This document shows, piece after piece, positions 1 to 64,000 of a stretch of DNA of 64,000 bases. The notes beneath the pieces are model-generated. The model was not told the origin of the DNA, ran no database searches, and saw only the letters and a program-made list of their open reading frames with translations. Each line of letters opens with the position of its first letter. Position 1 is the stretch's first letter. A program made the translations under genes and the position numbers. This DNA comes from an uncultured Opitutales bacterium. GTDB taxonomy: Bacteria > Verrucomicrobiota > Verrucomicrobiia > Opitutales > Intestinicryptomonadaceae. Location: NCBI GenBank assembly GCA_944389315.1, contig CALXLX010000001.1, positions 1 to 64,000 of the forward strand, in the 5' to 3' direction.

Positions 1-360
1 TTCGCCAACTTCGTATTACTCTATAAAAATTAAATAGCATCAGAGGCATTGTAGGACTTCCGTCCTCTTTGCCTCCCTTTTTTTCTTCTTCTACCCTCAT
101 CCCACTATCTTTGATGATGAGCGAAAAAATATTCCTTCGCAAAACGCCGAGAAATATCATACAAAAAGAGCAAATAAAAACGCAACTTCCGCGGCGGGAT
201 AATGCCGCCTCTAAAAGAAGAAGCCCGCCATCTGCAAGGCGGCAAGCCGCAGTTCCCAATAGCAGCTGCCGTGGCGCGAAAATACTCAGGCTGTCTTAAA
301 AAACCGCCCCCCTATTTTTGCATTTATGCCACGGCTTAAATGCGCAGTTTAAATATAAGC
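1..360. other. Window edge, no gene recognised
   Basis: This stretch lies downstream of the ribF stop, at the left edge. It holds T-rich runs and an imperfect GC hairpin around 222-245, but no convincing terminator with a T-run for the minus-strand operon. A 76-codon open frame at 69-299 has no recognisable protein features and is probably chance. Confidence 0.5.
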
Positions 361-1332
361 CTAACGTACGCGGATTTTCTTGGACAGGCGCAGAGCCTCC
401 GCCTTGTCCTTGGCTATCTGCGCTTTGAGAGCCTCAAGAGAGGAGAATTTCTCCTCGTGGCGGATAAATTTTATAAACTCAACGCACACCCGCCTGCCTG
501 CGCCGAAGGGAGGCGTCTTAAAAAGGTTTGTCTCAAGCAGGGGAATCTTCGTCAGGCCAACGCTGGGTTTTACCCCGTAATTTGCCACTCCGAAAGACTC
601 GAAACCGTCCCCGCCCTCCGCTTTCAGCTTCACAAGATACACGCCGAAAGGCGGCCTGCACTCCGGATTAAAGCTCAAATTCAAAGTCGGGAAGCCGAGC
701 TTTCTGCCGAGCCTCATGCCGCCTTCTATCTTCCCGCAGGCTTTGTACGCGCGCGCGCAAAGCCTTTTATATTCGGCCATGTTTCCGGCCTGTATAACCT
801 CCCTTAAGCGCGAGGAGCTTATGCGCTCGCCCCCCGCCATCTTTGCCCCCACGCAAAAATACCTTAACCCGTATGCGGCCGCATTGGCCTTAAACCACTC
901 GGCGGAACCTTTTGCCCCCCTTCCAAAGTGGAAATTCTCACCCGTGACCACCGCTTTGAGGTTGGGGAATATCCGCTTTAGAAACTCCACAAACTGCTCG
1001 GGCGTCTTTTGGCTGAAAGGCTTGTCGAACCTTTTTATATATACAAAATTTGCGCCTATGCTCTCTATCTGGCATACCCTCTCGTCTATGCCGGATACAA
1101 GCTTAACTTCGCGGGTCTTGGTGACTTTTGAAGGATGCGGAAAGAAGCTCATCACCCCCGCGTTTCCGCCGAGTTTCTTGGCAACGGCAACGGCCTTTTC
1201 CACAACCTTCCTGTGGCCGAGATGCACCCCGTCAAAAACGCCTATCGCAAGGGCGCGGACGCTTTCGAAAGACGCCTTACCAACCGCCGATACGCGGCCG
1301 CCGATGCAGTTTTTTGAGGGAGTCTTGCGCAT
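361..1332 (-). CDS. ribF: Bifunctional riboflavin kinase / FAD synthetase
   Basis: This protein makes FMN from riboflavin and ATP, then FAD from FMN, in the cytoplasm. The 323 residues match the usual family length. The N-terminal adenylyltransferase half shows the nucleotide-binding loop GVFDGVHLGHR (31-41), the segment GENFHFGRGAKG (131-142) and ISSSRLR (171-177). The C-terminal riboflavin-kinase half starts near residue 200 with GRKLGFPTLNL (209-219), and a Glu in the LLETNLF stretch fits the kinase catalytic position. It is the last gene of the nusA-infB cluster, 15 bases after truB, a classic bacterial arrangement. No strong terminator follows it. Identification is secure. Confidence 0.96.
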   Translation of the reverse strand: MRKTPSKNCIGGRVSAVGKASFESVRALAIGVFDGVHLGHRKVVEKAVAVAKKLGGNAGVMSFFPHPSKVTKTREVKLVSGIDERVCQIESIGANFVYIKRFDKPFSQKTPEQFVEFLKRIFPNLKAVVTGENFHFGRGAKGSAEWFKANAAAYGLRYFCVGAKMAGGERISSSRLREVIQAGNMAEYKRLCARAYKACGKIEGGMRLGRKLGFPTLNLSFNPECRPPFGVYLVKLKAEGGDGFESFGVANYGVKPSVGLTKIPLLETNLFKTPPFGAGRRVCVEFIKFIRHEEKFSSLEALKAQIAKDKAEALRLSKKIRVR

Positions 1333-1347
1333 GGCAGCAAATATCTC

Positions 1348-2067
1348 CTACAGAGCAAAGCTCGGCACGGCCGACGCCACGGGAATCAGCCTGCCCTTTA
1401 TTTCCGAAAGCGGCATTGCGTCGAGCTGGGCTATCGTGATTGCGTCCTTGACGCTAAACTTGTTGCTCTCCGTGCGCCTGAGCGCGCACATATGCGCCCC
1501 GCAGCCGATTTTAGCGCCGAGGTCGCTGCATATTGTGCGGACATAGGTGCCCTTGCTGCAGTGCAGGAGGAAATCCGCCCGCGGGCTGTCGAAGCCCAAA
1601 AGGTCGAACCTTGAAACCCTTATAAAGCGCGGCTGGCGCTCCACCTCCTCGCCCTTTCTGGCCATTTTGTACAACGGAACCCCGTTTACCTTCTTTGCGG
1701 AGAACATCGGCGGAGTCTGGTATTGGTCTCCTATAAACGCCTTCATGTACTTCTGGAGCTCCTCTGCGGAAATATTGGGCACGGGGGAGGTTTTCATAAC
1801 CTCGCCTTCGGAATCCTGCGTGTTTGTCTCAACGCCGAGTATGAAAGAGCCCTCGTAAACCTTGTCGAGGCTCATCAGATACTGGGAGACCTTAGTCGCC
1901 CGCCCTACAAGTATCACCAGCAGCCCCGTGGCCATGGGATCGAGCGTGCCGGCATGCCCAACGCTCCTTATGCCGAGCCTGCGCCTTACCATGGAGACTA
2001 TGTCGTGCGAGGTGCAGCCTGCGTGTTTGTCTATGAGCAAAATTCCGTCAAAATCAGAGTTTGGCAT
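1348..2067 (-). CDS. truB: tRNA pseudouridine(55) synthase TruB
   Basis: TruB isomerises U55 in the T-loop of tRNAs to pseudouridine. At 239 residues it is a short TruB lacking much of the C-terminal PUA region found in longer homologues. Visible signatures are [15 protein letters not shown] near the N-terminus and the catalytic motif [14 protein letters not shown], with Asp43 as the expected nucleophile. The later [17 protein letters not shown] segment is the second conserved family motif. The gene sits between nrnA and ribF, with gaps of 16 and 15 bases, so it is surely co-transcribed. Confidence 0.96.
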
Positions 2068-2083
2068 GGCTTATAATAAAATG

Positions 2084-3097
2084 TTAAATGTCCGCGTTAT
2101 CGAGCAATTCGCCCGCCGCCTTCTCAAATACACCTGTAAATTCGTCCAGGGAGGTGCCGTCCCTGAGGCTGAAGCCCGCGGCGCTCTTGTGGCCGCCTCC
2201 GCCGAATTTCGCGGCGAGCAGATCCGCCCTCATATCGGGGCTCTTTGTGCGTATGCTGCCCTTGACGCCGTCGGATATCTCCTCGAGCACCGCCGCCAGC
2301 CTGACGCCGTTTATGCTTCTGGCATAATCGACCAACCCGTCGGTATCCTCTTTCAGGGCTCCCGTGGAGTCGAAATCCGCCTTGCGCAAAATCCCGTAGC
2401 ACAGCCTGCCGCCGTACCCGAATCTGAGAGACTTCAAATACGCCGCAAGCAACCCGAGCTTCTCCGGGCGCTCCCGCTGGTACAGCTGCTCTGCCACATA
2501 AGACGGGCTCGCGCCCGCCGCGGCGAGCTTGGCGGCAACCGCAAGAGTCTCGGCCCGGGTGGAGTTTGTCGTAAAGGAACGGGTGTCCGTGACAATGCCA
2601 GTAAAAAGAGCATTGCATACCTCCTTGGGAGGCCTCAGCCCCGCGTCGAAAAACATTCCGGCAAGAAGCTCGGCAGTGGCGGCGCTGTCGGGGCATATTA
2701 TATTTGTCTTGGCAAAGGCGTTGTTTGAAACGTGGTGGTCTATGCTCGCCAATGGGCAGGGAACCCTCTCGGAAAAAGTGTCGCTGACGCGCTTGGGGTC
2801 GGCGCAATCTACGGTGATAGTCTCAAAGCCGTCAAAATCAAAGCTGTCTGTCTTTATAAACTCCGTCCCCGCGGCAATATTCCTGTACAAGAACGGAACG
2901 CTGTCCCTATTCAGCGCGACAACCTCGCTTGCGCCGCATTCCCTCAAGGCCCATACCAGCGCTATGGTCGACGATACGCAGTCCCCGTCCGGACGCATAT
3001 GCCCCGCTACGGCAATCTTTCTCCCCTTGCAATAATCCAAAAGGCCGCCGAAGGCCTCCTTGAACTCTGGAAATATATCTTTCTCTCCGAAAACCAT
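2084..3097 (-). CDS. nrnA: DHH-family oligoribonuclease / pAp phosphatase NrnA
   Basis: This cytoplasmic phosphoesterase degrades 2-5 nt RNA fragments and 3'-phosphoadenosine 5'-phosphate; family members also hydrolyse the c-di-AMP product pApA. The 337 residues show the DHH metal motifs GHMRPDGDC (32-40), the second-site Asp in TVDCADP, and SIDHHVSN with D120-H121-H122. The C-terminal DHHA1 domain has the substrate loop GGGGHKSAAGF. It lies between rbfA and truB, as in many bacteria. A role in c-di-AMP breakdown is an inference, made more interesting by the diadenylate cyclase-like gene at 22.8-24.1 kb. Confidence 0.94.
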   Translation of the reverse strand: MVFGEKDIFPEFKEAFGGLLDYCKGRKIAVAGHMRPDGDCVSSTIALVWALRECGASEVVALNRDSVPFLYRNIAAGTEFIKTDSFDFDGFETITVDCADPKRVSDTFSERVPCPLASIDHHVSNNAFAKTNIICPDSAATAELLAGMFFDAGLRPPKEVCNALFTGIVTDTRSFTTNSTRAETLAVAAKLAAAGASPSYVAEQLYQRERPEKLGLLAAYLKSLRFGYGGRLCYGILRKADFDSTGALKEDTDGLVDYARSINGVRLAAVLEEISDGVKGSIRTKSPDMRADLLAAKFGGGGHKSAAGFSLRDGTSLDEFTGVFEKAAGELLDNADI

Positions 3098-3167
3098 TTT
3101 TTATTCCCCGTATGGACCGCCGGACGCCTCCGCAATCTGCAGGACAATCGGTTAAAAAACCCGGGAG

Positions 3168-3668
3168 TCAATCCTCCTGCCCGTTTCTGAAATCGAACCT
3201 CTCCCTCTTGTACTTAAGAAGCCGCCTCTGTTTGTCCGTTCTCCTTTCGCGGGAGGGTTCCCCCTCCCCGCTTTCGCCGGAACCCTCATCGCAAGACGCG
3301 TCCGCGCTGTTTTTCTCCGCCGCGGCCCGCTCCTGGGAATCTATCTCGTCGAGCAGGGAAAGAACCCTCTCCTGCCTCTCTATGGAAATGTCGTATTCAA
3401 ACTCTATGGACGGAGTGTACTTCAACACGACCTCCCCGCCCAGCCTCTTGCGCAGCTCCGAACGTATTGACAGCAGAAACTTCGCCGCGCGCGCGGCCTG
3501 CGCCCTGCCTCCAAGAACCGTGAAGAAAACCTTTGCGCACTTAAGGTCGTCGGAAAGCCTGACTCCCGTGAGCGTTATGCCCACGCTCTCCGTGCGCCAC
3601 CTTGAATGGAGGCGCTCGGAAAGAGCCTGCAAGACCAGCTCCTCTACCCTGTCCTTTCGAGTTCCCAT
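3168..3668 (-). CDS. rbfA: 30S ribosome-binding factor RbfA
   Basis: RbfA binds immature 30S subunits and assists 16S rRNA 5'-end maturation. The first ~110 residues form the KH-like RbfA domain: the N-terminal helix MGTRKDRVEELVLQALSERL, then VGITLTGVRLSDDLKCAKVFFTV. The remaining ~50 residues are a highly charged Glu/Ser/Arg-rich tail, longer than in E. coli RbfA and probably disordered. The start is 9 bases after the infB stop and there is a 70-base gap to nrnA, so it belongs to the same operon. Confidence 0.93.
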   Translation of the reverse strand: MGTRKDRVEELVLQALSERLHSRWRTESVGITLTGVRLSDDLKCAKVFFTVLGGRAQAARAAKFLLSIRSELRKRLGGEVVLKYTPSIEFEYDISIERQERVLSLLDEIDSQERAAAEKNSADASCDEGSGESGEGEPSRERRTDKQRRLLKYKRERFDFRNGQED

Positions 3669-3676
3669 GCTTCGGC

Positions 3677-6241
3677 TTAGAGATCCGGCCTTATCTCGAG
3701 TATCTCAAAGCACTCGATTATGTCGCCGCTTTGATAGTCGTTAAAGCCTGTGATGTTCATGCCGCATTCGTAGCCGGCACGCACCTCGGAGGCGTCGTCC
3801 TTGAAGCGCTTGAGGTCTCCCACGCGCCCCTTGGCAATTTCCTTGCCGCCCCTGAATATGCGGGCGAATTTGTCGCGCTTGATGATGCCCTCCGTGACCA
3901 TGCAACCCGCGACCTTCCCGCCCTTCGTAACGTTGAAGACCGCGCGCACCTCCGCCTGGCCGAGCTTGTTCTCGCGCAGCTCCGGATCCAGCAGGTTCTT
4001 CATGCCGTCGCGGACCATGTTTATCAGCTCGTAAATTATGTTGTGCTGTATTATCTCCACGCCTTCGTGCTTGGCCAGAGACGACACGCCGTTCTCCTGC
4101 TTGACGTTGAATGCCACTATGGCCGCCTTCGCGGTTGAGGCAAACTCGACGTCGTTTTTGGTAATCAGGCCTACGCTCTCAGATATGACCTCGAGCGAAA
4201 CTTTGGAGCTCTTGATGTCCTTAAGGCACGCAGAGAGCGCCTCGACCGTTCCCGACACGTCGCTTTTTACTATGCACCTGAAGACCTTCTGGTCCTTGTG
4301 CTCTATGGCGGCCATCAAGTCCTCTATGCTGGCGGGCTTGTCGTTCCTGTTCTCAAGGGCGGCCTTCTTCTTGTCCTCGAGTATGCGCTCTTCGGTGAGC
4401 TTGCGCGCGGCCCTGTCGTTCTCGGCCTTTTCAAAATGGTCGCCAGCCTCAGGAGCTCCCGTCCAGCCCATGACAACCACGGGCGTCGAGGGGGAAGCCT
4501 TCTGCAGCTTGGCGCCCTTGTCGTCTAACATGGCGCGCACCTTGCACCAGTGGTGCCCGCATACGATGACGTCCCCGGGCTTGAGAGTGCCGGCCCTGAC
4601 TATCACGGTTGCCGTCGCCCCCCTGCCGGGCTCGAGCTGGCTTTCGATGATGTCTCCGGCCACCGCCCTCTTGGGGTTGGCCTTAAGCTCGAGCATCTCC
4701 GCCTGCAGCAAAACCAAATCCAAAAGATTGTCTATATTCTGGTTCTTCAGGGCCGATATCGCGCAGCAAAGCGTCTCTCCGCCCCAGTCTTCCGAGGTTA
4801 TTCCGCGCTTTTGCATCTGCTGCTTTACGCGGTCTATGTTCGCGCCCTTCGCGTCCATCTTGTTTATGGCAACAACAATGGGCACCCCGGCCTTCTGCGC
4901 GAAGTTCAACGCCTCGTCCGTCTGCGGCATGAAACCGTCGTCCGCGGCGACTACAAGTATAGCTATGTCCGTAACGTTCGCGCCGCGCTCGCGCATCTTG
5001 GAGAACGCCGCATGCCCCGGAGTGTCCAGGAAGGTTATCTTCTTGCCGTTCCTGTCCACCTGGTAGGCGGCCGTGTGCTGCGTTATACCGCCCGCCTCGC
5101 CCGCGGCGACATGCGCGTTGCGTATCGTGTCAAGCAGAGTGGTCTTGCCGTGGTCGACATGCCCGAGTATGCAAACTATGGGCGGACGCGGCTCGAGATT
5201 CTTCGGGTCGTCCAAAAGCATCGCGGCCTTGCGCTTGGCCTCCTGCGCCTGCAGCTGGCGCTGCTGCTGCTCGCCCCTGTGGTGTATCTCCAGATTGTAG
5301 CCGTGCTTCTTTGCAATCTTCACGGCAATACCCTCGTCGAGCGAAAGATTCATCGACGCAAATATGCCCATGTCCATCAGCTCCGATATGAGCTTGAAGG
5401 GCTTTACGTCTATGAGTTTTGCAAAATCCCTTACTATGATGGGCGGCTTAACCTGCACGGTTTTCAGCTGGCTCTCGTCTACGACCTGCTGCGCCGCGGG
5501 CCTTAAGCCCATTCCGAAACGCGGCATAGGCGGCACTCCCGGCCCCTTGGCAAAGCCGATGGGCGGTATGCTCGGCGGGCGCTGCGCCGCAGGAGCCGCC
5601 GGCGGAATCGGCGGAACCGCCTTGGGTTCCGGCTCCTTGGGCTGCGCCGGCTTTTGTGGCGCAGCCGCCTGCTCCACCGGACGCGCAGGGGCATCCTTGG
5701 ACATTCTCAAAGTCACCTCGCCCGCGTCCGTCTTTTCTATGGACTCCTCCTTTTTGGGAACCGCCGGTGTCTTAAGCGGCCTAAACGGCGGCGGCGTAAG
5801 CGGAGCCGGACGCTTTGTCATAACCGGCAACGGCGGCGGCGTATTCGGCCTCTTCACCATAGAAGGCGCCGCCTGCTCCGCCTTTGGCTGCTCGGCCTTC
5901 TGTGGCTCCGCTGCCGGCGGCTGCTGGGGCTTGACGTCCTCGGCGGGCTTGCCCTCCTCCTTCGCCGCGGCTTTCTCCGCCTCGACCTCCTCGGGAGTCT
6001 TGACAATCTTTTTGCTCTTGGGCTCCTGCTCCTCCGGCTGCTCCTGCTTGGGCGCCTCCTGAGCCTCCTGCCTGAACTTTTTCACATCGGCTTTTATCAT
6101 CTCCACATAGAGGGTGGCTATGGCGTTCGACGGAGTTTTAATATCGAGGCCATAAACATCCTTCCTTTGGTTGATGAAATCGACCAAATCCTTGCTCGGC
6201 ATTTCAAGCTCTTTTGCGAGTGCGTGAATTCTTATGCTCAT
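3677..6241 (-). CDS. infB: Translation initiation factor IF-2
   Basis: IF-2 is the GTPase that places initiator fMet-tRNA on the ribosome. The 854-residue protein begins with the short IF2_N helix-turn domain ([23 protein letters not shown]). A long Pro/Ala/Lys/Glu-rich linker (about 60-255) follows, then a second IF2_N-type module (about 268-320). The GTPase domain has G1 GHVDHGKT (360-367), DTPGH and NKMD, and the C-terminal beta-barrel domains end in the fMet-tRNA-binding region. The low-complexity linker is typical of the family. It lies between nusA (55 bases upstream) and rbfA (9 bases downstream). Confidence 0.97.
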
Positions 6242-6296
6242 TTATTCGTATTCTTTTGTAAATTTTTATCCCAGCAAAGCGGCGCACATACAGGCT

Positions 6297-7550
6297 TTAT
6301 GAATTCTTCACCTCGGCGACTTTCGCCAGAAGATCCTTAGCCTCGTCCTCGGAGAAGCCCATCTCAACAAGGTCCTCGGGCTCCGCGCCCTCGAAGGCGT
6401 CTATGCTGTTTATGCCGCTGTTTGCAAGAACCGCAGCCTGGTGCTCGCTGAGGTTGGGCAGTATCTGCGCAAGGGAGCCTGCCGCCTGCTGCAGGCGCAT
6501 CTCCAAATCGACACCCTGCACGGCCTCCTTGGCTATGTCCAGCTTCCAGCCCAAAAGCCTGCTCGTGAGCTTTGCATTGGACCCCTTCTTGCCGATTACC
6601 ACGGACAAATCCTCCTCGGCCACCTCGAAAGTTATGCGCTTTGCGGCGGCGTCCATCCTTATGTTCTTGGCGACTGCCGGCTTTATGCACTCAACGAGAA
6701 GCTCCTTCGGGTCCTCAAAATACTTGATGACGTCTATCTTCTCGCCGTTTAGCTCCCTGACGATGCTCTTTACCCTCGAGCCGCCCGCCCCGACGCACGC
6801 GCCCACGGGATCGACCCTCGGGTCGGTGCTGCTGACCGCGATTTTCGTGCGGTATCCGGGCTCGCGCGCGAGAGCCGAAATCTTTACAATGCCCTCTACC
6901 ATCTCGGAGACCTCCAGCTGGAAAAGCCTCTGCACAAACTTGTAGCTTGCCCTGCTGAGGATAATCTCCGGGCCGCGCGGAGATGCGTCTATGTTCAAAA
7001 GCAGGCAGCGTATGCGCTCCCCTGGGGCGTAATCCTCGCCGGGGATGGCCTCCCTCTTGGGCAATATGGCCTCCGCCTTGCCGAGGTCGACTATCAGCGC
7101 GCCCTTCTCGCGGCGGCGCACCGTGCCGGTGACTATGTCGCCGACTACATCCTTAAAATCGTCGTATATCCTGTCCTTCTCGAACTGGCGGACCTTCTGG
7201 ATTATGCTCTGGTAGACGTTCTTTGCCGCTATGCGGCCGAGCGCGCTTAAATCTATCTCCCTCTCGACAATATCTCCTATCTTGGGATTTTCAAGATAGA
7301 GTTTAGCCTTGTCTATGTGTATCTGAGTGGCAGGGTCGGCAACGCTGTCCGTCACTTCGAGCAAAGCCCAAGACTTTAGCGCGCCCGACTTGGGGTTGAT
7401 GTCTATCTTCAAATTGTAGCCCGCCTGCGCGCCCTTCGCCGCCGCATTGCGTATGGCCGCGGATATGGATTCTATCATGTCCGCGCGGCTGATTTGTTTC
7501 TCTTTTTCCATGTATTCGAGAATTGCCAATATTTCGCTGCTGTTGCTCAT
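6297..7550 (-). CDS. nusA: Transcription termination/antitermination protein NusA
   Basis: NusA binds RNA polymerase and modulates pausing, termination and antitermination. I place the start at the ATG at 7550 (MSNSSEILAILEYMEKEKQI), giving 417 residues. The frame stays open up to 7817, but those extra codons encode no family sequence and would run over the leader. Domains in order are the N-terminal polymerase-binding domain (1-125), S1 (about 130-200), two KH domains including a VVIGKKGSNAKL loop, and a C-terminal helix-hairpin-helix segment (LPNLSEHQAAVLANSGI). It is the first gene of the operon. No rimP is seen directly upstream, where it usually sits. Confidence 0.95.
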   Translation of the reverse strand: MSNSSEILAILEYMEKEKQISRADMIESISAAIRNAAAKGAQAGYNLKIDINPKSGALKSWALLEVTDSVADPATQIHIDKAKLYLENPKIGDIVEREIDLSALGRIAAKNVYQSIIQKVRQFEKDRIYDDFKDVVGDIVTGTVRRREKGALIVDLGKAEAILPKREAIPGEDYAPGERIRCLLLNIDASPRGPEIILSRASYKFVQRLFQLEVSEMVEGIVKISALAREPGYRTKIAVSSTDPRVDPVGACVGAGGSRVKSIVRELNGEKIDVIKYFEDPKELLVECIKPAVAKNIRMDAAAKRITFEVAEEDLSVVIGKKGSNAKLTSRLLGWKLDIAKEAVQGVDLEMRLQQAAGSLAQILPNLSEHQAAVLANSGINSIDAFEGAEPEDLVEMGFSEDEAKDLLAKVAEVKNS

Positions 7551-7583
7551 AAGTTTTGTTTGTTGGATATGGTTTAAATAGAC

Positions 7584-7623
7584 AAAAAAAAGCGGGAGAA
7601 AAACCCCACTCTTTGCCGAGAGT
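7584..7623 (-). promoter_or_regulatory. nusA leader hairpins with T-run (possible attenuator)
   Basis: Read on the minus strand, a 5-bp perfect hairpin (arms 7623-7619 and 7612-7608) overlaps by two to three bases a second hairpin (arms 7610-7604 and 7597-7591). The second is followed immediately by eight Ts (7591-7584), 34 bases before the nusA ATG. A terminator-like element in a nusA leader would allow autoregulation of the operon. The stem is short with one G-T pair, so termination strength is uncertain. Confidence 0.4.
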
Positions 7624-7638
7624 ATAATTTTGCCTTTA

Positions 7639-7666
7639 ATAATGTATAGGAGACCCGTCCTGTCAA
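7639..7666 (-). promoter_or_regulatory. Candidate sigma-70 promoter for nusA operon
   Basis: A perfect TTGACA (7666-7661) is followed after 16 bases by CATTAT (7644-7639), a 4/6 match to the -10 consensus. It lies about 90 bases upstream of the nusA ATG and ahead of the leader hairpins. Another -10-like TATACT lies at 7626-7621 but lacks a good -35. Confidence 0.4.
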
Positions 7667-8142
7667 GCGCTATATTCCCCAAAAAGGCCCGGGGGATTTC
7701 CCCCGTCATGCACGCCTTCCCGGCCCCGGCGGAGAAAAAACAAAACTCCGGCTCCGAAAGCCGCATTGGAACAAATAGGGAAAGCGCAAGAAACCTGCGG
7801 CATTTGCCTTTCCCCATTTCGCCGCGGCAAGCTGCTCTCTCTCCGCAACACTACAGGCTCGCGAGGCGTTAGATTCCAATATTTCCAGTGTAAAAATCCG
7901 GCACGGCGGGAGGAAACGGCAATTTGGGATTTGACAAGAACAAGCCCCGGCCGCAAATTTTAGAGGTCGGCTTGCGTTCTTTGCCGCCTGTTTTGCCCTA
8001 TCGCAAGGGCAGGTCTATCGATGGGAAATTAGGCATTCAGGCATTAACTTTTGACGGAATTTCCAAAGGGGGGAAAAACAGCAGAAATTTGCAATTTATA
8101 TTGCGGAAGCATTGCATCAAACAATTAGCTTGCGGAGATGAC

Positions 8143-8481
8143 ATGAAAATAAGAGGAGAACAAAGCCGTCGCCCAAAGAGGATAAGGTGCGGAATCCATA
8201 TAGGAGATTCGTTTTTCGTGGGGGCATTTATGGCTTCTTGGCCCCTTGGCTATTTGAGCCTATCCAATGGCGGCATCGTTTTTGGATGGAGTTTCTTGAG
8301 GTGGCATGAGCTGTACAAATTAAGATACGATAAAATAATAAGCATAAAAAAACGCCACAGATTGCTTTTTAATACTTATAGGATATTTCACAATGACGAG
8401 TCGCAACCCAATTATGTAGTAATATCAACTTTAGATTCCGAAATATGGGATTTACTCTCGAAAAGATTGGATAGGCGCTAA
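8143..8481 (+). CDS. Small protein with PH-like domain, function unknown
   Basis: The frame is open from 7924, but I choose the ATG at 8143. It has a GGAG ribosome-binding site at 8133-8136, and the residues upstream look unstructured. This gives 112 residues. The pattern HIGDSFFVGAFMASWPLGYL, then SNGGIVFGWS, KYDKIISIKKRH-like and FHNDESQPNYVVISTLDSE resembles short bacterial PH-domain proteins, in which strands alternate with a 'sWPlg.L.ls..g' start and a 'i.H......vvi.t' end. The fold assignment is from pattern memory only and the role is unknown. The gene is more AT-rich than its neighbours and stands alone. Confidence 0.6.
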   Translation: MKIRGEQSRRPKRIRCGIHIGDSFFVGAFMASWPLGYLSLSNGGIVFGWSFLRWHELYKLRYDKIISIKKRHRLLFNTYRIFHNDESQPNYVVISTLDSEIWDLLSKRLDRR

Positions 8482-8927
8482 ATCCATGCCTTGAAGACGC
8501 TTTTTATAATCATGCGCCACAACAGTTGCTTCATTAAATACTTACCCCCATTTCCCCCGGGGGTAAAAAGCCAATAAACGAAGCCCTCCGCCGTATTTAG
8601 GCAGCTTCAACAATATAGTTTCAATGGGCGAAAATGGCGGAAATGTGTTTGCCGATATTATATATACAAGCCTGCAAAAACAAACTTCCCTCATTCGAAA
8701 ATCTTCATATAAATAGCCCGCCTGATTATTGCGCGCCCCCTTTCCGAAAACACCGCTTAATGCGGCATTTTTGCAGGGCGTTTAGACGTTGCCGATTATA
8801 TTTTTTACTACATTTTCCTGTTTAAAAAAATGCGAAAAAATAGGCAGCTATGAATTTGTTTTACAATCCGCCTCCATGCCCTTCGCAATGCAAGCCTTGC
8901 CACGCGCGGTGAAACTCCATATTGCAA
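8482..8927. other. Convergent intergenic region
   Basis: This lies between the PH-like gene (+) and the secreted hypothetical (minus). The only clear structure is an inverted repeat at 8542-8566 (TTACCCCC / GGGGGTAA). It has no T-run on either strand. The 63- and 89-codon open frames here show no protein features. Confidence 0.5.
8542..8566. repeat. Perfect 8-bp inverted repeat with C5G5 palindrome
   Basis: Arms TTACCCCC (8542-8549) and GGGGGTAA (8559-8566) are perfectly complementary. The second arm is directly preceded by CCCCC, forming CCCCCGGGGG. Its position between convergent genes suggests a transcript-end structure, though no T-run follows. Confidence 0.5.
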
Positions 8928-9629
8928 TCAGAGATTGTCGGGCAGGGAAACGTCGTGAATCTGGTCGGCGTATTCCATTATCTGGTCGGCGGTCATATGG
9001 TGCAGAACCTTTATGGATTCCGAAGGCTCCTTCCCGAGTTTTGCCCCGCGCAAAATGACCTTGGCGATTGCGCCCGCAAGGGCCTTGCGCTCGGACTTAT
9101 CCATAGTCATCATCGCAAAGGTAAGAGATATCTGAAATTTCTCCTCGCTGGAAGCGTCGAACTTGTGGTCACGCGGCAGCTCCTTGACGTATGGAGTGCC
9201 CAATTCTATGATTTCCGCAGCCGTCTTGCCGTTTAAGAGCTTCATAAGCTTCTTTACGCCGTCGGAGCCGTCGGCCGTATACTTGTACAAAAGCGCGGTG
9301 TAGGCGCGGTTGAGAAGATCCAGCTCGCGCTCGTCAAGCCCCACGCATATCTGCAAAAACGTAGTCTGCAGCTCGGCCTCGGAGGAAGTGTCCAACTTTA
9401 CGTTGGCGCCGAATTGCGGCATCTGGCCTATCTTAAACTCAACCCCCGCCCCCTCGGGCATTTTCAAGACGGCCGGATTGTCCGGCGAAGTGTTGAAATC
9501 TATCTCCTTGAGCTTCTCCGGAGGCTCCGGAACGGCACTCTTGGCCGTTTCGGCAGCGGGATCCGCGGCTGTTCCGCAAACGGGGAGCAGCGCTAATGAA
9601 ATGACTATTGCCCTCAGAAGTATCTTCAT
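8928..9629 (-). CDS. Secreted hypothetical protein
   Basis: This 233-residue protein starts with a clear signal peptide (MKILLRAIVISLALLPVCGTAADPA). Cleavage is likely after GTA; the Cys at the end of the hydrophobic core is not in a good lipobox. The exported part is mostly helical and acidic, without recognisable catalytic motifs, and includes FLQICVGLDERELDLLNRAY and a repeated pattern of short helices. It is presumably periplasmic. A promoter candidate lies just upstream (9662-9690), so it may be transcribed separately from rsmB. Function not recognised. Confidence 0.75.
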   Translation of the reverse strand: MKILLRAIVISLALLPVCGTAADPAAETAKSAVPEPPEKLKEIDFNTSPDNPAVLKMPEGAGVEFKIGQMPQFGANVKLDTSSEAELQTTFLQICVGLDERELDLLNRAYTALLYKYTADGSDGVKKLMKLLNGKTAAEIIELGTPYVKELPRDHKFDASSEEKFQISLTFAMMTMDKSERKALAGAIAKVILRGAKLGKEPSESIKVLHHMTADQIMEYADQIHDVSLPDNL

Positions 9630-9661
9630 AAATGTCCGCAGTAATGATAGACAGGTGTTTT

Positions 9662-9690
9662 TAGCTATTGGAACATATTTTGCGCGTCAA
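9662..9690 (-). promoter_or_regulatory. Candidate promoter for the secreted hypothetical protein
   Basis: TTGACG (9690-9685) and TAGCTA (9667-9662) are separated by 17 bases and end about 32 bases before the ATG at 9629. The -35 is good and the -10 weak (2/6). Confidence 0.3.
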
Positions 9691-9733
9691 CAAATTTCGC
9701 GCCCCGCCCGCACGCGCAGCCCCCGGGCATGAG

Positions 9734-10090
9734 CTATCTGACAACGACATAGTTCGCGTCTATAAACAGCAGCATCCGGCAGATTGCCGTTATCGCAAGA
9801 ATTAAGACCGCATAGAGCGCATACTTCTTCCAGTTGTTCCGCACTATGAGCGCAACCACAGAAGTTATGCGAACCAGCCAGAACTGGAACAGGCAGAACT
9901 TCACCACCGCCGAAAGCAATACGGCGTCGCCGACAAACTGGTACCCGTCCCCCAAAGACAGACATTTGAAGTGCAGAAGGGATATCGATATGTTTATCGA
10001 CAGAAAAATAACCACGCTGAGCGCCGCCGCAGCCGTCGATTGAACCGACCCGAAACGCATGTATTTTTTTATGTCAATGGAGGAACTCAT
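9734..10090 (-). CDS. Small integral membrane protein, function unknown
   Basis: The 118 residues contain about three hydrophobic helices: AAAALSVVIFLSINISISLL, a VGDAVLLSAVVKFCLFQFWL segment, and YALYAVLILAITAICRMLLF. They are separated by short polar loops, consistent with an inner-membrane protein. Its ATG overlaps the rsmB stop (ATGA, 10090-10087), so it is translationally coupled to rsmB. No family recognised. Coupling to an rRNA methyltransferase does not by itself indicate a role. Confidence 0.75.
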   Translation of the reverse strand: MSSSIDIKKYMRFGSVQSTAAAALSVVIFLSINISISLLHFKCLSLGDGYQFVGDAVLLSAVVKFCLFQFWLVRITSVVALIVRNNWKKYALYAVLILAITAICRMLLFIDANYVVVR

Positions 10091-11439
10091 ACCCGCCTTT
10101 TCAACACGAAAGCCCCGCAGCCGTCGGAGACGTCCGACCCCGTAAAGGTGGCCCCCTCCGCCGCAAACCCCGAAACCGCCCCGAGAAACCTCTCCATGAC
10201 GGCCTCGTTCTCGTCTTCGTCTATCGAGCAGGTACTGTAAGCGATTTGCCCTTCTCTTTTCAAGAATTTTTCAGCCGTTAGAAGCATGGCCAGCTGAATC
10301 TCAGAACAATCGCGAAAGTCGCTCTCCTTGAGCCTGTAGCGTGCGTCGGGGCGCCGGCCGAGCACGCCGGAGTTGGAGCACGGGGCGTCGAGAAATATGG
10401 CGTCGAACAGCTTCGGAGCGCCGGCGGCCTCGAGGGCGGCAGACAAATCGGCGGCCAAAATGTCGCAATCTATCTGCATATTCCCGACTGCCTTCTCGCG
10501 GGAGAAATTCTCCCGCAGAAGCTTGAGCCGCCCGGCTCCCCTGTCGACACTTGCGATGAGGCTCTCCGATATGGGAAGAGCCCCCGCGCGAGAGGCGAAA
10601 TCGGCCTTCATCAAGTCCGCAAGCAGCCTGCCTTTGCCCCCCGGAGCGGCGCAAAGATCCAAAATTTTCATGCCTGATTTTGGGGAAAGCATGCGCGCGG
10701 CGATGCTGGTGGAGGGATCCTGTATGTAGGCGAGGGAGGAGTCTATAAGCGGCAAAATGCGCTCGAACCCTCCGCGGGAGAGGCAGTAGAACCCCGGGAA
10801 GCCCTCGACGGGGGAAAGAATGTCTGAATTTTGCGCGAAGGCCTCGTCGGCCCCGGGGGCGAAACATTTTCTCAGATAGACTCTCGACGGCCTCTGGTTG
10901 CGCTCCATGATGCCCAGGGCCTCCTTCTCCCCGAAACGCCTGCGCCACCGTTCCGCGATGAAGAACGGATGTCCCAAAAGTACGGCCTTCTTTTCAAAGG
11001 CGTCCGCGTTCCTCCGAAAATCCCCGAAAAACGGGGCAAATTTTCTAAGGACGGCATTGCAGAAATTCGCCTCGGCCGCGCTCAAAAAATTCTTCGCAAA
11101 CCGCACGTAGCAATCCACAATTTTGGGGGCGTTTTGCGGATTTTCCAAAATCTCGGCGCCCGCGCACTCCAGAAGCGCCCGCAGAACGTTTTTCGGCCGG
11201 CGTGGAACAAAGGCCTTTATTGCGCTTTCTATCAGCGGCTTATTCCGTAAAACTGTTAAAAAGATAAATTGACAAACTCTGCGTTTTAGTCTGTTTTTAT
11301 TTGTAAATAAATATCGGCTTGCAAGAATTTCATCGGCTTTCGCCGGTGAATTATTGTATTGTGCGACAAGTCCCACTGCCTTGGCCAGTGTCTTTTCGTC
11401 GGAGTTTATATCTGCGTTAAGACCCATTGGTTTTTGCAT
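10087..11439 (-). CDS. rsmB: 16S rRNA m5C967 methyltransferase RsmB (NOL1/NOP2/Sun family)
   Basis: RsmB methylates C967 of 16S rRNA using S-adenosylmethionine. The 450-residue protein has an N-terminal NusB-like helical RNA-binding domain (about 1-140). The SAM-methyltransferase core shows motif I ILDLCAAPGGKG, motif IV DAPCSNSG (351-358, Cys354) and motif VI STCSIDEDEN (402-411, Cys404). The two Cys are the nucleophile and product-release residues of this family. The start lies only 34 bases from the divergent GreA-like gene. It overlaps the downstream membrane-protein gene by 4 bases. Confidence 0.93.
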   Translation of the reverse strand: MQKPMGLNADINSDEKTLAKAVGLVAQYNNSPAKADEILASRYLFTNKNRLKRRVCQFIFLTVLRNKPLIESAIKAFVPRRPKNVLRALLECAGAEILENPQNAPKIVDCYVRFAKNFLSAAEANFCNAVLRKFAPFFGDFRRNADAFEKKAVLLGHPFFIAERWRRRFGEKEALGIMERNQRPSRVYLRKCFAPGADEAFAQNSDILSPVEGFPGFYCLSRGGFERILPLIDSSLAYIQDPSTSIAARMLSPKSGMKILDLCAAPGGKGRLLADLMKADFASRAGALPISESLIASVDRGAGRLKLLRENFSREKAVGNMQIDCDILAADLSAALEAAGAPKLFDAIFLDAPCSNSGVLGRRPDARYRLKESDFRDCSEIQLAMLLTAEKFLKREGQIAYSTCSIDEDENEAVMERFLGAVSGFAAEGATFTGSDVSDGCGAFVLKRRV

Positions 11440-11473
11440 AGTGGACTAATTTTTAATAAAAACAAATAAAAAT

Positions 11474-13492
11474 ATGAATTCTGAAGCGATAGAAATGCTC
11501 GTCAAAAAGAATCCGCGCCTGGCATCCAAGCGCGAGAAGCTTGCAGCGATGGAGCCCGGCAGGTATTGCATGCACGGCACTTGGGGTTTGGGCCTGATCA
11601 AGGAGTACAATCGGGAGAAGAACCGCCTTGTGATAGACTTTGCGGAGTTCAAGGATGCCGACGGAAACCCGAAGCTCGGGCACGAGATGGATCCGGCGTT
11701 CTGCGTTGACAGGCTGGACATTCTCTCCGACGACAACGTTCTTGTGCGCTCAAAGAACGACGCCAAGACGCTCGACGCGCAGATGACGAAATCTCCGGCG
11801 GACTTTGTCGCCTCCGTGCTGGAGAAGAAGGAGGACAAATCCGCAACATCGACGGAGCTTGAGAATTTATTCCGCAAGTCGTGCCCCTCGCAGAAGGAGT
11901 TTCGCTCCTGGTGGAACAAGACGAAAAAGGCGCTTCTTAGCGATCCGCGCATAGCGTGCCCGAAGCACAAGGGAGACTCCTATGTGCTGCGCGACGAGGA
12001 GGTCAAGCCCGAGCAGGAGATTCTGCAGGAGTACTTCCTCAACCGCGAGCCCAAGAAGAAGATACTCTTGGCAGAGAAGCTCTACGAGATAGTCGAGAAC
12101 GAGAACGAGAACAAGAACGACGAGGAGAAGCAGAAGGTCGTAGACGAGATCAAGGACGAGCTCGAGAAGATCAAGGACGAGCTCACCGAGGCAATCAAGA
12201 AGGCGCGCTCCCTAAACCAGGCAGACAGGCTTCACGGCATTTGGGTTAGGAACAATTTGATACGTTATCTCTTCCCCGGCAAGGAGGAGGAGGTTGAGAA
12301 GATAGAGCCGCGCAGTAAGGACATAATTGCCGACGCAGTGGCCAAGGATCCGAAGAACGGCCTCAACGATTTGGCGAGGAATCTTCCTGCGGCATATTAC
12401 GAGCGTTTCCTGGATTTGCTCACCCGCATATACACGGAGGATTGGAGGAACAAGATACTTGGGCTTCTCAAGGATTCCGAGGGGCGCTTTACGAACGAGT
12501 GCGTAAACTTCCTAATAGACAGGGACTCGCTCAAGGAGTCCAAGATAGTAAAGGGCCTGAAGATAGAGGCGGACAAGACGCAGCCCTCCTGCAAGGAGCT
12601 CGTCAAGGAGAGCCTCTACAAGTGGCTCGACGAGCAGACTTTGCACGGCCCCGTCATTTTGTGGATAGTCAAGAACCGCAATGCGTCGAAGGTCAAGGAC
12701 ATTCTCAAGGGGCTGATAGGCCCGAAGCTTCTCACGGCGATGCTTTCCGCCATAGACGACGAGGCTTTGCTGTCCGACTCCAACCGCAGGATAGCCCTTG
12801 CGGAGTTTATGTCCGAGGACAAGAAGCTTGTTGCCGACATGCTCTCCGGGGCGCCTTTGGAGACGGCCAGGGATCTTGCGCAGAGCCTGATTTTGAACCA
12901 GGGTTTTGAGGATCTTTCAAAGAAGTCCATACTTGCGCGCTTCATAATGCTTTATCCGGAGATACAGGAGCTCGTCTCCGACGACACCGCCAAGCAGGAG
13001 AGCAAGGCGGAGCGCCTGTTTGTTTCCGCCTGGAGCATGCAGGCTCGCCGCGACGAACTCGAGGACATCATCAAGGTCAAGATGCCCGAGAGCAAGAGGA
13101 GGATCGAGGCCGCCCGCGAACTCGGAGACTTGCGCGAAAATTCCGAATACAAGATGGCGCGCGAGGACGACGAGCTTCTCTCGGCAAAGAGAATGCAGCT
13201 GGAAAGGGAGATACCCATGGGCGAGGTCATCGACTTTACGGACGCTACGAACGACACTATCGGCATCGGTTCTGTTGTCGGGCTGTTGTCGGACGGCAAG
13301 GAGAGCACCTACACGATACTCGGCGCATGGGATACGGACTCGGCGAAGAACATATACTCCTACAAGACGCCGCTTAGCCAGACGCTTCTGGGCAAGCACG
13401 TCGGGGACATTGTGGAGACGAACATAGACGGCCACAAGACCCGCTGGGAGGTGAAGTCCATCGCCCGTTGGGTGGACGTTGCGGCAAAATAG
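11474..13492 (+). CDS. greA: GreA/GreB-family elongation factor with ~510-residue N-terminal extension
   Basis: Only the last ~160 of 672 residues are a Gre factor. The coiled coil at about 515-590 carries the acidic tip GDLRENSEYK (551-560), the residues Gre proteins insert into the polymerase secondary channel to trigger transcript cleavage. A C-terminal FKBP-like domain follows (about 595-672). The first ~110 residues (PGRYCMHGTWGLGLIKEYN... and RLVIDF) look like a small beta domain, then comes a long helical, Lys/Glu-rich region with a coiled-coil stretch near 205-250. Chlamydial GreA is similarly extended, so this looks like a PVC-lineage form. There is no clear ribosome-binding site, and a perfect terminator follows at 13521. 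Confidence 0.88.
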   Translation: MNSEAIEMLVKKNPRLASKREKLAAMEPGRYCMHGTWGLGLIKEYNREKNRLVIDFAEFKDADGNPKLGHEMDPAFCVDRLDILSDDNVLVRSKNDAKTLDAQMTKSPADFVASVLEKKEDKSATSTELENLFRKSCPSQKEFRSWWNKTKKALLSDPRIACPKHKGDSYVLRDEEVKPEQEILQEYFLNREPKKKILLAEKLYEIVENENENKNDEEKQKVVDEIKDELEKIKDELTEAIKKARSLNQADRLHGIWVRNNLIRYLFPGKEEEVEKIEPRSKDIIADAVAKDPKNGLNDLARNLPAAYYERFLDLLTRIYTEDWRNKILGLLKDSEGRFTNECVNFLIDRDSLKESKIVKGLKIEADKTQPSCKELVKESLYKWLDEQTLHGPVILWIVKNRNASKVKDILKGLIGPKLLTAMLSAIDDEALLSDSNRRIALAEFMSEDKKLVADMLSGAPLETARDLAQSLILNQGFEDLSKKSILARFIMLYPEIQELVSDDTAKQESKAERLFVSAWSMQARRDELEDIIKVKMPESKRRIEAARELGDLRENSEYKMAREDDELLSAKRMQLEREIPMGEVIDFTDATNDTIGIGSVVGLLSDGKESTYTILGAWDTDSAKNIYSYKTPLSQTLLGKHVGDIVETNIDGHKTRWEVKSIARWVDVAAK

Positions 13493-13827
13493 CGCATCTA
13501 TTTTGCAAAAATTGCGTTGAAAAAGGCCTCCGCAAAAGCGGAGGCCTTTTTATTTTCCAAAACCCGCGCAAAATAATGCGCCGCGGGGCATTGCCTTACG
13601 GCATATAAGGCATCGGGAGGCTAAAGGGCGTCTATGCGGCGGCGGAGGCAAAGATTTCAGTCTGAATTTTCCGGGCCCAGAAAAAGGCGGGAAGACCCGC
13701 TCGTCCAGCTGCCTCGCGGAAGCGCAAGACAAGCAGCCGGGAAGAAAAATTTTTCCGCTTTTTGATTATCGAGGCCGCGCTTGCAAACTCTGCGGGCAAA
13801 GGCTTGCGAGGAGAACCCGTTTTATGA
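13493..13827. other. Convergent intergenic region between greA-like and dnaE
   Basis: This contains the greA-like terminator (13521-13553) and a long hairpin at its right end (13804-13844) that reaches into the dnaE 3' end. The rest is GC-rich without a plausible gene. Confidence 0.6.
13521..13553 (+). terminator. Rho-independent terminator of the GreA-like gene
   Basis: A perfect 13-bp stem (AAAAGGCCTCCGC at 13521-13533, GCGGAGGCCTTTT at 13538-13550) with an AAAA loop runs into T-rich sequence, 28 bases after the stop codon. Its A/T ends make it potentially bidirectional. Confidence 0.92.
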
Positions 13828-13844
13828 TTATCCTCTCCTCGCAA
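13804..13844. repeat. 11-bp inverted repeat overlapping the dnaE stop
   Basis: Arms TTGCGAGGAGA (13804-13814) and TCTCCTCGCAA (13834-13844) are perfectly complementary with a 19-base loop containing the dnaE stop codon (13828-13830). It could fold at the end of the dnaE mRNA, but only a short TTT follows on the minus strand. Confidence 0.6.
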
Positions 13845-16800
13845 AGGCGCCTCTGCTGCGCCATACGGGCTGTTCCGGCGGAGGAATGGGCCGCGCCTTA
13901 ACCTCCACAAACGCCAGGGAGGGCTCCTGCATCAGGGCCGCATAGCCGGGGGCGTTGAACCCGCTTAAAACGTCCGTTATGGAGGAGAACTCCACATAAT
14001 CGAACTCGGAAACCTTCACGGCAATCTCGTTTGCCACAGAGGAGCCCGGTGCCTTGTCCAAGAAATATCTGGAGAGCAGATTCACAAAACGCTTGGCGTT
14101 TGCATCCGGCTTTATAACCCAGCGCATATTGGAAATGAAACTCGAGCATGCGCTTTGCATGCTTTCCACGCTGGTGCAGGAGTAGCGCACTTCGGCGCCG
14201 TCGTCGCAGCGGGCGTCGCCCACAACGCAGACGCATTCGCCCTCGGATACGGCTTTGGAGTATTTCTCGTAGACGCTCGGGAACATGTTTATGCTCCATG
14301 TTCTGCCGTCCTGCGCGGACAGCGTAAAGTAGCACCAGAGCTTGTTGTCCTTCTTCGTCAGCCGCTTCGTGATGTTTCCGGCAACACCGCAGAGCCTGAA
14401 CTGCGCCTTCTTTATCTTCCTGACAAGCTTCTCGTCAGGCTCCACTGCGAGGGCCTTGTCCAAGTACTTGTACTCGCTCATGGGGTGCCCCGAAACGTAG
14501 AACTGCAAAAGGTTCTTCTCGGCCTGGAGCTTTTGGGAAAGAGGCATGGGCGGAAGAGACGTGTCTATGATGTTCGCATTGCCGGAACTTTCCTTGCCCG
14601 CGGAGGAAGCGTCGCAAAGAAGCATGTCGAACATGTTCGTCTGGCCGCTTTGCCTATCGTCCTCAAGCTCGGAGAGGTGGTTAATTATGGCGTCGAGGCT
14701 CGCGATTAGATGCCCCCTGTCTATCCCGAAAGTATCGAAGGCGCCAGAGAGTATCAGGCTCTCCAAAACGCGCTTGTTTAGATTTTTCACGCCTACACGC
14801 CCGACAAAATCGAAGATATCCTTAAACGGCCCGTTCGCATCGCGCTCCGCGACGATGGTTTTCGCGGCGTTTTCGCCTATGCCCTTTATAGCCGCAAACC
14901 CGAATCTTATGGAACCGGGGCTCTCCTCGAACATAAAGCCCTTCGACGGCTTCCAGGCGAGATCCGGAATAGGCGTGAAAAGCTCTCGGGATATATTTAT
15001 GTCGGGGCCCAGCACCTTGATGTTTATCTCCTCGGCCGCCTCTATGTATTTTGACACCTTGTCTGCATTGTCGGCCTCGGAGGAAATGAGGGCTGCCATA
15101 AATTCCGCCGGATAATTTGCCTTAAGGTAGGCAGTGCGGTAGCTGAGCATGGCGTAGGCGGCCGAATGGGATTTATTGAATCCGTACTGGGCGAATTTCT
15201 CCAGTATCGCAAAAATGCCCTCGGACTCCTTCTGCTTTATGCCGTTGTATTTCTCCGCGCGGGAGACGAAAACCGCCTTCTGCTTGGCCATGACTTCGGG
15301 CTTCTTTTTGCCCATGGCCCTTCTTAAGATGTCCGCCTCGCCGAGGGTGTATCCGGCGATGATTCTGGCGGCCATCATGACCTGCTCCTGGTACACCAAG
15401 ACCCCGTAGGTCTCCTTGACAAGATCCTTTAGGAGCGGATGCGGCACCTGCATCTTTGACGGGTCCTTCTTTGCCTCTATGAACTGGTCTATAAACTGCA
15501 TGGGCCCCGGGCGGTACAGCGCGATGAGCGCTATGATCTCCTCGAAGGAGCTAAGCCCTATCCTGCGGCACAAATTCTGCATGCCTTCGCTCTCGAGCTG
15601 GAATACGCCCGTCGTGACGCCGCTGTTGAGGAGCTGGAAAGTGTTGGCGTCTCCCAGGGGGATTTTCTCGACCTCAAAGTCCGCAATATTTCTGGTGCGG
15701 CGCACGTTGGCCTGCGCGTCGGAAAGGAGGGTAAGGGTCTTGAGGCCGAGAAAGTCGGCCTTAAGGAGGCCGAGCTCCTCCGCGGGAGTCTTGGGAAATT
15801 GCGTGGTGAGGGTTCCCTCCTGTATCATCACGGGAACGAGATTGTCGAGCCTCTGGTCGCCTATTATTATGCCGCATGCGTGCTTGCCGCAGTTGCGGAC
15901 CATTCCCTCAACTATCTTTCCCTCCTCGAATATGTGCTTTGCCAGGGGGTTTGAATCTATGACCTGCTTAAATTCGGGCGAGGCCTCCAGCGCAGCGTCG
16001 AGCTTTATGTTAAGAACGTCCGGCAAAGTCTTTGCCCAGGCGTCGGCCTCGGCGTAGGGCATGGAGTTTACCCTGGCCAAATCCCTGACGACATTCTTTG
16101 CACCGAGCTTGTTGAACGTGACGATGTTGGCAACCCTGTCCTCCCCGTACTTGTGGCGGACGTAGTCTATGACTTCGTCCCTGCGCAGCTTGCAAAAGTC
16201 CACGTCGAAATCGGGCGGAGAAACGCGCTCGAGGGAGAGCATTCTCTCAAAGAGCAACCCAAAGCGCAGGGGGTCTATGTCCGTAATCTTTATTATGTAC
16301 GCAACCATGCAGCCCGCGCCGGAGCCTCTTCCCGGCCCCACCGGAATGCCGTGCGTGCGCGCCCAGTTGATGAAGTCGTAAACAATCAGGAAGTAGTCCA
16401 CGAAGCCCGCGCCCACTATTATGGACAACTCGTACTCGAGCTTCTCGCATACGTGCTTGGCAAAATCGGCAGGCTCGCCCTCCTTGGGAACGTATGAGCC
16501 GGGATTGTCGTAATCCACCCCGTAGCGCTCCTTCAAGCCCTTCTTGCACAAATCGAAAAGGAACAGGCCGTTCTTCATCAGAGCCTCGCGCTCCTGGGGG
16601 GACAAAGAGAAGTTTGGCTCCTTGCCGTTCTGCTTCAGAACCATATTCTTGCGCTCCACATACTGGTCGAGTATGCGGTTGAAGTCCTCCCTGTCGGGGT
16701 CGAAGGTAATCTCCGCTGGACGCTCGTACTTCGGATAGTGGTTGTGCCCCTTCTCTATCTTGATGTCGACCATGTCGGCCACATACAAGGTGTTGTCGAG

Positions 16801-17658
16801 CGCCTCCTCCAACTCGGGCAGTGCCTGCGCCATCTCCTCGCGGGTTTTTACATAGAACTCGTGATTGGGATAGCGCATGCGCTTCTCGTCGGAAATCACC
16901 GCGCCCGTCTGAAGGCACAAGAGCGCGTCGTGGGCTTCCCAGTCCTTCTTGTAGACGTAGTGGGCGTCGTTCGTGGCAACCATCTTCAGCCCGAACTCCT
17001 TTGCCAGCTTCACCAAACCCGGCAGTATCTTCTTCTGTTCCGGCAAAAAATGGTTCTGTATCTCTATGAAATAATTTTCCCGGCCGTATATGTCCACAAA
17101 CTTCGCGGTGGCCTCGCGCGCCTTGTCGTAGTCGGAATACAGCAGATACTGGCTGGCAACCCCGTTGAGGCACCCGCTCAGGGCTATTATGCCCTTTGAA
17201 TATTTCGCGAGCAAATCTATGTCCGCCCTGGGCTTGTAGTGGAAACCCTCGACGCTGGCGGCGCTGACTATCTTTGCAAGGCTCAAATACCCGTCGTAGT
17301 CCTTCGCCAAAAGCGTCTTGTGGTGTATCTGGTATTTGGGGAACCTGTCGGGAGTCCAAAAATTGGGGTCGTTTTCAACGTCGGAGATGTCGTCGGTCTT
17401 GTTGCGCTCGCGCTTGGGCCTGTCGGTCATCTTGTGGTCGTTTACAAAATATATCTCGCAGCCCAATATGGGCTTTACCCCGGCTTTGTTCGCCGCGTCG
17501 TAAAAATCCATTGCGCCGCACATGTTCCCGTGGTCGGTTATCGCAACGGCGGGCATGCCGAGCTCTTTTACCCTGGCCATGAGGGTGTCTATACGGCTGC
17601 ACCCGTCCAGAAAACTGTGGTCGGTATGCAGATGCAAATGTACAAAACTATCGCCCAT
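13828..17658 (-). CDS. dnaE: DNA polymerase III alpha subunit
   Basis: This is the replicative polymerase catalytic subunit. The 1276 residues exceed E. coli DnaE (1160). The N-terminal PHP domain keeps the metal motif HLHLHTDHSFLDG (from residue 7) and ITDHGNMCGA. The polymerase palm has GPGRGSGAGCM and the catalytic PDFDVDF (about 480-486). A helix-hairpin-helix and an OB-fold region follow (VAGNITKRLTKKDNKLWCYF). An extra charged insertion follows the ILGCEIYFV strand (about 68-95: DRPKRERNKTDDISDVEND), and the C-terminus carries ~100 residues of poorly conserved sequence ending in a Pro/Arg-rich tail. It lies 187 bases downstream of recA, with a probable terminator between them. Confidence 0.96.
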   Translation of the reverse strand: MGDSFVHLHLHTDHSFLDGCSRIDTLMARVKELGMPAVAITDHGNMCGAMDFYDAANKAGVKPILGCEIYFVNDHKMTDRPKRERNKTDDISDVENDPNFWTPDRFPKYQIHHKTLLAKDYDGYLSLAKIVSAASVEGFHYKPRADIDLLAKYSKGIIALSGCLNGVASQYLLYSDYDKAREATAKFVDIYGRENYFIEIQNHFLPEQKKILPGLVKLAKEFGLKMVATNDAHYVYKKDWEAHDALLCLQTGAVISDEKRMRYPNHEFYVKTREEMAQALPELEEALDNTLYVADMVDIKIEKGHNHYPKYERPAEITFDPDREDFNRILDQYVERKNMVLKQNGKEPNFSLSPQEREALMKNGLFLFDLCKKGLKERYGVDYDNPGSYVPKEGEPADFAKHVCEKLEYELSIIVGAGFVDYFLIVYDFINWARTHGIPVGPGRGSGAGCMVAYIIKITDIDPLRFGLLFERMLSLERVSPPDFDVDFCKLRRDEVIDYVRHKYGEDRVANIVTFNKLGAKNVVRDLARVNSMPYAEADAWAKTLPDVLNIKLDAALEASPEFKQVIDSNPLAKHIFEEGKIVEGMVRNCGKHACGIIIGDQRLDNLVPVMIQEGTLTTQFPKTPAEELGLLKADFLGLKTLTLLSDAQANVRRTRNIADFEVEKIPLGDANTFQLLNSGVTTGVFQLESEGMQNLCRRIGLSSFEEIIALIALYRPGPMQFIDQFIEAKKDPSKMQVPHPLLKDLVKETYGVLVYQEQVMMAARIIAGYTLGEADILRRAMGKKKPEVMAKQKAVFVSRAEKYNGIKQKESEGIFAILEKFAQYGFNKSHSAAYAMLSYRTAYLKANYPAEFMAALISSEADNADKVSKYIEAAEEINIKVLGPDINISRELFTPIPDLAWKPSKGFMFEESPGSIRFGFAAIKGIGENAAKTIVAERDANGPFKDIFDFVGRVGVKNLNKRVLESLILSGAFDTFGIDRGHLIASLDAIINHLSELEDDRQSGQTNMFDMLLCDASSAGKESSGNANIIDTSLPPMPLSQKLQAEKNLLQFYVSGHPMSEYKYLDKALAVEPDEKLVRKIKKAQFRLCGVAGNITKRLTKKDNKLWCYFTLSAQDGRTWSINMFPSVYEKYSKAVSEGECVCVVGDARCDDGAEVRYSCTSVESMQSACSSFISNMRWVIKPDANAKRFVNLLSRYFLDKAPGSSVANEIAVKVSEFDYVEFSSITDVLSGFNAPGYAALMQEPSLAFVEVKARPIPPPEQPVWRSRGAFARRG

Positions 17659-17781
17659 GTATGTATAACCCTGTCTTTCCCTCCCGCGGGCAATATCCCC
17701 TTCCCGTGTCCTAAAAAGACCGTGCTGCGCGCATAGGGAAACCCACCGCGCGCCGCAAGAAAACAGCTTCTAAAACAAGGC

Positions 17782-17806
17782 AAAAAACCGCGCCTTTGGC
17801 GGGCGT
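17782..17806 (-). terminator. Probable recA terminator
   Basis: On the minus strand, a six-pair GC stem with one bulged base (CCCGCC, AAA loop, GGCGCGG) is followed by six Ts at 17787-17782. It lies about 40 bases after the recA stop. Confidence 0.5.
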
Positions 17807-17845
17807 GCGCGCCGGCCTCCGCGCGGACGGGGGAACTTCCGCGGC

Positions 17846-18919
17846 CTACTTTTCCGCCGTCTTTTGCTCCTCGGCCTCCTTGCCCTCGGCTATCGCCGAG
17901 CCGCCGACAACTGTCACCTTCTCGGATATGGCCTTGGCAATTTCGTCTGCCACCGCCTGGTTTTTCGCAAGATAATCCTTCGCGGCCTCTCTGCCCTGGC
18001 CTATCAGCTCTCCCTTGTAGGATATCCACGCGCCCTTCTTCTCGAGTATCTTGTTTTCTATGCCCAAGTCGAGCAGGGAGCCCGTCTGGGAGATTCCCTC
18101 GTTGTACATGATGTCGAACTCGCACTCCGTAAAGGGCGGGGCGACCTTGTTCTTTACAACTTTCACCCTCGTGCGGTTGCCTATGACTTTGCCCGTGGGG
18201 TCCTTTATCTGGCCTATGCGGCGTATGTCCATGCGCGTGGAGGCAAAGAACTTAAGCGCGCGGCCGCCCGGGGTGGTCTCGGGATTGCCGAACATCACGC
18301 CTATCTTTTCCCTTATCTGGTTTGTGAATATGCAAACGCACTTGGTCTTGTTTATAGCGGCGGTGAGCCTGCGCATCGCCTGGCTCATCATGCGCGCCTG
18401 AAGGCCGACGGTTGTGTCGCCCATCTGGCCGTCGAGCTCCTGCCGCGAGACGAGAGCCGCAACGGAGTCTATCACTATTACGTCAACCGCGCCGGAGCGT
18501 ATAAGAGTCTCTGCGATATTCAACGCGTCCTCTCCGCACTCGGGCTGGGAGACCATCAAATTGTCCAAATCCACCCCAACAACCTTCGCGTAGCGCGGGT
18601 CGAGGGCGTGCTCAACGTCTATGAAAACCGCGTTGCCGCCCTTGCGCTGCGCCTGGGCTATTACGGAGAGGCAAAGCGTAGTCTTGCCGGACGATTCCGG
18701 CCCGTAGATCTCGCAGATTCTGCCCTTGGGCAACCCGCCTATGCCGAGCGCCAAGTCTATGGCTATGGAACCCGTGCTTATGGCCTCCACCTGCATTTTA
18801 AAACCGTCTCCGAGCCTTATCAAAGACCCCTCTCCGAATTGTTTGTTCACCGCGCTGAGCGCAAGCTCAAGGGCTTTTGTATCTCCGTGTCCCAACGGTT
18901 CCATCGGTTTTCTCGCCAT
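17846..18919 (-). CDS. recA: Recombinase RecA
   Basis: RecA polymerises on single-stranded DNA, drives strand exchange and promotes LexA-type cleavage. The 357 residues include the Walker A loop GPESSGKT (73-80), the Walker B region [11 protein letters not shown], the L1/L2 DNA-binding loops (around [10 protein letters not shown] and [18 protein letters not shown]), and an acidic/Lys-rich C-terminal tail ([13 protein letters not shown]). An AGGAA ribosome-binding site precedes the ATG. A promoter candidate lies at 18984-19012. No obvious LexA operator was recognised. Confidence 0.98.
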
Positions 18920-18983
18920 AAAAATTCCTATTCTCTTTATCTTGGTTAAAAGCCCTTCGGGGCATTTTCAAATTTACGCTATA

Positions 18984-19012
18984 TAGATACTCCCGCACCC
19001 CGCCTCTTTCAA
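18984..19012 (-). promoter_or_regulatory. Candidate recA promoter
   Basis: TTGAAA (19012-19007), 17 bases, then TATCTA (18989-18984) lie about 65 bases upstream of the recA ATG. A short hairpin (GCCC-CGAA-GGGC on the minus strand, 18952-18963) followed by TTTT lies in the resulting leader. Confidence 0.5.
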
Positions 19013-19173
19013 CAAATTTCTTCGCCAATTTTTCTTTTTGGGCAAAATGCGGCGGGGAAAGCGCGTCAGAAAACCGCCTATGCCGGCGCAAGATGCCCTT
19101 TTATGAGAAAAATAGGACAATAGGCCGCAGAACGCGGGCTTACCCCCCGCCTACATATTTCACCTTCAAAGAC

Positions 19174-21162
19174 TTACTCTATTTCCACAATCATGGGCAT
19201 GCGCGCGCAGACGCCGTCTTGCCCGCAGAGGGACTTTATCCGCCGCAGGACGTCATTTGGGTTCCGAAAATCCGCATTCTTTGCAAAAGGCGAGGATATG
19301 TCCGAAAACATCTCGGCAAACAGGGACTTAAAAGAAAGCGGGTTCGGGTAGATTTCAATTTGGCAGCCTTCCTGGATTCCCCCAAGATTCCGCGCACATT
19401 CCATGGCCGCATACAGGCCGCCTATCTCGTCTACCAGGCCGAGCTCCTTAGCCTTGCTCGCGCAATGGACCCGCCCGTCCGCCAAAGCCCTAACGCGCGC
19501 CACATCAAGTTTTCTGCCTTTGGAAACGACATCTATAAACTGCGCATAGACATCGTCCACGCGCTTTTGCAGTATCCGCATTTGCTGCGGTGTCTTGGGC
19601 TTTGAGATGTCCAACATGCCCGCCAAAGGCGATGTCCCCACCCCGTCGAAAGTCACCCCGAAGGAGTTTGCCAATTTTTCCACATTGAACATCAATCCGA
19701 ATACCCCTATGGAGCCCACTATGGAAAGCTCGTCGCAAAAAATGAGCTTCGCCGGAGTGCTCAGCCAATACGCGCCGCTTGCCGCCACGGAACCGAAAGA
19801 GACCACTACGGGCTTTTCCTTTGCGAGAAGCTCCACCTCGCGCCTTATCAGCTCGCTCCCAAAGGCGCTTCCTCCGGGAGAATCCACCCTTAATACCACC
19901 GCGCTTACACTGGAACCCTTTCTCAGCCAGCGCAGGAACGAGGCGGTCTCCTCAGAGGAAATTCCGCTGTTGTCGGAGGGTCCGTCCTTTATTTCCCCGT
20001 TCAGATAGACCAGCGCGATCGACTTGTAGCCCGTCGGGAATCTCGAATACCTCCTCGCAGCCAACTTCGCCTTAAGGGCCTCTTTTGCCGGATCTATCTT
20101 TCCGCCTTCCTGTTGGTCTGCCGCAGTTTTTGCATCCGCTTTTTGGGGCTTCAAATCTTTTGCCCCGGCCCCGGACGAGTTTGGAGTATCGCCCTTATTC
20201 TCCGAATTTGAGGCCGACGGCGCGGCGGGAGACGCCGCCAACTCGCGTTTGAAGAAGCGCGCGGTTCTTCCGTCCATTGCGTATTCCGACAAAGAGCACT
20301 GGTTGAAACTCCTCTTTACGGCATTGTATCCGACCTGGTCGGAGAGTTTGTCGATGACCTCGTCCTTGGGCGCAAGAGTGTCCGCAAGCTTCAATGAAAG
20401 CGCCTCCCTGGCGGACAAAACGCCCTTTTGGGCGGCAATCTTATCCAGGGCCTCCAACGACACCCCTCGGGACAACAAAATGCTTTCCGACATGCAGCCC
20501 CACAGATACTCGAGAATTTCCTTCATATGGGACTTATCCTCTTCGGACATTTTATCCGACAGGAAAGTATCCGAATAGTTCTTATATTTTCCCGCTTTTA
20601 CCACCTGCACGCCCACGCCGTATTTTTCCAAAGCCCCTTTGAAATATGCCCCGCGGACGCTCAATCCGGCGATGGCCAACTCCCCCGCGGGATTGAGCAT
20701 AATCTCGTCGGCGCAGCTGGCCAGATAATAGTCCAGCAGATTGGGATTCTCAAGATACGCATACACAGGCTTGCCGGAAGTCTTAAAGAACTCTAGCTCA
20801 TTCCTTATTTCCGAGGCCGCAGAAAGCGACATCGCCCCTATTGCGGAATCCGACGAGCCGCACACCAGCACTGCCGATATCATATTGTCCTTCGCCGCCG
20901 CGCGTATGCTTGAGCAGGCCTCGAAAAGGCCAATGCTGCGGGAGCCGCCCTCCAAATGCGCCAGCAAGGAATCTCCCGAGGCGCATTCTGTTATGGGATT
21001 GGACAGATCCACCACCAAGACCCCGCCGGATACCGGCTTTTTATATTGAGACATCGCCGTCGTCACCCCAATAAAAACGCTCATGAATCCCACGAAACAT
21101 GCGCCGAAAAACAGGCACAATCCAAAGCATACGGCAAGTGTATATTTTAAGAAATCCTTCAT
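19174..21162 (-). CDS. sppA: Signal peptide peptidase SppA (long, 67K type)
   Basis: This membrane-anchored serine protease clears cleaved signal peptides. I start at the ATG at 21162 (MKDFLKYTLAVCFGLCLFFG...), where the N-terminal membrane anchor begins; the frame runs 16 codons further without family sequence. This gives 662 residues. Like E. coli SppA it has two ClpP-like halves. The general-base Lys lies in AGKYKNYS (Lys194) and the nucleophile Ser in SVAASGAYW (Ser462), after the conserved RVDSPGGS. A ~60-residue Ala/Ser/Lys-rich linker separates the halves (about 307-370), longer than usual. It follows mpl by 84 bases. Confidence 0.93.
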   Translation of the reverse strand: MKDFLKYTLAVCFGLCLFFGACFVGFMSVFIGVTTAMSQYKKPVSGGVLVVDLSNPITECASGDSLLAHLEGGSRSIGLFEACSSIRAAAKDNMISAVLVCGSSDSAIGAMSLSAASEIRNELEFFKTSGKPVYAYLENPNLLDYYLASCADEIMLNPAGELAIAGLSVRGAYFKGALEKYGVGVQVVKAGKYKNYSDTFLSDKMSEEDKSHMKEILEYLWGCMSESILLSRGVSLEALDKIAAQKGVLSAREALSLKLADTLAPKDEVIDKLSDQVGYNAVKRSFNQCSLSEYAMDGRTARFFKRELAASPAAPSASNSENKGDTPNSSGAGAKDLKPQKADAKTAADQQEGGKIDPAKEALKAKLAARRYSRFPTGYKSIALVYLNGEIKDGPSDNSGISSEETASFLRWLRKGSSVSAVVLRVDSPGGSAFGSELIRREVELLAKEKPVVVSFGSVAASGAYWLSTPAKLIFCDELSIVGSIGVFGLMFNVEKLANSFGVTFDGVGTSPLAGMLDISKPKTPQQMRILQKRVDDVYAQFIDVVSKGRKLDVARVRALADGRVHCASKAKELGLVDEIGGLYAAMECARNLGGIQEGCQIEIYPNPLSFKSLFAEMFSDISSPFAKNADFRNPNDVLRRIKSLCGQDGVCARMPMIVEIE

Positions 21163-21246
21163 TGTCTTTTGTTCTTTTATAAGTTGGCCGCCGCCCCGGG
21201 CTTTCCCCAATTCTAACGCGCTTTTCCCGGGCGATGAGAGACGCGC

Positions 21247-22656
21247 CTAAGAGGAGATTTCCCGGGCGAAGATTCTGTGTATGGAGTCGAAATTCCCGTT
21301 GCTGAAGAACACCACGACTTTGGCAGACTCGTCGACTGCGACATCGGCCTTCAGCGCATTTAAGAGCTCCATATTGTCGTCGAAAGCCCGGCAATGCACG
21401 CCCGACAAAGCCGCCAAGGCGGAGGTATCCATCCTCCTAGACGGAGGAATCTTCCCCGCGTTTGAAAGCTTGCCCACATACGCCCTGTCCGCCTTTTTCA
21501 GCGCTGAGGCGAACTCCCCTTCAAACACGTTCGTGCGCGCGGTGTTGCTCCTAGGCTCAAAGGCGGCAAAAATCCTGCTCCCCTTAAAACGCTCGCGCAG
21601 AGCGTCGAGCGTGAGCGATATTGCCGTTGGGTGGTGGCCGAAATCCTCTATGACAACAAGCCCTTCCTTTTTTGCAATGACCTGCTGCCGGCGCTTGACC
21701 CCCTTGAAATCCTTAAGGCAGGACAAATCCGCGCCGAGAAGATTGTCCAGCCCCATCACCGCGGCCGCCCCCGCCGCGGCCATTGCAGCGTTTCTGGCGT
21801 TGTAGCGGCCCGTCTGGGCCCATTCCACGCGCTTGCTGAGGCCGCCGCATTCGAGAGTGAATGAGGAGCCGTCGGGCAGCTGTTCAAAGTCCTTTATCCT
21901 CAAGTCGGCGTCGGGCGCAAAACCCACCCTAACGCGCCTCGTCCACGGCGTGGGCTCAAGAGAGGCAATGTTTGCGTCGTCTGCGTTTTCTATTATAAGC
22001 CCAAGCGGAGAAACGATGCGCCTGACATGGGTAAATGTCCTCTTGACGTCCTCCAAGTCCCTGAAAATGTCGGCATGGTCGAACTCGATGTTGTTTATTA
22101 TCAGAACGCGGGGCTTGTAGTGTATGAACTTGCTGCGCTTGTCGAAATAGGCGGAGTCGTACTCGTCGCCCTCTATGACAAACGGGGCGGACAAAGCCCC
22201 CAGATTCGCCCCGCCCTCGGGGAAGTCCTGCGGGACACCCCCAATCAGCCACCCCGCGTCAACGCCGTTTGCGCGCAATATGAACGCCGCAAGAGACGTC
22301 GTCGTGGTCTTGCCGTGGGTGCCGCTTACCACAAGGCTCTTGCGGCGGCCTATAAGCCGCGAGCTTATCGCCTGCGGAAGGCTCGTCATCTCGCAAGATC
22401 CGTCCGCCAGGGCAAACTCGAGCTCAGGATTCATTCTGCTTATGGCGTTGCCAACCACTATAAGTTCCGGAGAAAAGCCCTTTATGTTGTCCGGATTCCA
22501 CCCCTGCAGACATTCCACCCCCGCGGACGCCAGCGCCGATTTCATCGGCTCGTATATGCCCGTGTCGCTGCCGCATACCTCATGCCCCAAACGCTTCATG
22601 AGTATGGCGGAGTTCCCCATTATAGTCCCGCAAATTCCTATGAAATATATTCTCAT
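21247..22656 (-). CDS. mpl: UDP-N-acetylmuramate:L-Ala-gamma-D-Glu-meso-DAP ligase (Mpl)
   Basis: Mpl reattaches recycled murein tripeptide to UDP-MurNAc in peptidoglycan recycling. I use the ATG at 22656 (MRIYFIGICGTIMGNSAILM), which has an AAAGG ribosome-binding site and matches the family start; the frame opens 11 codons earlier. The 469 residues show the UDP-binding N-terminal GICGT loop, the ATP loop SGTHGKTTTT (111-120), and the Mur-ligase centre VIEGDEYDSAYFD. NIEFDHADIF and EDFGHHPTA follow in the C-terminal half. The DEYD...FDK pattern favours Mpl over MurC. It implies meso-DAP peptidoglycan. It is located between the cyclase-like gene and sppA. Confidence 0.9.
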   Translation of the reverse strand: MRIYFIGICGTIMGNSAILMKRLGHEVCGSDTGIYEPMKSALASAGVECLQGWNPDNIKGFSPELIVVGNAISRMNPELEFALADGSCEMTSLPQAISSRLIGRRKSLVVSGTHGKTTTTSLAAFILRANGVDAGWLIGGVPQDFPEGGANLGALSAPFVIEGDEYDSAYFDKRSKFIHYKPRVLIINNIEFDHADIFRDLEDVKRTFTHVRRIVSPLGLIIENADDANIASLEPTPWTRRVRVGFAPDADLRIKDFEQLPDGSSFTLECGGLSKRVEWAQTGRYNARNAAMAAAGAAAVMGLDNLLGADLSCLKDFKGVKRRQQVIAKKEGLVVIEDFGHHPTAISLTLDALRERFKGSRIFAAFEPRSNTARTNVFEGEFASALKKADRAYVGKLSNAGKIPPSRRMDTSALAALSGVHCRAFDDNMELLNALKADVAVDESAKVVVFFSNGNFDSIHRIFAREISS

Positions 22657-22777
22657 CTTGCCTTTAAAATTTTTCTCTTTTTCGCGCAAAAACTTCCGAA
22701 GAATGATCGCCTGCGACTACCCGCCGCATATTCCTTCAAGGAAAGCCCCCCCCCGCGCGCCCCGACGCTGCCGGAGG

Positions 22778-24127
22778 CTACGCCAAAGACTTCTTCTTCT
22801 CCGTAAGCGGCAGCATCTGCCCGCTTCTGAACATCGTCAGCTGGCTTGTGCTCGAGGAGATCACAAGGGCGATGCAGTCCGCCGCAAGCGATATAGAATA
22901 CGCCGCCGCATGGCGCGCCCCGAACCCACCGGGAAGCTTGAGGTTGAAATCCGGCGTATGTATCAGGCTGCCCGCAGACTCCAAAACGCCGTCTCCGTTT
23001 ATCACAAAGGCGCCGTCTATGATGGAAAACTCCTTGACTGTCTCGTCCATAAACGGGTTCAGCACGTTCCTGTCCTCCGGGCTGTACCCGTGGAAGGGGT
23101 TTAAAATCAGCTGCTTTATGTAGGGGGAGAGTTTCTTCGCGTTGCCTACGACAAATATACACCCCACGGGCTTGCCTTCGCGCCCCTCCACGGAAAGCTC
23201 CGTGGCAATGTCTATCACGCGCTCTATCACCTCAGGCTTTACGCCCTCGGGCAGGAAATTTGTCTGGTTGGCGAATATCTCGGCGAAGTCCGTCCCCAAA
23301 TCCAGGAGGACGAGCGTGTCTATCAGGTTGCTGTTTTGCGTGCCGCCTATGCAGCAGATTTTGTCGTCGGGCAGGAATATGCCCTTGGCAAGCCCCACGA
23401 TTATCGCGCTTTTCACCTGCGCGAGCCTCGTCCTTGAAAAAACCCTGATGTTTATCGTGGCATATATGGAAGATCCGAAATTTGCCCCCGTCTTTTCGGA
23501 AACGACGACAACCTTCGTGCCCTTAAAGTATTCGTCCACATCGAGCCCGTCGGTAAAGGTGTCTCCCATTACGACAATCTTGGAGCACTTCGCGCCCTTG
23601 GCTATTTTCTGGGCCTCGCGCAAAAACAGTTTGTTGGTCTTGCTCTGTTTTTTGTAGCGCAACTCCCCCGACGAAAACGCCTTTATCACGCGCTCGCGGA
23701 AAGATTTTAGATCCGGCTGGGATATGATGGACTCTATCGTGCCCGCGTTTGCGAACACCCTTGCAAGGCTGGCCAGAACATGCAGATAGGAGGATTCCTC
23801 CTCCGCTGCGAGAAACAAAAACACGAGCCTTACGCCCTTGTATTCCTTGCTGTTGTCAAAATCCAGGCCCTTGTCCGAACAGCGGCCCACCGCGAAGATG
23901 TACTTCTGCGATATGTTCACACGCGCATGGGGCATGCAGATTGCGTTACCCAGGCAGGTGGATATGTTTCTTTCCCTCGCGATAAGCTCTTTGAGAGCCT
24001 CGGCTCGCATTGATTTGGGAAGGAGTTTTTCCGATACGCTTGCGAGCAATTCAGAAAGCGCCTCCTTAAAGTCCGAAGAGACGAGGTCTATTATTCTGGA
24101 TTTTGCAAGGTATCGGTTGAGACGCAT
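22778..24127 (-). CDS. PTS EIIA domain fused to a DacZ-like diadenylate cyclase (DAC) protein
   Basis: Three parts are visible in 449 residues. Residues 1-150 look like a PTS IIA domain of the fructose/mannitol type, with the phospho-acceptor motif GNAICMPHAR (His67). Residues about 160-290 resemble the pyruvate-kinase C-terminal (PK_C) fold found in archaeal DacZ (VVVVSEKTGAN, DKICCIGG, DTLVLLDLGTD). Residues about 295-440 are a DisA_N/DAC domain with DGA (371-373) and GFGARHAAA (401-409). Active DACs make c-di-AMP from two ATP. Here the usual second-motif SE(E/D) position reads SSS (424-426) and RHR is RHA, so activity is uncertain. The ATG is 18 bases after nuoA. Confidence 0.82.
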   Translation of the reverse strand: MRLNRYLAKSRIIDLVSSDFKEALSELLASVSEKLLPKSMRAEALKELIARERNISTCLGNAICMPHARVNISQKYIFAVGRCSDKGLDFDNSKEYKGVRLVFLFLAAEEESSYLHVLASLARVFANAGTIESIISQPDLKSFRERVIKAFSSGELRYKKQSKTNKLFLREAQKIAKGAKCSKIVVMGDTFTDGLDVDEYFKGTKVVVVSEKTGANFGSSIYATINIRVFSRTRLAQVKSAIIVGLAKGIFLPDDKICCIGGTQNSNLIDTLVLLDLGTDFAEIFANQTNFLPEGVKPEVIERVIDIATELSVEGREGKPVGCIFVVGNAKKLSPYIKQLILNPFHGYSPEDRNVLNPFMDETVKEFSIIDGAFVINGDGVLESAGSLIHTPDFNLKLPGGFGARHAAAYSISLAADCIALVISSSTSQLTMFRSGQMLPLTEKKKSLA

Positions 24128-24145
24128 TTTATTCTACGCTTTGCG

Positions 24146-24532
24146 CTAATTGGATTTCGGCAGGCCCCAGTCGAGAGCGTTTTTCTTTATCTCGTAAATC
24201 AGCCCGACAACCATCAGGGCGATAAAGAAGAGTATCGAGAAAACTATTGGCAGGTTTGCCGCGAGGAAATCCGCATACACAAACGCAAAGGGGATCATAA
24301 AAACAATCTCTATGTCGAATACGACAAAGAGCGCCGCTATGAGGTAGAACTTGACCCCGAATCTCGGGTGCGGAGCCCCGAATGGTTTCATGCCGCACTC
24401 GTACGCGGAATCCTTAAGGGCGTTGGCTTTTGAGCGCTGGCCGAAAATATGGCTTGCAACGATTATAACCGCGCCCATAACGGCCGCGACGAGCAACTGA
24501 ACCAGAACGGGAAAATATGCGCTGTTTTCCAT
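24146..24532 (-). CDS. nuoA: NADH-quinone oxidoreductase subunit A
   Basis: NuoA is a small membrane subunit of complex I. The start at 24532 (MENSAYFPVLVQLLVAAVMG) gives 128 residues; an ATG five codons earlier is possible, and neither has a clear ribosome-binding site. Three membrane helices surround the conserved loop DSAYECGMKPFGAPHPRFGVKF, and the second helix carries the typical FYLIAALFVVFDIE with its conserved acidic residues. No other nuo subunit is in the window. The gene is thus detached from the rest of complex I, or heads a separate cluster, and lies just upstream of the cyclase-like gene. Confidence 0.93.
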   Translation of the reverse strand: MENSAYFPVLVQLLVAAVMGAVIIVASHIFGQRSKANALKDSAYECGMKPFGAPHPRFGVKFYLIAALFVVFDIEIVFMIPFAFVYADFLAANLPIVFSILFFIALMVVGLIYEIKKNALDWGLPKSN

Positions 24533-24547
24533 AAAATAAAAATACAT

Positions 24548-25188
24548 TCAATTCTTCGCCGAATTGCAACAAAAGATTGCGATAAAAATACTTTTTTCAC
24601 GGATGCAAAAAACCGCCCGCAAAGAAGGCATAACCCCGCCTATGAGCGCCCTTGCTTTTGAGCGCTTAACTTATGGATATTAGACTGTTGCGATTTCCAG
24701 GGGCGGCAGAGGAAACTTGGGAATTTTTCTGCCATAAGGATAAAAGGCTCTTTTTTAGCTTATGCCCCCTCCTAGACAATCTGAGTTTGTGAAATTCCTT
24801 TAGGCCCTTCTCCGGGGAATTTTCCGAAACGCCGGAAGGGGGCGCCGCCGCCCAATAGAAGGGCTCCCTTGTAAAAATTTAAAACATTAAGATGCGGCGC
24901 ATTCCCGCTGCGAGAACTTCCGCAAGAAAACTTCCTCATTAAAAACCTTTTTCCCGGCGCCCAAAAGGCCATTGCTATAAGGCAGCTGGCCTTGCGGAAT
25001 GCTGCAAGATGCCGCATATATGCCAGCAATTTCTTTATAATATTTTTAACGCCTAAAAATTATAATATTCAAAATCTATACCTCGATTTATTTTGACGAA
25101 TTATTTTTTTTAATTTTGCATATCGGGGCCTCTCCGCCTAAAAGCGCCGAGACCCTAAGACTTAGCAAAGGCAAGACACGGGGGAAAT
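24548..25188. other. Intergenic region between nuoA and the glycoside hydrolase
   Basis: This separates divergent genes. It contains a GC-rich left part with small hairpins (for example GGCAGA/TCTGCC near 24705-24735). The right part (25030-25120) is very AT-rich, with a quasi-palindrome (25036-25067) and a possible -35 TTGACG at 25093-25098. An 85-codon minus-strand open frame at 24772-25029 shows no protein features. Confidence 0.5.
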
Positions 25189-26682
25189 ATGGGACAGTTT
25201 TTGCAGAAAATAGCCGCACATGCAATCTTGGCGTTTGCGCTTATTCCGATAAAATCGGCCGCGCAGGTCGAGACGCTGCCGGGGTTCGGCGAATTGCCCC
25301 TCGAGCAGATAGGCTCTATAAAAAACTTCAGTTCGTCGGATATTTCAAAGTCGAGCCTGGGCATAGGGTTTGAATGCCTGGACAGAAAGGTCTTTGAGCC
25401 GGCGGAGTTTTACGACAAAGTAGGCTCCATTGGCGTAAAGTGGGCGCGCTGCCAGACGGGCTGGGCGCGCACGGAAACGCAGAAGGGCGTCTATGATTTT
25501 GCCTGGCTCGACGATGTTGTAGACAGCCTGCTCGCCCGCGGGGTGCAGCCTTGGTTTAACGTCGGCTACGGGAACCCGATATACATGCCAAATACGGACA
25601 ACCCCACCGCCGTGGGCTTCAGCCCCCTCTACTACGGAGAAGAATGCCTCGCCGCGTGGAAAAATTATGTCCGCGCCCTGGCGGGGCATTTTAAGGGCAG
25701 AGTCAAGATGTTCGAGATATGGAACGAGCCTCTCGACAAGAAGTTCTGGAGGCCGGCAAAGCCTTCGCCCGAAGAATACGCAAAACTCGTCCGCCTCACG
25801 GCTCAGGTTATAAAAGAGGAAATTCCCGACGCAGAAATAGGCATGTGCGTATCCGGAACCAACCCCATGGCCGCGAGAAAGTTTTTCTGCGAGCTGGGCA
25901 TGGGGGACGTTGCGGATTTTTACTCCGTGCACCCCTACTATCTCCTTCCCGAGCCCAGATACCGCAATGAAATTGCCCAGATAAGAAAATACATACGCTC
26001 CGCCGGGGCAGACACGCAGATAATGCAGGGCGAAAGCGGTTTTCCGGCGCACATTCCGCCCCAAAGCTGGTACGCCAGAAAGACCTGGACGAACTCCGAC
26101 GAGACCCTTCAGGCAAAGTGGATGCTGCGCCGCTACATTACCGATTTGTCCCTGGGCCTCAAGATGACGTCGCTATTCATGGTTACAGATTTCAACGCAA
26201 ACTATAAGACCGCCGAAGGCGACGGGCTCAACACCGAGGCCGTCTGGGGTGTTTTCGAGGGGAGCGACGGACATAGGCCGCGCAAAATTTATTACGCAAT
26301 GCGCAACTTCTGCGCCCTGTTCGACTCTCAAGTTTCGCCTTCAGACGGAGAGTCCATAAGCGTTGCAAAAAATATTCCGCCCACGCAAAAGACCTCGCGC
26401 TTGGAGGAAAGCGCGGTGGAGTCTGTATCCAAAGTCTTTTTGCGGAAAGGTAAATCTCCCCTTATCGCATACTGGCTGCCCGAAGATTTGCAAATGCGTA
26501 TCCTCCCGGATTATACCGTAAAAATAACCTACTACGGGAAGATGCCAAACCCCGTCCTTATAGATATGCTAAACGGGAAAGTCTATAAACTCAAAGACCA
26601 ACTGCGCACCCTACCCCTTGCGGATTATCCCCTGTTTATAGCCCCGCTCGCGGCGGTGGAAGACCTGATAGAAAAAGAATAA
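25189..26682 (+). CDS. Secreted clan-A glycoside hydrolase (GH39/GH5-like)
   Basis: A 25-residue signal peptide (MGQFLQKIAAHAILAFALIPIKSAAQ) precedes a TIM-barrel hydrolase of 497 residues in total. The acid/base motif FEIWNEPL (Glu180) and the candidate nucleophile in IMQGESGFP (Glu282) sit at the ends of strands 4 and 7, as in retaining clan GH-A enzymes. GWARTETQKGVYDFAWLD resembles GH39 and GH5/GH42-type barrels. A C-terminal beta-rich tail (about 420-490) follows. The substrate is presumably a plant or host polysaccharide, which I cannot specify. A strong GGGGGAA ribosome-binding site (25180-25186) fixes the start. It is transcribed alone. Confidence 0.82.
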   Translation: MGQFLQKIAAHAILAFALIPIKSAAQVETLPGFGELPLEQIGSIKNFSSSDISKSSLGIGFECLDRKVFEPAEFYDKVGSIGVKWARCQTGWARTETQKGVYDFAWLDDVVDSLLARGVQPWFNVGYGNPIYMPNTDNPTAVGFSPLYYGEECLAAWKNYVRALAGHFKGRVKMFEIWNEPLDKKFWRPAKPSPEEYAKLVRLTAQVIKEEIPDAEIGMCVSGTNPMAARKFFCELGMGDVADFYSVHPYYLLPEPRYRNEIAQIRKYIRSAGADTQIMQGESGFPAHIPPQSWYARKTWTNSDETLQAKWMLRRYITDLSLGLKMTSLFMVTDFNANYKTAEGDGLNTEAVWGVFEGSDGHRPRKIYYAMRNFCALFDSQVSPSDGESISVAKNIPPTQKTSRLEESAVESVSKVFLRKGKSPLIAYWLPEDLQMRILPDYTVKITYYGKMPNPVLIDMLNGKVYKLKDQLRTLPLADYPLFIAPLAAVEDLIEKE

Positions 26683-26801
26683 TAGCATTTTTACTATATA
26701 TACCCCTCGCACAAAACATCCGACCGAGGTAACTTCTATTCCTTATCAAAAAAAATATATTCCTTAGACATCGCAAAAGAGAAAAAACCTCTTACAGGGC
26801 G

Positions 26802-26831
26802 ATATAAATAGTATTATAGCAATATTTATAT
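26802..26831. repeat. AT-rich inverted repeat, copy A
   Basis: Arms ATATAAATA (26802-26810) and TATTTATAT (26823-26831) with a 12-base spacer ending in TATAGCAA. Copy B at 34943-34974 has identical arms and the same TATAGCAA spacer end. Confidence 0.6.
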
Positions 26832-27017
26832 GTTTTATGAAGCAATCTTCTCTATAAAATGAAGACTTCTACTTTTCTTTGCGGGGAAATCGGGTGACAA
26901 AGAGATTTTCGGGAGGGTTGGGCAAGAGCAAATCGCAATAGTCCAAGGGGAAAATACCAAGCTATGTTATTTGAGGACAAAAACTTAACCAAAACCGAGC
27001 AAACTCCTAATACGCCG

Positions 27018-27049
27018 CAGGCGCAAGAAGAAAAAACCCCTTGCGCCTG
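27018..27049. repeat. 9-bp GC-rich inverted repeat
   Basis: Arms CAGGCGCAA (27018-27026) and TTGCGCCTG (27041-27049) are perfectly complementary with a 14-base A/C loop. It lies about 60 bases past the stop of the minus-strand 91-residue gene and could mark its transcript end, though no T-run follows. Confidence 0.5.
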
Positions 27050-27105
27050 AGATATGACATATAGAAAAATCTATATGTATTTTAAATTTTATGCTAAGAT
27101 TATTT

Positions 27106-27381
27106 TTAGTCCACAGCTTCGGCCTTTACGTCTATGGTAAGATCCAGCTTATCCACGGAGACTTTCACGGACTTCATCAGCTTGTTGATGGCCGCCTCTT
27201 CCATGCCTTTTTTAGCAAGCTCCGCCCTTATGTAAAGATCGGCCATTTTATCCTGCCTATTCTTTGCAAAGATAGTCTCGAAGAATTTTGTAAGATCTAT
27301 GCGGCGGACGGCAGAGGCCGCCTTTGCGGTTTTCTTTGCGGGTGCCGACGCGCTTTTCTTGGTGGTTGTTTTTGTCTTCAT
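27106..27381 (-). CDS. Small protein with basic, histone-like N-terminal tail
   Basis: I start at the ATG at 27381 (91 residues). The first ~25 residues are Lys/Ala/Thr/Ser-rich (MKTKTTTKKSASAPAKKTAK), like histone H1 or HU tails, and a compact helical part follows (RRIDLTKFFETIFAKNRQDKM...). A nucleic-acid-binding role is plausible but unproven; no family recognised. A near-consensus promoter ends only 7 bases before the ATG, and no ribosome-binding site is present, suggesting a leaderless mRNA. It follows uvrC by 62 bases on the same strand. Confidence 0.7.
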   Translation of the reverse strand: MKTKTTTKKSASAPAKKTAKAASAVRRIDLTKFFETIFAKNRQDKMADLYIRAELAKKGMEEAAINKLMKSVKVSVDKLDLTIDVKAEAVD

Positions 27382-27388
27382 GAATAAG

Positions 27389-27417
27389 ATTATCGCACTA
27401 AAGCGGAGACAAGTCAA
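27389..27417 (-). promoter_or_regulatory. Promoter of the small basic protein
   Basis: TTGACT (27417-27412), exactly 17 bases, then GATAAT (27394-27389): five of six matches in each box. The ATG is at 27381, so transcription would begin at or within a base or two of the start codon. Confidence 0.7.
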
Positions 27418-27443
27418 ACGCGCAATTCATAAAAAAAGACATT

Positions 27444-29981
27444 TCAATGGCTTCCGATAAGAAGGGGCGAATGGTGTTTTGAAGAAAGGGTGGTCTTTGA
27501 AATTTTCTCCCCGTGCGCGTCGGTAAGCAGCGGGCAATGGAAGAACTTTGGAACGGGCAAAGCCAAGGCCCTGTAAAGGAGAATCTGGCGCGCGGTGCTT
27601 ACAAGCAAATCCGCCCCGCGGACAACCTCCGTTATTTTCATGGCCGCATCGTCGACAACCACGGCAAGCTCGTAGGAGGCGCAGCCCTCGTTGCGCCATA
27701 CGAGAAAGTCTCCGAAATCCCTTCCCGCGACAAGGCTTATTTGCCCGTAATGGCCGTCCGCAAAGCTTATGCGCTCTCCGTCGGGAACCTTGAAGCGCCA
27801 CTTGCGCGACTTGTCGAAAGGCGCGGAGGAATAGTCCGCCGCATCGCGCAAAGACGGGGGGAATACCCTTTCGGGCTCCACGCAGTTTTCAAGTTCAGGT
27901 ACGGGAAATTTTATGTCGGGCAGCAGGCCTTCCGCGCGTATGCGGCTGCGGGAGACGTCGCACGGATATATGAGGTTTTGAGCCTTGAGGGTTTCTATCG
28001 CATCAAGATAAAGCCCTGTGCGCTCGCTTTGCCTGTATGGGCCGAAATCTCCACCCACGTCTGGGCCCTCGTCCCACGACAGGCCTATGCCTTTCAAGTC
28101 TTTTAGGGCGGCGTCCTCATAAATTTTAGGGCAGCGGGGGAGGTCCAAATCCTCAACGCGAAGCACGAGCTTCCCCCCCGCAAGCTTCGCCCGCCGCGCG
28201 GCAATCCCAAAAGTGCGGGCATGGCCTATGTGAAGAAACCCCGAAGTGGTGGGGGCTATTCTGCCCCTGTATGAGGCGTCCTTCTCCACCCCCTCCGAAA
28301 GCGCGCCAATCTCCGAGGAAAAATCCTTTAAACTCTTGGAGGCGATAGAATCCTGCGGGACGGAGGATATCTCCCCAAAAGCCGCCCCGCCGCCAAGGGC
28401 ATTATCCGCGCCTCCGCCAGAAACGGCAGGAGCTGCAGAGCCTACGCCGCCGCAGGAACTGGCTTCCCCGCCTTCAGAAAAAGCCGAGCCCCCCTCTCCC
28501 AAAGAGCCGAAATTCTTGTCCAAAAACGCCCTAAGCGCGCAGGCCGTCTGGGGGCCTATGCCGTCAACCTGCGCGAGCTCCTCGGCGCTTGCGCTCTTTA
28601 CGCGGGCTATGCCGCCAAAATATTTTAATATGGCCTCCTTGCGCTTTGCGCCAAGCTTGGGGAAATCGTCGAGTATGCTCTCCCTTATCTTCTTGCTGCG
28701 CAGCTCCTCGGAAAAGGAGTTCGCAAAACGGTGCGCCTCGTCCCTGACGCGCTGAAAGAGCTTTAAGCCCTCGTCTGTGCGCGGAAGAAGCACGGGGGTT
28801 GCGTCCTCAAGGATTATGGTCTCCTCCTTCTTGGCAAGCCCCACGACCCTCTTTGGAGTTATGCCCGCCCCCGCAAAAGCTTCGAGGGCAAAACGCACCT
28901 GCTGGGCGCCGCCGTCTATCAGGACTATGTCCGGCATCTCGACGCCCTCGCGCGCAAGACGGGTATAGCGGCGCATGACAACCTCGTTCATGGCCTTAAA
29001 GTCGTTATTGCCAACAAAGCTCTTTATCTTGAAGCGGCGGTACTTTCTCTTGGCGCTCTCGCCGTCCTCAAACCTGACCATGGACGCCACGCAGAAAGAC
29101 CCGGATATGTGGGATATGTCGAAGCACTCTATCGACCTTGGCGGGGAGGGAAGCTTCAAAACTTCCGCGAGGCGCGCGCAGGCCTCCGCGGCGCGCTGCT
29201 TCGGGGTTTTGGTTATGTCGGCGCGGACGTCGCGCGTCTTGTTCATGCTTAGAGTCTCGCGCATGGCGTAGGCCAGATCCCGCAGCTTTGCGGCCTTCTC
29301 GTACTCCATGGCCGCGCTCGCGGCGGCCATCTTTAGCTCGGTCTGCTCGAGTATCTCGGCGTTCTTGCCGCCCAAAAACTCAAGGGCGGCGTCAACACGG
29401 GCGCGGTACTGCTCCTGGGTGGTCTCGTTGGGATGGGAGTATATCTCGCTACGGGCGTCGTCGTACAGTCGCCACCTGCCGTCGTCGAGTAGCTTGGGGT
29501 GGGCGTCGGAAAGCAGTATCCCGAAGCGCCTCTTAAGCTCCGCAAGAGTTGCGCGAACATACGAGCCGGAAAGGTACGGCCCGAAATACACGCTTCTGTC
29601 CTCCTTGCGCTGACGCGCAAACGTAAAGCGCGGAAGCGGCTCGAAAGTGGTCACGCGCAGAAGCAAAAAGCGCTTGTCGTCCTTCTGAATGGTGTTGTAG
29701 CGGGGCTTCCACTGCTTGATAAGCTTGTCCTCGAGAATGAAGGCCTCGGCGTCCGACTTGGTTGTGATATATTCGAAGTCGGCAATGAGCTTTACCATGG
29801 AGGCTATCTTTGCGTTGTAGCGCTTCGCATGTATGAAGTATTGGGAAACCCTGCGCTTTAATGATATTGCCTTGCCAATGTATATCACCTGCCCGAAGGC
29901 GTCCTTCATGATGTAAACGCCGCTCGAATTGGGAAGGGCCCTTACCTTGGCCTTCAGGTTTATGCCGCCGTCTTCGGACAT
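27444..29981 (-). CDS. uvrC: UvrC excinuclease fused to a glutamyl-Q-tRNA(Asp) synthetase-like domain
   Basis: Residues 1-490 are a complete UvrC. They comprise the GIY-YIG nuclease (GVYIMKD, VIYIGKA, about 20-100), a UVR motif (about 215-245), the RNase H-like nuclease (FDISH 287-291, LIDGGAQQ 354-361, RDEAHRF 413-419) and a helix-hairpin-helix (about 440-490). A Gly/Ser/Ala-rich linker (about 491-570) leads into a class-I synthetase domain (571-845). This domain has GRIAPTTSGFLHIGHA (HIGH 584-587), RVEDLDLPR, ELAVVVDDAAMKITEVVRGADLL and KISKT (826-830), which match GluQ. Two of the three zinc Cys of E. coli GluQ are missing, and only ~15 residues follow KISK instead of ~60. It starts directly after mutS. 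Confidence 0.9.
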   Translation of the reverse strand: MSEDGGINLKAKVRALPNSSGVYIMKDAFGQVIYIGKAISLKRRVSQYFIHAKRYNAKIASMVKLIADFEYITTKSDAEAFILEDKLIKQWKPRYNTIQKDDKRFLLLRVTTFEPLPRFTFARQRKEDRSVYFGPYLSGSYVRATLAELKRRFGILLSDAHPKLLDDGRWRLYDDARSEIYSHPNETTQEQYRARVDAALEFLGGKNAEILEQTELKMAAASAAMEYEKAAKLRDLAYAMRETLSMNKTRDVRADITKTPKQRAAEACARLAEVLKLPSPPRSIECFDISHISGSFCVASMVRFEDGESAKRKYRRFKIKSFVGNNDFKAMNEVVMRRYTRLAREGVEMPDIVLIDGGAQQVRFALEAFAGAGITPKRVVGLAKKEETIILEDATPVLLPRTDEGLKLFQRVRDEAHRFANSFSEELRSKKIRESILDDFPKLGAKRKEAILKYFGGIARVKSASAEELAQVDGIGPQTACALRAFLDKNFGSLGEGGSAFSEGGEASSCGGVGSAAPAVSGGGADNALGGGAAFGEISSVPQDSIASKSLKDFSSEIGALSEGVEKDASYRGRIAPTTSGFLHIGHARTFGIAARRAKLAGGKLVLRVEDLDLPRCPKIYEDAALKDLKGIGLSWDEGPDVGGDFGPYRQSERTGLYLDAIETLKAQNLIYPCDVSRSRIRAEGLLPDIKFPVPELENCVEPERVFPPSLRDAADYSSAPFDKSRKWRFKVPDGERISFADGHYGQISLVAGRDFGDFLVWRNEGCASYELAVVVDDAAMKITEVVRGADLLVSTARQILLYRALALPVPKFFHCPLLTDAHGEKISKTTLSSKHHSPLLIGSH

Positions 29982-32564
29982 TTAAAACAATGACATCTGG
30001 TTGCCGGGCTTGTCCTGCTCTATCCGCCTTGCGGGCTGGCGCCGCGCGCGCGGAGTCGCGGAGAACTTCTGCCCGTCGAGATTCTTTACGACTATGCTGC
30101 CCTCGGTTTCAAGCTCGGAGAGAATTTGCTTTGCCCTGTCTATGACGCCCTGCGGGAGCCCCGCCAGGCGCGCGACCTGTATTCCGTAGGATTTGTCGGC
30201 CGCGCCGCGCTCTATGGTTCTTACAAAGATGATTTCGTCGTTCCACTCCTTCACGGAGACCCTGTAATTTACAACCCTGGGCAAAATTTTCTCCAGCTGG
30301 GTAATCTCGTGGTAATGCGTGGCAAAAAACGTCTTGGGCCCGCGCGGCCCTGTGCCGTGCAGATGCTCGACTATCGCCCAGGCTATGCTCAGGCCGTCGT
30401 AAGTGCTCGTGCCGCGGCCTATCTCGTCGAGTATTATCAGGGATTTGTCCGTGGCGTTGTTCAAGATGTTGGCCGTCTCGTTCATTTCGACCATGAAGGT
30501 TGAGTTGCCCTTAGACAGCTCGTCGCTGGCGCCCACCCTGCTGAATATCCTGTCCACAAGCCCCATGGAGCAATGCTTTGCCGGCACGAAACACCCCGTC
30601 TGCGCCATTATGCATATCAGGGCTATCTGCCTTATGTAGGTGGATTTCCCCGCCATATTCGGCCCGGTAATCAGGGCTATCTGCTCGTCGGAAGACGATA
30701 TGTACGCGTCGTTGGGCACGAAGGACTGCGTCCCCGCAAGCCCAAGTTTGTCTAGCCGCAACATCTGCTCGACCTCGGGATGCCGCCCCTCGCTAATCTC
30801 TATGGAGTCGCTTTCGTCTATCTTCGGGCGGCAATAGTCCCACTCGCGGGAAAGCTCTGCCCAGCCGCCCATTACGTCGAGCCGCGCCAAAATCTGGGAA
30901 CAGCGGGCCAGGGCCTCGGCGCTCTTTAAAACCTCGTCGACCACGCAGCCGAAAAGGAACTCTTCTCGAGCCAAAGCCCTGTCCTGCGAATGGAGTATGT
31001 CCCTCTCCTTCTGCCGCAGCTGTTCTGTCGTAAAACGCTCGGCGTTTGTCATGGTCTGGCGGCGTATGTAGTCGGACGGAACCAGCCCCAGGTTGGACTT
31101 CGTCACCTCGATGAAATATCCGAACGCCCCGTTGTACTTTATCCTTAAATTCTTTATGCCCGTACGCGCTATCTCCGCGGCCTCAAGCTCGGAGAGCCAG
31201 GAGAGATTGTCCCGCCCGAGGCGGCGCAAAGAGTCGAGCTCCTCGTCAAAGCCGTCGCGTATGGCGCCGCCGTCCTGAATCTTAGAAGGAAGCTCGTCGG
31301 CCAAAGCCCGCTTAAGATACCCGATAAGCCCGGAGAAATCCTCGAAACTCCCCGCCAAAGCCCGGCAGGAATCCGCCCCCGCCTGCAGGAGAGCCTCTTT
31401 TATGGGCCCGAACTGCTCGGCGCTTTGCAATATTGCGGCAAGCTCGCGCGGGTTTTTAAGGTTGTTCTGCAGCCTTCCCAATATGCGGGGAATGTCGCGC
31501 ACCTTGGAGAGCAGCTCGGAAATTTGCGCGCACTGAGTCGGACAGGAGTACAGCTCCCAGACAAGATCCTGGCGGGATTTTATCTCGCCCAAGTCCAGGC
31601 TCGGCGCCGCAAGAAAACTCTCGAGCATGCGCGAGCCCATGGGGGTGCGCGTCCTGTTCATGACATCGAACAGGCTTCCCCGCACCCCGCCGCCCGACGC
31701 CCTGAAAATCTCGAGATTGCGCTGCGTCGCGGGGTCTATGAGCATGCAGTCCGCGGTTGAAAACTTCTTCAAGATGCGCAAATTTGCGGGAGCGCGCCTG
31801 AGATTTTCCGTGACGTAAAAACATATGGCCCCCGCCGCCCCGAGCGCGGGGAAATCTGACTCTATGCCGAACCCGTCGAGGCTGAGCACCTTAAGGCTCT
31901 GCCGTACCGTATTGGCTCCGTACGCCACGTCAAAATGGTAGTCCGGCAGCAGGGTTACGGGCTTTAAGTCTATTATATTCCGAAATATCGCATTCCATGC
32001 GGCCAAAGAGGAATCCGTCTTCCATACGGCGCTGGATTCCTCCGGCAAAAGTATCTCCTTTGGGTCGCAGGAACTGAGCACGGGGAGGAAATCCTCCGGA
32101 TTGTCGAAGGCGGCGCAGAGAAACTCGCCGGCGGACAAGTCCATCCACGCGGCGCTCAGTTTGCGCTCTCGGGAGATATCCACAGCCATTATGTAGTGGC
32201 GGGACGCGCCGTCCATCTGGTTTTCCTCGAGCGTTGTGCCGCTGCTTATTATGCGGCTTATGGACCTCTTTACAAGCTTGCCGGCAACGGGGGTTTCGTC
32301 CTGGTCGCAGACGGCAACCTTCTTGCCCGCCGCCAAAAGCTTGGGTATATACTGCCACGCCGCATGGTACGGAACCCCCGCCATGGGGTAATTCTGGCGT
32401 TTTGTAAGAGTGATTCCCAAGATGCGCGCGCCCTCGACGGCGTCGTCGTAGAACATCTCGTAGAAATCCCCAAGCCTGAACATCAAAAGCGTGTCCGGCG
32501 GAAGCGACGAGCGCATCTGCCAGTACTGCTTCATCATGGGGGTCTGCTCTTCTTTTTTCGCCAT
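29982..32564 (-). CDS. mutS: DNA mismatch repair protein MutS
   Basis: MutS recognises mispairs and starts mismatch repair. I use the ATG at 32564 (MAKKEEQTPMMKQYWQ), giving 860 residues; the 20 codons upstream are not family sequence. The mismatch-wedge motif lies in RLGDFYEMFYDDA near the N-terminus. The clamp and core follow, then the ATPase domain with GPNMAGKST (about 625-633), the Walker B LIILDEIGRGTSTYDG and the ATHYHEI switch. The C-terminus ends in a short NQMSLF-type beta-clamp-binding peptide. It lies immediately upstream of the uvrC fusion, whose ATG abuts the mutS stop, so the two repair genes form an operon. Confidence 0.96.
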   Translation of the reverse strand: MAKKEEQTPMMKQYWQMRSSLPPDTLLMFRLGDFYEMFYDDAVEGARILGITLTKRQNYPMAGVPYHAAWQYIPKLLAAGKKVAVCDQDETPVAGKLVKRSISRIISSGTTLEENQMDGASRHYIMAVDISRERKLSAAWMDLSAGEFLCAAFDNPEDFLPVLSSCDPKEILLPEESSAVWKTDSSLAAWNAIFRNIIDLKPVTLLPDYHFDVAYGANTVRQSLKVLSLDGFGIESDFPALGAAGAICFYVTENLRRAPANLRILKKFSTADCMLIDPATQRNLEIFRASGGGVRGSLFDVMNRTRTPMGSRMLESFLAAPSLDLGEIKSRQDLVWELYSCPTQCAQISELLSKVRDIPRILGRLQNNLKNPRELAAILQSAEQFGPIKEALLQAGADSCRALAGSFEDFSGLIGYLKRALADELPSKIQDGGAIRDGFDEELDSLRRLGRDNLSWLSELEAAEIARTGIKNLRIKYNGAFGYFIEVTKSNLGLVPSDYIRRQTMTNAERFTTEQLRQKERDILHSQDRALAREEFLFGCVVDEVLKSAEALARCSQILARLDVMGGWAELSREWDYCRPKIDESDSIEISEGRHPEVEQMLRLDKLGLAGTQSFVPNDAYISSSDEQIALITGPNMAGKSTYIRQIALICIMAQTGCFVPAKHCSMGLVDRIFSRVGASDELSKGNSTFMVEMNETANILNNATDKSLIILDEIGRGTSTYDGLSIAWAIVEHLHGTGPRGPKTFFATHYHEITQLEKILPRVVNYRVSVKEWNDEIIFVRTIERGAADKSYGIQVARLAGLPQGVIDRAKQILSELETEGSIVVKNLDGQKFSATPRARRQPARRIEQDKPGNQMSLF

Positions 32565-32831
32565 GAAAACAAATTTATTTTTTCGAACCCTACTAATATG
32601 AATCGCCCGAAAAAATGCAAACACAGATTCCCTCCAAAATCTGCCTTTTTAGAGGCGGACTAAGCAAGAGGCGGCTCTACGCCCGCAGCCTACCCCCCAT
32701 TCCCCGGCCTCCCTATTTGGCGATTTGCCGCCGAAGCGCCGCATCTCCCAGAAAAATCCCGCCCCGCACACCCGCCTAAATGGCGGATGCGGTTTATTTT
32801 AGTGTTGAAAAAAAACGGCAAAAAACCATAG

Positions 32832-34808
32832 ATGTCTGTCATGAATTCCACCACTTTCACCGCCTATAAAAACGCCGCGGCGCAGGCGCGCGGTCTGGCA
32901 ATAGACGCCATAGCAGACAGGAAATCCGGACACCTCGGGCTGCCGCTCGGCTGTGCGGAAATAGGAGCAGTGCTTTTCGGTCAGGTTCTGCGCTACGACC
33001 CGAAAAACCCGGACTGGCTCAACAGGGACCGTTTTGTCCTCAGCGCCGGGCACGGCAGCATGTTTTTATATTCGTGGCTGCACATCTGCGGGTACGACAT
33101 CTCCATAAAGGACGTGGCGGACTTCAGGATAATGGGCTCCAAGACTCCCGGGCACCCAGAATTTGGCGTGACGCCCGGGGTGGAGGTCACAAGCGGCCCT
33201 CTCGGGCAGGGGGTCGGAAACGCCGTCGGCATGGCGATGGCCGAGAAGATGGCCGAGGCTCGCTTCAATTCCGAGGGAGAAAAGATTTTCTCCCATAAGG
33301 TCTACTGCCTTGCCGGAGACGGCTGCCTGCAGGAGGGCATCGCCGCGGAGGCCTGCTCTCTGGCGGGTTTGCACAAGCTCGACAACCTTGTAATTTTGTA
33401 CGACTCAAACGGCGTGACACTCGACGAGATGCTCTCAAAAACCCAGGCAGACGATGTCAAAAAGCGCTTTGAGTCCTACGGGTTCGAGGTTGTCCTTTGC
33501 GACGACGGGCACGATTTGGAGAAGATAAAAAAGGCTTTCAAGAAAGCCTCAAAGGCAAACGGTAAGCCCAAGATTATCATATTTAAAACGGTAATAGCCA
33601 AGGGCATATGCCAGGTGGAGAACTGCAACAAGGGGCACGGCGAGGGCGGCGCAAAATTTGCCGCGGAGGCGAAGGCCAAGCTCGGGCTTCCCGATTCAAA
33701 GTTCTTCGTATCGCCAGACACATACGCATTTTTTGCCAAGCGCGCAAAGAAGGGCGCAAGGGAGCGCAAGGCATGGCTTAAGACTTTTGAAAGCTGGAAG
33801 GCGGCGAATCCGCAGAAGGCGGCAATTTTGGAGGCCGCCAAGGGGGAAAAGGCAAATGCGGAAACGCTTCTTTCGGAGATTCCGCCCTTTGAGGGCGTGG
33901 ATAAAACAGCAACCCGCGCTGCGGGCGGGAAGATTTTAAACGCCCTTGCCGCGCAGGACGCCTCTATAATTACGGGAGCTGCCGATCTTTTCGGTTCCAC
34001 GAAGAACTACATCAAAGACGGCGGGGACTTCTCCCCGGAAAATTGGTCCGGCCGCAACATATGGTTCGGCATAAGGGAGCACGCCATGGGGGCAATCTGC
34101 AACGGATTTGTCTACTACGGGCTTTTCAAGCCTTCCTGTGCGACATTCCTGACGTTTGCCGGCTACATGATGGGTGCAATCAGGATAGCCGCCTTGGCGA
34201 AGCTTCCAGAGCAGTATTTCTTCACTCACGATTCCATCGGAGTTGGGCTTGACGGGCCCACGCACCAGCCGGTGGAGCTTGTCGCCCAGTTAAGGTGCCT
34301 GCCCAACCTCAATGTCATACGCCCGGCAGACGCGGAGGAGTGCGCTGCCGCCTACGCGCTCGCCTATTCCCGTAAAGACGGGCCCACTGCGCTGATACTT
34401 TCGAGGCAGGATTTGCCCGTACTTTCGGAGATTCCCGCCGACATTAGGCGCAGAGGAACCTTGCGCGGCGCATATATAGCAAAGAGGGAAACCGCCCCCC
34501 TGCAAAAGATTATAATATCAACCGGCTCGGAGCTGCATCTTGCGCTGGAAGCCGCCAAAGGGGACGATTCCGTCAGGGTGGTTTCCATGCCCTGCATGGA
34601 GATTTTCGACGCCCAGCCAGACGATTACAAGCAGGAGATCCTGCCGGATTCATGCAAAAACAGACTGGCCGTGGAGGCTGGAGCAAGCCTGCCGTGGTAC
34701 AAATATGCATCACGCACGATATGCACGGATACTTTCGGCTTCTCCGCGCAGGAAAGCGAGCTTTACGCCCACTTCGGCCTTACTGTGGAAAATATCAGGA
34801 AGTCCTAA
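32832..34808 (+). CDS. tkt: Transketolase
   Basis: Transketolase transfers two-carbon units in the non-oxidative pentose-phosphate pathway, using thiamine diphosphate. The 658 residues show the N-terminal substrate His motif DRKSGHLGLPLG, the GHGSMFLYSWLH and TSGPLGQGVGNAVG segments, and the ThDP/metal motif GDGCLQEGIAAEA (about 162) ending in YDSNG. The pyrimidine domain has GIREHAMGAICNG, and a C-terminal regulatory domain follows. A charged insertion (about 295-345: RAKKGARERKAWLKTFESW) is typical of the family. ATG codons at 32832 and 32841 are both possible and neither has a clear ribosome-binding site. It is a single gene with its own terminator. Confidence 0.95.
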   Translation: MSVMNSTTFTAYKNAAAQARGLAIDAIADRKSGHLGLPLGCAEIGAVLFGQVLRYDPKNPDWLNRDRFVLSAGHGSMFLYSWLHICGYDISIKDVADFRIMGSKTPGHPEFGVTPGVEVTSGPLGQGVGNAVGMAMAEKMAEARFNSEGEKIFSHKVYCLAGDGCLQEGIAAEACSLAGLHKLDNLVILYDSNGVTLDEMLSKTQADDVKKRFESYGFEVVLCDDGHDLEKIKKAFKKASKANGKPKIIIFKTVIAKGICQVENCNKGHGEGGAKFAAEAKAKLGLPDSKFFVSPDTYAFFAKRAKKGARERKAWLKTFESWKAANPQKAAILEAAKGEKANAETLLSEIPPFEGVDKTATRAAGGKILNALAAQDASIITGAADLFGSTKNYIKDGGDFSPENWSGRNIWFGIREHAMGAICNGFVYYGLFKPSCATFLTFAGYMMGAIRIAALAKLPEQYFFTHDSIGVGLDGPTHQPVELVAQLRCLPNLNVIRPADAEECAAAYALAYSRKDGPTALILSRQDLPVLSEIPADIRRRGTLRGAYIAKRETAPLQKIIISTGSELHLALEAAKGDDSVRVVSMPCMEIFDAQPDDYKQEILPDSCKNRLAVEAGASLPWYKYASRTICTDTFGFSAQESELYAHFGLTVENIRKS

Positions 34809-34835
34809 GGGATGGGGAAATCTTCTTTCTTAAAT

Positions 34836-34876
34836 AAAAAGCACCCGCGCAAGTTTCTATTTGCGCGGGTGTTTTT
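34836..34876 (+). terminator. Rho-independent terminator of tkt
   Basis: A perfect 11-bp stem CACCCGCGCAA (34842-34852) / TTGCGCGGGTG (34861-34871), flanked by AAAAA and TTTTT, lies 28 bases after the stop. It may act in both directions. Confidence 0.9.
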
Positions 34877-34942
34877 GTCTTTGGGCATGCGGGAAATACA
34901 ATATTTGTCCCGAAAGAGGATAGCGATGCGGGCAAATCATAC

Positions 34943-34974
34943 ATATAAATATTTTTATATAGCAATATTTATAT
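34943..34974. repeat. AT-rich inverted repeat, copy B
   Basis: Arms ATATAAATAT (34943-34952) and ATATTTATAT (34965-34974) are perfectly complementary; the spacer contains TATATAGCA. It lies 64 bases upstream of the -35 of the ArsR-ferredoxin gene and closely resembles copy A at 26802-26831. Confidence 0.6.
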
Positions 34975-35037
34975 AAATTGCAAAAAAAGCATTGGCGCTA
35001 CCCGCCCTAAGAGAAAAAACGGAGAAGAAAAGTATGC

Positions 35038-35068
35038 TTGACAATAGCTATATACTTATATTTATATA
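35038..35068 (+). promoter_or_regulatory. Promoter of the ArsR-ferredoxin gene
   Basis: A consensus TTGACA (35038-35043) is followed 18-19 bases later by TTATAT/TATATA (35062-35068). The ATG at 35074 lies only five to six bases past the -10, and no ribosome-binding site exists, suggesting a leaderless transcript. The spacer and -10 are covered by a palindrome (35044-35073). Confidence 0.6.
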
Positions 35069-35073
35069 GTTAT
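35044..35073. promoter_or_regulatory. Palindromic operator overlapping promoter and start codon
   Basis: Left arm ATAGCTATATA (35044-35054) and right arm TATATAGTTAT (35063-35073) match at 10 of 11 positions with an 8-base spacer. The palindrome begins at the base after the -35 and ends at the base before the ATG. An ArsR-type dimer bound here would block its own promoter. Binding is inferred, not shown. Confidence 0.55.
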
Positions 35074-35643
35074 ATGACTATAAAAGATCTCCAACATATA
35101 ACAGACCTGCTAAAAGCGCTTGCTCATCCTATGAGATTTTCAATAGTAAAGATGCTCTCTAATGGGCCGCGCAAAGTGATGGAGATTTACTCGGCATTGG
35201 ATGTTCCGCAGGCGATAGCCTCGCAGCAGCTTAAGGTATTGAGGCAGGCGGGGGTAATAAGCTGCCGAAGGGAGCGCAAATCTGTAATATATGCCCTCTC
35301 AAACGACGATTGCGCCGAAATTGTGGACCTGCTCTGGCGTAAATACGCAGACGCAGAAGTTCCGCAATATTTTAATCCGGAAGAGGGGGCTGAGACAGAG
35401 AGGGCATATTTACAGGGGGAGAATCCGCCCGTCAAAGAGCCGGAAAATGGGGGCGGGAAGAAGAAACTGAGAATAGTCGCGGAACTATGCACGCAAAACC
35501 ACATGTGCCTGCCCATAGATTTCTGTCCGAAAAACGCGCTCTCCCAGGAAGGGTTCGGGCTGCCGAAGGTAGACGAAGCCTCTTGCGACGCCTGCGGAGA
35601 ATGCCTTAAAGTTTGCCCCCAGGGGGCTCTTGTTTTGGAGTAA
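35074..35643 (+). CDS. ArsR-type repressor fused to a 4Fe-4S ferredoxin domain
   Basis: I start at the ATG at 35074 (MTIKDLQHITDLLKALAHPM), giving 189 residues; an upstream in-frame start at 35038 would overlap the promoter. Residues about 5-85 form an ArsR winged helix (LKALAHPMRFSIVKMLSNGP, IASQQLKVLRQAGVISCRRE). After a Glu/Pro/Gly linker, residues about 130-189 are a ferredoxin-like Cys-rich domain. It has C-x5-C-x5-CP followed by CDACGECLKVCP, seven Cys in all. This suggests one complete 4Fe-4S cluster and possibly a second, incomplete one. The protein is likely a redox-, oxygen- or metal-responsive repressor; targets are unknown. It stands alone, so it may mainly regulate itself and distant genes. 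Confidence 0.85.
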   Translation: MTIKDLQHITDLLKALAHPMRFSIVKMLSNGPRKVMEIYSALDVPQAIASQQLKVLRQAGVISCRRERKSVIYALSNDDCAEIVDLLWRKYADAEVPQYFNPEEGAETERAYLQGENPPVKEPENGGGKKKLRIVAELCTQNHMCLPIDFCPKNALSQEGFGLPKVDEASCDACGECLKVCPQGALVLE

Positions 35644-36120
35644 TCCGACAGGGAAGAGACGCTTGTATATCTTTATTTTTCGCGCCTTTCCAAGCAAAGG
35701 CGCCGCAGGCGCTGGAATATCATTATTCTGCACGCAAGGAAGCCCTGTTTTAACCCCGCAAGAGAAACCCGCCCGCGCACAAGAGCGCAAAGGCTTTTGC
35801 ATATTTACGTTACAAAACGCCAGCCAACAAGAAAAGGGCGACTCAAATAGGCGGAAGGGCTGAAAATAAACGAAACAGTTAAAACCTCTGCGCGCAAAAA
35901 AAGACCTTCATCCACAGAAAAGTGCGGGAAGCGTATGCAAGGGCGCCTGAGCCCATTATGCGATGCCCCCCTTTGCAGAGAACTAAGCGTTAAGGCGCTT
36001 TTTCATGGGAGGGGACACAAAATTTAAAGACCAAAAAAACGGTTTTTTCTGCGCTAAAAAAGCGCCCTCCAAATTGCATGGAAGGCGCTTTCGTTCGTTA
36101 AGAAATAAAGAGAATGGATA
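35644..36120. other. Convergent intergenic region
   Basis: No gene recognised. It contains an 8-bp inverted repeat GCGCCTTT/AAAGGCGC (35682-35703) after the ArsR-ferredoxin gene, without a T-run, and the terminator of the minus-strand PEP-CTERM gene (36051-36091). Short open frames have no protein features. Confidence 0.55.
36051..36091 (-). terminator. Terminator of the PEP-CTERM gene / iron operon
   Basis: On the minus strand, a 13-bp stem with one mismatch (arms 36091-36079 and 36071-36059) is followed by TTTT and, further on, more T-rich sequence. It starts 30 bases after the PEP-CTERM stop codon and would end the whole 36-49 kb unit. Confidence 0.7.
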
Positions 36121-39100
36121 TTATTTTCTTCTGCGGCGGGCGGCTATCGCAAGAGCCGCAATTCCGAAGAGCAGAGCGTATGTTGCCGGCTCGGGGATTG
36201 CCGCATAGCCGTAGTCCGAGAAATGCGAAACTATGAAGGACAAATACTCTCCGTCATACGCGAGGGAATATATGTCTTTAGCCTCCTCCCATTTTCCGGA
36301 CTCGTCCCTGTGGAAAACCACGAAGTCCTCCAGGGTAAGGGAGGAATCTCCCACCAGGAAGTTGAGCAGGACAGTGTCTTCCTCGTTCATGTTAATGTCG
36401 AAAGAATAGGCTTCTGCAATCTTGACGTCATCCGGGCTTACAACCTCAAAAAGGTCTTCCGTCACGGTTTCCACCTTGTTTACGACAGCCTCCTGGCTGT
36501 TGAACGCAATCTCTATCTTCGCTTCGGAATCAGCCGTAAGAACCGATACCCTGCCGTTGTTAGAAACAACTACAGGCTCCGCCACCGTATCAAGGGAAAT
36601 GGTATTCATATCCGCGGCGGTAAATACGTTGCCATTAAGGGTTCCTCCAAAGACCGCAACATTGCCGAAGTCCGCTATATTGCCCGCCGATACGGTGTAG
36701 TCCCCGGCTTCCAGGCCCGCCTTCGCGGAAAGGGCAAGAGTGCCGGAATTTGAATATGTCGCCGACGTAAGCGCCGAGTTAGACAGCGAGTTCTGCCCGT
36801 TTATCCTCACCTCAAGAAGGGCTCCCGAAGCTATGGATATGGCGCTTGCGCCCAAACCGTTGTTGGCGTTCATAACGCCTCCGTTGACGTTCAGCGCGCC
36901 GGTGAAATAATCCATCGAACCGTTGACCGTAAGAGATCCCGCGCCCTCTTTCGTAATCACCGCGGAGGAATCCCCCGAAGCGATGGAATCATACCCGGCA
37001 ACGCCGCTGCCTATGATGTATGTCACGTTCTGATCAATATTGAATGTTGCGGAAGCCGGACGCGCTCCGTCGTAGTTTTCCAAATAGAGGAAGCCGCCGT
37101 TTGCGTCGGAGGAAACGCCGTCTTTGTCCATCGCATAATTGCCGGCCATAACCGCGTTTTGCGTTGCATTTATGGAAATATTGCTGCCTTCCACAAAGAT
37201 TGCCCCGCCCATGCCGTTTTTGACGCTGTTGCAGGAGAAATCAACGTCGTTTAGCACGGTGCTCTTGCCGTCGGCGTAATTTCTCGCGTAGAGCGCGCCG
37301 CCCTGGGCAAACTCTGTCGCGGAGGCGCTCTCGGCGTAGTTCAGGTCGAAGGTGACATTGTTTAGCGTCATGACGCCGTTGTAGTTGGCAAGCGCGCCGC
37401 CGCGCGATTTATAGCCCTGGGCTACCGCGGAGTTGCCGAAAAATATCGTATCAGAAATCTCCGTCGTTCCGCCGTTTTCAAACAGGACGCCGCCGGTTAT
37501 CCCGCAATCCGCAACGGCCTTGTTTCCGATAAACTCCGAGGAATTTATCGTAAGGGTTCTCCCCGAGCTGGACCAGAGAATTCCGCCGTATATGTTCAAC
37601 CCCGTCGCGCCCGACGAGATCTGGGAAGCCTCGTTGCTGGCGAATAGGCTGCCTGTTATGGACAAGTTCTTTGCCCCTATAAGGCCGCCGTACAGCGACG
37701 TGCCGACGCCCTCCACCTCGCTTACGGACGAAACCTTATTGCCCATAAACATGGCGTCTTTCACATTCACCGTAACTCCGTTTACCATGCCGTACTGTAT
37801 GCCGGTATTGGAGTTTTCGGAAGTCTTTGTTGCCGTCACGCTGTTGTCGCTGAAGGAAACGGAGTTTATGTTCACCGTGGAGTTGCTGCCCTCTCCCGAC
37901 CATACGGAGCCGTTTATCAAAACGCCCGAAGACGCAGAGAGATCATTTCCCTCAAACTCGGATTCCGACACGTTTAATACGGAATTGTCCGAAACGTTTA
38001 TAAAGGCCTGGTCAAAGGGAGCCTTCGTGGGATACTCCCCCGTCAGATTGTTGTATTTCGCGTTAACAACCGTTATGGTTGCAGTAGAATCCCCCGCATA
38101 TCCGCGGCAGATTTGCATCTTTGCGTCATTTGCGGCAACAATGCCGTCAAAAGTAATATTCGCGTCTTTGTACACGTTGATCTTGTCGAAATCAGCGGCG
38201 GTAATAGTGCCGTTGCCGGTATAGGCTTGGGTGGAAGTGCCTATATTTAACACTTTGTTCCCTTCAACAACGTCGTAAACGGCGTCCATGCCGCCGCCGT
38301 ATATGACCCCGCCAACGGAAGAATTGCCCACCAGGGTGACATTGGAACCGCCTTCCACCAAAGTCGGCCAGCTCGCGCCTTCACCCCAGCCGCCGCCGTA
38401 AATGTCCGTGCGGACAGCCGTATTTTCCAGCCATATGTTCGTGGAGCCGCTTATCACAGACGGATCTCCGTATGTTCCGCAGCCGCCGGCCGTTATGGAG
38501 CCAACAGAAACATTATTAAGGTTGATGTTGACATTGCCGCCAATCTTTGCGCCGGAGGCGGAGCCGAATATATCCGTGACGTTGCCGCCGTTTATGGTTA
38601 TGTTGACATCAGAGTCCACATCGCTGTACATCGCGCCGGAACCGACTATCATGTCTATCTTGCCGTCGTTTACAACCAAATCAACCGAGCCGACCTTGCT
38701 GGCTCCTATCGGGACAGTTCTGCCCAAGAAAGACTGCTGGTTTCCGCCGTTTCCGCCATAGACAAAGTGCAAAGAAGTATCCGCCCCGTCTATCGTAGTC
38801 TTAACAGCGCCGGCGACAACCGCGTCTCCGCCCGTAAGGCCGCCCACAAAACTGCCGGTATTGGTTCCGTTTACAAGATTGTTTGTCACGTCTCCGGCAA
38901 CCTCAAGGGAAGCACCTTTTGCCACCATCGTGCGGGAACCCAATACATCTCCGGTCAAATCCTGCGTTATATCCGCTATTTTCGCGCTGGTGCCGCTTGA
39001 GACGTTGATCTTGTCGAAATCAGAGACGCTAAGGACGTTTTCAGAAACATAGGCTTGGGAAGAAGTGCCTATATTCAGCGTTTTGCTTCCGTTTACCGTC

Positions 39101-40266
39101 GCTCCGTCGATTCCGCCGCCGGATATAATGCCGGAAACCTCCGCCTCACCGGACAGGTTTACCGTGACATCTCCGTTTACCAGAACGTTCTCTCCGGCTC
39201 CCCCGCCGTAAATTTTATTAACTTCGCCGCCGGTTACATTTATGACCACATTGCCGTTTGTGACAGCTTTATTCGTATCGTCTGACGACACGCCGTTGTA
39301 GGATCCGCCGAATATTGCATCTGCAGTGCCTGTTCCGCCGAAATTTATAGTCACGGTAGTCGCCGAAGTGTTCTCGTCGCCTATCTGGGCAAAATTGCCG
39401 GAGTTTCCCCAGACCAGAGAACCGCCGTAGATTTCTTTGACGCTGCCGCCGGTTACGTTTATATTGATACGGTCTATGTAGGAACTTGAGCCAGTATCAA
39501 CCTGGTCTCCGCCAAAGATATATCCGAAATTTCCTCCGCTTACCGATATGTTGCTTCCTCCCGTTATCCTGGAAGAGCCCCCATTGAAATTGTAGACTCC
39601 GCCGCAAAAGTCTCCGCTTATGCTGCCGCCAGATATCTCAGCCCAGGTTCCGCCGTTTATTGTCGTATTGGAAGAATTTTGATTGTATCCGCCAACATAC
39701 AGCCATTGGGTTGAGGCATTCGCGTCCGTCATATAGAACTTTACGCCGTTGTTTACGGTGACGGAGTCCCCGTTTTCGCCCGTCATAACGCCGGCGGTTC
39801 CATGCGCGCTGTTCTTGCCGTTGAAAGTGGCCGTTATACTCTCTATCGTGTATTGCGAGCCCGCATGCCAGCTTTCCCCGCCCAGATAAAATTGCGAGGA
39901 CGAAACATTGCTTCCCACATTATAAGTGATATTGCCCGCCGTAAGCGTCCCACCGCTTTCCTCAAAATATGGGAACGCATACATGCGGACCAAGCTGAGA
40001 TTGTCTACTGAAACCGATACGTCTCCGTACGTATGGTCCCCTCCGGCAAGGGAGTCTCCGATAAAGAGCCAGTTTATGGACGATGCCGACTGGTCTTCCT
40101 TTAAACCATCAATTACCACCGTAGAGGACTCCCCTTCGGGAATTGATATATAGTTTGTTTTACCTTCCTCCAAATCGGCAGCGGTAATGTTTACCTCCGC
40201 CGACATCGCAACACCTGAAGAGAGCGCAAGCAATACAACGCTTAGTATATTTTTATTCTTACGGAT
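36121..40266 (-). CDS. Large PEP-CTERM surface protein with beta-helix repeats; start codon unusual
   Basis: The C-terminus (IPEPATYALLFGIAALAIAARRRRK) is a textbook PEP-CTERM exosortase signal: PEP motif, membrane helix, Arg cluster. Most of the ~1380 residues are Gly/Asn/Thr/Val-rich parallel beta-helix sequence with recurrent I(Y/F)GGG turns. Two related blocks share NIGTS(S/T)QAY...DFDKINV. A Gly-poor domain (about 1200-1340) precedes the signal. The signal peptide reads RKNKNILSVVLLALSSGVAMSA, but no ATG precedes it. The codon in place is ATC at 40266-40264, just after a stop at 40278-40276, and the next usual start is TTG at 40233. It lies 47 bases after the siderophore-binding-protein gene with no terminator between. 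Confidence 0.8.
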   Translation of the reverse strand: MRKNKNILSVVLLALSSGVAMSAEVNITAADLEEGKTNYISIPEGESSTVVIDGLKEDQSASSINWLFIGDSLAGGDHTYGDVSVSVDNLSLVRMYAFPYFEESGGTLTAGNITYNVGSNVSSSQFYLGGESWHAGSQYTIESITATFNGKNSAHGTAGVMTGENGDSVTVNNGVKFYMTDANASTQWLYVGGYNQNSSNTTINGGTWAEISGGSISGDFCGGVYNFNGGSSRITGGSNISVSGGNFGYIFGGDQVDTGSSSYIDRININVTGGSVKEIYGGSLVWGNSGNFAQIGDENTSATTVTINFGGTGTADAIFGGSYNGVSSDDTNKAVTNGNVVINVTGGEVNKIYGGGAGENVLVNGDVTVNLSGEAEVSGIISGGGIDGATVNGSKTLNIGTSSQAYVSENVLSVSDFDKINVSSGTSAKIADITQDLTGDVLGSRTMVAKGASLEVAGDVTNNLVNGTNTGSFVGGLTGGDAVVAGAVKTTIDGADTSLHFVYGGNGGNQQSFLGRTVPIGASKVGSVDLVVNDGKIDMIVGSGAMYSDVDSDVNITINGGNVTDIFGSASGAKIGGNVNINLNNVSVGSITAGGCGTYGDPSVISGSTNIWLENTAVRTDIYGGGWGEGASWPTLVEGGSNVTLVGNSSVGGVIYGGGMDAVYDVVEGNKVLNIGTSTQAYTGNGTITAADFDKINVYKDANITFDGIVAANDAKMQICRGYAGDSTATITVVNAKYNNLTGEYPTKAPFDQAFINVSDNSVLNVSESEFEGNDLSASSGVLINGSVWSGEGSNSTVNINSVSFSDNSVTATKTSENSNTGIQYGMVNGVTVNVKDAMFMGNKVSSVSEVEGVGTSLYGGLIGAKNLSITGSLFASNEASQISSGATGLNIYGGILWSSSGRTLTINSSEFIGNKAVADCGITGGVLFENGGTTEISDTIFFGNSAVAQGYKSRGGALANYNGVMTLNNVTFDLNYAESASATEFAQGGALYARNYADGKSTVLNDVDFSCNSVKNGMGGAIFVEGSNISINATQNAVMAGNYAMDKDGVSSDANGGFLYLENYDGARPASATFNIDQNVTYIIGSGVAGYDSIASGDSSAVITKEGAGSLTVNGSMDYFTGALNVNGGVMNANNGLGASAISIASGALLEVRINGQNSLSNSALTSATYSNSGTLALSAKAGLEAGDYTVSAGNIADFGNVAVFGGTLNGNVFTAADMNTISLDTVAEPVVVSNNGRVSVLTADSEAKIEIAFNSQEAVVNKVETVTEDLFEVVSPDDVKIAEAYSFDINMNEEDTVLLNFLVGDSSLTLEDFVVFHRDESGKWEEAKDIYSLAYDGEYLSFIVSHFSDYGYAAIPEPATYALLFGIAALAIAARRRRK

Positions 40267-40313
40267 TCTCTTTCTTTATCAAGCTGTTATACATGCCGGA
40301 TAAGAGCGAAACG

Positions 40314-41249
40314 CTAATGGTTTCCTTCTTGCGATACGGCATTTTCCACTTCCGAAACCATCTGTTTTAACGATTGCACTCCGCCGCCCGACAGATACCA
40401 ACATTCGGGATCCAGTTTCACTATTTTGCCGTCTTTTGCCGCTTTGGTTCGCGAGACAAGCGGATTATCCAGAACCCTGGCGTTTTTGGAACGCACGCCT
40501 ATGGCCGCAGACCTGTCTACAACGAGAATTAAATCCGGATTTACCATTGCGATATACTCGTAGTTTACAAGCTGACCGTGCCGGCCGGCTTTTATGTTGG
40601 GATCCGCCTGTTTTAATCCGAGAGCGTCGTAGACAAACCCGAAACGCGAACCGGATCCGAATGCGCTAACTTTTCCGTCGTTTGTAAGCAATACCAAAGC
40701 CCTCTGCATGCCCGCCTGGGCTTTTTTTCGCGTTCGCGATATAGCTTCGTCTATTTGCGCCAGGGCTTTCGCCGCCTCTTTTCCCTTTCCGAACAAATTC
40801 CCGAAAAATTTTATATTCTTTTTTGCCTCGGAAATTTGATCTTTGGCCAAAGCGGTATTCACATAATAAACCGGAGCAATTTCGGATAGCTGCCTGTAAT
40901 AATCCTGCTGGCGGGCCGATATTATGATAAGATCGGGCTTGAAGGCGTTTATAGTCTCGAGGTTAAACTCCTTCAGGCCTCCTATATTGGCATATTCGGC
41001 TGATTTATACTTTTCAAGATAGGAAGGCATATAGTTTTTAGGGACGGCGAGAGCAGGAGATATTCCGAGGGCGTCGAAGGTGTCGAGCGTCCCGTAGTCG
41101 AGAACGACTACCCTCCGCGGATTCACGGGAATTTCCACCCGCCCCATGGCATGCTCCGCCGCTATGCTTTGCGCGGAAAGCGTAGAGGCAAAAGCAAGCA
41201 ATATAGCCGCAAATATCATGAAATTAATATGTTTTATATTCTTTTTCAT
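40314..41249 (-). CDS. Fe-siderophore ABC transporter substrate-binding protein (YclQ/FecB-like)
   Basis: The 311 residues begin with a signal peptide (MKKNIKHINFMIFAAILLAFASTLSAQ) and form a two-lobed helical-backbone periplasmic binding protein. RVVVLDYGTLDTFDALGISP opens lobe 1. PKNYMPSYLEKYKSAEYANIGGLKEFNLETI and KPDLIIISARQQDYYRQLSEIAPVYYV closely resemble the Bacillus petrobactin receptor YclQ. It lacks an obvious lipobox, which suits a free periplasmic protein of a Gram-negative cell. It follows the ATPase by 20 bases in the iron operon. The ligand is probably a catecholate-type ferric siderophore, by family only. Confidence 0.92.
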   Translation of the reverse strand: MKKNIKHINFMIFAAILLAFASTLSAQSIAAEHAMGRVEIPVNPRRVVVLDYGTLDTFDALGISPALAVPKNYMPSYLEKYKSAEYANIGGLKEFNLETINAFKPDLIIISARQQDYYRQLSEIAPVYYVNTALAKDQISEAKKNIKFFGNLFGKGKEAAKALAQIDEAISRTRKKAQAGMQRALVLLTNDGKVSAFGSGSRFGFVYDALGLKQADPNIKAGRHGQLVNYEYIAMVNPDLILVVDRSAAIGVRSKNARVLDNPLVSRTKAAKDGKIVKLDPECWYLSGGGVQSLKQMVSEVENAVSQEGNH

Positions 41250-41269
41250 ATTTTAATATTATTTTTATA

Positions 41270-42028
41270 TTATTTGTAATATACGCAAATTTTGCCGCCG
41301 CCGTAAGGCTCGACGGATATGTCGGTATCGTATATGTCGCATAAAATGTCCGAGCGCATGATGCTGTCGGTATCTCCCGCATATTTGATTCTCCCGTTCT
41401 TCAGAGCCACGACGTAGTCGGCGTAAAAGGACACGAAATTTATGTCGTGCACCACTATCAAAACGCTCTTTGCCCTCTCCCGGGAAAGCCTGTGAAGCAA
41501 TTTCATTATCTTCACCGAACGGTTCATGTCCAAATTGTTTAGTGGCTCGTCGAACAAGATGTACTTCGTATCCTGCGCGATGGCCATTGCAATGTAGGCC
41601 ATCTGGCGTTGTCCGCCGGAAAGTTCGTCTATAAAACGGCCTCTGAGATGCTCCATTTCCGTAAGAGCCAACGCCTCCGAAATTTTGTTCTTGTCTTCCT
41701 CGGACAAATTCCCGCCCGAATGGGGAAATCTTCCGAAGGCGACAAGTTCCCCGACGGTTATTCTTGCGGCAGAATACGGGCTCTGCCCCAGAATCGTCAG
41801 CTTCTTTGCTAGTTCTCGGGTATTCCATTCGCAAAGATTTTTGCCGTCTATGAAAACACTTCCGCCGCTCGCGTTGAGCAGCCTGCTTATTATGTTAAGC
41901 AATGTGCTCTTTCCGGCTCCGTTCCCACCAATAAAAGCGATGATACCCTCCGAGGGCAATGCGGCAAACGCCTCTTTGAGGACAAATTCTTCCCTGTATT
42001 TTTTCGATATGTTTGTAAAGGAAATCAT
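41270..42028 (-). CDS. Fe-siderophore ABC transporter ATP-binding protein
   Basis: I start at the ATG at 42028 (MISFTNISKKYREEFVLKEA), which overlaps the permease stop as ATGA; upstream codons are permease DNA in another frame. The 252 residues carry Walker A GGNGAGKST (34-42), the Q-loop LGQSPYSA, the signature LSGGQRQ, Walker B YILFDEPLNNLD and the switch His in VVHDIN. It belongs to the FecE/FhuC class that energises siderophore import at the inner membrane. Confidence 0.95.
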   Translation of the reverse strand: MISFTNISKKYREEFVLKEAFAALPSEGIIAFIGGNGAGKSTLLNIISRLLNASGGSVFIDGKNLCEWNTRELAKKLTILGQSPYSAARITVGELVAFGRFPHSGGNLSEEDKNKISEALALTEMEHLRGRFIDELSGGQRQMAYIAMAIAQDTKYILFDEPLNNLDMNRSVKIMKLLHRLSRERAKSVLIVVHDINFVSFYADYVVALKNGRIKYAGDTDSIMRSDILCDIYDTDISVEPYGGGKICVYYK

Positions 42029-42993
42029 AGACGCTTTATTTTTAACATCAGACCAATAAAGAATATTCCTCCCGCAAAATTTATTATTACGCCCAGAGGC
42101 ACGGCGAACTGGAGCATGCGTTCGGCAATCAACATTCCGAATACAAGTATGCATATGCCGATAAACACGGTTCCCGGAACAAGCACGCAATGCCTGTATG
42201 TAGGAAATATAAAACGGGCTATGCTGACTATTAATATCCCCAGAAAGGTAATAGGGCCCACCAATACTGTCGCGGCAGATGTTAAAATGGAGACGGAAAC
42301 CAGGGTTTTTAGAACCGTTCTATTGTATTCCACGCCAAGCGCGATAGAAGGGTTGCGCCCGAGGGAAAGTACGTCGAGTTTTTTAAAATCTGCGGCAAGC
42401 CACAGGAAAACCGCCGCGGTTGCAGCTGCGGAAACTCCTAGCAGGTCGACGTTTATACGGTTGAAACTTGCAAACATTCTGCCTTCGAGAACGGAGAATT
42501 CGCTCGGATCTATTATCACCTGCATGAAATTTGAAAGCCCTCCAAATGCTATCCCGAAAACGAGGCCTGCCAAAACCACAAAATAAACATCGCCGCCGTT
42601 TATCCTGAACATGAATACGAATACCCCGACAGACGCCCCCGCCATGAGGGCGAGCGTCAACAGAAAGTGGGCAGAGCTTGTCATCATTCCCCCCTCTCCG
42701 CTTCCCAAGAAATATATGATGAGGGTCTGAATGAATATGTACAAATTGTCCAAACCCATTATGCCCGGCGTGAGCACATAGTTCTCCGTGACAGTCTGAA
42801 AAACCACCGCAGACAATCCAACGGCCGTTCCAACAACAGCAATGGCCGCCAGAATGTTGAGCCTGCGCGGAATATTGTAGTCCCAGGTTTCCGCGGAGAC
42901 GCCGCCGAACAGATACAGCGCAGACAACGCCGCAAGCAAGACAAGGGCGGCGCTAAATCCCGCGGCAGACAGTCTCTTTGAAGAATTACGCAT
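42025..42993 (-). CDS. Fe-siderophore ABC transporter permease (FecCD family, second)
   Basis: The 322-residue membrane protein has about nine to ten hydrophobic helices and the BtuC/FecCD pattern. FLGILIVSIARFIFPTYRHCVLVPGTVFIGICILV is the region that contacts the ATPase (the coupling loop near ARFIFPTYRH). It overlaps the upstream permease by 8 bases and the ATPase by 4, so the three are translationally coupled. It pairs with the permease at 42986-43942 as a heterodimeric channel. Confidence 0.93.
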   Translation of the reverse strand: MRNSSKRLSAAGFSAALVLLAALSALYLFGGVSAETWDYNIPRRLNILAAIAVVGTAVGLSAVVFQTVTENYVLTPGIMGLDNLYIFIQTLIIYFLGSGEGGMMTSSAHFLLTLALMAGASVGVFVFMFRINGGDVYFVVLAGLVFGIAFGGLSNFMQVIIDPSEFSVLEGRMFASFNRINVDLLGVSAAATAAVFLWLAADFKKLDVLSLGRNPSIALGVEYNRTVLKTLVSVSILTSAATVLVGPITFLGILIVSIARFIFPTYRHCVLVPGTVFIGICILVFGMLIAERMLQFAVPLGVIINFAGGIFFIGLMLKIKRL

Positions 42994-43942
42994 ACGCTAT
43001 TTTCCCCCTTGCTATCAGCACGAGAAATACCGTGCTTCCCAGCACGCTTAAAATTATTCCTATAGGCACTTCATAGGGAAAAAGGACCAATCTTCCGGCT
43101 ATGTCGCAAAGCAAAACCAGGAGCGCACCAAACCACGCCGTATCCCACAAGACGCGCTTCACCGAATCGCCCTTATATATGCTGACGATATTTGGGACTA
43201 TAAGTCCCACGAAAGGAATATTTCCCACGCCTACTACCGTCACCGAGCTTATCACGGTTACGATAACCAAACCCGCCCGCACAGCCGCAGCATGGTTCAA
43301 GCCGAGCGTGGACGCTGTATTTTTCCCCATGCCCGCTATGGTAAATTTGTCCGCATAAAAATATGACAGGAACATAAGCGGTATTCCCAGATATATAAGT
43401 TCGTAGTTCCCCGCCGCCACAAGGGAGAAATTCCCCTGTAGCCATGAAGCCATATTTTGGACGATATCGTACCGATACGCAAAGAAGGTCGAAAAAGCGT
43501 TTACAACCCCTCCGAGCATAATTCCGACGAGAGGAACCAATATGATACTCCTATTACGTATTCTATTTACGATTCCTATAAACAGCATCGTTCCCGCCAG
43601 AGACACAGTAAAAGCGCAGGCAACACGCAAAGAGGACGGCGCATCGGGCAACAGAAGTATTGCCGCCATAACCCCGAGTCTGCACCACTCCATGGTTCCC
43701 GCGGTGGTCGGCGATACAAATCTGTTCCTCGTTATTCTCTGCATGATAAGGCCCGACACCGCCAAGCTGCTTCCCGCCGCAAGTATGGCTAAAAGCCTGG
43801 GAATCCTGCTGGAAAGCAATATCTGCATCTGCCCGTTTTCCCGATTAAAAAGTTCCGAAATAGATATATCCGCGACTCCTACGAATATCGAGATTGCGGA
43901 AATTAAAACCAGGAAAACGCACTGGAATATCCTGAACGCCAT
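42986..43942 (-). CDS. Fe-siderophore ABC transporter permease (FecCD family, first)
   Basis: This 318-residue FecCD-family membrane protein has the typical SRIPRLLAILAAGSSLAVSGL near the N-terminus (consensus 'R.PR...a...G..La.sG'). VGNIPFVGLIVPNIVSIYKGD (consensus 'G.I.FVGLivPhi') is the coupling region. About nine membrane helices. It starts one base after the stop of the RidA/chorismatase-like gene, which ties that enzyme to the transporter, and overlaps the second permease. Confidence 0.93.
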   Translation of the reverse strand: MAFRIFQCVFLVLISAISIFVGVADISISELFNRENGQMQILLSSRIPRLLAILAAGSSLAVSGLIMQRITRNRFVSPTTAGTMEWCRLGVMAAILLLPDAPSSLRVACAFTVSLAGTMLFIGIVNRIRNRSIILVPLVGIMLGGVVNAFSTFFAYRYDIVQNMASWLQGNFSLVAAGNYELIYLGIPLMFLSYFYADKFTIAGMGKNTASTLGLNHAAAVRAGLVIVTVISSVTVVGVGNIPFVGLIVPNIVSIYKGDSVKRVLWDTAWFGALLVLLCDIAGRLVLFPYEVPIGIILSVLGSTVFLVLIARGKIAYA

Positions 43943-43943
43943 T

Positions 43944-45044
43944 CTATTCGCCGCTGTGTTTTTTGTTTACGAGAGCGTCGAGCTCCATTTCAAAGAGCAA
44001 GTCGTCCCGGCAGATGTCGGCTTGCACGATTACGCACGGAATATCTTTTAATCCGCGTTGTTTGCGGATTTTGTCGAAATCGGGCAAGTGGGAGGAATCT
44101 TTAATGTACGCTACCGCTCTCACACAGTCCGGCCAATCCATTCCGCAGGATTCCAATATTGCCTCTACCACATCGAGCGAGAGGTTCATCTGCCTATTGA
44201 AATTCCCCCTGAAAGCGGTTTCCCCGCCAGGGGCTATCCCCGCGGTTCCCGACACCAAAAGATGCCTGAAGTTCGGGTGGGACACTTCCGCCGCGCGGCT
44301 GAAAGAACTGCGATAATCCAACGCGGAACATTGCAACGGGGAGGCAATCTCCCTAATCTTTACTTTTCCGCATTTAGGCAGAACGGCAAAAGCTCTCGCT
44401 GTCAGAGCCGCGTTTTTAACATTTGCGGAACCTATGCCTGTACTGGCGGGTACAAAAGACGCAAACACATTTCTCGACTCGAAAAATTCGTCTCTTACGC
44501 GGTTAAATTCTTCGTACCAGCTTAAAATTTTGCTGTTGTAAAACCATGTGCGCACCACGTTTGAAAAATCCATTCCGGCATATTTTAAGGCGGCTTCCAT
44601 TTTTTCAAAGACGCGCACGGTTTGCGCTCCTCTGCATGAACGCAAATTGTCGGGAAATATTCCTCCCAACAGCGCATAGCGGGCGTATTCGTCCTCAAAT
44701 ACCGCCCCGAGAGATTCCCCGTCAAGTACGATTTCCCGCGAAGGAACCCCGGAGAGCACACAGGCCTGGAGGCCGCAAAAAACGCTTTCGCCTTCTTCGT
44801 ATGTTCCTTTAAAATCAACCCTTCCGCAGTATTTTATGCCGTGGATTGGCAACTCCCGCATTCCGTAAATTTCCGGGCCGATAAAAGTATTTCCGCCCCC
44901 TTCTTCCTTTCCGCAAAAGCCCTCAAGCAGGCGGCAAGCCTCCGAAGCGCTTCCTCCAGCCGTAATAAAGGACCATTTTCCCCCTCCTGGAAGAGCGATT
45001 TCTCCCCCCTTAAAAATATTGCCCATTGCAGATTTGCCGCCCAT
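43944..45044 (-). CDS. RidA-superfamily protein, chorismatase (FkbO/Hyg5/XanB2)-like
   Basis: At 366 residues this is far larger than RidA (~130). It has two RidA-like halves, as in chorismatases, which hydrolyse chorismate to dihydroxy- or hydroxybenzoate-type products. The middle VVRTWFYNSKILSWYEEFNRVRDEFFES matches the 'R.W.Y......Y..fN..R..ff' block of that family. The last third carries LLVSGTAGIA, ESCGMDWPDCVRAVAYIKD and a final QADICRDDLLFEMELDAL strand. ATG codons at 45044 and 45026 are both possible. It lies between the haem lipoprotein and the permeases, so a role in making or modifying a siderophore precursor is a plausible inference. A stand-alone RidA-type detoxifying enzyme is the alternative. 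Confidence 0.7.
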   Translation of the reverse strand: MGGKSAMGNIFKGGEIALPGGGKWSFITAGGSASEACRLLEGFCGKEEGGGNTFIGPEIYGMRELPIHGIKYCGRVDFKGTYEEGESVFCGLQACVLSGVPSREIVLDGESLGAVFEDEYARYALLGGIFPDNLRSCRGAQTVRVFEKMEAALKYAGMDFSNVVRTWFYNSKILSWYEEFNRVRDEFFESRNVFASFVPASTGIGSANVKNAALTARAFAVLPKCGKVKIREIASPLQCSALDYRSSFSRAAEVSHPNFRHLLVSGTAGIAPGGETAFRGNFNRQMNLSLDVVEAILESCGMDWPDCVRAVAYIKDSSHLPDFDKIRKQRGLKDIPCVIVQADICRDDLLFEMELDALVNKKHSGE

Positions 45045-45067
45045 ATCAAAAATATCCTTTCGTTTTT

Positions 45068-46717
45068 TTAAAGTGCTTTGAGAAATTTTATTAATTTTTC
45101 GCGTTCATTCTTTTTAAGATGCCTGAAAAGTTCCCTTGCAAATTCGGCCTCTCCAAAATGCCAAAGAATTGCCTCCTCAAAATCCCGCGCGCGCAGGTCG
45201 TGGAACATGTCGGTATGCCCCGCCGTCTTGTGCATTAGGCCCCTGCCCCAAAGGGGGGGCGTGCGGTATGTCCTAAAGCGCCCTTCGTTTTCCGGCCCCA
45301 TATCGTGCATCAGCATGTCCGTATACGGGCGTATGACCTGGTTTGAATAGGCGGGAAAAGGTTTGTAAAATCCCGTTTTCCACTCGGGCTTATGGCAGCT
45401 TGCGCAGCCTATGCGGAAGAAAATTTCCCTCCCTTTTTGAACATCGGGCCTATCGAGGTTTCTCGCCGCGGGAACGGCCAATCCGCGGTGCCAGATCATA
45501 AAATTTTCATAATCCTCGTCGGAAAGCTCGGGGGACTGCTCCCCTTCAAATGCCGCAACTTCTATACCGAGGCTTTTATGTTTTTCCACCCATTCCGGCG
45601 TACCGTAAAGATGGGGCCTGTCCCTGCGGGCGACATTCGTGGTATTGTAAAGCCCGTTTGAGCCGGGACCATTGTCAAGGGTTGCGCGCAAACAATGCCA
45701 GGCAAATTTGCCCAACCGCTTTTTCCCTTCGGCCGGTTCATATATCCATTTACCGTGTTCGCCCTTTACCGGTCCGGCGACGGAATGTTGGCGGGCGTGT
45801 TCCTCCAAGATGGATTCGTCGGCTATTGCATCGAGCAATCCTGTTCCGTATATGCCTATGGTAGCCTCAATGGAAACTTTGTAGTTTTTCGGAAGGGGAA
45901 GGAGGGGCTCTACTATGTCAGCCGTCGGATAAATTAGGCTGCCTTCGGTTTTTTTCCCATCGTTGTAGAATGAACCGTCGGGATAGCGGTTTCCGTATTT
46001 GTCCTTGAACTGGTGCCAGGAAATCTTCACACCCCGCGCATAGGGCAGATAGGGTTTTACAGATTTGGTCTGCAGCATTGCGGTATAACCCTCCACGATA
46101 CTTCCGTCCGGATTATGCACGGTTGCTATGTAACCGTTGCCGTACTCCTCGGAAAAATCCTCTGTACGGCGTGCCCTGCCGTATCCGGGGTGGCAGGCTA
46201 TGCACGAAGTTTTCATGTAAGTTGGCCCAAGCCCGCCGAAGGGGGAATTTTTATCGGAGACAAAATTTCCCTCAAAAAACAGTTCCCCTTGTTTAAACCT
46301 CGAGGTTAAACCCGCCTCCACAACTGCCGGAGAAGGTTGTTCAAAAGCTTTGGAGTTCGACACAAAAACCGTGCCCGCTTTTCCTCCGAGATAATACGCC
46401 TCCCCTTTTTTGTCGTCCTTTCCGCGCAAAGCAGGCGCGGAAAGATCAATGCCGTTGTTTACATGGCAGGCGACGCAAGAGGTTTTTACATACTCGGGTT
46501 TTATGTCCCCGAAAGTCGCCTTTTGCCACTTTTTCGGATTCTTAAGAGCCGCAAACGGCACGCGCACATGCCCCTTCCCCGCATTTACCGCGGATACCGG
46601 AATAAATCCTCCGTCCTTTAAGGGCGGATTCGGCGTTTCGCCTTTTTTACAGCAACCCGATACCGCTAATAAAATAAATACGTATAATAAAATATGTATT
46701 TTGTTAAATTCTAACAT
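45068..46717 (-). CDS. Multihaem c-type lipoprotein of the di-haem oxidoreductase (DUF1111) family
   Basis: Signal peptide with lipobox (VSGC, Cys22) indicates a lipoprotein. Three haem c attachment sites are visible: CVACH (81-85), CIACH (172-176) and CASCH (439-443). The C-terminal third (RTPPLWGRGLMHKTAGHTDMFHD, then DFEEAILWHFGEAE) is characteristic of the CcpA/MauG-related 'thiol oxidoreductase' DUF1111 family, which is repeatedly found beside imelysins in iron-uptake loci. A role in ferric/ferrous interconversion at the cell surface or periplasm is likely but inferred. It follows imelysin after 137 bases that contain an 18-bp palindrome (46772-46789). Confidence 0.87.
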   Translation of the reverse strand: MLEFNKIHILLYVFILLAVSGCCKKGETPNPPLKDGGFIPVSAVNAGKGHVRVPFAALKNPKKWQKATFGDIKPEYVKTSCVACHVNNGIDLSAPALRGKDDKKGEAYYLGGKAGTVFVSNSKAFEQPSPAVVEAGLTSRFKQGELFFEGNFVSDKNSPFGGLGPTYMKTSCIACHPGYGRARRTEDFSEEYGNGYIATVHNPDGSIVEGYTAMLQTKSVKPYLPYARGVKISWHQFKDKYGNRYPDGSFYNDGKKTEGSLIYPTADIVEPLLPLPKNYKVSIEATIGIYGTGLLDAIADESILEEHARQHSVAGPVKGEHGKWIYEPAEGKKRLGKFAWHCLRATLDNGPGSNGLYNTTNVARRDRPHLYGTPEWVEKHKSLGIEVAAFEGEQSPELSDEDYENFMIWHRGLAVPAARNLDRPDVQKGREIFFRIGCASCHKPEWKTGFYKPFPAYSNQVIRPYTDMLMHDMGPENEGRFRTYRTPPLWGRGLMHKTAGHTDMFHDLRARDFEEAILWHFGEAEFARELFRHLKKNEREKLIKFLKAL

Positions 46718-46771
46718 TTTTAAATTAAACGGTTAGCCCGCTTTCGCATCTTTAGCTCCCGTTTCGGCAAA

Positions 46772-46789
46772 GGGTTTTGCGCAAAACCC
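46772..46789. repeat. 18-bp perfect palindrome between imelysin and haem-lipoprotein genes
   Basis: GGGTTTTGC / GCAAAACCC is a perfect palindrome. It is followed by a partial repeat of its right half (TTTCGCGCAAAAACCCC at about 46795-46811). It could be a protein-binding site or an mRNA-processing structure within the operon. Confidence 0.6.
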
Positions 46790-46854
46790 CGGAGGTTTCG
46801 CGCAAAAACCCCGACACGACACGGAAATATTCCGCTTATGCCGCATTATGACGG

Positions 46855-47958
46855 CTATTCCACTACAACCTCCCTGGCTTTTCCCAATTTGTCGGAAAGC
46901 GAGCGGCAACTTTCTATCGCTGTTTTAAGGCCTTCCTTATTGCTCTCCAGATTTTTAAACAGGGGAGCTTTCAAGGCGTCTATATCCTTAAGAGCCTTTT
47001 CAATGGCCTTTTTAACGCCTTCGTCGGCCTCCTTGGATCTCTGCGATACAAGGGACGACAAGCTTTGCCCAGCGGAATCCAATCCGGCATAGGCATTGCG
47101 AACGCTTATAATATTGTTGCGCATATCGACGATTGACGTTCCGCTATATCGGGATTCGCATTCGTCGGGATTGCCCGTTTTTGCGGGGGTTCCAAGTTTG
47201 GAGTCGGCAAGCTCGTCGACTATGTCTATGCAGCCGTCGAAAATCTCTCCTATTGCCTCATTAGCGGATTCGTAGCGGCTGCCTTTTTTACCGGCATTTG
47301 CCATTTCCTTCGCATAGGAGCCGGATGTTTCTATCTCCGCTTCCTCGAGGACGGAGATTTTTTTCTTGTCCATATTTTCGGAACCTCTCCACCATGCTTC
47401 CAAAGCGATGCAGTCTTCTTCTATAACGCGGGCCACGGCGGCAAGATAAGAGAGTTCTCCGGCGGAGATATCCTTCGCCGGACGAATCTTTCCCTCCCTG
47501 AACATGAGATATTCCGCCGCGTGGAAACCGCGGAACGCCGCTCCTAAGCCGCCGCGCACATATGCGGCGTCTATTTTTACGTCCCCTTCGTTTATGCTTT
47601 TTACGAGCGCGTCCAGCTGGGCTTTATCCAAGGGCCAGGAATCCAGATGCGGATCCAAACTCGCGAATGCCGCGGGGCCAAAAAGGAAGGATTCCCCCTG
47701 CTCCCAAAACTCGCGGGTCTGCAACCACGCCTTTGAGGCCTCCGCAAGATTTTCATCTGTCGGATTTTTTGCGAGCCTTTCTGCCGCTTCATTAAATTTC
47801 GCCGCAGAGTCGCTCATTTTGGAATATGTTGCCAACACCGTATTCTGCGCGAAATTCTCAAGCACCAAGTTAAGCTCTGCCGCAGATGCCGCGGCAGCCA
47901 AAAATACCATAGAGCTATATGAAATGATTCTTTTTATCATTTTAAAATTACCTTTCAT
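46855..47958 (-). CDS. Imelysin-family iron-regulated periplasmic protein
   Basis: The 367 residues start with a signal peptide (KRIISYSSMVFLAAAASAA). The imelysin (peptidase M75) domain carries the GxHxxE metal-site motif as GFHAAE (His146, Glu149), after the typical AWLQTREFWEQGESFLFGP block. Family members such as IrpA and EfeO are periplasmic iron-binding proteins; no protease activity is established. A second ATG at 47940, with an AAAGG site 10 bases upstream, is an equally good start. It follows the porin by 24 bases. Confidence 0.92.
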   Translation of the reverse strand: MKGNFKMIKRIISYSSMVFLAAAASAAELNLVLENFAQNTVLATYSKMSDSAAKFNEAAERLAKNPTDENLAEASKAWLQTREFWEQGESFLFGPAAFASLDPHLDSWPLDKAQLDALVKSINEGDVKIDAAYVRGGLGAAFRGFHAAEYLMFREGKIRPAKDISAGELSYLAAVARVIEEDCIALEAWWRGSENMDKKKISVLEEAEIETSGSYAKEMANAGKKGSRYESANEAIGEIFDGCIDIVDELADSKLGTPAKTGNPDECESRYSGTSIVDMRNNIISVRNAYAGLDSAGQSLSSLVSQRSKEADEGVKKAIEKALKDIDALKAPLFKNLESNKEGLKTAIESCRSLSDKLGKAREVVVE

Positions 47959-47982
47959 CCTATTATTTTCCCTCTCAAAATT

Positions 47983-49245
47983 TTAGAAGTTTACCTCAAC
48001 TCTTGCGCCAACGACATATGTAGCGCCGCTTTCATTCCTGTTTCCGGGATTCACGAAGACTTGGAAATCCGGCTGGAAAGATATTGCGGGGGTCAGCTGG
48101 CATTTGTAGGTAATTTCAAGAGCTCCCTCGTAATGGGCGTAGTCTACGCGCGCGCTTCGCTCGTTCTCAACGACGGAAAAGCCCGCGGCAAACACGTCGT
48201 CTGTCCTCCCGGGAATAGGCGCAAACCAGTTGAAGCCGAAATCAGCATAGAAATTCTGGTCGGACGCCCTGCTCTCCGGAACTATTCCTACCCTCGCATA
48301 TACGCCGAAAAGCGCGTTTCCTTCGGAGTCGTTCACAAGGGCCTGCTGAAGGCCGAAGTAGAAGGAATAGAAGCTGTCAGTGTCTATGGGATCAAAATTG
48401 GCCTTGCGCGGGTCGCTGTACCAGTTTCCGCCGAACATGGCGCGTCCGCTTAGCCCGCCTATTTCGTAGTTGTACCCAAATTGGTACCAAAGCGCGACAG
48501 TATCAAAGGTGTTTGCGTAGTCGAAACCGTTATTCGACGATATGTCCTGGCCTATGTTTCCGTTATATAGGCCTATTGCCGCGTCGAAAGCCTCGTATGA
48601 GTAATACGCAACAACTCCGAGGGTTGCCACATTGTACTGCGAAAATAGCTGCCCAGGAGCCACATTTGGCATGGCGCCGAAAGACGAATTTAAGAATACG
48701 TCCGAATAGTCCATGCCCATGAAGTCCTCGTCGGCCGCAAGCTGGCCTATCCTGAAGCCGAAACTCCCTATGCCCGTTTCAAACTCGTTGGCGTAGTAGA
48801 TTTCAAAAACTCTCGCCATGTCCCCTGCAACTATGTTGCTAAAGCACCCCTGGGACGAATCGAAGCCCGAGAGTTCCCCTTTGTTCGTCTGGGTGTAATA
48901 ATAGGCGCTTACCCCTATTCTGCCCCAGCCTTCCCCGCCGGCAAGAACGGACAAGTCCTGCTCGAACCCGAGCGTGAAGAGGGAATCCACGATGCCGCTG
49001 ATGCTGTTTCCGTTGGATACGTTGCCCCAGGCTTCCCCTGTCCAGCTTAAGGAAGGGGCAAAGCCGGTTTTTTCCGTCATCTGCTCCGTGGCGGAGGCGA
49101 TAAAAAGGCTCTCCCTCTCGGTCCAAGCCGGAGCGGATTTTTCCTCCGTTTCCTCTTTGTTGGAGGCGCCCTGCGCATACGCGCACGACGCAAATATTGC
49201 CATTCCGCCAAGAGCGGCGGAAATAGTGTATTTTATGTTTTTCAT
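47983..49245 (-). CDS. Outer-membrane porin, OprB-like
   Basis: A signal peptide (MKNIKYTISAALGGMAIFASCAYAQ) precedes a 395-residue beta-barrel with alternating aromatic strands. It ends in Phe (VVGARVEVNF), as outer-membrane barrels do. GYNYEIGGLSGRAMFGGNW and ADEDFMGMDYSDVFLNSSFG recall the carbohydrate-selective OprB family. It is the first gene of the iron unit, 20 bases downstream of one GTTAG-N6-CTAAC palindrome. In this context it may pass iron chelates rather than sugars; no TonB-dependent receptor is encoded in the cluster. Confidence 0.85.
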   Translation of the reverse strand: MKNIKYTISAALGGMAIFASCAYAQGASNKEETEEKSAPAWTERESLFIASATEQMTEKTGFAPSLSWTGEAWGNVSNGNSISGIVDSLFTLGFEQDLSVLAGGEGWGRIGVSAYYYTQTNKGELSGFDSSQGCFSNIVAGDMARVFEIYYANEFETGIGSFGFRIGQLAADEDFMGMDYSDVFLNSSFGAMPNVAPGQLFSQYNVATLGVVAYYSYEAFDAAIGLYNGNIGQDISSNNGFDYANTFDTVALWYQFGYNYEIGGLSGRAMFGGNWYSDPRKANFDPIDTDSFYSFYFGLQQALVNDSEGNALFGVYARVGIVPESRASDQNFYADFGFNWFAPIPGRTDDVFAAGFSVVENERSARVDYAHYEGALEITYKCQLTPAISFQPDFQVFVNPGNRNESGATYVVGARVEVNF

Positions 49246-49264
49246 TTTTTATTGTCGGTTTATT

Positions 49265-49280
49265 GTTAGTCTAATCTAAC
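49265..49280. promoter_or_regulatory. GTTAG-N6-CTAAC palindrome, site 1
   Basis: GTTAG (49265-49269) TCTAAT CTAAC (49276-49280), 20 bases upstream of the porin ATG. It shares its 5-bp arms and 6-base spacing exactly with sites 2 and 3. Confidence 0.65.
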
Positions 49281-49340
49281 TTTTTTTAGAAAATTTTCGC
49301 GCACTGGTGTGGTTGTGGGGGGCGGTCGAATCTTCCGTTA

Positions 49341-49356
49341 GTTAGTTTCAACTAAC
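49341..49356. promoter_or_regulatory. GTTAG-N6-CTAAC palindrome, site 2
   Basis: GTTAG (49341-49345) TTTCAA CTAAC (49352-49356). Here the symmetry extends to AGTTAGTT/AACTAACT (49340-49357) with only two central bases unpaired. Read on the minus strand the centre contains TTGAAA, a -35-like hexamer. Confidence 0.65.
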
Positions 49357-49795
49357 TTTTATGCCGCAAAAAAAACGAAATATCTTCCCTCTTTCTTGCA
49401 AAACGCGGAGCGCCTACTTCAGCACCGCAATATGATCCGTTAAAAATGCTGAAGGAAAACCCGCTGTTCTTGTTGTCCGAAAAAATTTCCTTCGGGACGC
49501 CAAGGGAAAAACCCTTAGGCAAAGAGGCAGCGCCTGCATGTATCTCCTTGAAAACAGCCGCTTCGCGGGCCTTTGAGACGCGCCTTATTGCGCGTTGCAA
49601 GCAGCCGCAAAATAGCCCGTGCTCTATTTTGCAATAATGCAAGCCGTCCGGCTTAAGCGGGAAAACACCCAACTGCCCCGCGCCGGGCGCAGCATATCCG
49701 CGGCAACATCCCGGCAAAGAGTCTCCAGATTTGCGCGCCAATACAAAAGGCGCAATTTTTTTCTTTCCTTCTTTCATTTTCGGAACGGAAAAAAA

Positions 49796-49811
49796 GTTAG
49801 AATAAACTAAC
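49796..49811. promoter_or_regulatory. GTTAG-N6-CTAAC palindrome, site 3
   Basis: GTTAG (49796-49800) AATAAA CTAAC (49807-49811). A degenerate copy, GTTAG-N6-ATAAC, follows at 49828-49843. It lies about 550 bases upstream of the porin start. Confidence 0.6.
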
Positions 49812-50451
49812 TTGTCAATAAAAAAATGTTAGAGCTTGATAACTTTTTTTTAATTTGCGTTTTCTCCTCTTGAAAAACGGAAAGCCTGCGCGCGGCAAAG
49901 AATGTTCTTATCAACAAAAAAAGTGCGGAAGATTTTTCGGCCTTTTCCCGCAGCGATAAAAATCTTTTTCTGCCGGCAAAAAATTTTTAGATTCGCAAAA
50001 TTTAGTCCGAAATAAAGCATGTCATTTAGCTAAATTTTTACCCTTGTCCTTTTTTTAAGAAAAATGGGCAAAAATTTGATAACCGTTTTTATTTTGTTAA
50101 AAGTTTGTTAGATTTCTACAAATTCTCTGAAAGAAACTCCTAAAAAAATCTCAAGATGTAAATAAGGCCTCTTCCTTAAAAACTTCCTGAAGGAAAGAAA
50201 CAACAACTTTATTTGTTAAGTTGCTTAAAATAAAAAAGATAAAATCTTATTAACTTATTTACAGGATATATTACTCATATTTTTTCTATATAAAAAAGGA
50301 TATAGTAAAAATAAACTTCAGAGCGCAAGGACATAGAAAACACAGTTATCCGCGCCAAGGAAGCCCCCTAAACTTCAAGAGACAAATTACCTCAAAGGCA
50401 AATAAACCGTTTGAGATTTTTTGAAATGAAAAAATCCCTGCTGTTGGACGT

Positions 50452-50484
50452 AAAAAAAAAGACCGCTTTATTTGCGGCCTTTTT
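50452..50484 (-). terminator. Terminator of the thioredoxin gene (ATP synthase/glnS unit)
   Basis: On the minus strand, GGCCGC (50479-50474), a 7-base loop and GCGGTC (50466-50461) pair with one wobble, A/T pairs extend the stem, and a run of nine Ts follows (50460-50452). It begins about 25 bases after the stop at 50504. Confidence 0.8.
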
Positions 50485-50503
50485 ATCGCTTAAGAAAAAA
50501 GCT

Positions 50504-50965
50504 CTATTTTTTTATAAAACTTTTTATCCAGGCTATAAAATCTTTTGTATTGTCGTACTTCAGGCCGACGATGGACTCTTTTGCGTCGGTATTCGGATTT
50601 ATTATAAAGACCGTCGGGAAGCCTACTATTGAAAACTGCCGTGCAAGTGCATTGTGCTTGTCGGCAAACTTTGGGTCTGAAGGCCCTCGCCCTCCCCTTT
50701 TAAAGTCAACCATCACGCAAACAAGGTTTTCCCCGGCGAACTTCTTGAATTCATCCGAAGATAGTATGTTAGCCTCAAGATACTTGCACGGAGGGCACCA
50801 TGTGGAGCCCGTAAAGAGCAAAAATACGCTCTTGTTTTCCTTCTTTGCAGTTTGAACGGCGGCTTCGTAATCTGGCGTCCATTCAAGGGCGGTTTTAAGC
50901 TCCTCCTTGGCAAATAGCGGCACAGCCGCCATGAAAATCAAAAACACATTTAATATAGTCTTCAT
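50504..50965 (-). CDS. Exported thioredoxin-family protein
   Basis: A signal peptide (MKTILNVFLIFMAAVPLFAK) precedes a thioredoxin fold with the active site TWCPPCKYLE (Cys57, Cys60) and the cis-Pro loop VGFPTVFII. At 153 residues it resembles the thioredoxin_7/DsbD-gamma-like periplasmic reductants; the redox partner is unknown. A GAGGAA ribosome-binding site precedes the ATG. It follows glnS by 35 bases and ends the unit with a terminator at 50452. Confidence 0.9.
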   Translation of the reverse strand: MKTILNVFLIFMAAVPLFAKEELKTALEWTPDYEAAVQTAKKENKSVFLLFTGSTWCPPCKYLEANILSSDEFKKFAGENLVCVMVDFKRGGRGPSDPKFADKHNALARQFSIVGFPTVFIINPNTDAKESIVGLKYDNTKDFIAWIKSFIKK

Positions 50966-51000
50966 GTTTCTTCCTCTCTCTTGATGGGTTTATCGGAATA

Positions 51001-52689
51001 TTAGGCCTTGGGGAAAGAATCTTTTAAGGCTACAGAACGGTTGAAAACAATTTGTCCGGCTGGCTCCTTGGTGTCGCGCGTAAAATATGCGTTCCTTTCA
51101 AACTGCAGGGGCTCTCCGGGCTTTGCGTCTTTCAAGGCCGGCTCTATGAGTATGTCTTTTTCCACTTTTGACTGCGGGTTGAGATAGTCCTTGAAATCTT
51201 TGCCCTCCTCTATTTCCGTCATGTCCTCCTTCGTGAAAAGCTTGTCGAACAGTACCGCCTTGGCTTTGAGGGCGTGCGGCTTGCTGATATAGTGTATGGT
51301 TCCCTTTATTCTGCGGCCGTCGGGAGCGTTTCCGCCGCGGCTCTGCTCGTCTATAGTACAGTACAATTTTACTATGTTCCCGTTTTCGTCCTTTTCGGCG
51401 CGGGAAAACTTCATTATGTACGCGTACCTTAAGCGCACTTCGTTGTCGGGCGTGAGGCGGAAGTACTTCTTCGGGGGATTTTCCATAAAGTCTCCGCGCT
51501 CTATGTATATGCTCTTAGAGAATGGAACTTTTCTCGTCCCCGCGGAGGCATCCTCGGGATTGTTTACAGCCTCGAGCCAATCGACCTTGTCCTCAGGCCA
51601 GTTTTCTATCTCGACTTCAAGCGGGTCGAAAACCGCCATTCTCCGGAGAGCCGTCTTGTTTAAGTCCGCCCGCACAAAATGCTCGAGCAAGTCAAGCTGC
51701 GTCAGGCTGTTGAATTTGGTTATGCCTATCTCCTCGCAGAAATCCTTTATGGCCTGCGGAGTGTAGCCCCTGCGGCGCATTCCCGACAGTGTTGGCATGC
51801 GCGGATCGTCCCACCCGTCGACTACATTCTCCTCCACAAGCTGCTGGAGCTTGCGCTTGCTCATCATCGTATAGGACAAATTTAGCCTCGCAAACTCGTA
51901 CTGGCGCGGATGTACCTTCAGCGTCTTTATTATGCTCGTGTTGTCTATAAACCAGTCGTACAGCGGGCGGTGGACCTCGAACTCAAGCGTGCAGAGCGAA
52001 TGCGTTATGCCCTCTATGGCGTCGCTCAGGCAGTGGGCGAAGTCGTACATCGGGAATATGCACCACTTGTCCCCGGTGCGGTGGTGGTGCATCTTCTTTA
52101 TCCTGTAAATGGCTGGATCCCTCATGTGGAGATTGGGGGAATTCATGTCTATCTTCGCCCTGAGAACATATTTGCCGTCCTCAAACTCCCCGGCCCTCAT
52201 GCGGCGGAAAAGATCCAAACTCTCCTCAATGGGCCTGTTGCGCCACGGGCTCTCCTTGCCGGGCTTCCCCGGAACCCCCCTGTACTCCTTAAACTCCTCG
52301 GGGGATAGCGTGCAAACATAGGCCTTGCCTGCAAGTATAAGCTCCTCGGCCAAAGAATAGAGCTTTTCAAAGTAGTCAGAGGCGAAATATTCCCTGTCCT
52401 CCCAGTCGAAACCGAGCCAGTGCACGTCCTCCTTTATGGCGTCCACAAAGCGGGTGTCCTCCTTCGTGGGGTTGGTGTCGTCGAAACGCAGATTGCACTT
52501 GCCTCCGTTTTCAAGCGCCATGCCGAAATCGAGACAAAAAGCCTTTGCATGGCCTATGTGCAGGCATCCGTTCGGCTCGGGTGGGAAGCGCGTATGCACG
52601 TCTTTGGGATCCAAACCGTTGGCTATGTCCTCGGCTATTATCTGCCTGATAAAATGTTTGGGGTTGGTTTTTCCGGTGTCCTCTGGCAT
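51001..52689 (-). CDS. glnS: Glutaminyl-tRNA synthetase
   Basis: This protein charges tRNA(Gln) directly with glutamine. The 562 residues are the usual bacterial GlnRS size. Class-I motifs are [15 protein letters not shown] (HIGH 44-47) and MMSKRKLQ (KMSKS-like, about 270). The GlnRS-specific [18 protein letters not shown] and [18 protein letters not shown] are present, followed by two C-terminal anticodon-binding beta-barrels. Having GlnRS suggests the organism need not use the Glu-tRNA(Gln) amidotransferase route. It lies 14 bases after atpC on the same strand. Confidence 0.97.
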
Positions 52690-52703
52690 GATATTTTTTA
52701 ACC

Positions 52704-53123
52704 TTATTTATTGCGTTTTGATTTTGCCAACTCCTGCGCCACGGCAAATCTTACAATGGCCTCCAGCCTTTCAACTTCAGTGTCGTCGTGCGAGGACTTC
52801 GCGGCCTCGAGGGCCTTGAGTGCCGCCTCCTTTGCGTCCTCCACCGCGCGGGGGTCTATGTCCTCTATCTTTACGGCCGCCTGCGCTATTACGGAAACGG
52901 TGTCGGCGGATACGTTTACATAACCCGTGTCGACCGCCAAATCCTGGACGGATCCGTCGGGCATTGCCACCGTAAGGGAACCCGCCATAAGGCGGGTTAT
53001 CAGCGGAACGTGCCCCGCCAAAACCTCTATGCGGCCCGTCGCCGTGGGAATTGATACGGACAAAACTCCGTCGTTTTGCCAGACTATGCCCTCGGGGGTC
53101 ACTATCTCGAGTTTCAAAGACAT
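52704..53123 (-). CDS. atpC: ATP synthase F1 epsilon subunit
   Basis: The epsilon subunit is part of the rotor stalk and inhibits ATP hydrolysis. The 139 residues show the N-terminal beta-sandwich ([51 protein letters not shown]) and the two-helix C-terminal domain (about 90-139). It starts 3 bases after atpD and is the last atp gene, with glnS 14 bases downstream. Confidence 0.95.
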
Positions 53124-53126
53124 CTG

Positions 53127-55465
<2,339 letters not shown>

Positions 55466-55468
55466 CTC

Positions 55469-57004
55469 TTACGCGAAAGATTTTCTCCATTCCGAGCAGG
55501 CCTGCTTCAGGCGCTCCTCGAGGTCTTCGTCGAGCTTCTTCCTGTCGGCAATCTCGCCGAGCAAATCTGAAAAGCGGGATTCAAAGACCTCCCTGAAGTT
55601 CTTCGCCGCCCTGACGACGTTCTTAACCTCTATGTCCGCAAAGAATTTCTTCTGCAGCGCGAACAGAAGCGCTATCTGGCTTTCCGCGCTCATGGTGTCC
55701 CCGTTTGTCTGCTTCAGAATCTCCACCAGGCGGTTTCCGTTTTCGATAATCTCCTTTGTGCGGGCGTCCAGATCCGAGCCGAACTGCGCGAAGGCCGCAA
55801 GCTCCTTGTACTGCGCGTACTCGCCCTTGATCTTTCCGGCTACCTGCTTAAACGCCTTTATCTGCGCCGCCGAGCCCACTCTGGAGACCGATATCCCAAC
55901 GGAAATGGCCGGCCTTACTCCCTGGTTGAAAAGGTTTGTCTCAAGGAAGATCTGCCCGTCGGTTATTGAAATAACGTTGGTGGGAATGTATGCCGACACG
56001 TCTCCGGCCTGCGTTTCTATTATGGGAAGCGCCGTCAGCGAGCCGTTGCCGTTGTCCTCGTTGAGCCTTGCCGCGCGCTCGAGCAGGCGGGAGTGCAGAT
56101 AGAATACGTCTCCCGGGAATGCCTCGCGGCCCGAGGGCCTCTTTAATATCAAGGATACCTGTCTGTATGCCGCAGCATGCTTGGACAAATCGTCGTAGAC
56201 AATCAAAGCGTCCATGCCGTGCTCCATGAACCACTCCCCCATGGCGCAGCCGGCGTATGGGGCTATGTACTGGTTTGCAGCATTCTCGGCGGCGGAGGCT
56301 GCCACTATTATGGTGTATTCCATCGCGCCGTTTTCCTCGAGCAGCTGTATTGTGCGGGCGATGTTCGCGTTCTTCTGCCCTATGGCCACGTAAATGGAAT
56401 AGACCGGGCGGAAAGACTCGTCCTTGCTTTCAATTCCCTTCCTGTTGAGCTTGGCCTGGTTTATGATTGTGTCTATGGCAATGGACGTCTTTCCCGTGGA
56501 GCGGTCCCCTATGATGAGCTCGCGCTGTCCGCGGCCTATGGGTATCATGGAGTCCACCGCCAAAATGCCCGTCTGCAGGGGCTGGTCTACGCTCTTTCTT
56601 GGCATTATTCCCGGGGCGATTTTCTCTACAGGATAAAACTCCGTAGCCTCTATCTGGCCTTTCCCGTCTATGGGCCTGCCCAGAACGTCCACTACCCTGC
56701 CCAAAAGCCCCTTGCCGACCGGAACGCTCAGAAGCTTTCCCGTGGTTTTGCCTTCGTCGCCCTCCTTCAGGCCTACCGCATCTCCGAGCAGAACGCAGCC
56801 GACTTCGTCCCTGCCCAGGTTGAGCGCCATTCCGAATATCCCGTCCTTGAAGGATATCATCTCGTTGTACATGGCCTCCGAAAGGCCGCTCAAGCGCGCC
56901 ACTCCGTCGGCAAGCGAAACTATCGTGCCGACATTGCTCTTTCTGTTCTCGTTCTCGACGCGCTCTATGGACGCGGAAATCTCTTTTAAAATGTCGTTTT
57001 GCAT
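55469..57004 (-). CDS. atpA: ATP synthase F1 alpha subunit
   Basis: This is the non-catalytic nucleotide-binding subunit. The 511 residues carry the P-loop GDRSTGKT (166-173), [16 protein letters not shown]-type sequence, and [29 protein letters not shown] with the conserved Arg finger. A C-terminal helical domain follows. It lies 16 bases after atpH and 3 before atpG. Confidence 0.98.
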
Positions 57005-57020
57005 TGTATGGATTTCAAAA

Positions 57021-57425
57021 TTAACTTTGTTCTCCCCTTATGGCCCTGTTGAGGCTGTCCAAATCCGCGCGGGCGGAGTTTTCCCACACGTCGTCCCCGC
57101 ATATCAGGCGTATCCCGGCCAAAAGTTCGGGATTTTCCCCCGCTTGAACCTCCGAGACGTTGACTCCCGCCCTTTGGGCGAGAAATTTTTTGAGCGATTC
57201 AAGCTCCGCTTTGTCCAGATTTCCCGCATACTCTACCCGGCAGTTCCTGCGGCTTAGGACGGATTCCATCAGCGCCTTGTACTTCCTGAGTATATACAAG
57301 GTTTCCGTCTTCGGCGCGCGCGTTTGGATATACTCGCAAACCGCCCTGACGCGCTGTATGTCCGCCGCGCCGTCGGGCCCGAAGGATTCCTTCACAAGTA
57401 TCTGAGCCAAAGAGTTCCGGTTCAT
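57021..57425 (-). CDS. atpH: ATP synthase F1 delta subunit
   Basis: The delta subunit ties F1 to the peripheral b stalk. At 134 residues it is shorter than E. coli delta (177) and diverged. The N-terminal half is helical, and the C-terminal block [65 protein letters not shown] matches the conserved delta end. Its ATG overlaps the atpF stop by 4 bases, and position between atpF and atpA supports the call. Confidence 0.9.
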
Positions 57426-57952
57426 TTTTCGGACAATTTCTTCGCGGAAATCTCCGCAAGAGCGCTTCTTGTCTTTTCGTCAAGAACCTCTCCAATGACC
57501 TTCTTCGTCGCGGCGGTGACCAAATCGGCAATTTCGCCCCTGAAGCTCTCCCGCATTTTTTCGCGCTCGCGCTCTATGCGGCCGTCGGCCTCCTTTATCG
57601 CGCGGGCGGTGTCCTCGGCGGCCTGTTCACGGGCTTTCTCGAGCAGGAGTTTCGCGTCGTCCTTGGCCTTGGATATTATCTTCGCTCCTTCGGCCGCGGC
57701 CTCGGCAATCTTCCTGGAGGCGTTCTCCTCCGCGTTTTTAAGGCTCTCCGCCGCGGCGGCGGCATCGTCGAGACCCTTTTGAATCTCCGCCCTGCGCTGG
57801 CCGGAAACCTTCATCACCGGCTTTATCGCAAAATAGTACAAAGCCGCGGCCATGAGGGCAAAGCTCAGCACCTGTCCGAAGAAGAAATTCCACTCCACGC
57901 CGAATACGGTCAGGAACTCGAGCGGATTTGAATCTGCCGCTAAAATGTGCAT
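57422..57952 (-). CDS. atpF: ATP synthase Fo b subunit
   Basis: The b subunit is the peripheral stator. Of 176 residues, about 20-42 form the single membrane helix (FFFGQVLSFALMAAALYYFA). The rest is a long, Ala/Lys/Glu-rich coiled coil for dimerisation, ending in a short delta-binding helix. It lies 27 bases after atpE and overlaps atpH (ATGA). Confidence 0.95.
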   Translation of the reverse strand: MHILAADSNPLEFLTVFGVEWNFFFGQVLSFALMAAALYYFAIKPVMKVSGQRRAEIQKGLDDAAAAAESLKNAEENASRKIAEAAAEGAKIISKAKDDAKLLLEKAREQAAEDTARAIKEADGRIEREREKMRESFRGEIADLVTAATKKVIGEVLDEKTRSALAEISAKKLSEK

Positions 57953-57979
57953 AACTTATTCTTTGGGAGCAAAACCCCG

Positions 57980-58213
57980 TTATTTTGTAAGGAATATTGC
58001 GTAGAATGCGATAGCCTCGGCCAGCGCCATACCCAATATGCCCTGCGTCAGAATCTTGGAGCTTGCCCCAGGATTCCTGCCCACGGCGTCAACCGCTTTT
58101 GCTCCAACCATTCCCACGCCCAGCGCCGCGCCGAGGCAGCCGAAGGCTATGTGTATGTTGCCCGTCAAACCCGAGCTGATTGCCGTTTGTGCTTCTGCGA
58201 TTATGTCTATCAT
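57980..58213 (-). CDS. atpE: ATP synthase Fo c subunit
   Basis: The c-ring protomer. The 77 residues form a hairpin of two membrane helices joined by the polar loop GRNPGASS. The ion-binding carboxylate is Glu66 in GMALAEAIAFYAIF. The residue after Glu is Ala rather than Ser/Thr, and no Gln is present at the matching site of helix 1, so the ring is predicted to carry protons rather than sodium. Confidence 0.96.
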   Translation of the reverse strand: MIDIIAEAQTAISSGLTGNIHIAFGCLGAALGVGMVGAKAVDAVGRNPGASSKILTQGILGMALAEAIAFYAIFLTK

Positions 58214-58257
58214 GTTGTTCTCTCTTTTTGAGTTAGTTTTGAAAGAAAAATTCTCTC

Positions 58258-59220
58258 CTACTGCGGTTTTGCCTCATGGTGGGCGTCTTCATGGGAGGTT
58301 AAAAGCCCTATGTAAACGGCCGTGAGCAGAGTGAATATGAAGGCCTGCACGAGGCCGACTAAAAGCTCCAGGAAACAGAAGGGAAGCGGCAGAATGTACG
58401 CGAACATGCCGTACATGCTCTCAAGCAGCATCTCCCCCCCGAATACGTTGCCGAAAAGTCGGCAGGAGAGCGACACCGGGCGTATTGCCGCAGATATTAT
58501 CTCCACAAAGCCGACCGCGAAGAATATCGGGAAGAGCAGATAGTATATCAGTACGGGCGTATCCGATTTGTCCGCCTTGTTTCCGAACCAGTCGTCGTAG
58601 AGGGTTTTTGGCCCCGCATATCTGAACACGAAGTAGAACCACGCCAGGAAGGAGACCATCGCCAGCGCAAACGGGGTGTTGTAGTCCGAATTTGCCGGCC
58701 TGATGAACGGGACAAATTTTTCCGCCTTGAGGGTCTTATCCCCTTGAACTTCCTCCTTGGGCAATTCGCTTACTGTAAAGCCCTGTTCCTTATACTCCTG
58801 AGCCTGCGCCGGGGCGATAGTTGCTATTTGTTCCCTTCCCACAGACCCTACTCCCGGCAGCAGACCGCTCCAGTTCATCATCAGAACGAAGAAAAACAGG
58901 CCGAACAGCAGTCCCATGGCGTTTTTATACACTTTTTTGCCTGTTATAGGTTCCAATATGCCTCCGAGCGCGTCTATTATGGACTCCAATACGAGTTGTC
59001 CTGTTGACGGAACTTTCTTTGGCCCGCCGCGCAGCAGCACGAATCTTACAAACAGTATTCCCAGAATTACGAATACCCATGTGGTAAGCATTGAGTTTGT
59101 TACCGGCAGCGAGCAGAATTCAAAAAGCACATCGGGCTTGACGCTTTCGGCGGAGGCCCCCGACGGCAATATTATCGCCGCCGCGAAAAAAGACAGTATT
59201 TTGTTGGTCTTTACGGGCAT
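58258..59220 (-). CDS. atpB: ATP synthase Fo a subunit
   Basis: The a subunit forms the proton half-channels. I use the ATG at 59220 (MPVKTNKILSFFAAAIILPS), giving 320 residues; a GTG six codons earlier is possible. Its start resembles a cleavable signal peptide, as seen in some bacteria. The essential Arg is in IRPVSLSCRLFGNVFGG, and the last helices LLVGLVQAFIFTLLTAVYIG match the family. A ~60-residue segment (about 140-200: EQIATIAPAQAQEYKEQG..., EEVQGDKTLKAEKF) between membrane helices is longer than in E. coli. It is the first gene of the operon; no atpI was found upstream. Confidence 0.95.
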   Translation of the reverse strand: MPVKTNKILSFFAAAIILPSGASAESVKPDVLFEFCSLPVTNSMLTTWVFVILGILFVRFVLLRGGPKKVPSTGQLVLESIIDALGGILEPITGKKVYKNAMGLLFGLFFFVLMMNWSGLLPGVGSVGREQIATIAPAQAQEYKEQGFTVSELPKEEVQGDKTLKAEKFVPFIRPANSDYNTPFALAMVSFLAWFYFVFRYAGPKTLYDDWFGNKADKSDTPVLIYYLLFPIFFAVGFVEIISAAIRPVSLSCRLFGNVFGGEMLLESMYGMFAYILPLPFCFLELLVGLVQAFIFTLLTAVYIGLLTSHEDAHHEAKPQ

Positions 59221-59628
59221 TTTTTTTAATTCCCCCACCTCCCGTGAGGAGGGATAAAATATTTATCAAAGTAAGGTTTTCGGACGGGAAAGAGAATATG
59301 TCAATACATTTTCTCTCGGAAAAAATCTCTGTTAACAAAGTATTTTCATGTCCGGATATTATTTTTTTACCCATGGCCGAGGCTTATTCTTTTAAACGGC
59401 TTTTGCAGTATAATTTGGCGCGGTATTGGTTATTTTTGTGAAATAAACAGTTCCGTTTGCCGTTTAGTTTTATTTTTCTGCCTCGGAGCTCCTAAGCAAA
59501 CGCCCTATATTTTTCTCCCGCTCATAGCCGGGGCACACGCATTTTTTGCTTCGATGATGCGGAGGAATTTTTTTTTGCGGGCCAGAAGGCTTGTTTACTC
59601 CCGCATTTTCTGATAGGAGTTTTTTCCC
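59221..59628. other. Divergent intergenic region, ATP synthase / FAD oxidoreductase
   Basis: This must hold the atp promoter. A TTGACA occurs on the minus strand at 59302-59297 but without a good -10 at normal spacing; TATACT-like boxes occur near 59410. For the plus-strand gene, an AGGAG ribosome-binding site at 59615-59619 is clear. No gene seen here. Confidence 0.45.
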
Positions 59629-61314
59629 ATGAAGAAGCGGGATATCTTTTTTGGGGGGAAGCGTGTCTTTTTCTTTTTGATTTTATTCTTATCTTCGGCG
59701 GTAACGGCCCTTGCGGGGCAAGCGTCCTTCGACGTCGCCGTCTACGGAGCAACTCCTTCTGGAATTGCCGCCGCCGTGGGCGCCGCTCGGGCGGGGGCGA
59801 AAGTTGTTTTGATCAACCCCGATTCTGAAGTTGGCGGCATGATAGCCGGCGGATTATCCCGCGCCGACGCCAACAACCCCGCCTACGTCAAGGGTTTTGC
59901 CCGGGAATTCTTCTCCCGGGCCGCCGCGCTTTCCCCTTCGCAGACGCGCGTCAAGGGAAGGCCCTTCGATACGGAGCCAAAATTTGCGAAGGCGGTTTTT
60001 TTGGAATACATAAAGGAAAACGGCATAGAGCTTATTGGCAGGGCGCGCGTTGTAAGCGCAAAAAAGGACGGGACAAAGATAGCCTCTATAATTCTCGACG
60101 ATGCTGGAAAGCGCGAGGTCTTTGCGAAGTGTTTTATAGACGCCTCCTACGAGGGAGATTTGATGGCGCGCGCGGGGGTGTCGTATTCTGTCGGGCGCGA
60201 AGGCAGGGAGGTTTACGGGGAATCTCTTGCGGGGGTCAGGGAGAATCCGCCGCGCGCATACGTGGCGGAGGATTTCGTCGAGCCTTGCCCCTGTGTTGGC
60301 GGAACATTCAAGGCGCACTACCTTCACGACACTCGTTTCGGGGCGGAGCTTTCCCCTTTTGATGATGGCGGAAAGCTTTTGAAGGGCATAGTTCCCCCTC
60401 TTTCGGAGCCCTACGGTTCGGGAGACGCCCTCGTGCAGGCGTACAATTTCAGGATAACCGCAACGCGCCGCGCCGACCTGAAGGTTCCGTGGCCAAAGCC
60501 CGACGATTACGACCCGTCCAGATATACCCTCTTGTTGAGGTACATACTTGCGCATCCGGGCATGGCATTTGAGAAGCTTGTGCACCCCGGCATACTGCCT
60601 TCAGGAAAATTCGACCTCAATTCCAACGGGCCGTTTTCTACCGACTATGTCGGAGGCAACCGCGCCTATCCCGAGGCAGATTACACCCTGCGCGAGGCCA
60701 TCAAGCGTGACCATGAGAACTACACAAAAGGCTTCTTCTGGTTTCTTGCAAACGATCCCTCCGTCCCCGAGAAAATCAGGCGCGGGGCTGCGGAATGGGG
60801 GCTTTGTTCAGACGAGTTTGTCGGCAACGGCAATTTTCCCACCGCGCTTTATGTCAGGGAGGCTCGCAGAATGAAAGGGGCCTTTGTCATGACACAGGAG
60901 CATGTCCAGAGCGGGTTTGAGTCTTCCCGCGCGGTGGCAAAGGGTTCTTTTGCGATAGACTGCCACCCCGTCAGGCGTTTTGCCTGCGCATTGCCAGAGG
61001 GCGGGTTTTGCGTCCGGGAGGAGGGGCATATACTAGCCCCGTCCAAGCCATACGACATTCCCTTCGAGGCTATATTGCCGCGGCGCGGAGAATGTTCAAA
61101 TCTGCTTGTGAGCGTATGTTTTTCCGCAAGCCATGTGGCGTATTGCTCCATGCGCATGGAGCCGGTCTATATGGCTTTGGGGGAGGCCGCCGGCGCGGCT
61201 GCTGCGCTTTATTCGTCCGGGGGGTACAAATGCATGGGAGACGTAAACCTTACGGAGGTCCTGTCCCTCGTCGGACGGGAATTTCAACGTATACCCCTAG
61301 ATCAGCAGCAATAA
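59629..61314 (+). CDS. Secreted FAD-dependent oxidoreductase (FAD_oxidored / xanthan-lyase-like)
   Basis: A signal peptide (KRVFFFLILFLSSAVTALAG) is followed by a Rossmann FAD-binding start, DVAVYGATPSGIAAAVGAARAG (about 35-56), and EVGGMIAGGLSRAD. The middle FIDASYEGDLMARAGVSYSVGRE and the end VSVCFSASHVAYCSMRMEPVYMALGEAAGAAAAL are typical of the PF12831 family. That family is abundant and often misnamed 'xanthan lyase' in Verrucomicrobia and Planctomycetes. Substrate unknown, probably a sugar-derived compound in the periplasm. The AGGAG site at 59615 fixes the start. The 3' end overlaps a convergent small gene by 18 bases. Confidence 0.85.
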   Translation: MKKRDIFFGGKRVFFFLILFLSSAVTALAGQASFDVAVYGATPSGIAAAVGAARAGAKVVLINPDSEVGGMIAGGLSRADANNPAYVKGFAREFFSRAAALSPSQTRVKGRPFDTEPKFAKAVFLEYIKENGIELIGRARVVSAKKDGTKIASIILDDAGKREVFAKCFIDASYEGDLMARAGVSYSVGREGREVYGESLAGVRENPPRAYVAEDFVEPCPCVGGTFKAHYLHDTRFGAELSPFDDGGKLLKGIVPPLSEPYGSGDALVQAYNFRITATRRADLKVPWPKPDDYDPSRYTLLLRYILAHPGMAFEKLVHPGILPSGKFDLNSNGPFSTDYVGGNRAYPEADYTLREAIKRDHENYTKGFFWFLANDPSVPEKIRRGAAEWGLCSDEFVGNGNFPTALYVREARRMKGAFVMTQEHVQSGFESSRAVAKGSFAIDCHPVRRFACALPEGGFCVREEGHILAPSKPYDIPFEAILPRRGECSNLLVSVCFSASHVAYCSMRMEPVYMALGEAAGAAAALYSSGGYKCMGDVNLTEVLSLVGREFQRIPLDQQQ

Positions 61315-61551
61315 CGACGGTAGAGCCCCCAGAACGCCTATGCAGGAGACGACAGCAACGCATGCATACAATATCTTCTTGTTCCTGTACCAGCGTTCGA
61401 AGGCAGCCGGATCCTGGCGCTTATCCGTATGCAGCTCGCAAAAATGGGTCAGGGCGTCTCCTGAAAAAAGCAGGTAGACAAGCTTGTTTATGCTTATTGC
61501 CGCCGCAACAAGGCAGACCAGAAATATTACTGCGGGAATAGTCGCGCTCAT
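61297..61551 (-). CDS. Small two-helix membrane protein
   Basis: Starting at the ATG at 61551, the 84 residues (MSATIPAVIFLVCLVAAAIS...) contain two membrane helices, about 3-30 and 60-83. They flank a polar loop with LHTDKRQDPAAFERWYRNKK. No family recognised. It lies 164 bases downstream of mnmG on the same strand, and its 3' end overlaps the convergent FAD oxidoreductase gene. Confidence 0.65.
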   Translation of the reverse strand: MSATIPAVIFLVCLVAAAISINKLVYLLFSGDALTHFCELHTDKRQDPAAFERWYRNKKILYACVAVVSCIGVLGALPSLLLLI

Positions 61552-61715
61552 GGTATTTTTATTTTTGCAAGGTGCGCAAAGGGAAAATCCGCATTTCCGC
61601 CCCCCCCTTAAAAACATATCTTTTATTAGGATAAAAAATATGTTTTTTTAATGAAACACGTTTTCCCGAAAAATCAATCATTTTCGCAAGAAAACAAAAA
61701 GCGATTAGAACGTTG

Positions 61716-63722
61716 TTATTGATCTGAGCTTTCCTTTGCGGGCGCTTGTGCCCGTCTTCCGAAGGCTTTGACCGCGACGGCTAAAACATTTATGTCGGCC
61801 GGAGACACTCCCGAAATTCTCGACGCCTGCCCTATCGTATTTGGGCGCATTTCCCCGAGCTTTTGCGCCGCCTCAAGCCTTAGGCCGGACACTTTTTTAA
61901 AGTCCATCTCCGCGGGTATTTTGACGCCTTCCAGCGAACCCATCTTCTCTATCTGTCGAAGCTCCCTTGCAAGGTATCCGCCGAAGATTACCCTGTACAA
62001 GACTTCGTCCCGTATGGACTTGGAGAGCGGCAGAAACGCTTTCGGCAAGAGAGGGTCTATGTTCGGAGTATCCTGCCTGCGCAGTTTCGCCGCCAGCCCT
62101 ATGTCCGACTCTATCCTTCTTGTCCATTTTTCAACCGAGCGTAGCTTGTCCGCCATTTTCTCCAGCCTCTCCGCGTCCACAAGGGCGTACTCCTTCGCGT
62201 GGGCGTACATTCTAAGCTCCGCGCTGTTGTGGTTTAGCAGCAGCCTAAATTCCGCCCGGCTCGTGAACATCCTGTAGGGTTCCTGCGTGCCTTTGGTCGC
62301 CAGGTCGTCGATTAGCGTGCCTATGTAGCTCTCGTGCCTGCCGAGAATAAGGGGCTTTAGCCCTAACACTTTCGCCGCGGCGTTTACCCCCGCAATAAGC
62401 CCCTGCCCCGCGGCTTCCTCATAGCCGCTTGTACCGTTTATCTGCCCCGCGCAGAATAGCCCCTCCACAATTTTCGACTCGAGGGAGTTCGATATCTGCG
62501 TTGGCGGGGCAAAATCGTATTCCACCGCATAGGCCGGGCGCATCATCTGCGCGTTCTCAAGCCCCGTGACGCTCTTTATTATTTCCAGCTGGACATCGAC
62601 GGGCATTGATGTGGAAAGGCCGTTGATATACCACTCGTCGGAGAATCTGCCCTCGGGCTCAAGATAGAGCCTGTGCGTGGGCTTGTCGGCAAACCGCACG
62701 ATTTTGTCCTCTATGCTCGGGCAGTAGCGCGGGCCTATGCCGTGTATCATGCCGCCGTACATGGCGCTCTTCTCGAGGTTTGCCCGTATTATTTGCGCGG
62801 TCTTCTCCGTCGTGTGCGTCTCGTAGCAGAGAACCTGGTTTTTGCCGAATCCTTCAAAGCCTCCAAAAGAAGCCTCATGCCAAAGGGCCGCGTAGTTTTC
62901 CGAGTATCTCTTGCGAAATTCGGCGTCCCCGTCGGAAACGGGGCGCCCGCCCTCTTGTCGAAGCCTCTCGGTCTTGTCTTCTCCGCTTTCGCCATTTGCA
63001 ACGCTTTTCGGTGTGCGGGTGTCGTAAAAGGCGAAAAGTTCCGGGAATTCGTCTCCTCCCTGCGGAGCGCAGCGGGAGAAGTCTATGCTTTTGCCCAGTA
63101 TTCTTGCGGGAGTTCCCGTCTTTAATCTGTCGAGGGCTATTCCCGCCTCAATCAAAGATGCGGACAAGCTTCGCGCGCAGAAATCTCCCATGCGTCCGCC
63201 GTCCGTCTTCGCCGAGCCGACATGCATCAGCCCCTTTAGAAACGTTCCCGTCGTCAGAATCACGGTTTTCGCGTAGAGGCAAACCCCCATATTTGTTTCC
63301 ACGCCTGCAGCTGCGCCGTTTTGGACGATTAGCCTTGTGGCGATGGCCTGAAATACGGACAGATTTTTTGCCCTTTCGAGGACCTCCTTCATCCTGAACT
63401 GGTAGGCCTTCTTGTCGCACTGCGCCCTGGGGCCCTGCACGGCCGGACCTTTGGATGAGTTTAATACTCTAAATTGTATCCCTGTGGCGTCTGCATTCAG
63501 CGCCATTTCTCCGCCGAGAGCGTCTATCTCCCTTACTATGTTTCCCTTCGCGAGCCCTCCTATGGACGGGTTGCAGCTCATCTGGGCTATGGTGTCGAGA
63601 TTCCCCGTAATAAGGAGGGTGTCCATTCCCATGCGCGCCGCGGCGAGGGCCGCTTCGCAGCCCGCGTGTCCCGCGCCGCAAACTATCACGTCGTAAGGGT
63701 TGAATTTATCCGTCCTAAGCAT
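61716..63722 (-). CDS. mnmG: tRNA uridine-34 modification enzyme MnmG (GidA)
   Basis: With MnmE, MnmG installs the (carboxymethyl)aminomethyl group on U34 of several tRNAs, using FAD. The FAD loop CGAGHAGCEAALAAAR (15-30), SCNPSIGGLAKGNIVREIDALGG, and the C-terminal TSRAEFRLLLNHNSAELR are diagnostic, as are RYCPSIEDKI and FLKGLMHVG. The 668 residues exceed E. coli MnmG (629) mainly because of a ~60-residue insertion (about 237-295, Gly/Glu/Arg-rich) before NQVLCYETHT. MnmE and RsmG genes are not in the window. Confidence 0.96.
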   Translation of the reverse strand: MLRTDKFNPYDVIVCGAGHAGCEAALAAARMGMDTLLITGNLDTIAQMSCNPSIGGLAKGNIVREIDALGGEMALNADATGIQFRVLNSSKGPAVQGPRAQCDKKAYQFRMKEVLERAKNLSVFQAIATRLIVQNGAAAGVETNMGVCLYAKTVILTTGTFLKGLMHVGSAKTDGGRMGDFCARSLSASLIEAGIALDRLKTGTPARILGKSIDFSRCAPQGGDEFPELFAFYDTRTPKSVANGESGEDKTERLRQEGGRPVSDGDAEFRKRYSENYAALWHEASFGGFEGFGKNQVLCYETHTTEKTAQIIRANLEKSAMYGGMIHGIGPRYCPSIEDKIVRFADKPTHRLYLEPEGRFSDEWYINGLSTSMPVDVQLEIIKSVTGLENAQMMRPAYAVEYDFAPPTQISNSLESKIVEGLFCAGQINGTSGYEEAAGQGLIAGVNAAAKVLGLKPLILGRHESYIGTLIDDLATKGTQEPYRMFTSRAEFRLLLNHNSAELRMYAHAKEYALVDAERLEKMADKLRSVEKWTRRIESDIGLAAKLRRQDTPNIDPLLPKAFLPLSKSIRDEVLYRVIFGGYLARELRQIEKMGSLEGVKIPAEMDFKKVSGLRLEAAQKLGEMRPNTIGQASRISGVSPADINVLAVAVKAFGRRAQAPAKESSDQ

Positions 63723-63745
63723 AGCGCTTTGTAAAAAATAACAGT

Positions 63746-63776
63746 ATTATGAAATTTCCGCGCTGGATTTTTTCAA
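63746..63776 (-). promoter_or_regulatory. Weak promoter candidate for mnmG
   Basis: TTGAAA (63776-63771) and CATAAT (63751-63746) are 19 bases apart, two more than ideal, and end 23 bases before the mnmG ATG. The remaining sequence to the window edge shows no gene. Confidence 0.3.
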
Positions 63777-64000
63777 GCATATACGAATCTTCCATATTTT
63801 AATCCTTGCGCCTCCCCTCCTTCCCCTTGTGTCTCTATTTCTTGTTCTTTATGGCTCGTCTTAATCCCACGAGCCTCGGCAATTTTTATGATTTCCCCGG
63901 CATAATTTGTCTCTCTATTTCCCCTCCCCTTCCTCATCCCGGGGGCCTGCGGCGGGGGCGGACGTCTCTCTCCCGCCCCATCCGCTCTTGTCCGCGGAAT

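Follow-up and report, generated by a model that had tools for sequence, protein, structure and literature searches.

The locus described here raises the question of why a DNA-repair nuclease and a tRNA-modifying enzyme should be encoded by a single gene, and whether each half remains the enzyme that it resembles. In the window (the whole 64,000-nucleotide stretch of DNA that was analysed, from an uncultured Opitutales bacterium) a frame on the minus strand runs uninterrupted from 29981 to 27444, encoding 845 amino acids and ending in a TGA stop codon. Residues 1-492 (28506..29981, minus strand) form a UvrC part, residues 493-570 (28272..28505, minus strand) a linker, and residues 571-845 (27447..28271, minus strand) a GluQRS-type class I synthetase core, of which the core proper occupies residues 571-829 and is followed by a short tail. 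Pfam models for GIY-YIG, UVR, UvrC_RNaseH and HHH_2 match within residues 1-490, and tRNA-synt_1c matches residues 572-833 with 131 bits. The original prediction of one in-frame UvrC and GluQRS-type reading frame, made without naming the strand, is borne out, and the HIGH motif (584-587) and KISK (826-829) lie where it had placed them.

The fusion gene is real and under selection

The assembly is a draft of 54 contigs, and a stop codon between two real genes might conceivably have been lost through an assembly or sequencing error. We regard this as extremely unlikely, given that an independent assembly of a sister species (G001, contig CALXQW010000041.1) contains an identical 845-codon frame with zero indels, and that further fusions occur in two other genomes. 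A stop or frameshift concealed in the linker, which had been raised earlier as a possible objection to the fusion, is contradicted by this indel-free frame of equal length. Between the two species, the GluQ part of which is 88% identical, dN is 0.031, 0.50 and 0.068 and dS is 0.95, 1.30 and 1.27 for the UvrC part, the linker and the GluQ part, respectively (dN/dS of 0.03, 0.39 and 0.05); the low ratios at either end and the higher ratio between them indicate that selection holds both enzymes while the linker drifts. A search of the genome returned neither a second uvrC nor a second gluQ, leaving the fusion as its only UvrC and its only GluQ.

The synthetase domain is of the GluQ type

The core of the C-terminal domain is of the class I GluRS type and carries HIGH-like and KxSK motifs; an anticodon-binding domain is absent, and the chain ends 16 residues past KISK. 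The best score against an NCBIfam GluQRS model is 212 bits (cut-off 256), with only 166 bits for gltX_bact, and none of the cut-offs of the three closest GluQRS models (250-277 bits) is reached. Stand-alone relatives and the outgroup Verrucomicrobiota GluQs that were tested also score under these cut-offs. Scores this low are therefore not special to the fusion, and the models seem uncalibrated for Verrucomicrobiota. An AlphaFold2 model of the domain (pLDDT 94) superposes on E. coli GluQRS (4a91) with a Z score of 24.8 and 2.5 A over 237 residues, and also on 1nzj; since Z scores of 23-27 are obtained with GluRS and GluQRS alike, the fold alone does not decide identity. What decides for GluQ rather than GluRS is placement in the tree, where the domain falls inside a Verrucomicrobiota GluQ clade (98/98) that E. 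coli GluQ joins on a long branch (88/92), with GltX apart.

The position at which GluRS has a Thr contacting the amino acid and A76 is occupied in GluQRS by Ile, Leu or Val (PMC3542578). It is Leu in the fusion (RVEDLD) and Ile or Leu in all 53 homologues aligned, and the genome's own GltX reads RIEDTD. That the domain might be the housekeeping GluRS or GlnRS was considered and rejected: it lacks both the anticodon-binding domain and the Thr of RIEDTD, while the true GltX is encoded on another contig (C24) and GlnS likewise elsewhere in the genome. As a side observation, this GltX (L002) appears to be without the zinc-binding insert (pZBD); pZBD-deleted GluRS has been associated with the presence of GlnRS or of a second GluRS (PMC4381286), and the co-occurrence of this GltX with a separate GlnRS fits that pattern.

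Loss of the zinc site is a family trait

The GluQ part had been called degenerate in the original prediction on account of a missing zinc site and a shortened tail. Those two features are as described, with only one of the three zinc-site Cys retained and the tail as short as given above. The inference drawn from them is not supported. The motif CxCx11-28Yx3C is absent from the fusion and from all 17 members of its family, and present in 22 of the 53 homologues; CxC...Yx3C occurs in Limisphaerales- and Acidobacteria-labelled relatives and is missing in most Opitutales. The GluQs of the family, stand-alone proteins for the most part, thus share the loss of the zinc ligands and the short tail, and among 61 published GluQRS the motif is present in 46 and absent in 15 (PMC4381286). 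Work with GluRS chimeras also found that zinc was not essential in those proteins (PMC4381286). Two further variations at this end of the protein were noted: among the matches listed (L061-L140), most Verrucomicrobiota and Acidobacteria-labelled GluQs have RLAKR in place of KLSK, and the GluQs of the fusion's family have K(I/L)SK followed by another kind of short tail, in many cases with LIRN at its end.

It had also been proposed that the domain serves a new substrate or acts as a nucleic-acid-binding module. In its strongest form, the GluQ part would have lost charging or switched substrate and would now serve UvrC as such a module, and the missing zinc ligands, the short tail and the scores below curated GluQRS cut-offs could be read in that way. 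Such a repurposed or dead GluQ is nevertheless very unlikely, and we reject it on family-shared features, active-site conservation and selection: the same losses are seen in stand-alone GluQs of the family and the zinc motif is dispensed with in about a quarter of the published set cited above; across the 53 homologues the activation-site Arg, Tyr and Asp vary little or not at all, and the GluQ-type Leu is kept; the domain evolves under strong purifying constraint (dN/dS as given above); and the genome has queuosine genes and no other gluQ.

These genes are QueF, Tgt, QueA and QueG, as a check suggested by the original prediction revealed. Given their presence, queuosine should be made and the substrate Q-tRNA(Asp) should exist, and by analogy with the known activity of GluQRS this domain would glutamylate queuosine on tRNA(Asp). 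Among the 18 genomes searchable within G000-G018, the last step of queuosine synthesis is represented by QueG in this genome and six relatives and by QueH in the other 11, with no overlap. One further genome of the family (G008, a single contig rated 95% complete) gave no match to UvrC, Tgt, QueA, QueG, QueH or QueF, perhaps because the assembly is rich in frameshifts; having no match to any family sought, it is uninformative.

The UvrC part

The N-terminal part passes the UvrC model TIGR00194 (378.9 bits, cut-off 285.5) and has GIY-YIG, UVR, RNase H-like and HhH domains in order. Both nuclease sites are conserved across the aligned UvrCs, the first as GVY/YIG with its Arg, Glu and Asn, and the second as FDISH, IDGG and DEAH. 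Compared with E. coli UvrC, it has none of the four Cys in the Cys-rich segment that follows GIY-YIG, and the stretch separating the UVR motif from the RNase H-like domain is shorter by ~100 residues. The loss of the four Cys is common to 18 of 18 aligned Opitutales relatives, and Mycoplasma offers known examples of UvrC with no Cys-rich domain (PMC1564403), so this segment is not universal in UvrC.

Probable origin of the fusion in a conserved operon

Immediately upstream lies mutS (29982..32624, minus strand), whose stop codon abuts the uvrC start (TAA-ATG), such that mutS-uvrC-gluQ reads as one operon. This operon is conserved in the family: it is present in all 15 genomes, from two genera, in which uvrC and gluQ were both found on one contig, and the two genes are adjacent in each. 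They are separate genes in 11 of these, with ends that overlap or nearly touch, and fused in four. Homologues that always have the two parts apart had been named earlier as what would refute the fusion; most relatives do have separate, neighbouring genes, and four have them fused. Outside the family, uvrC was not found next to gluQ within the flanks examined at the other 73 of the best 80 named GluQ loci. Downstream of the fusion there is a small basic open reading frame (27106-27417, minus strand; 103 aa from a TTG or 91 aa from an ATG at 27381) that is 75% identical in the sister species and has no Pfam match.

In the unfused arrangement the first codon of gluQ mostly lies 4-17 nt short of the uvrC end (ATGA-type overlaps and similar). 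In so tightly packed an operon, a missing stop codon at the end of uvrC, or a small indel, would have been enough to join the frames. Both halves look intact, and an ordinary operon fusion is the most likely explanation; we consider it probable that the gene encodes a bifunctional protein derived from two neighbours in the conserved mutS-uvrC-gluQ operon.

The four fusions belong to two lineages with different junctions: this species and its sister (G000 and G001) have the ~80-residue linker, and G009 and G007 have almost none (in G009, FLDANFGEKQ-RYRGRIAP). On a tree of UvrC and GluQ together the fused state needs two changes, and in the GluQ tree G007 and G009 group with the unfused G006 (99/94). 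Two independent joins are therefore favoured, though not proven; the alternative is that the genes were fused once in a common ancestor and split again later, and the AU test does not reject a tree with all fused forms in one clade (p = 0.29). Surveys of 177 genomes of the order and 388 of the phylum revealed no further fusions among the matches listed. A candidate 783-aa fusion in G011 was rejected as two genes, UvrC stopping there with TAA. The long frames around UvrC in other genomes of the order (G105, G094, G082, G172 and G031) are not fusions either; in the high-GC genomes among these the extra length is just open frame ahead of the UvrC start, and the frame in G172 is only 495 aa long.

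One polypeptide or two

The linker had been described as ~80 residues rich in Gly and Ser. The length stands, and the composition holds for this species only, the sister-species linker being 42% identical and lower in Gly and Ser. Residues 495-545 are predicted to be disordered, with a helix at 551-562, and the full-length AlphaFold2 model consists of two well-folded blocks with a disordered stretch between them and no fixed arrangement (pTM 0.44).

A long disordered linker could be cleaved after translation, or GluQ could in addition be made from an internal start, leaving functionally two proteins. The linker holds no ATG, but a GTG at residue 565 is preceded in this species by a GGAGG-like run, and a TTG at residue 494 is present in both species. 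The GTG is absent from the sister species, however, and the TTG lacks any ribosome-site-like sequence, so that the two species share no start codon in the linker that has a convincing ribosome site. The fusions of G007 and G009, moreover, have almost no linker at all. A two-product gene appears unlikely on this evidence, and the bifunctional protein remains our preferred reading.

Are repair and tRNA modification coupled?

In that bifunctional protein, the N-terminal part, as the only UvrC of the cell, would act together with UvrAB to make both incisions of nucleotide excision repair, and the C-terminal part, as its only GluQRS, would sit on a flexible tether, activate Glu with ATP and load it onto queuosine-34 of tRNA(Asp). 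The two activities may well proceed independently on one chain. The join was probably near-neutral, its effect being to fix a 1:1 output of two proteins that would already have been co-expressed, though sequence comparison cannot separate a near-neutral join from adaptive coupling.

It is tempting to speculate that the join was instead selected for coupling, for example by making queuosine glutamylation responsive to DNA damage or to the abundance or location of UvrC. The pair is conserved as neighbours and has been joined in two lineages, and a connection between queuosine and UV survival has been published for Vibrio cholerae tgt mutants, in which cells without Tgt survive UV better (PMC11703503). 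That effect, however, was explained by the codon bias of repair genes rather than by contact between GluQ and UvrC; most relatives manage without the join; and the linker is disordered and fast-evolving, and the two parts are not predicted to touch in any fixed way. We therefore think selection for coupling improbable. Less probable still is a direct physical coupling of nucleotide excision repair to Q-glutamylation of tRNA(Asp), in which engagement or abundance of UvrC would set GluQ activity, or the reverse. Were it true, it would tie the way gut Opitutales decode Asp codons directly to DNA damage, and a link between repair and tRNA modification is testable, though unlikely.

Comparison with known systems

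The fusion is genuine and its two enzymes are well known. We found no description of a UvrC fused to GluQ in the open-access full text searched, and both the UvrC-GluQRS domain architecture and the conserved mutS-uvrC-gluQ operon are apparently undescribed and have so far been seen only in one Opitutales family. Within that family, overlapping genes, linkerless fusions and long-linker fusions form a natural series that should be useful for understanding how operons become fusion proteins, and the GluQ part offers a case of GluQRS maintained without the zinc site and the long tail.

The synthetase domain is 33% identical to E. coli GluQRS (YadB, the product of gluQ; PDB 1nzj and 4a91), and the two are alike in the catalytic core, the HIGH and KxSK motifs, the Glu site and the Ile or Leu in place of the GluRS Thr. 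Unlike the E. coli enzyme, it lies behind UvrC, lacks CxC...Yx3C, has only the 16-residue tail, and carries a GPDxGG insert, as do some published GluQRS. E. coli UvrC, similarly, shares the GIY-YIG, UVR, RNase H-like and HhH domains and the catalytic residues, but bears no C-terminal enzyme. A UvrC-family nuclease in one chain with a second enzyme has a precedent in the Cho/UvrC-type nuclease-exonuclease fusions (NF005906 and related; PMC1564403), although the partner there is an N-terminal 3' exonuclease of repair and here a C-terminal tRNA-modifying enzyme. A parallel in gene order is the dksA-gluQ operon of gammaproteobacteria (PMC3542578), E. coli included, in which gluQ likewise lies directly downstream of, and is read from the promoter of, another gene; in that operon the partner is dksA, a terminator lies between the genes and the proteins are separate, whereas here gluQ overlaps or is fused to uvrC and is accompanied by mutS.
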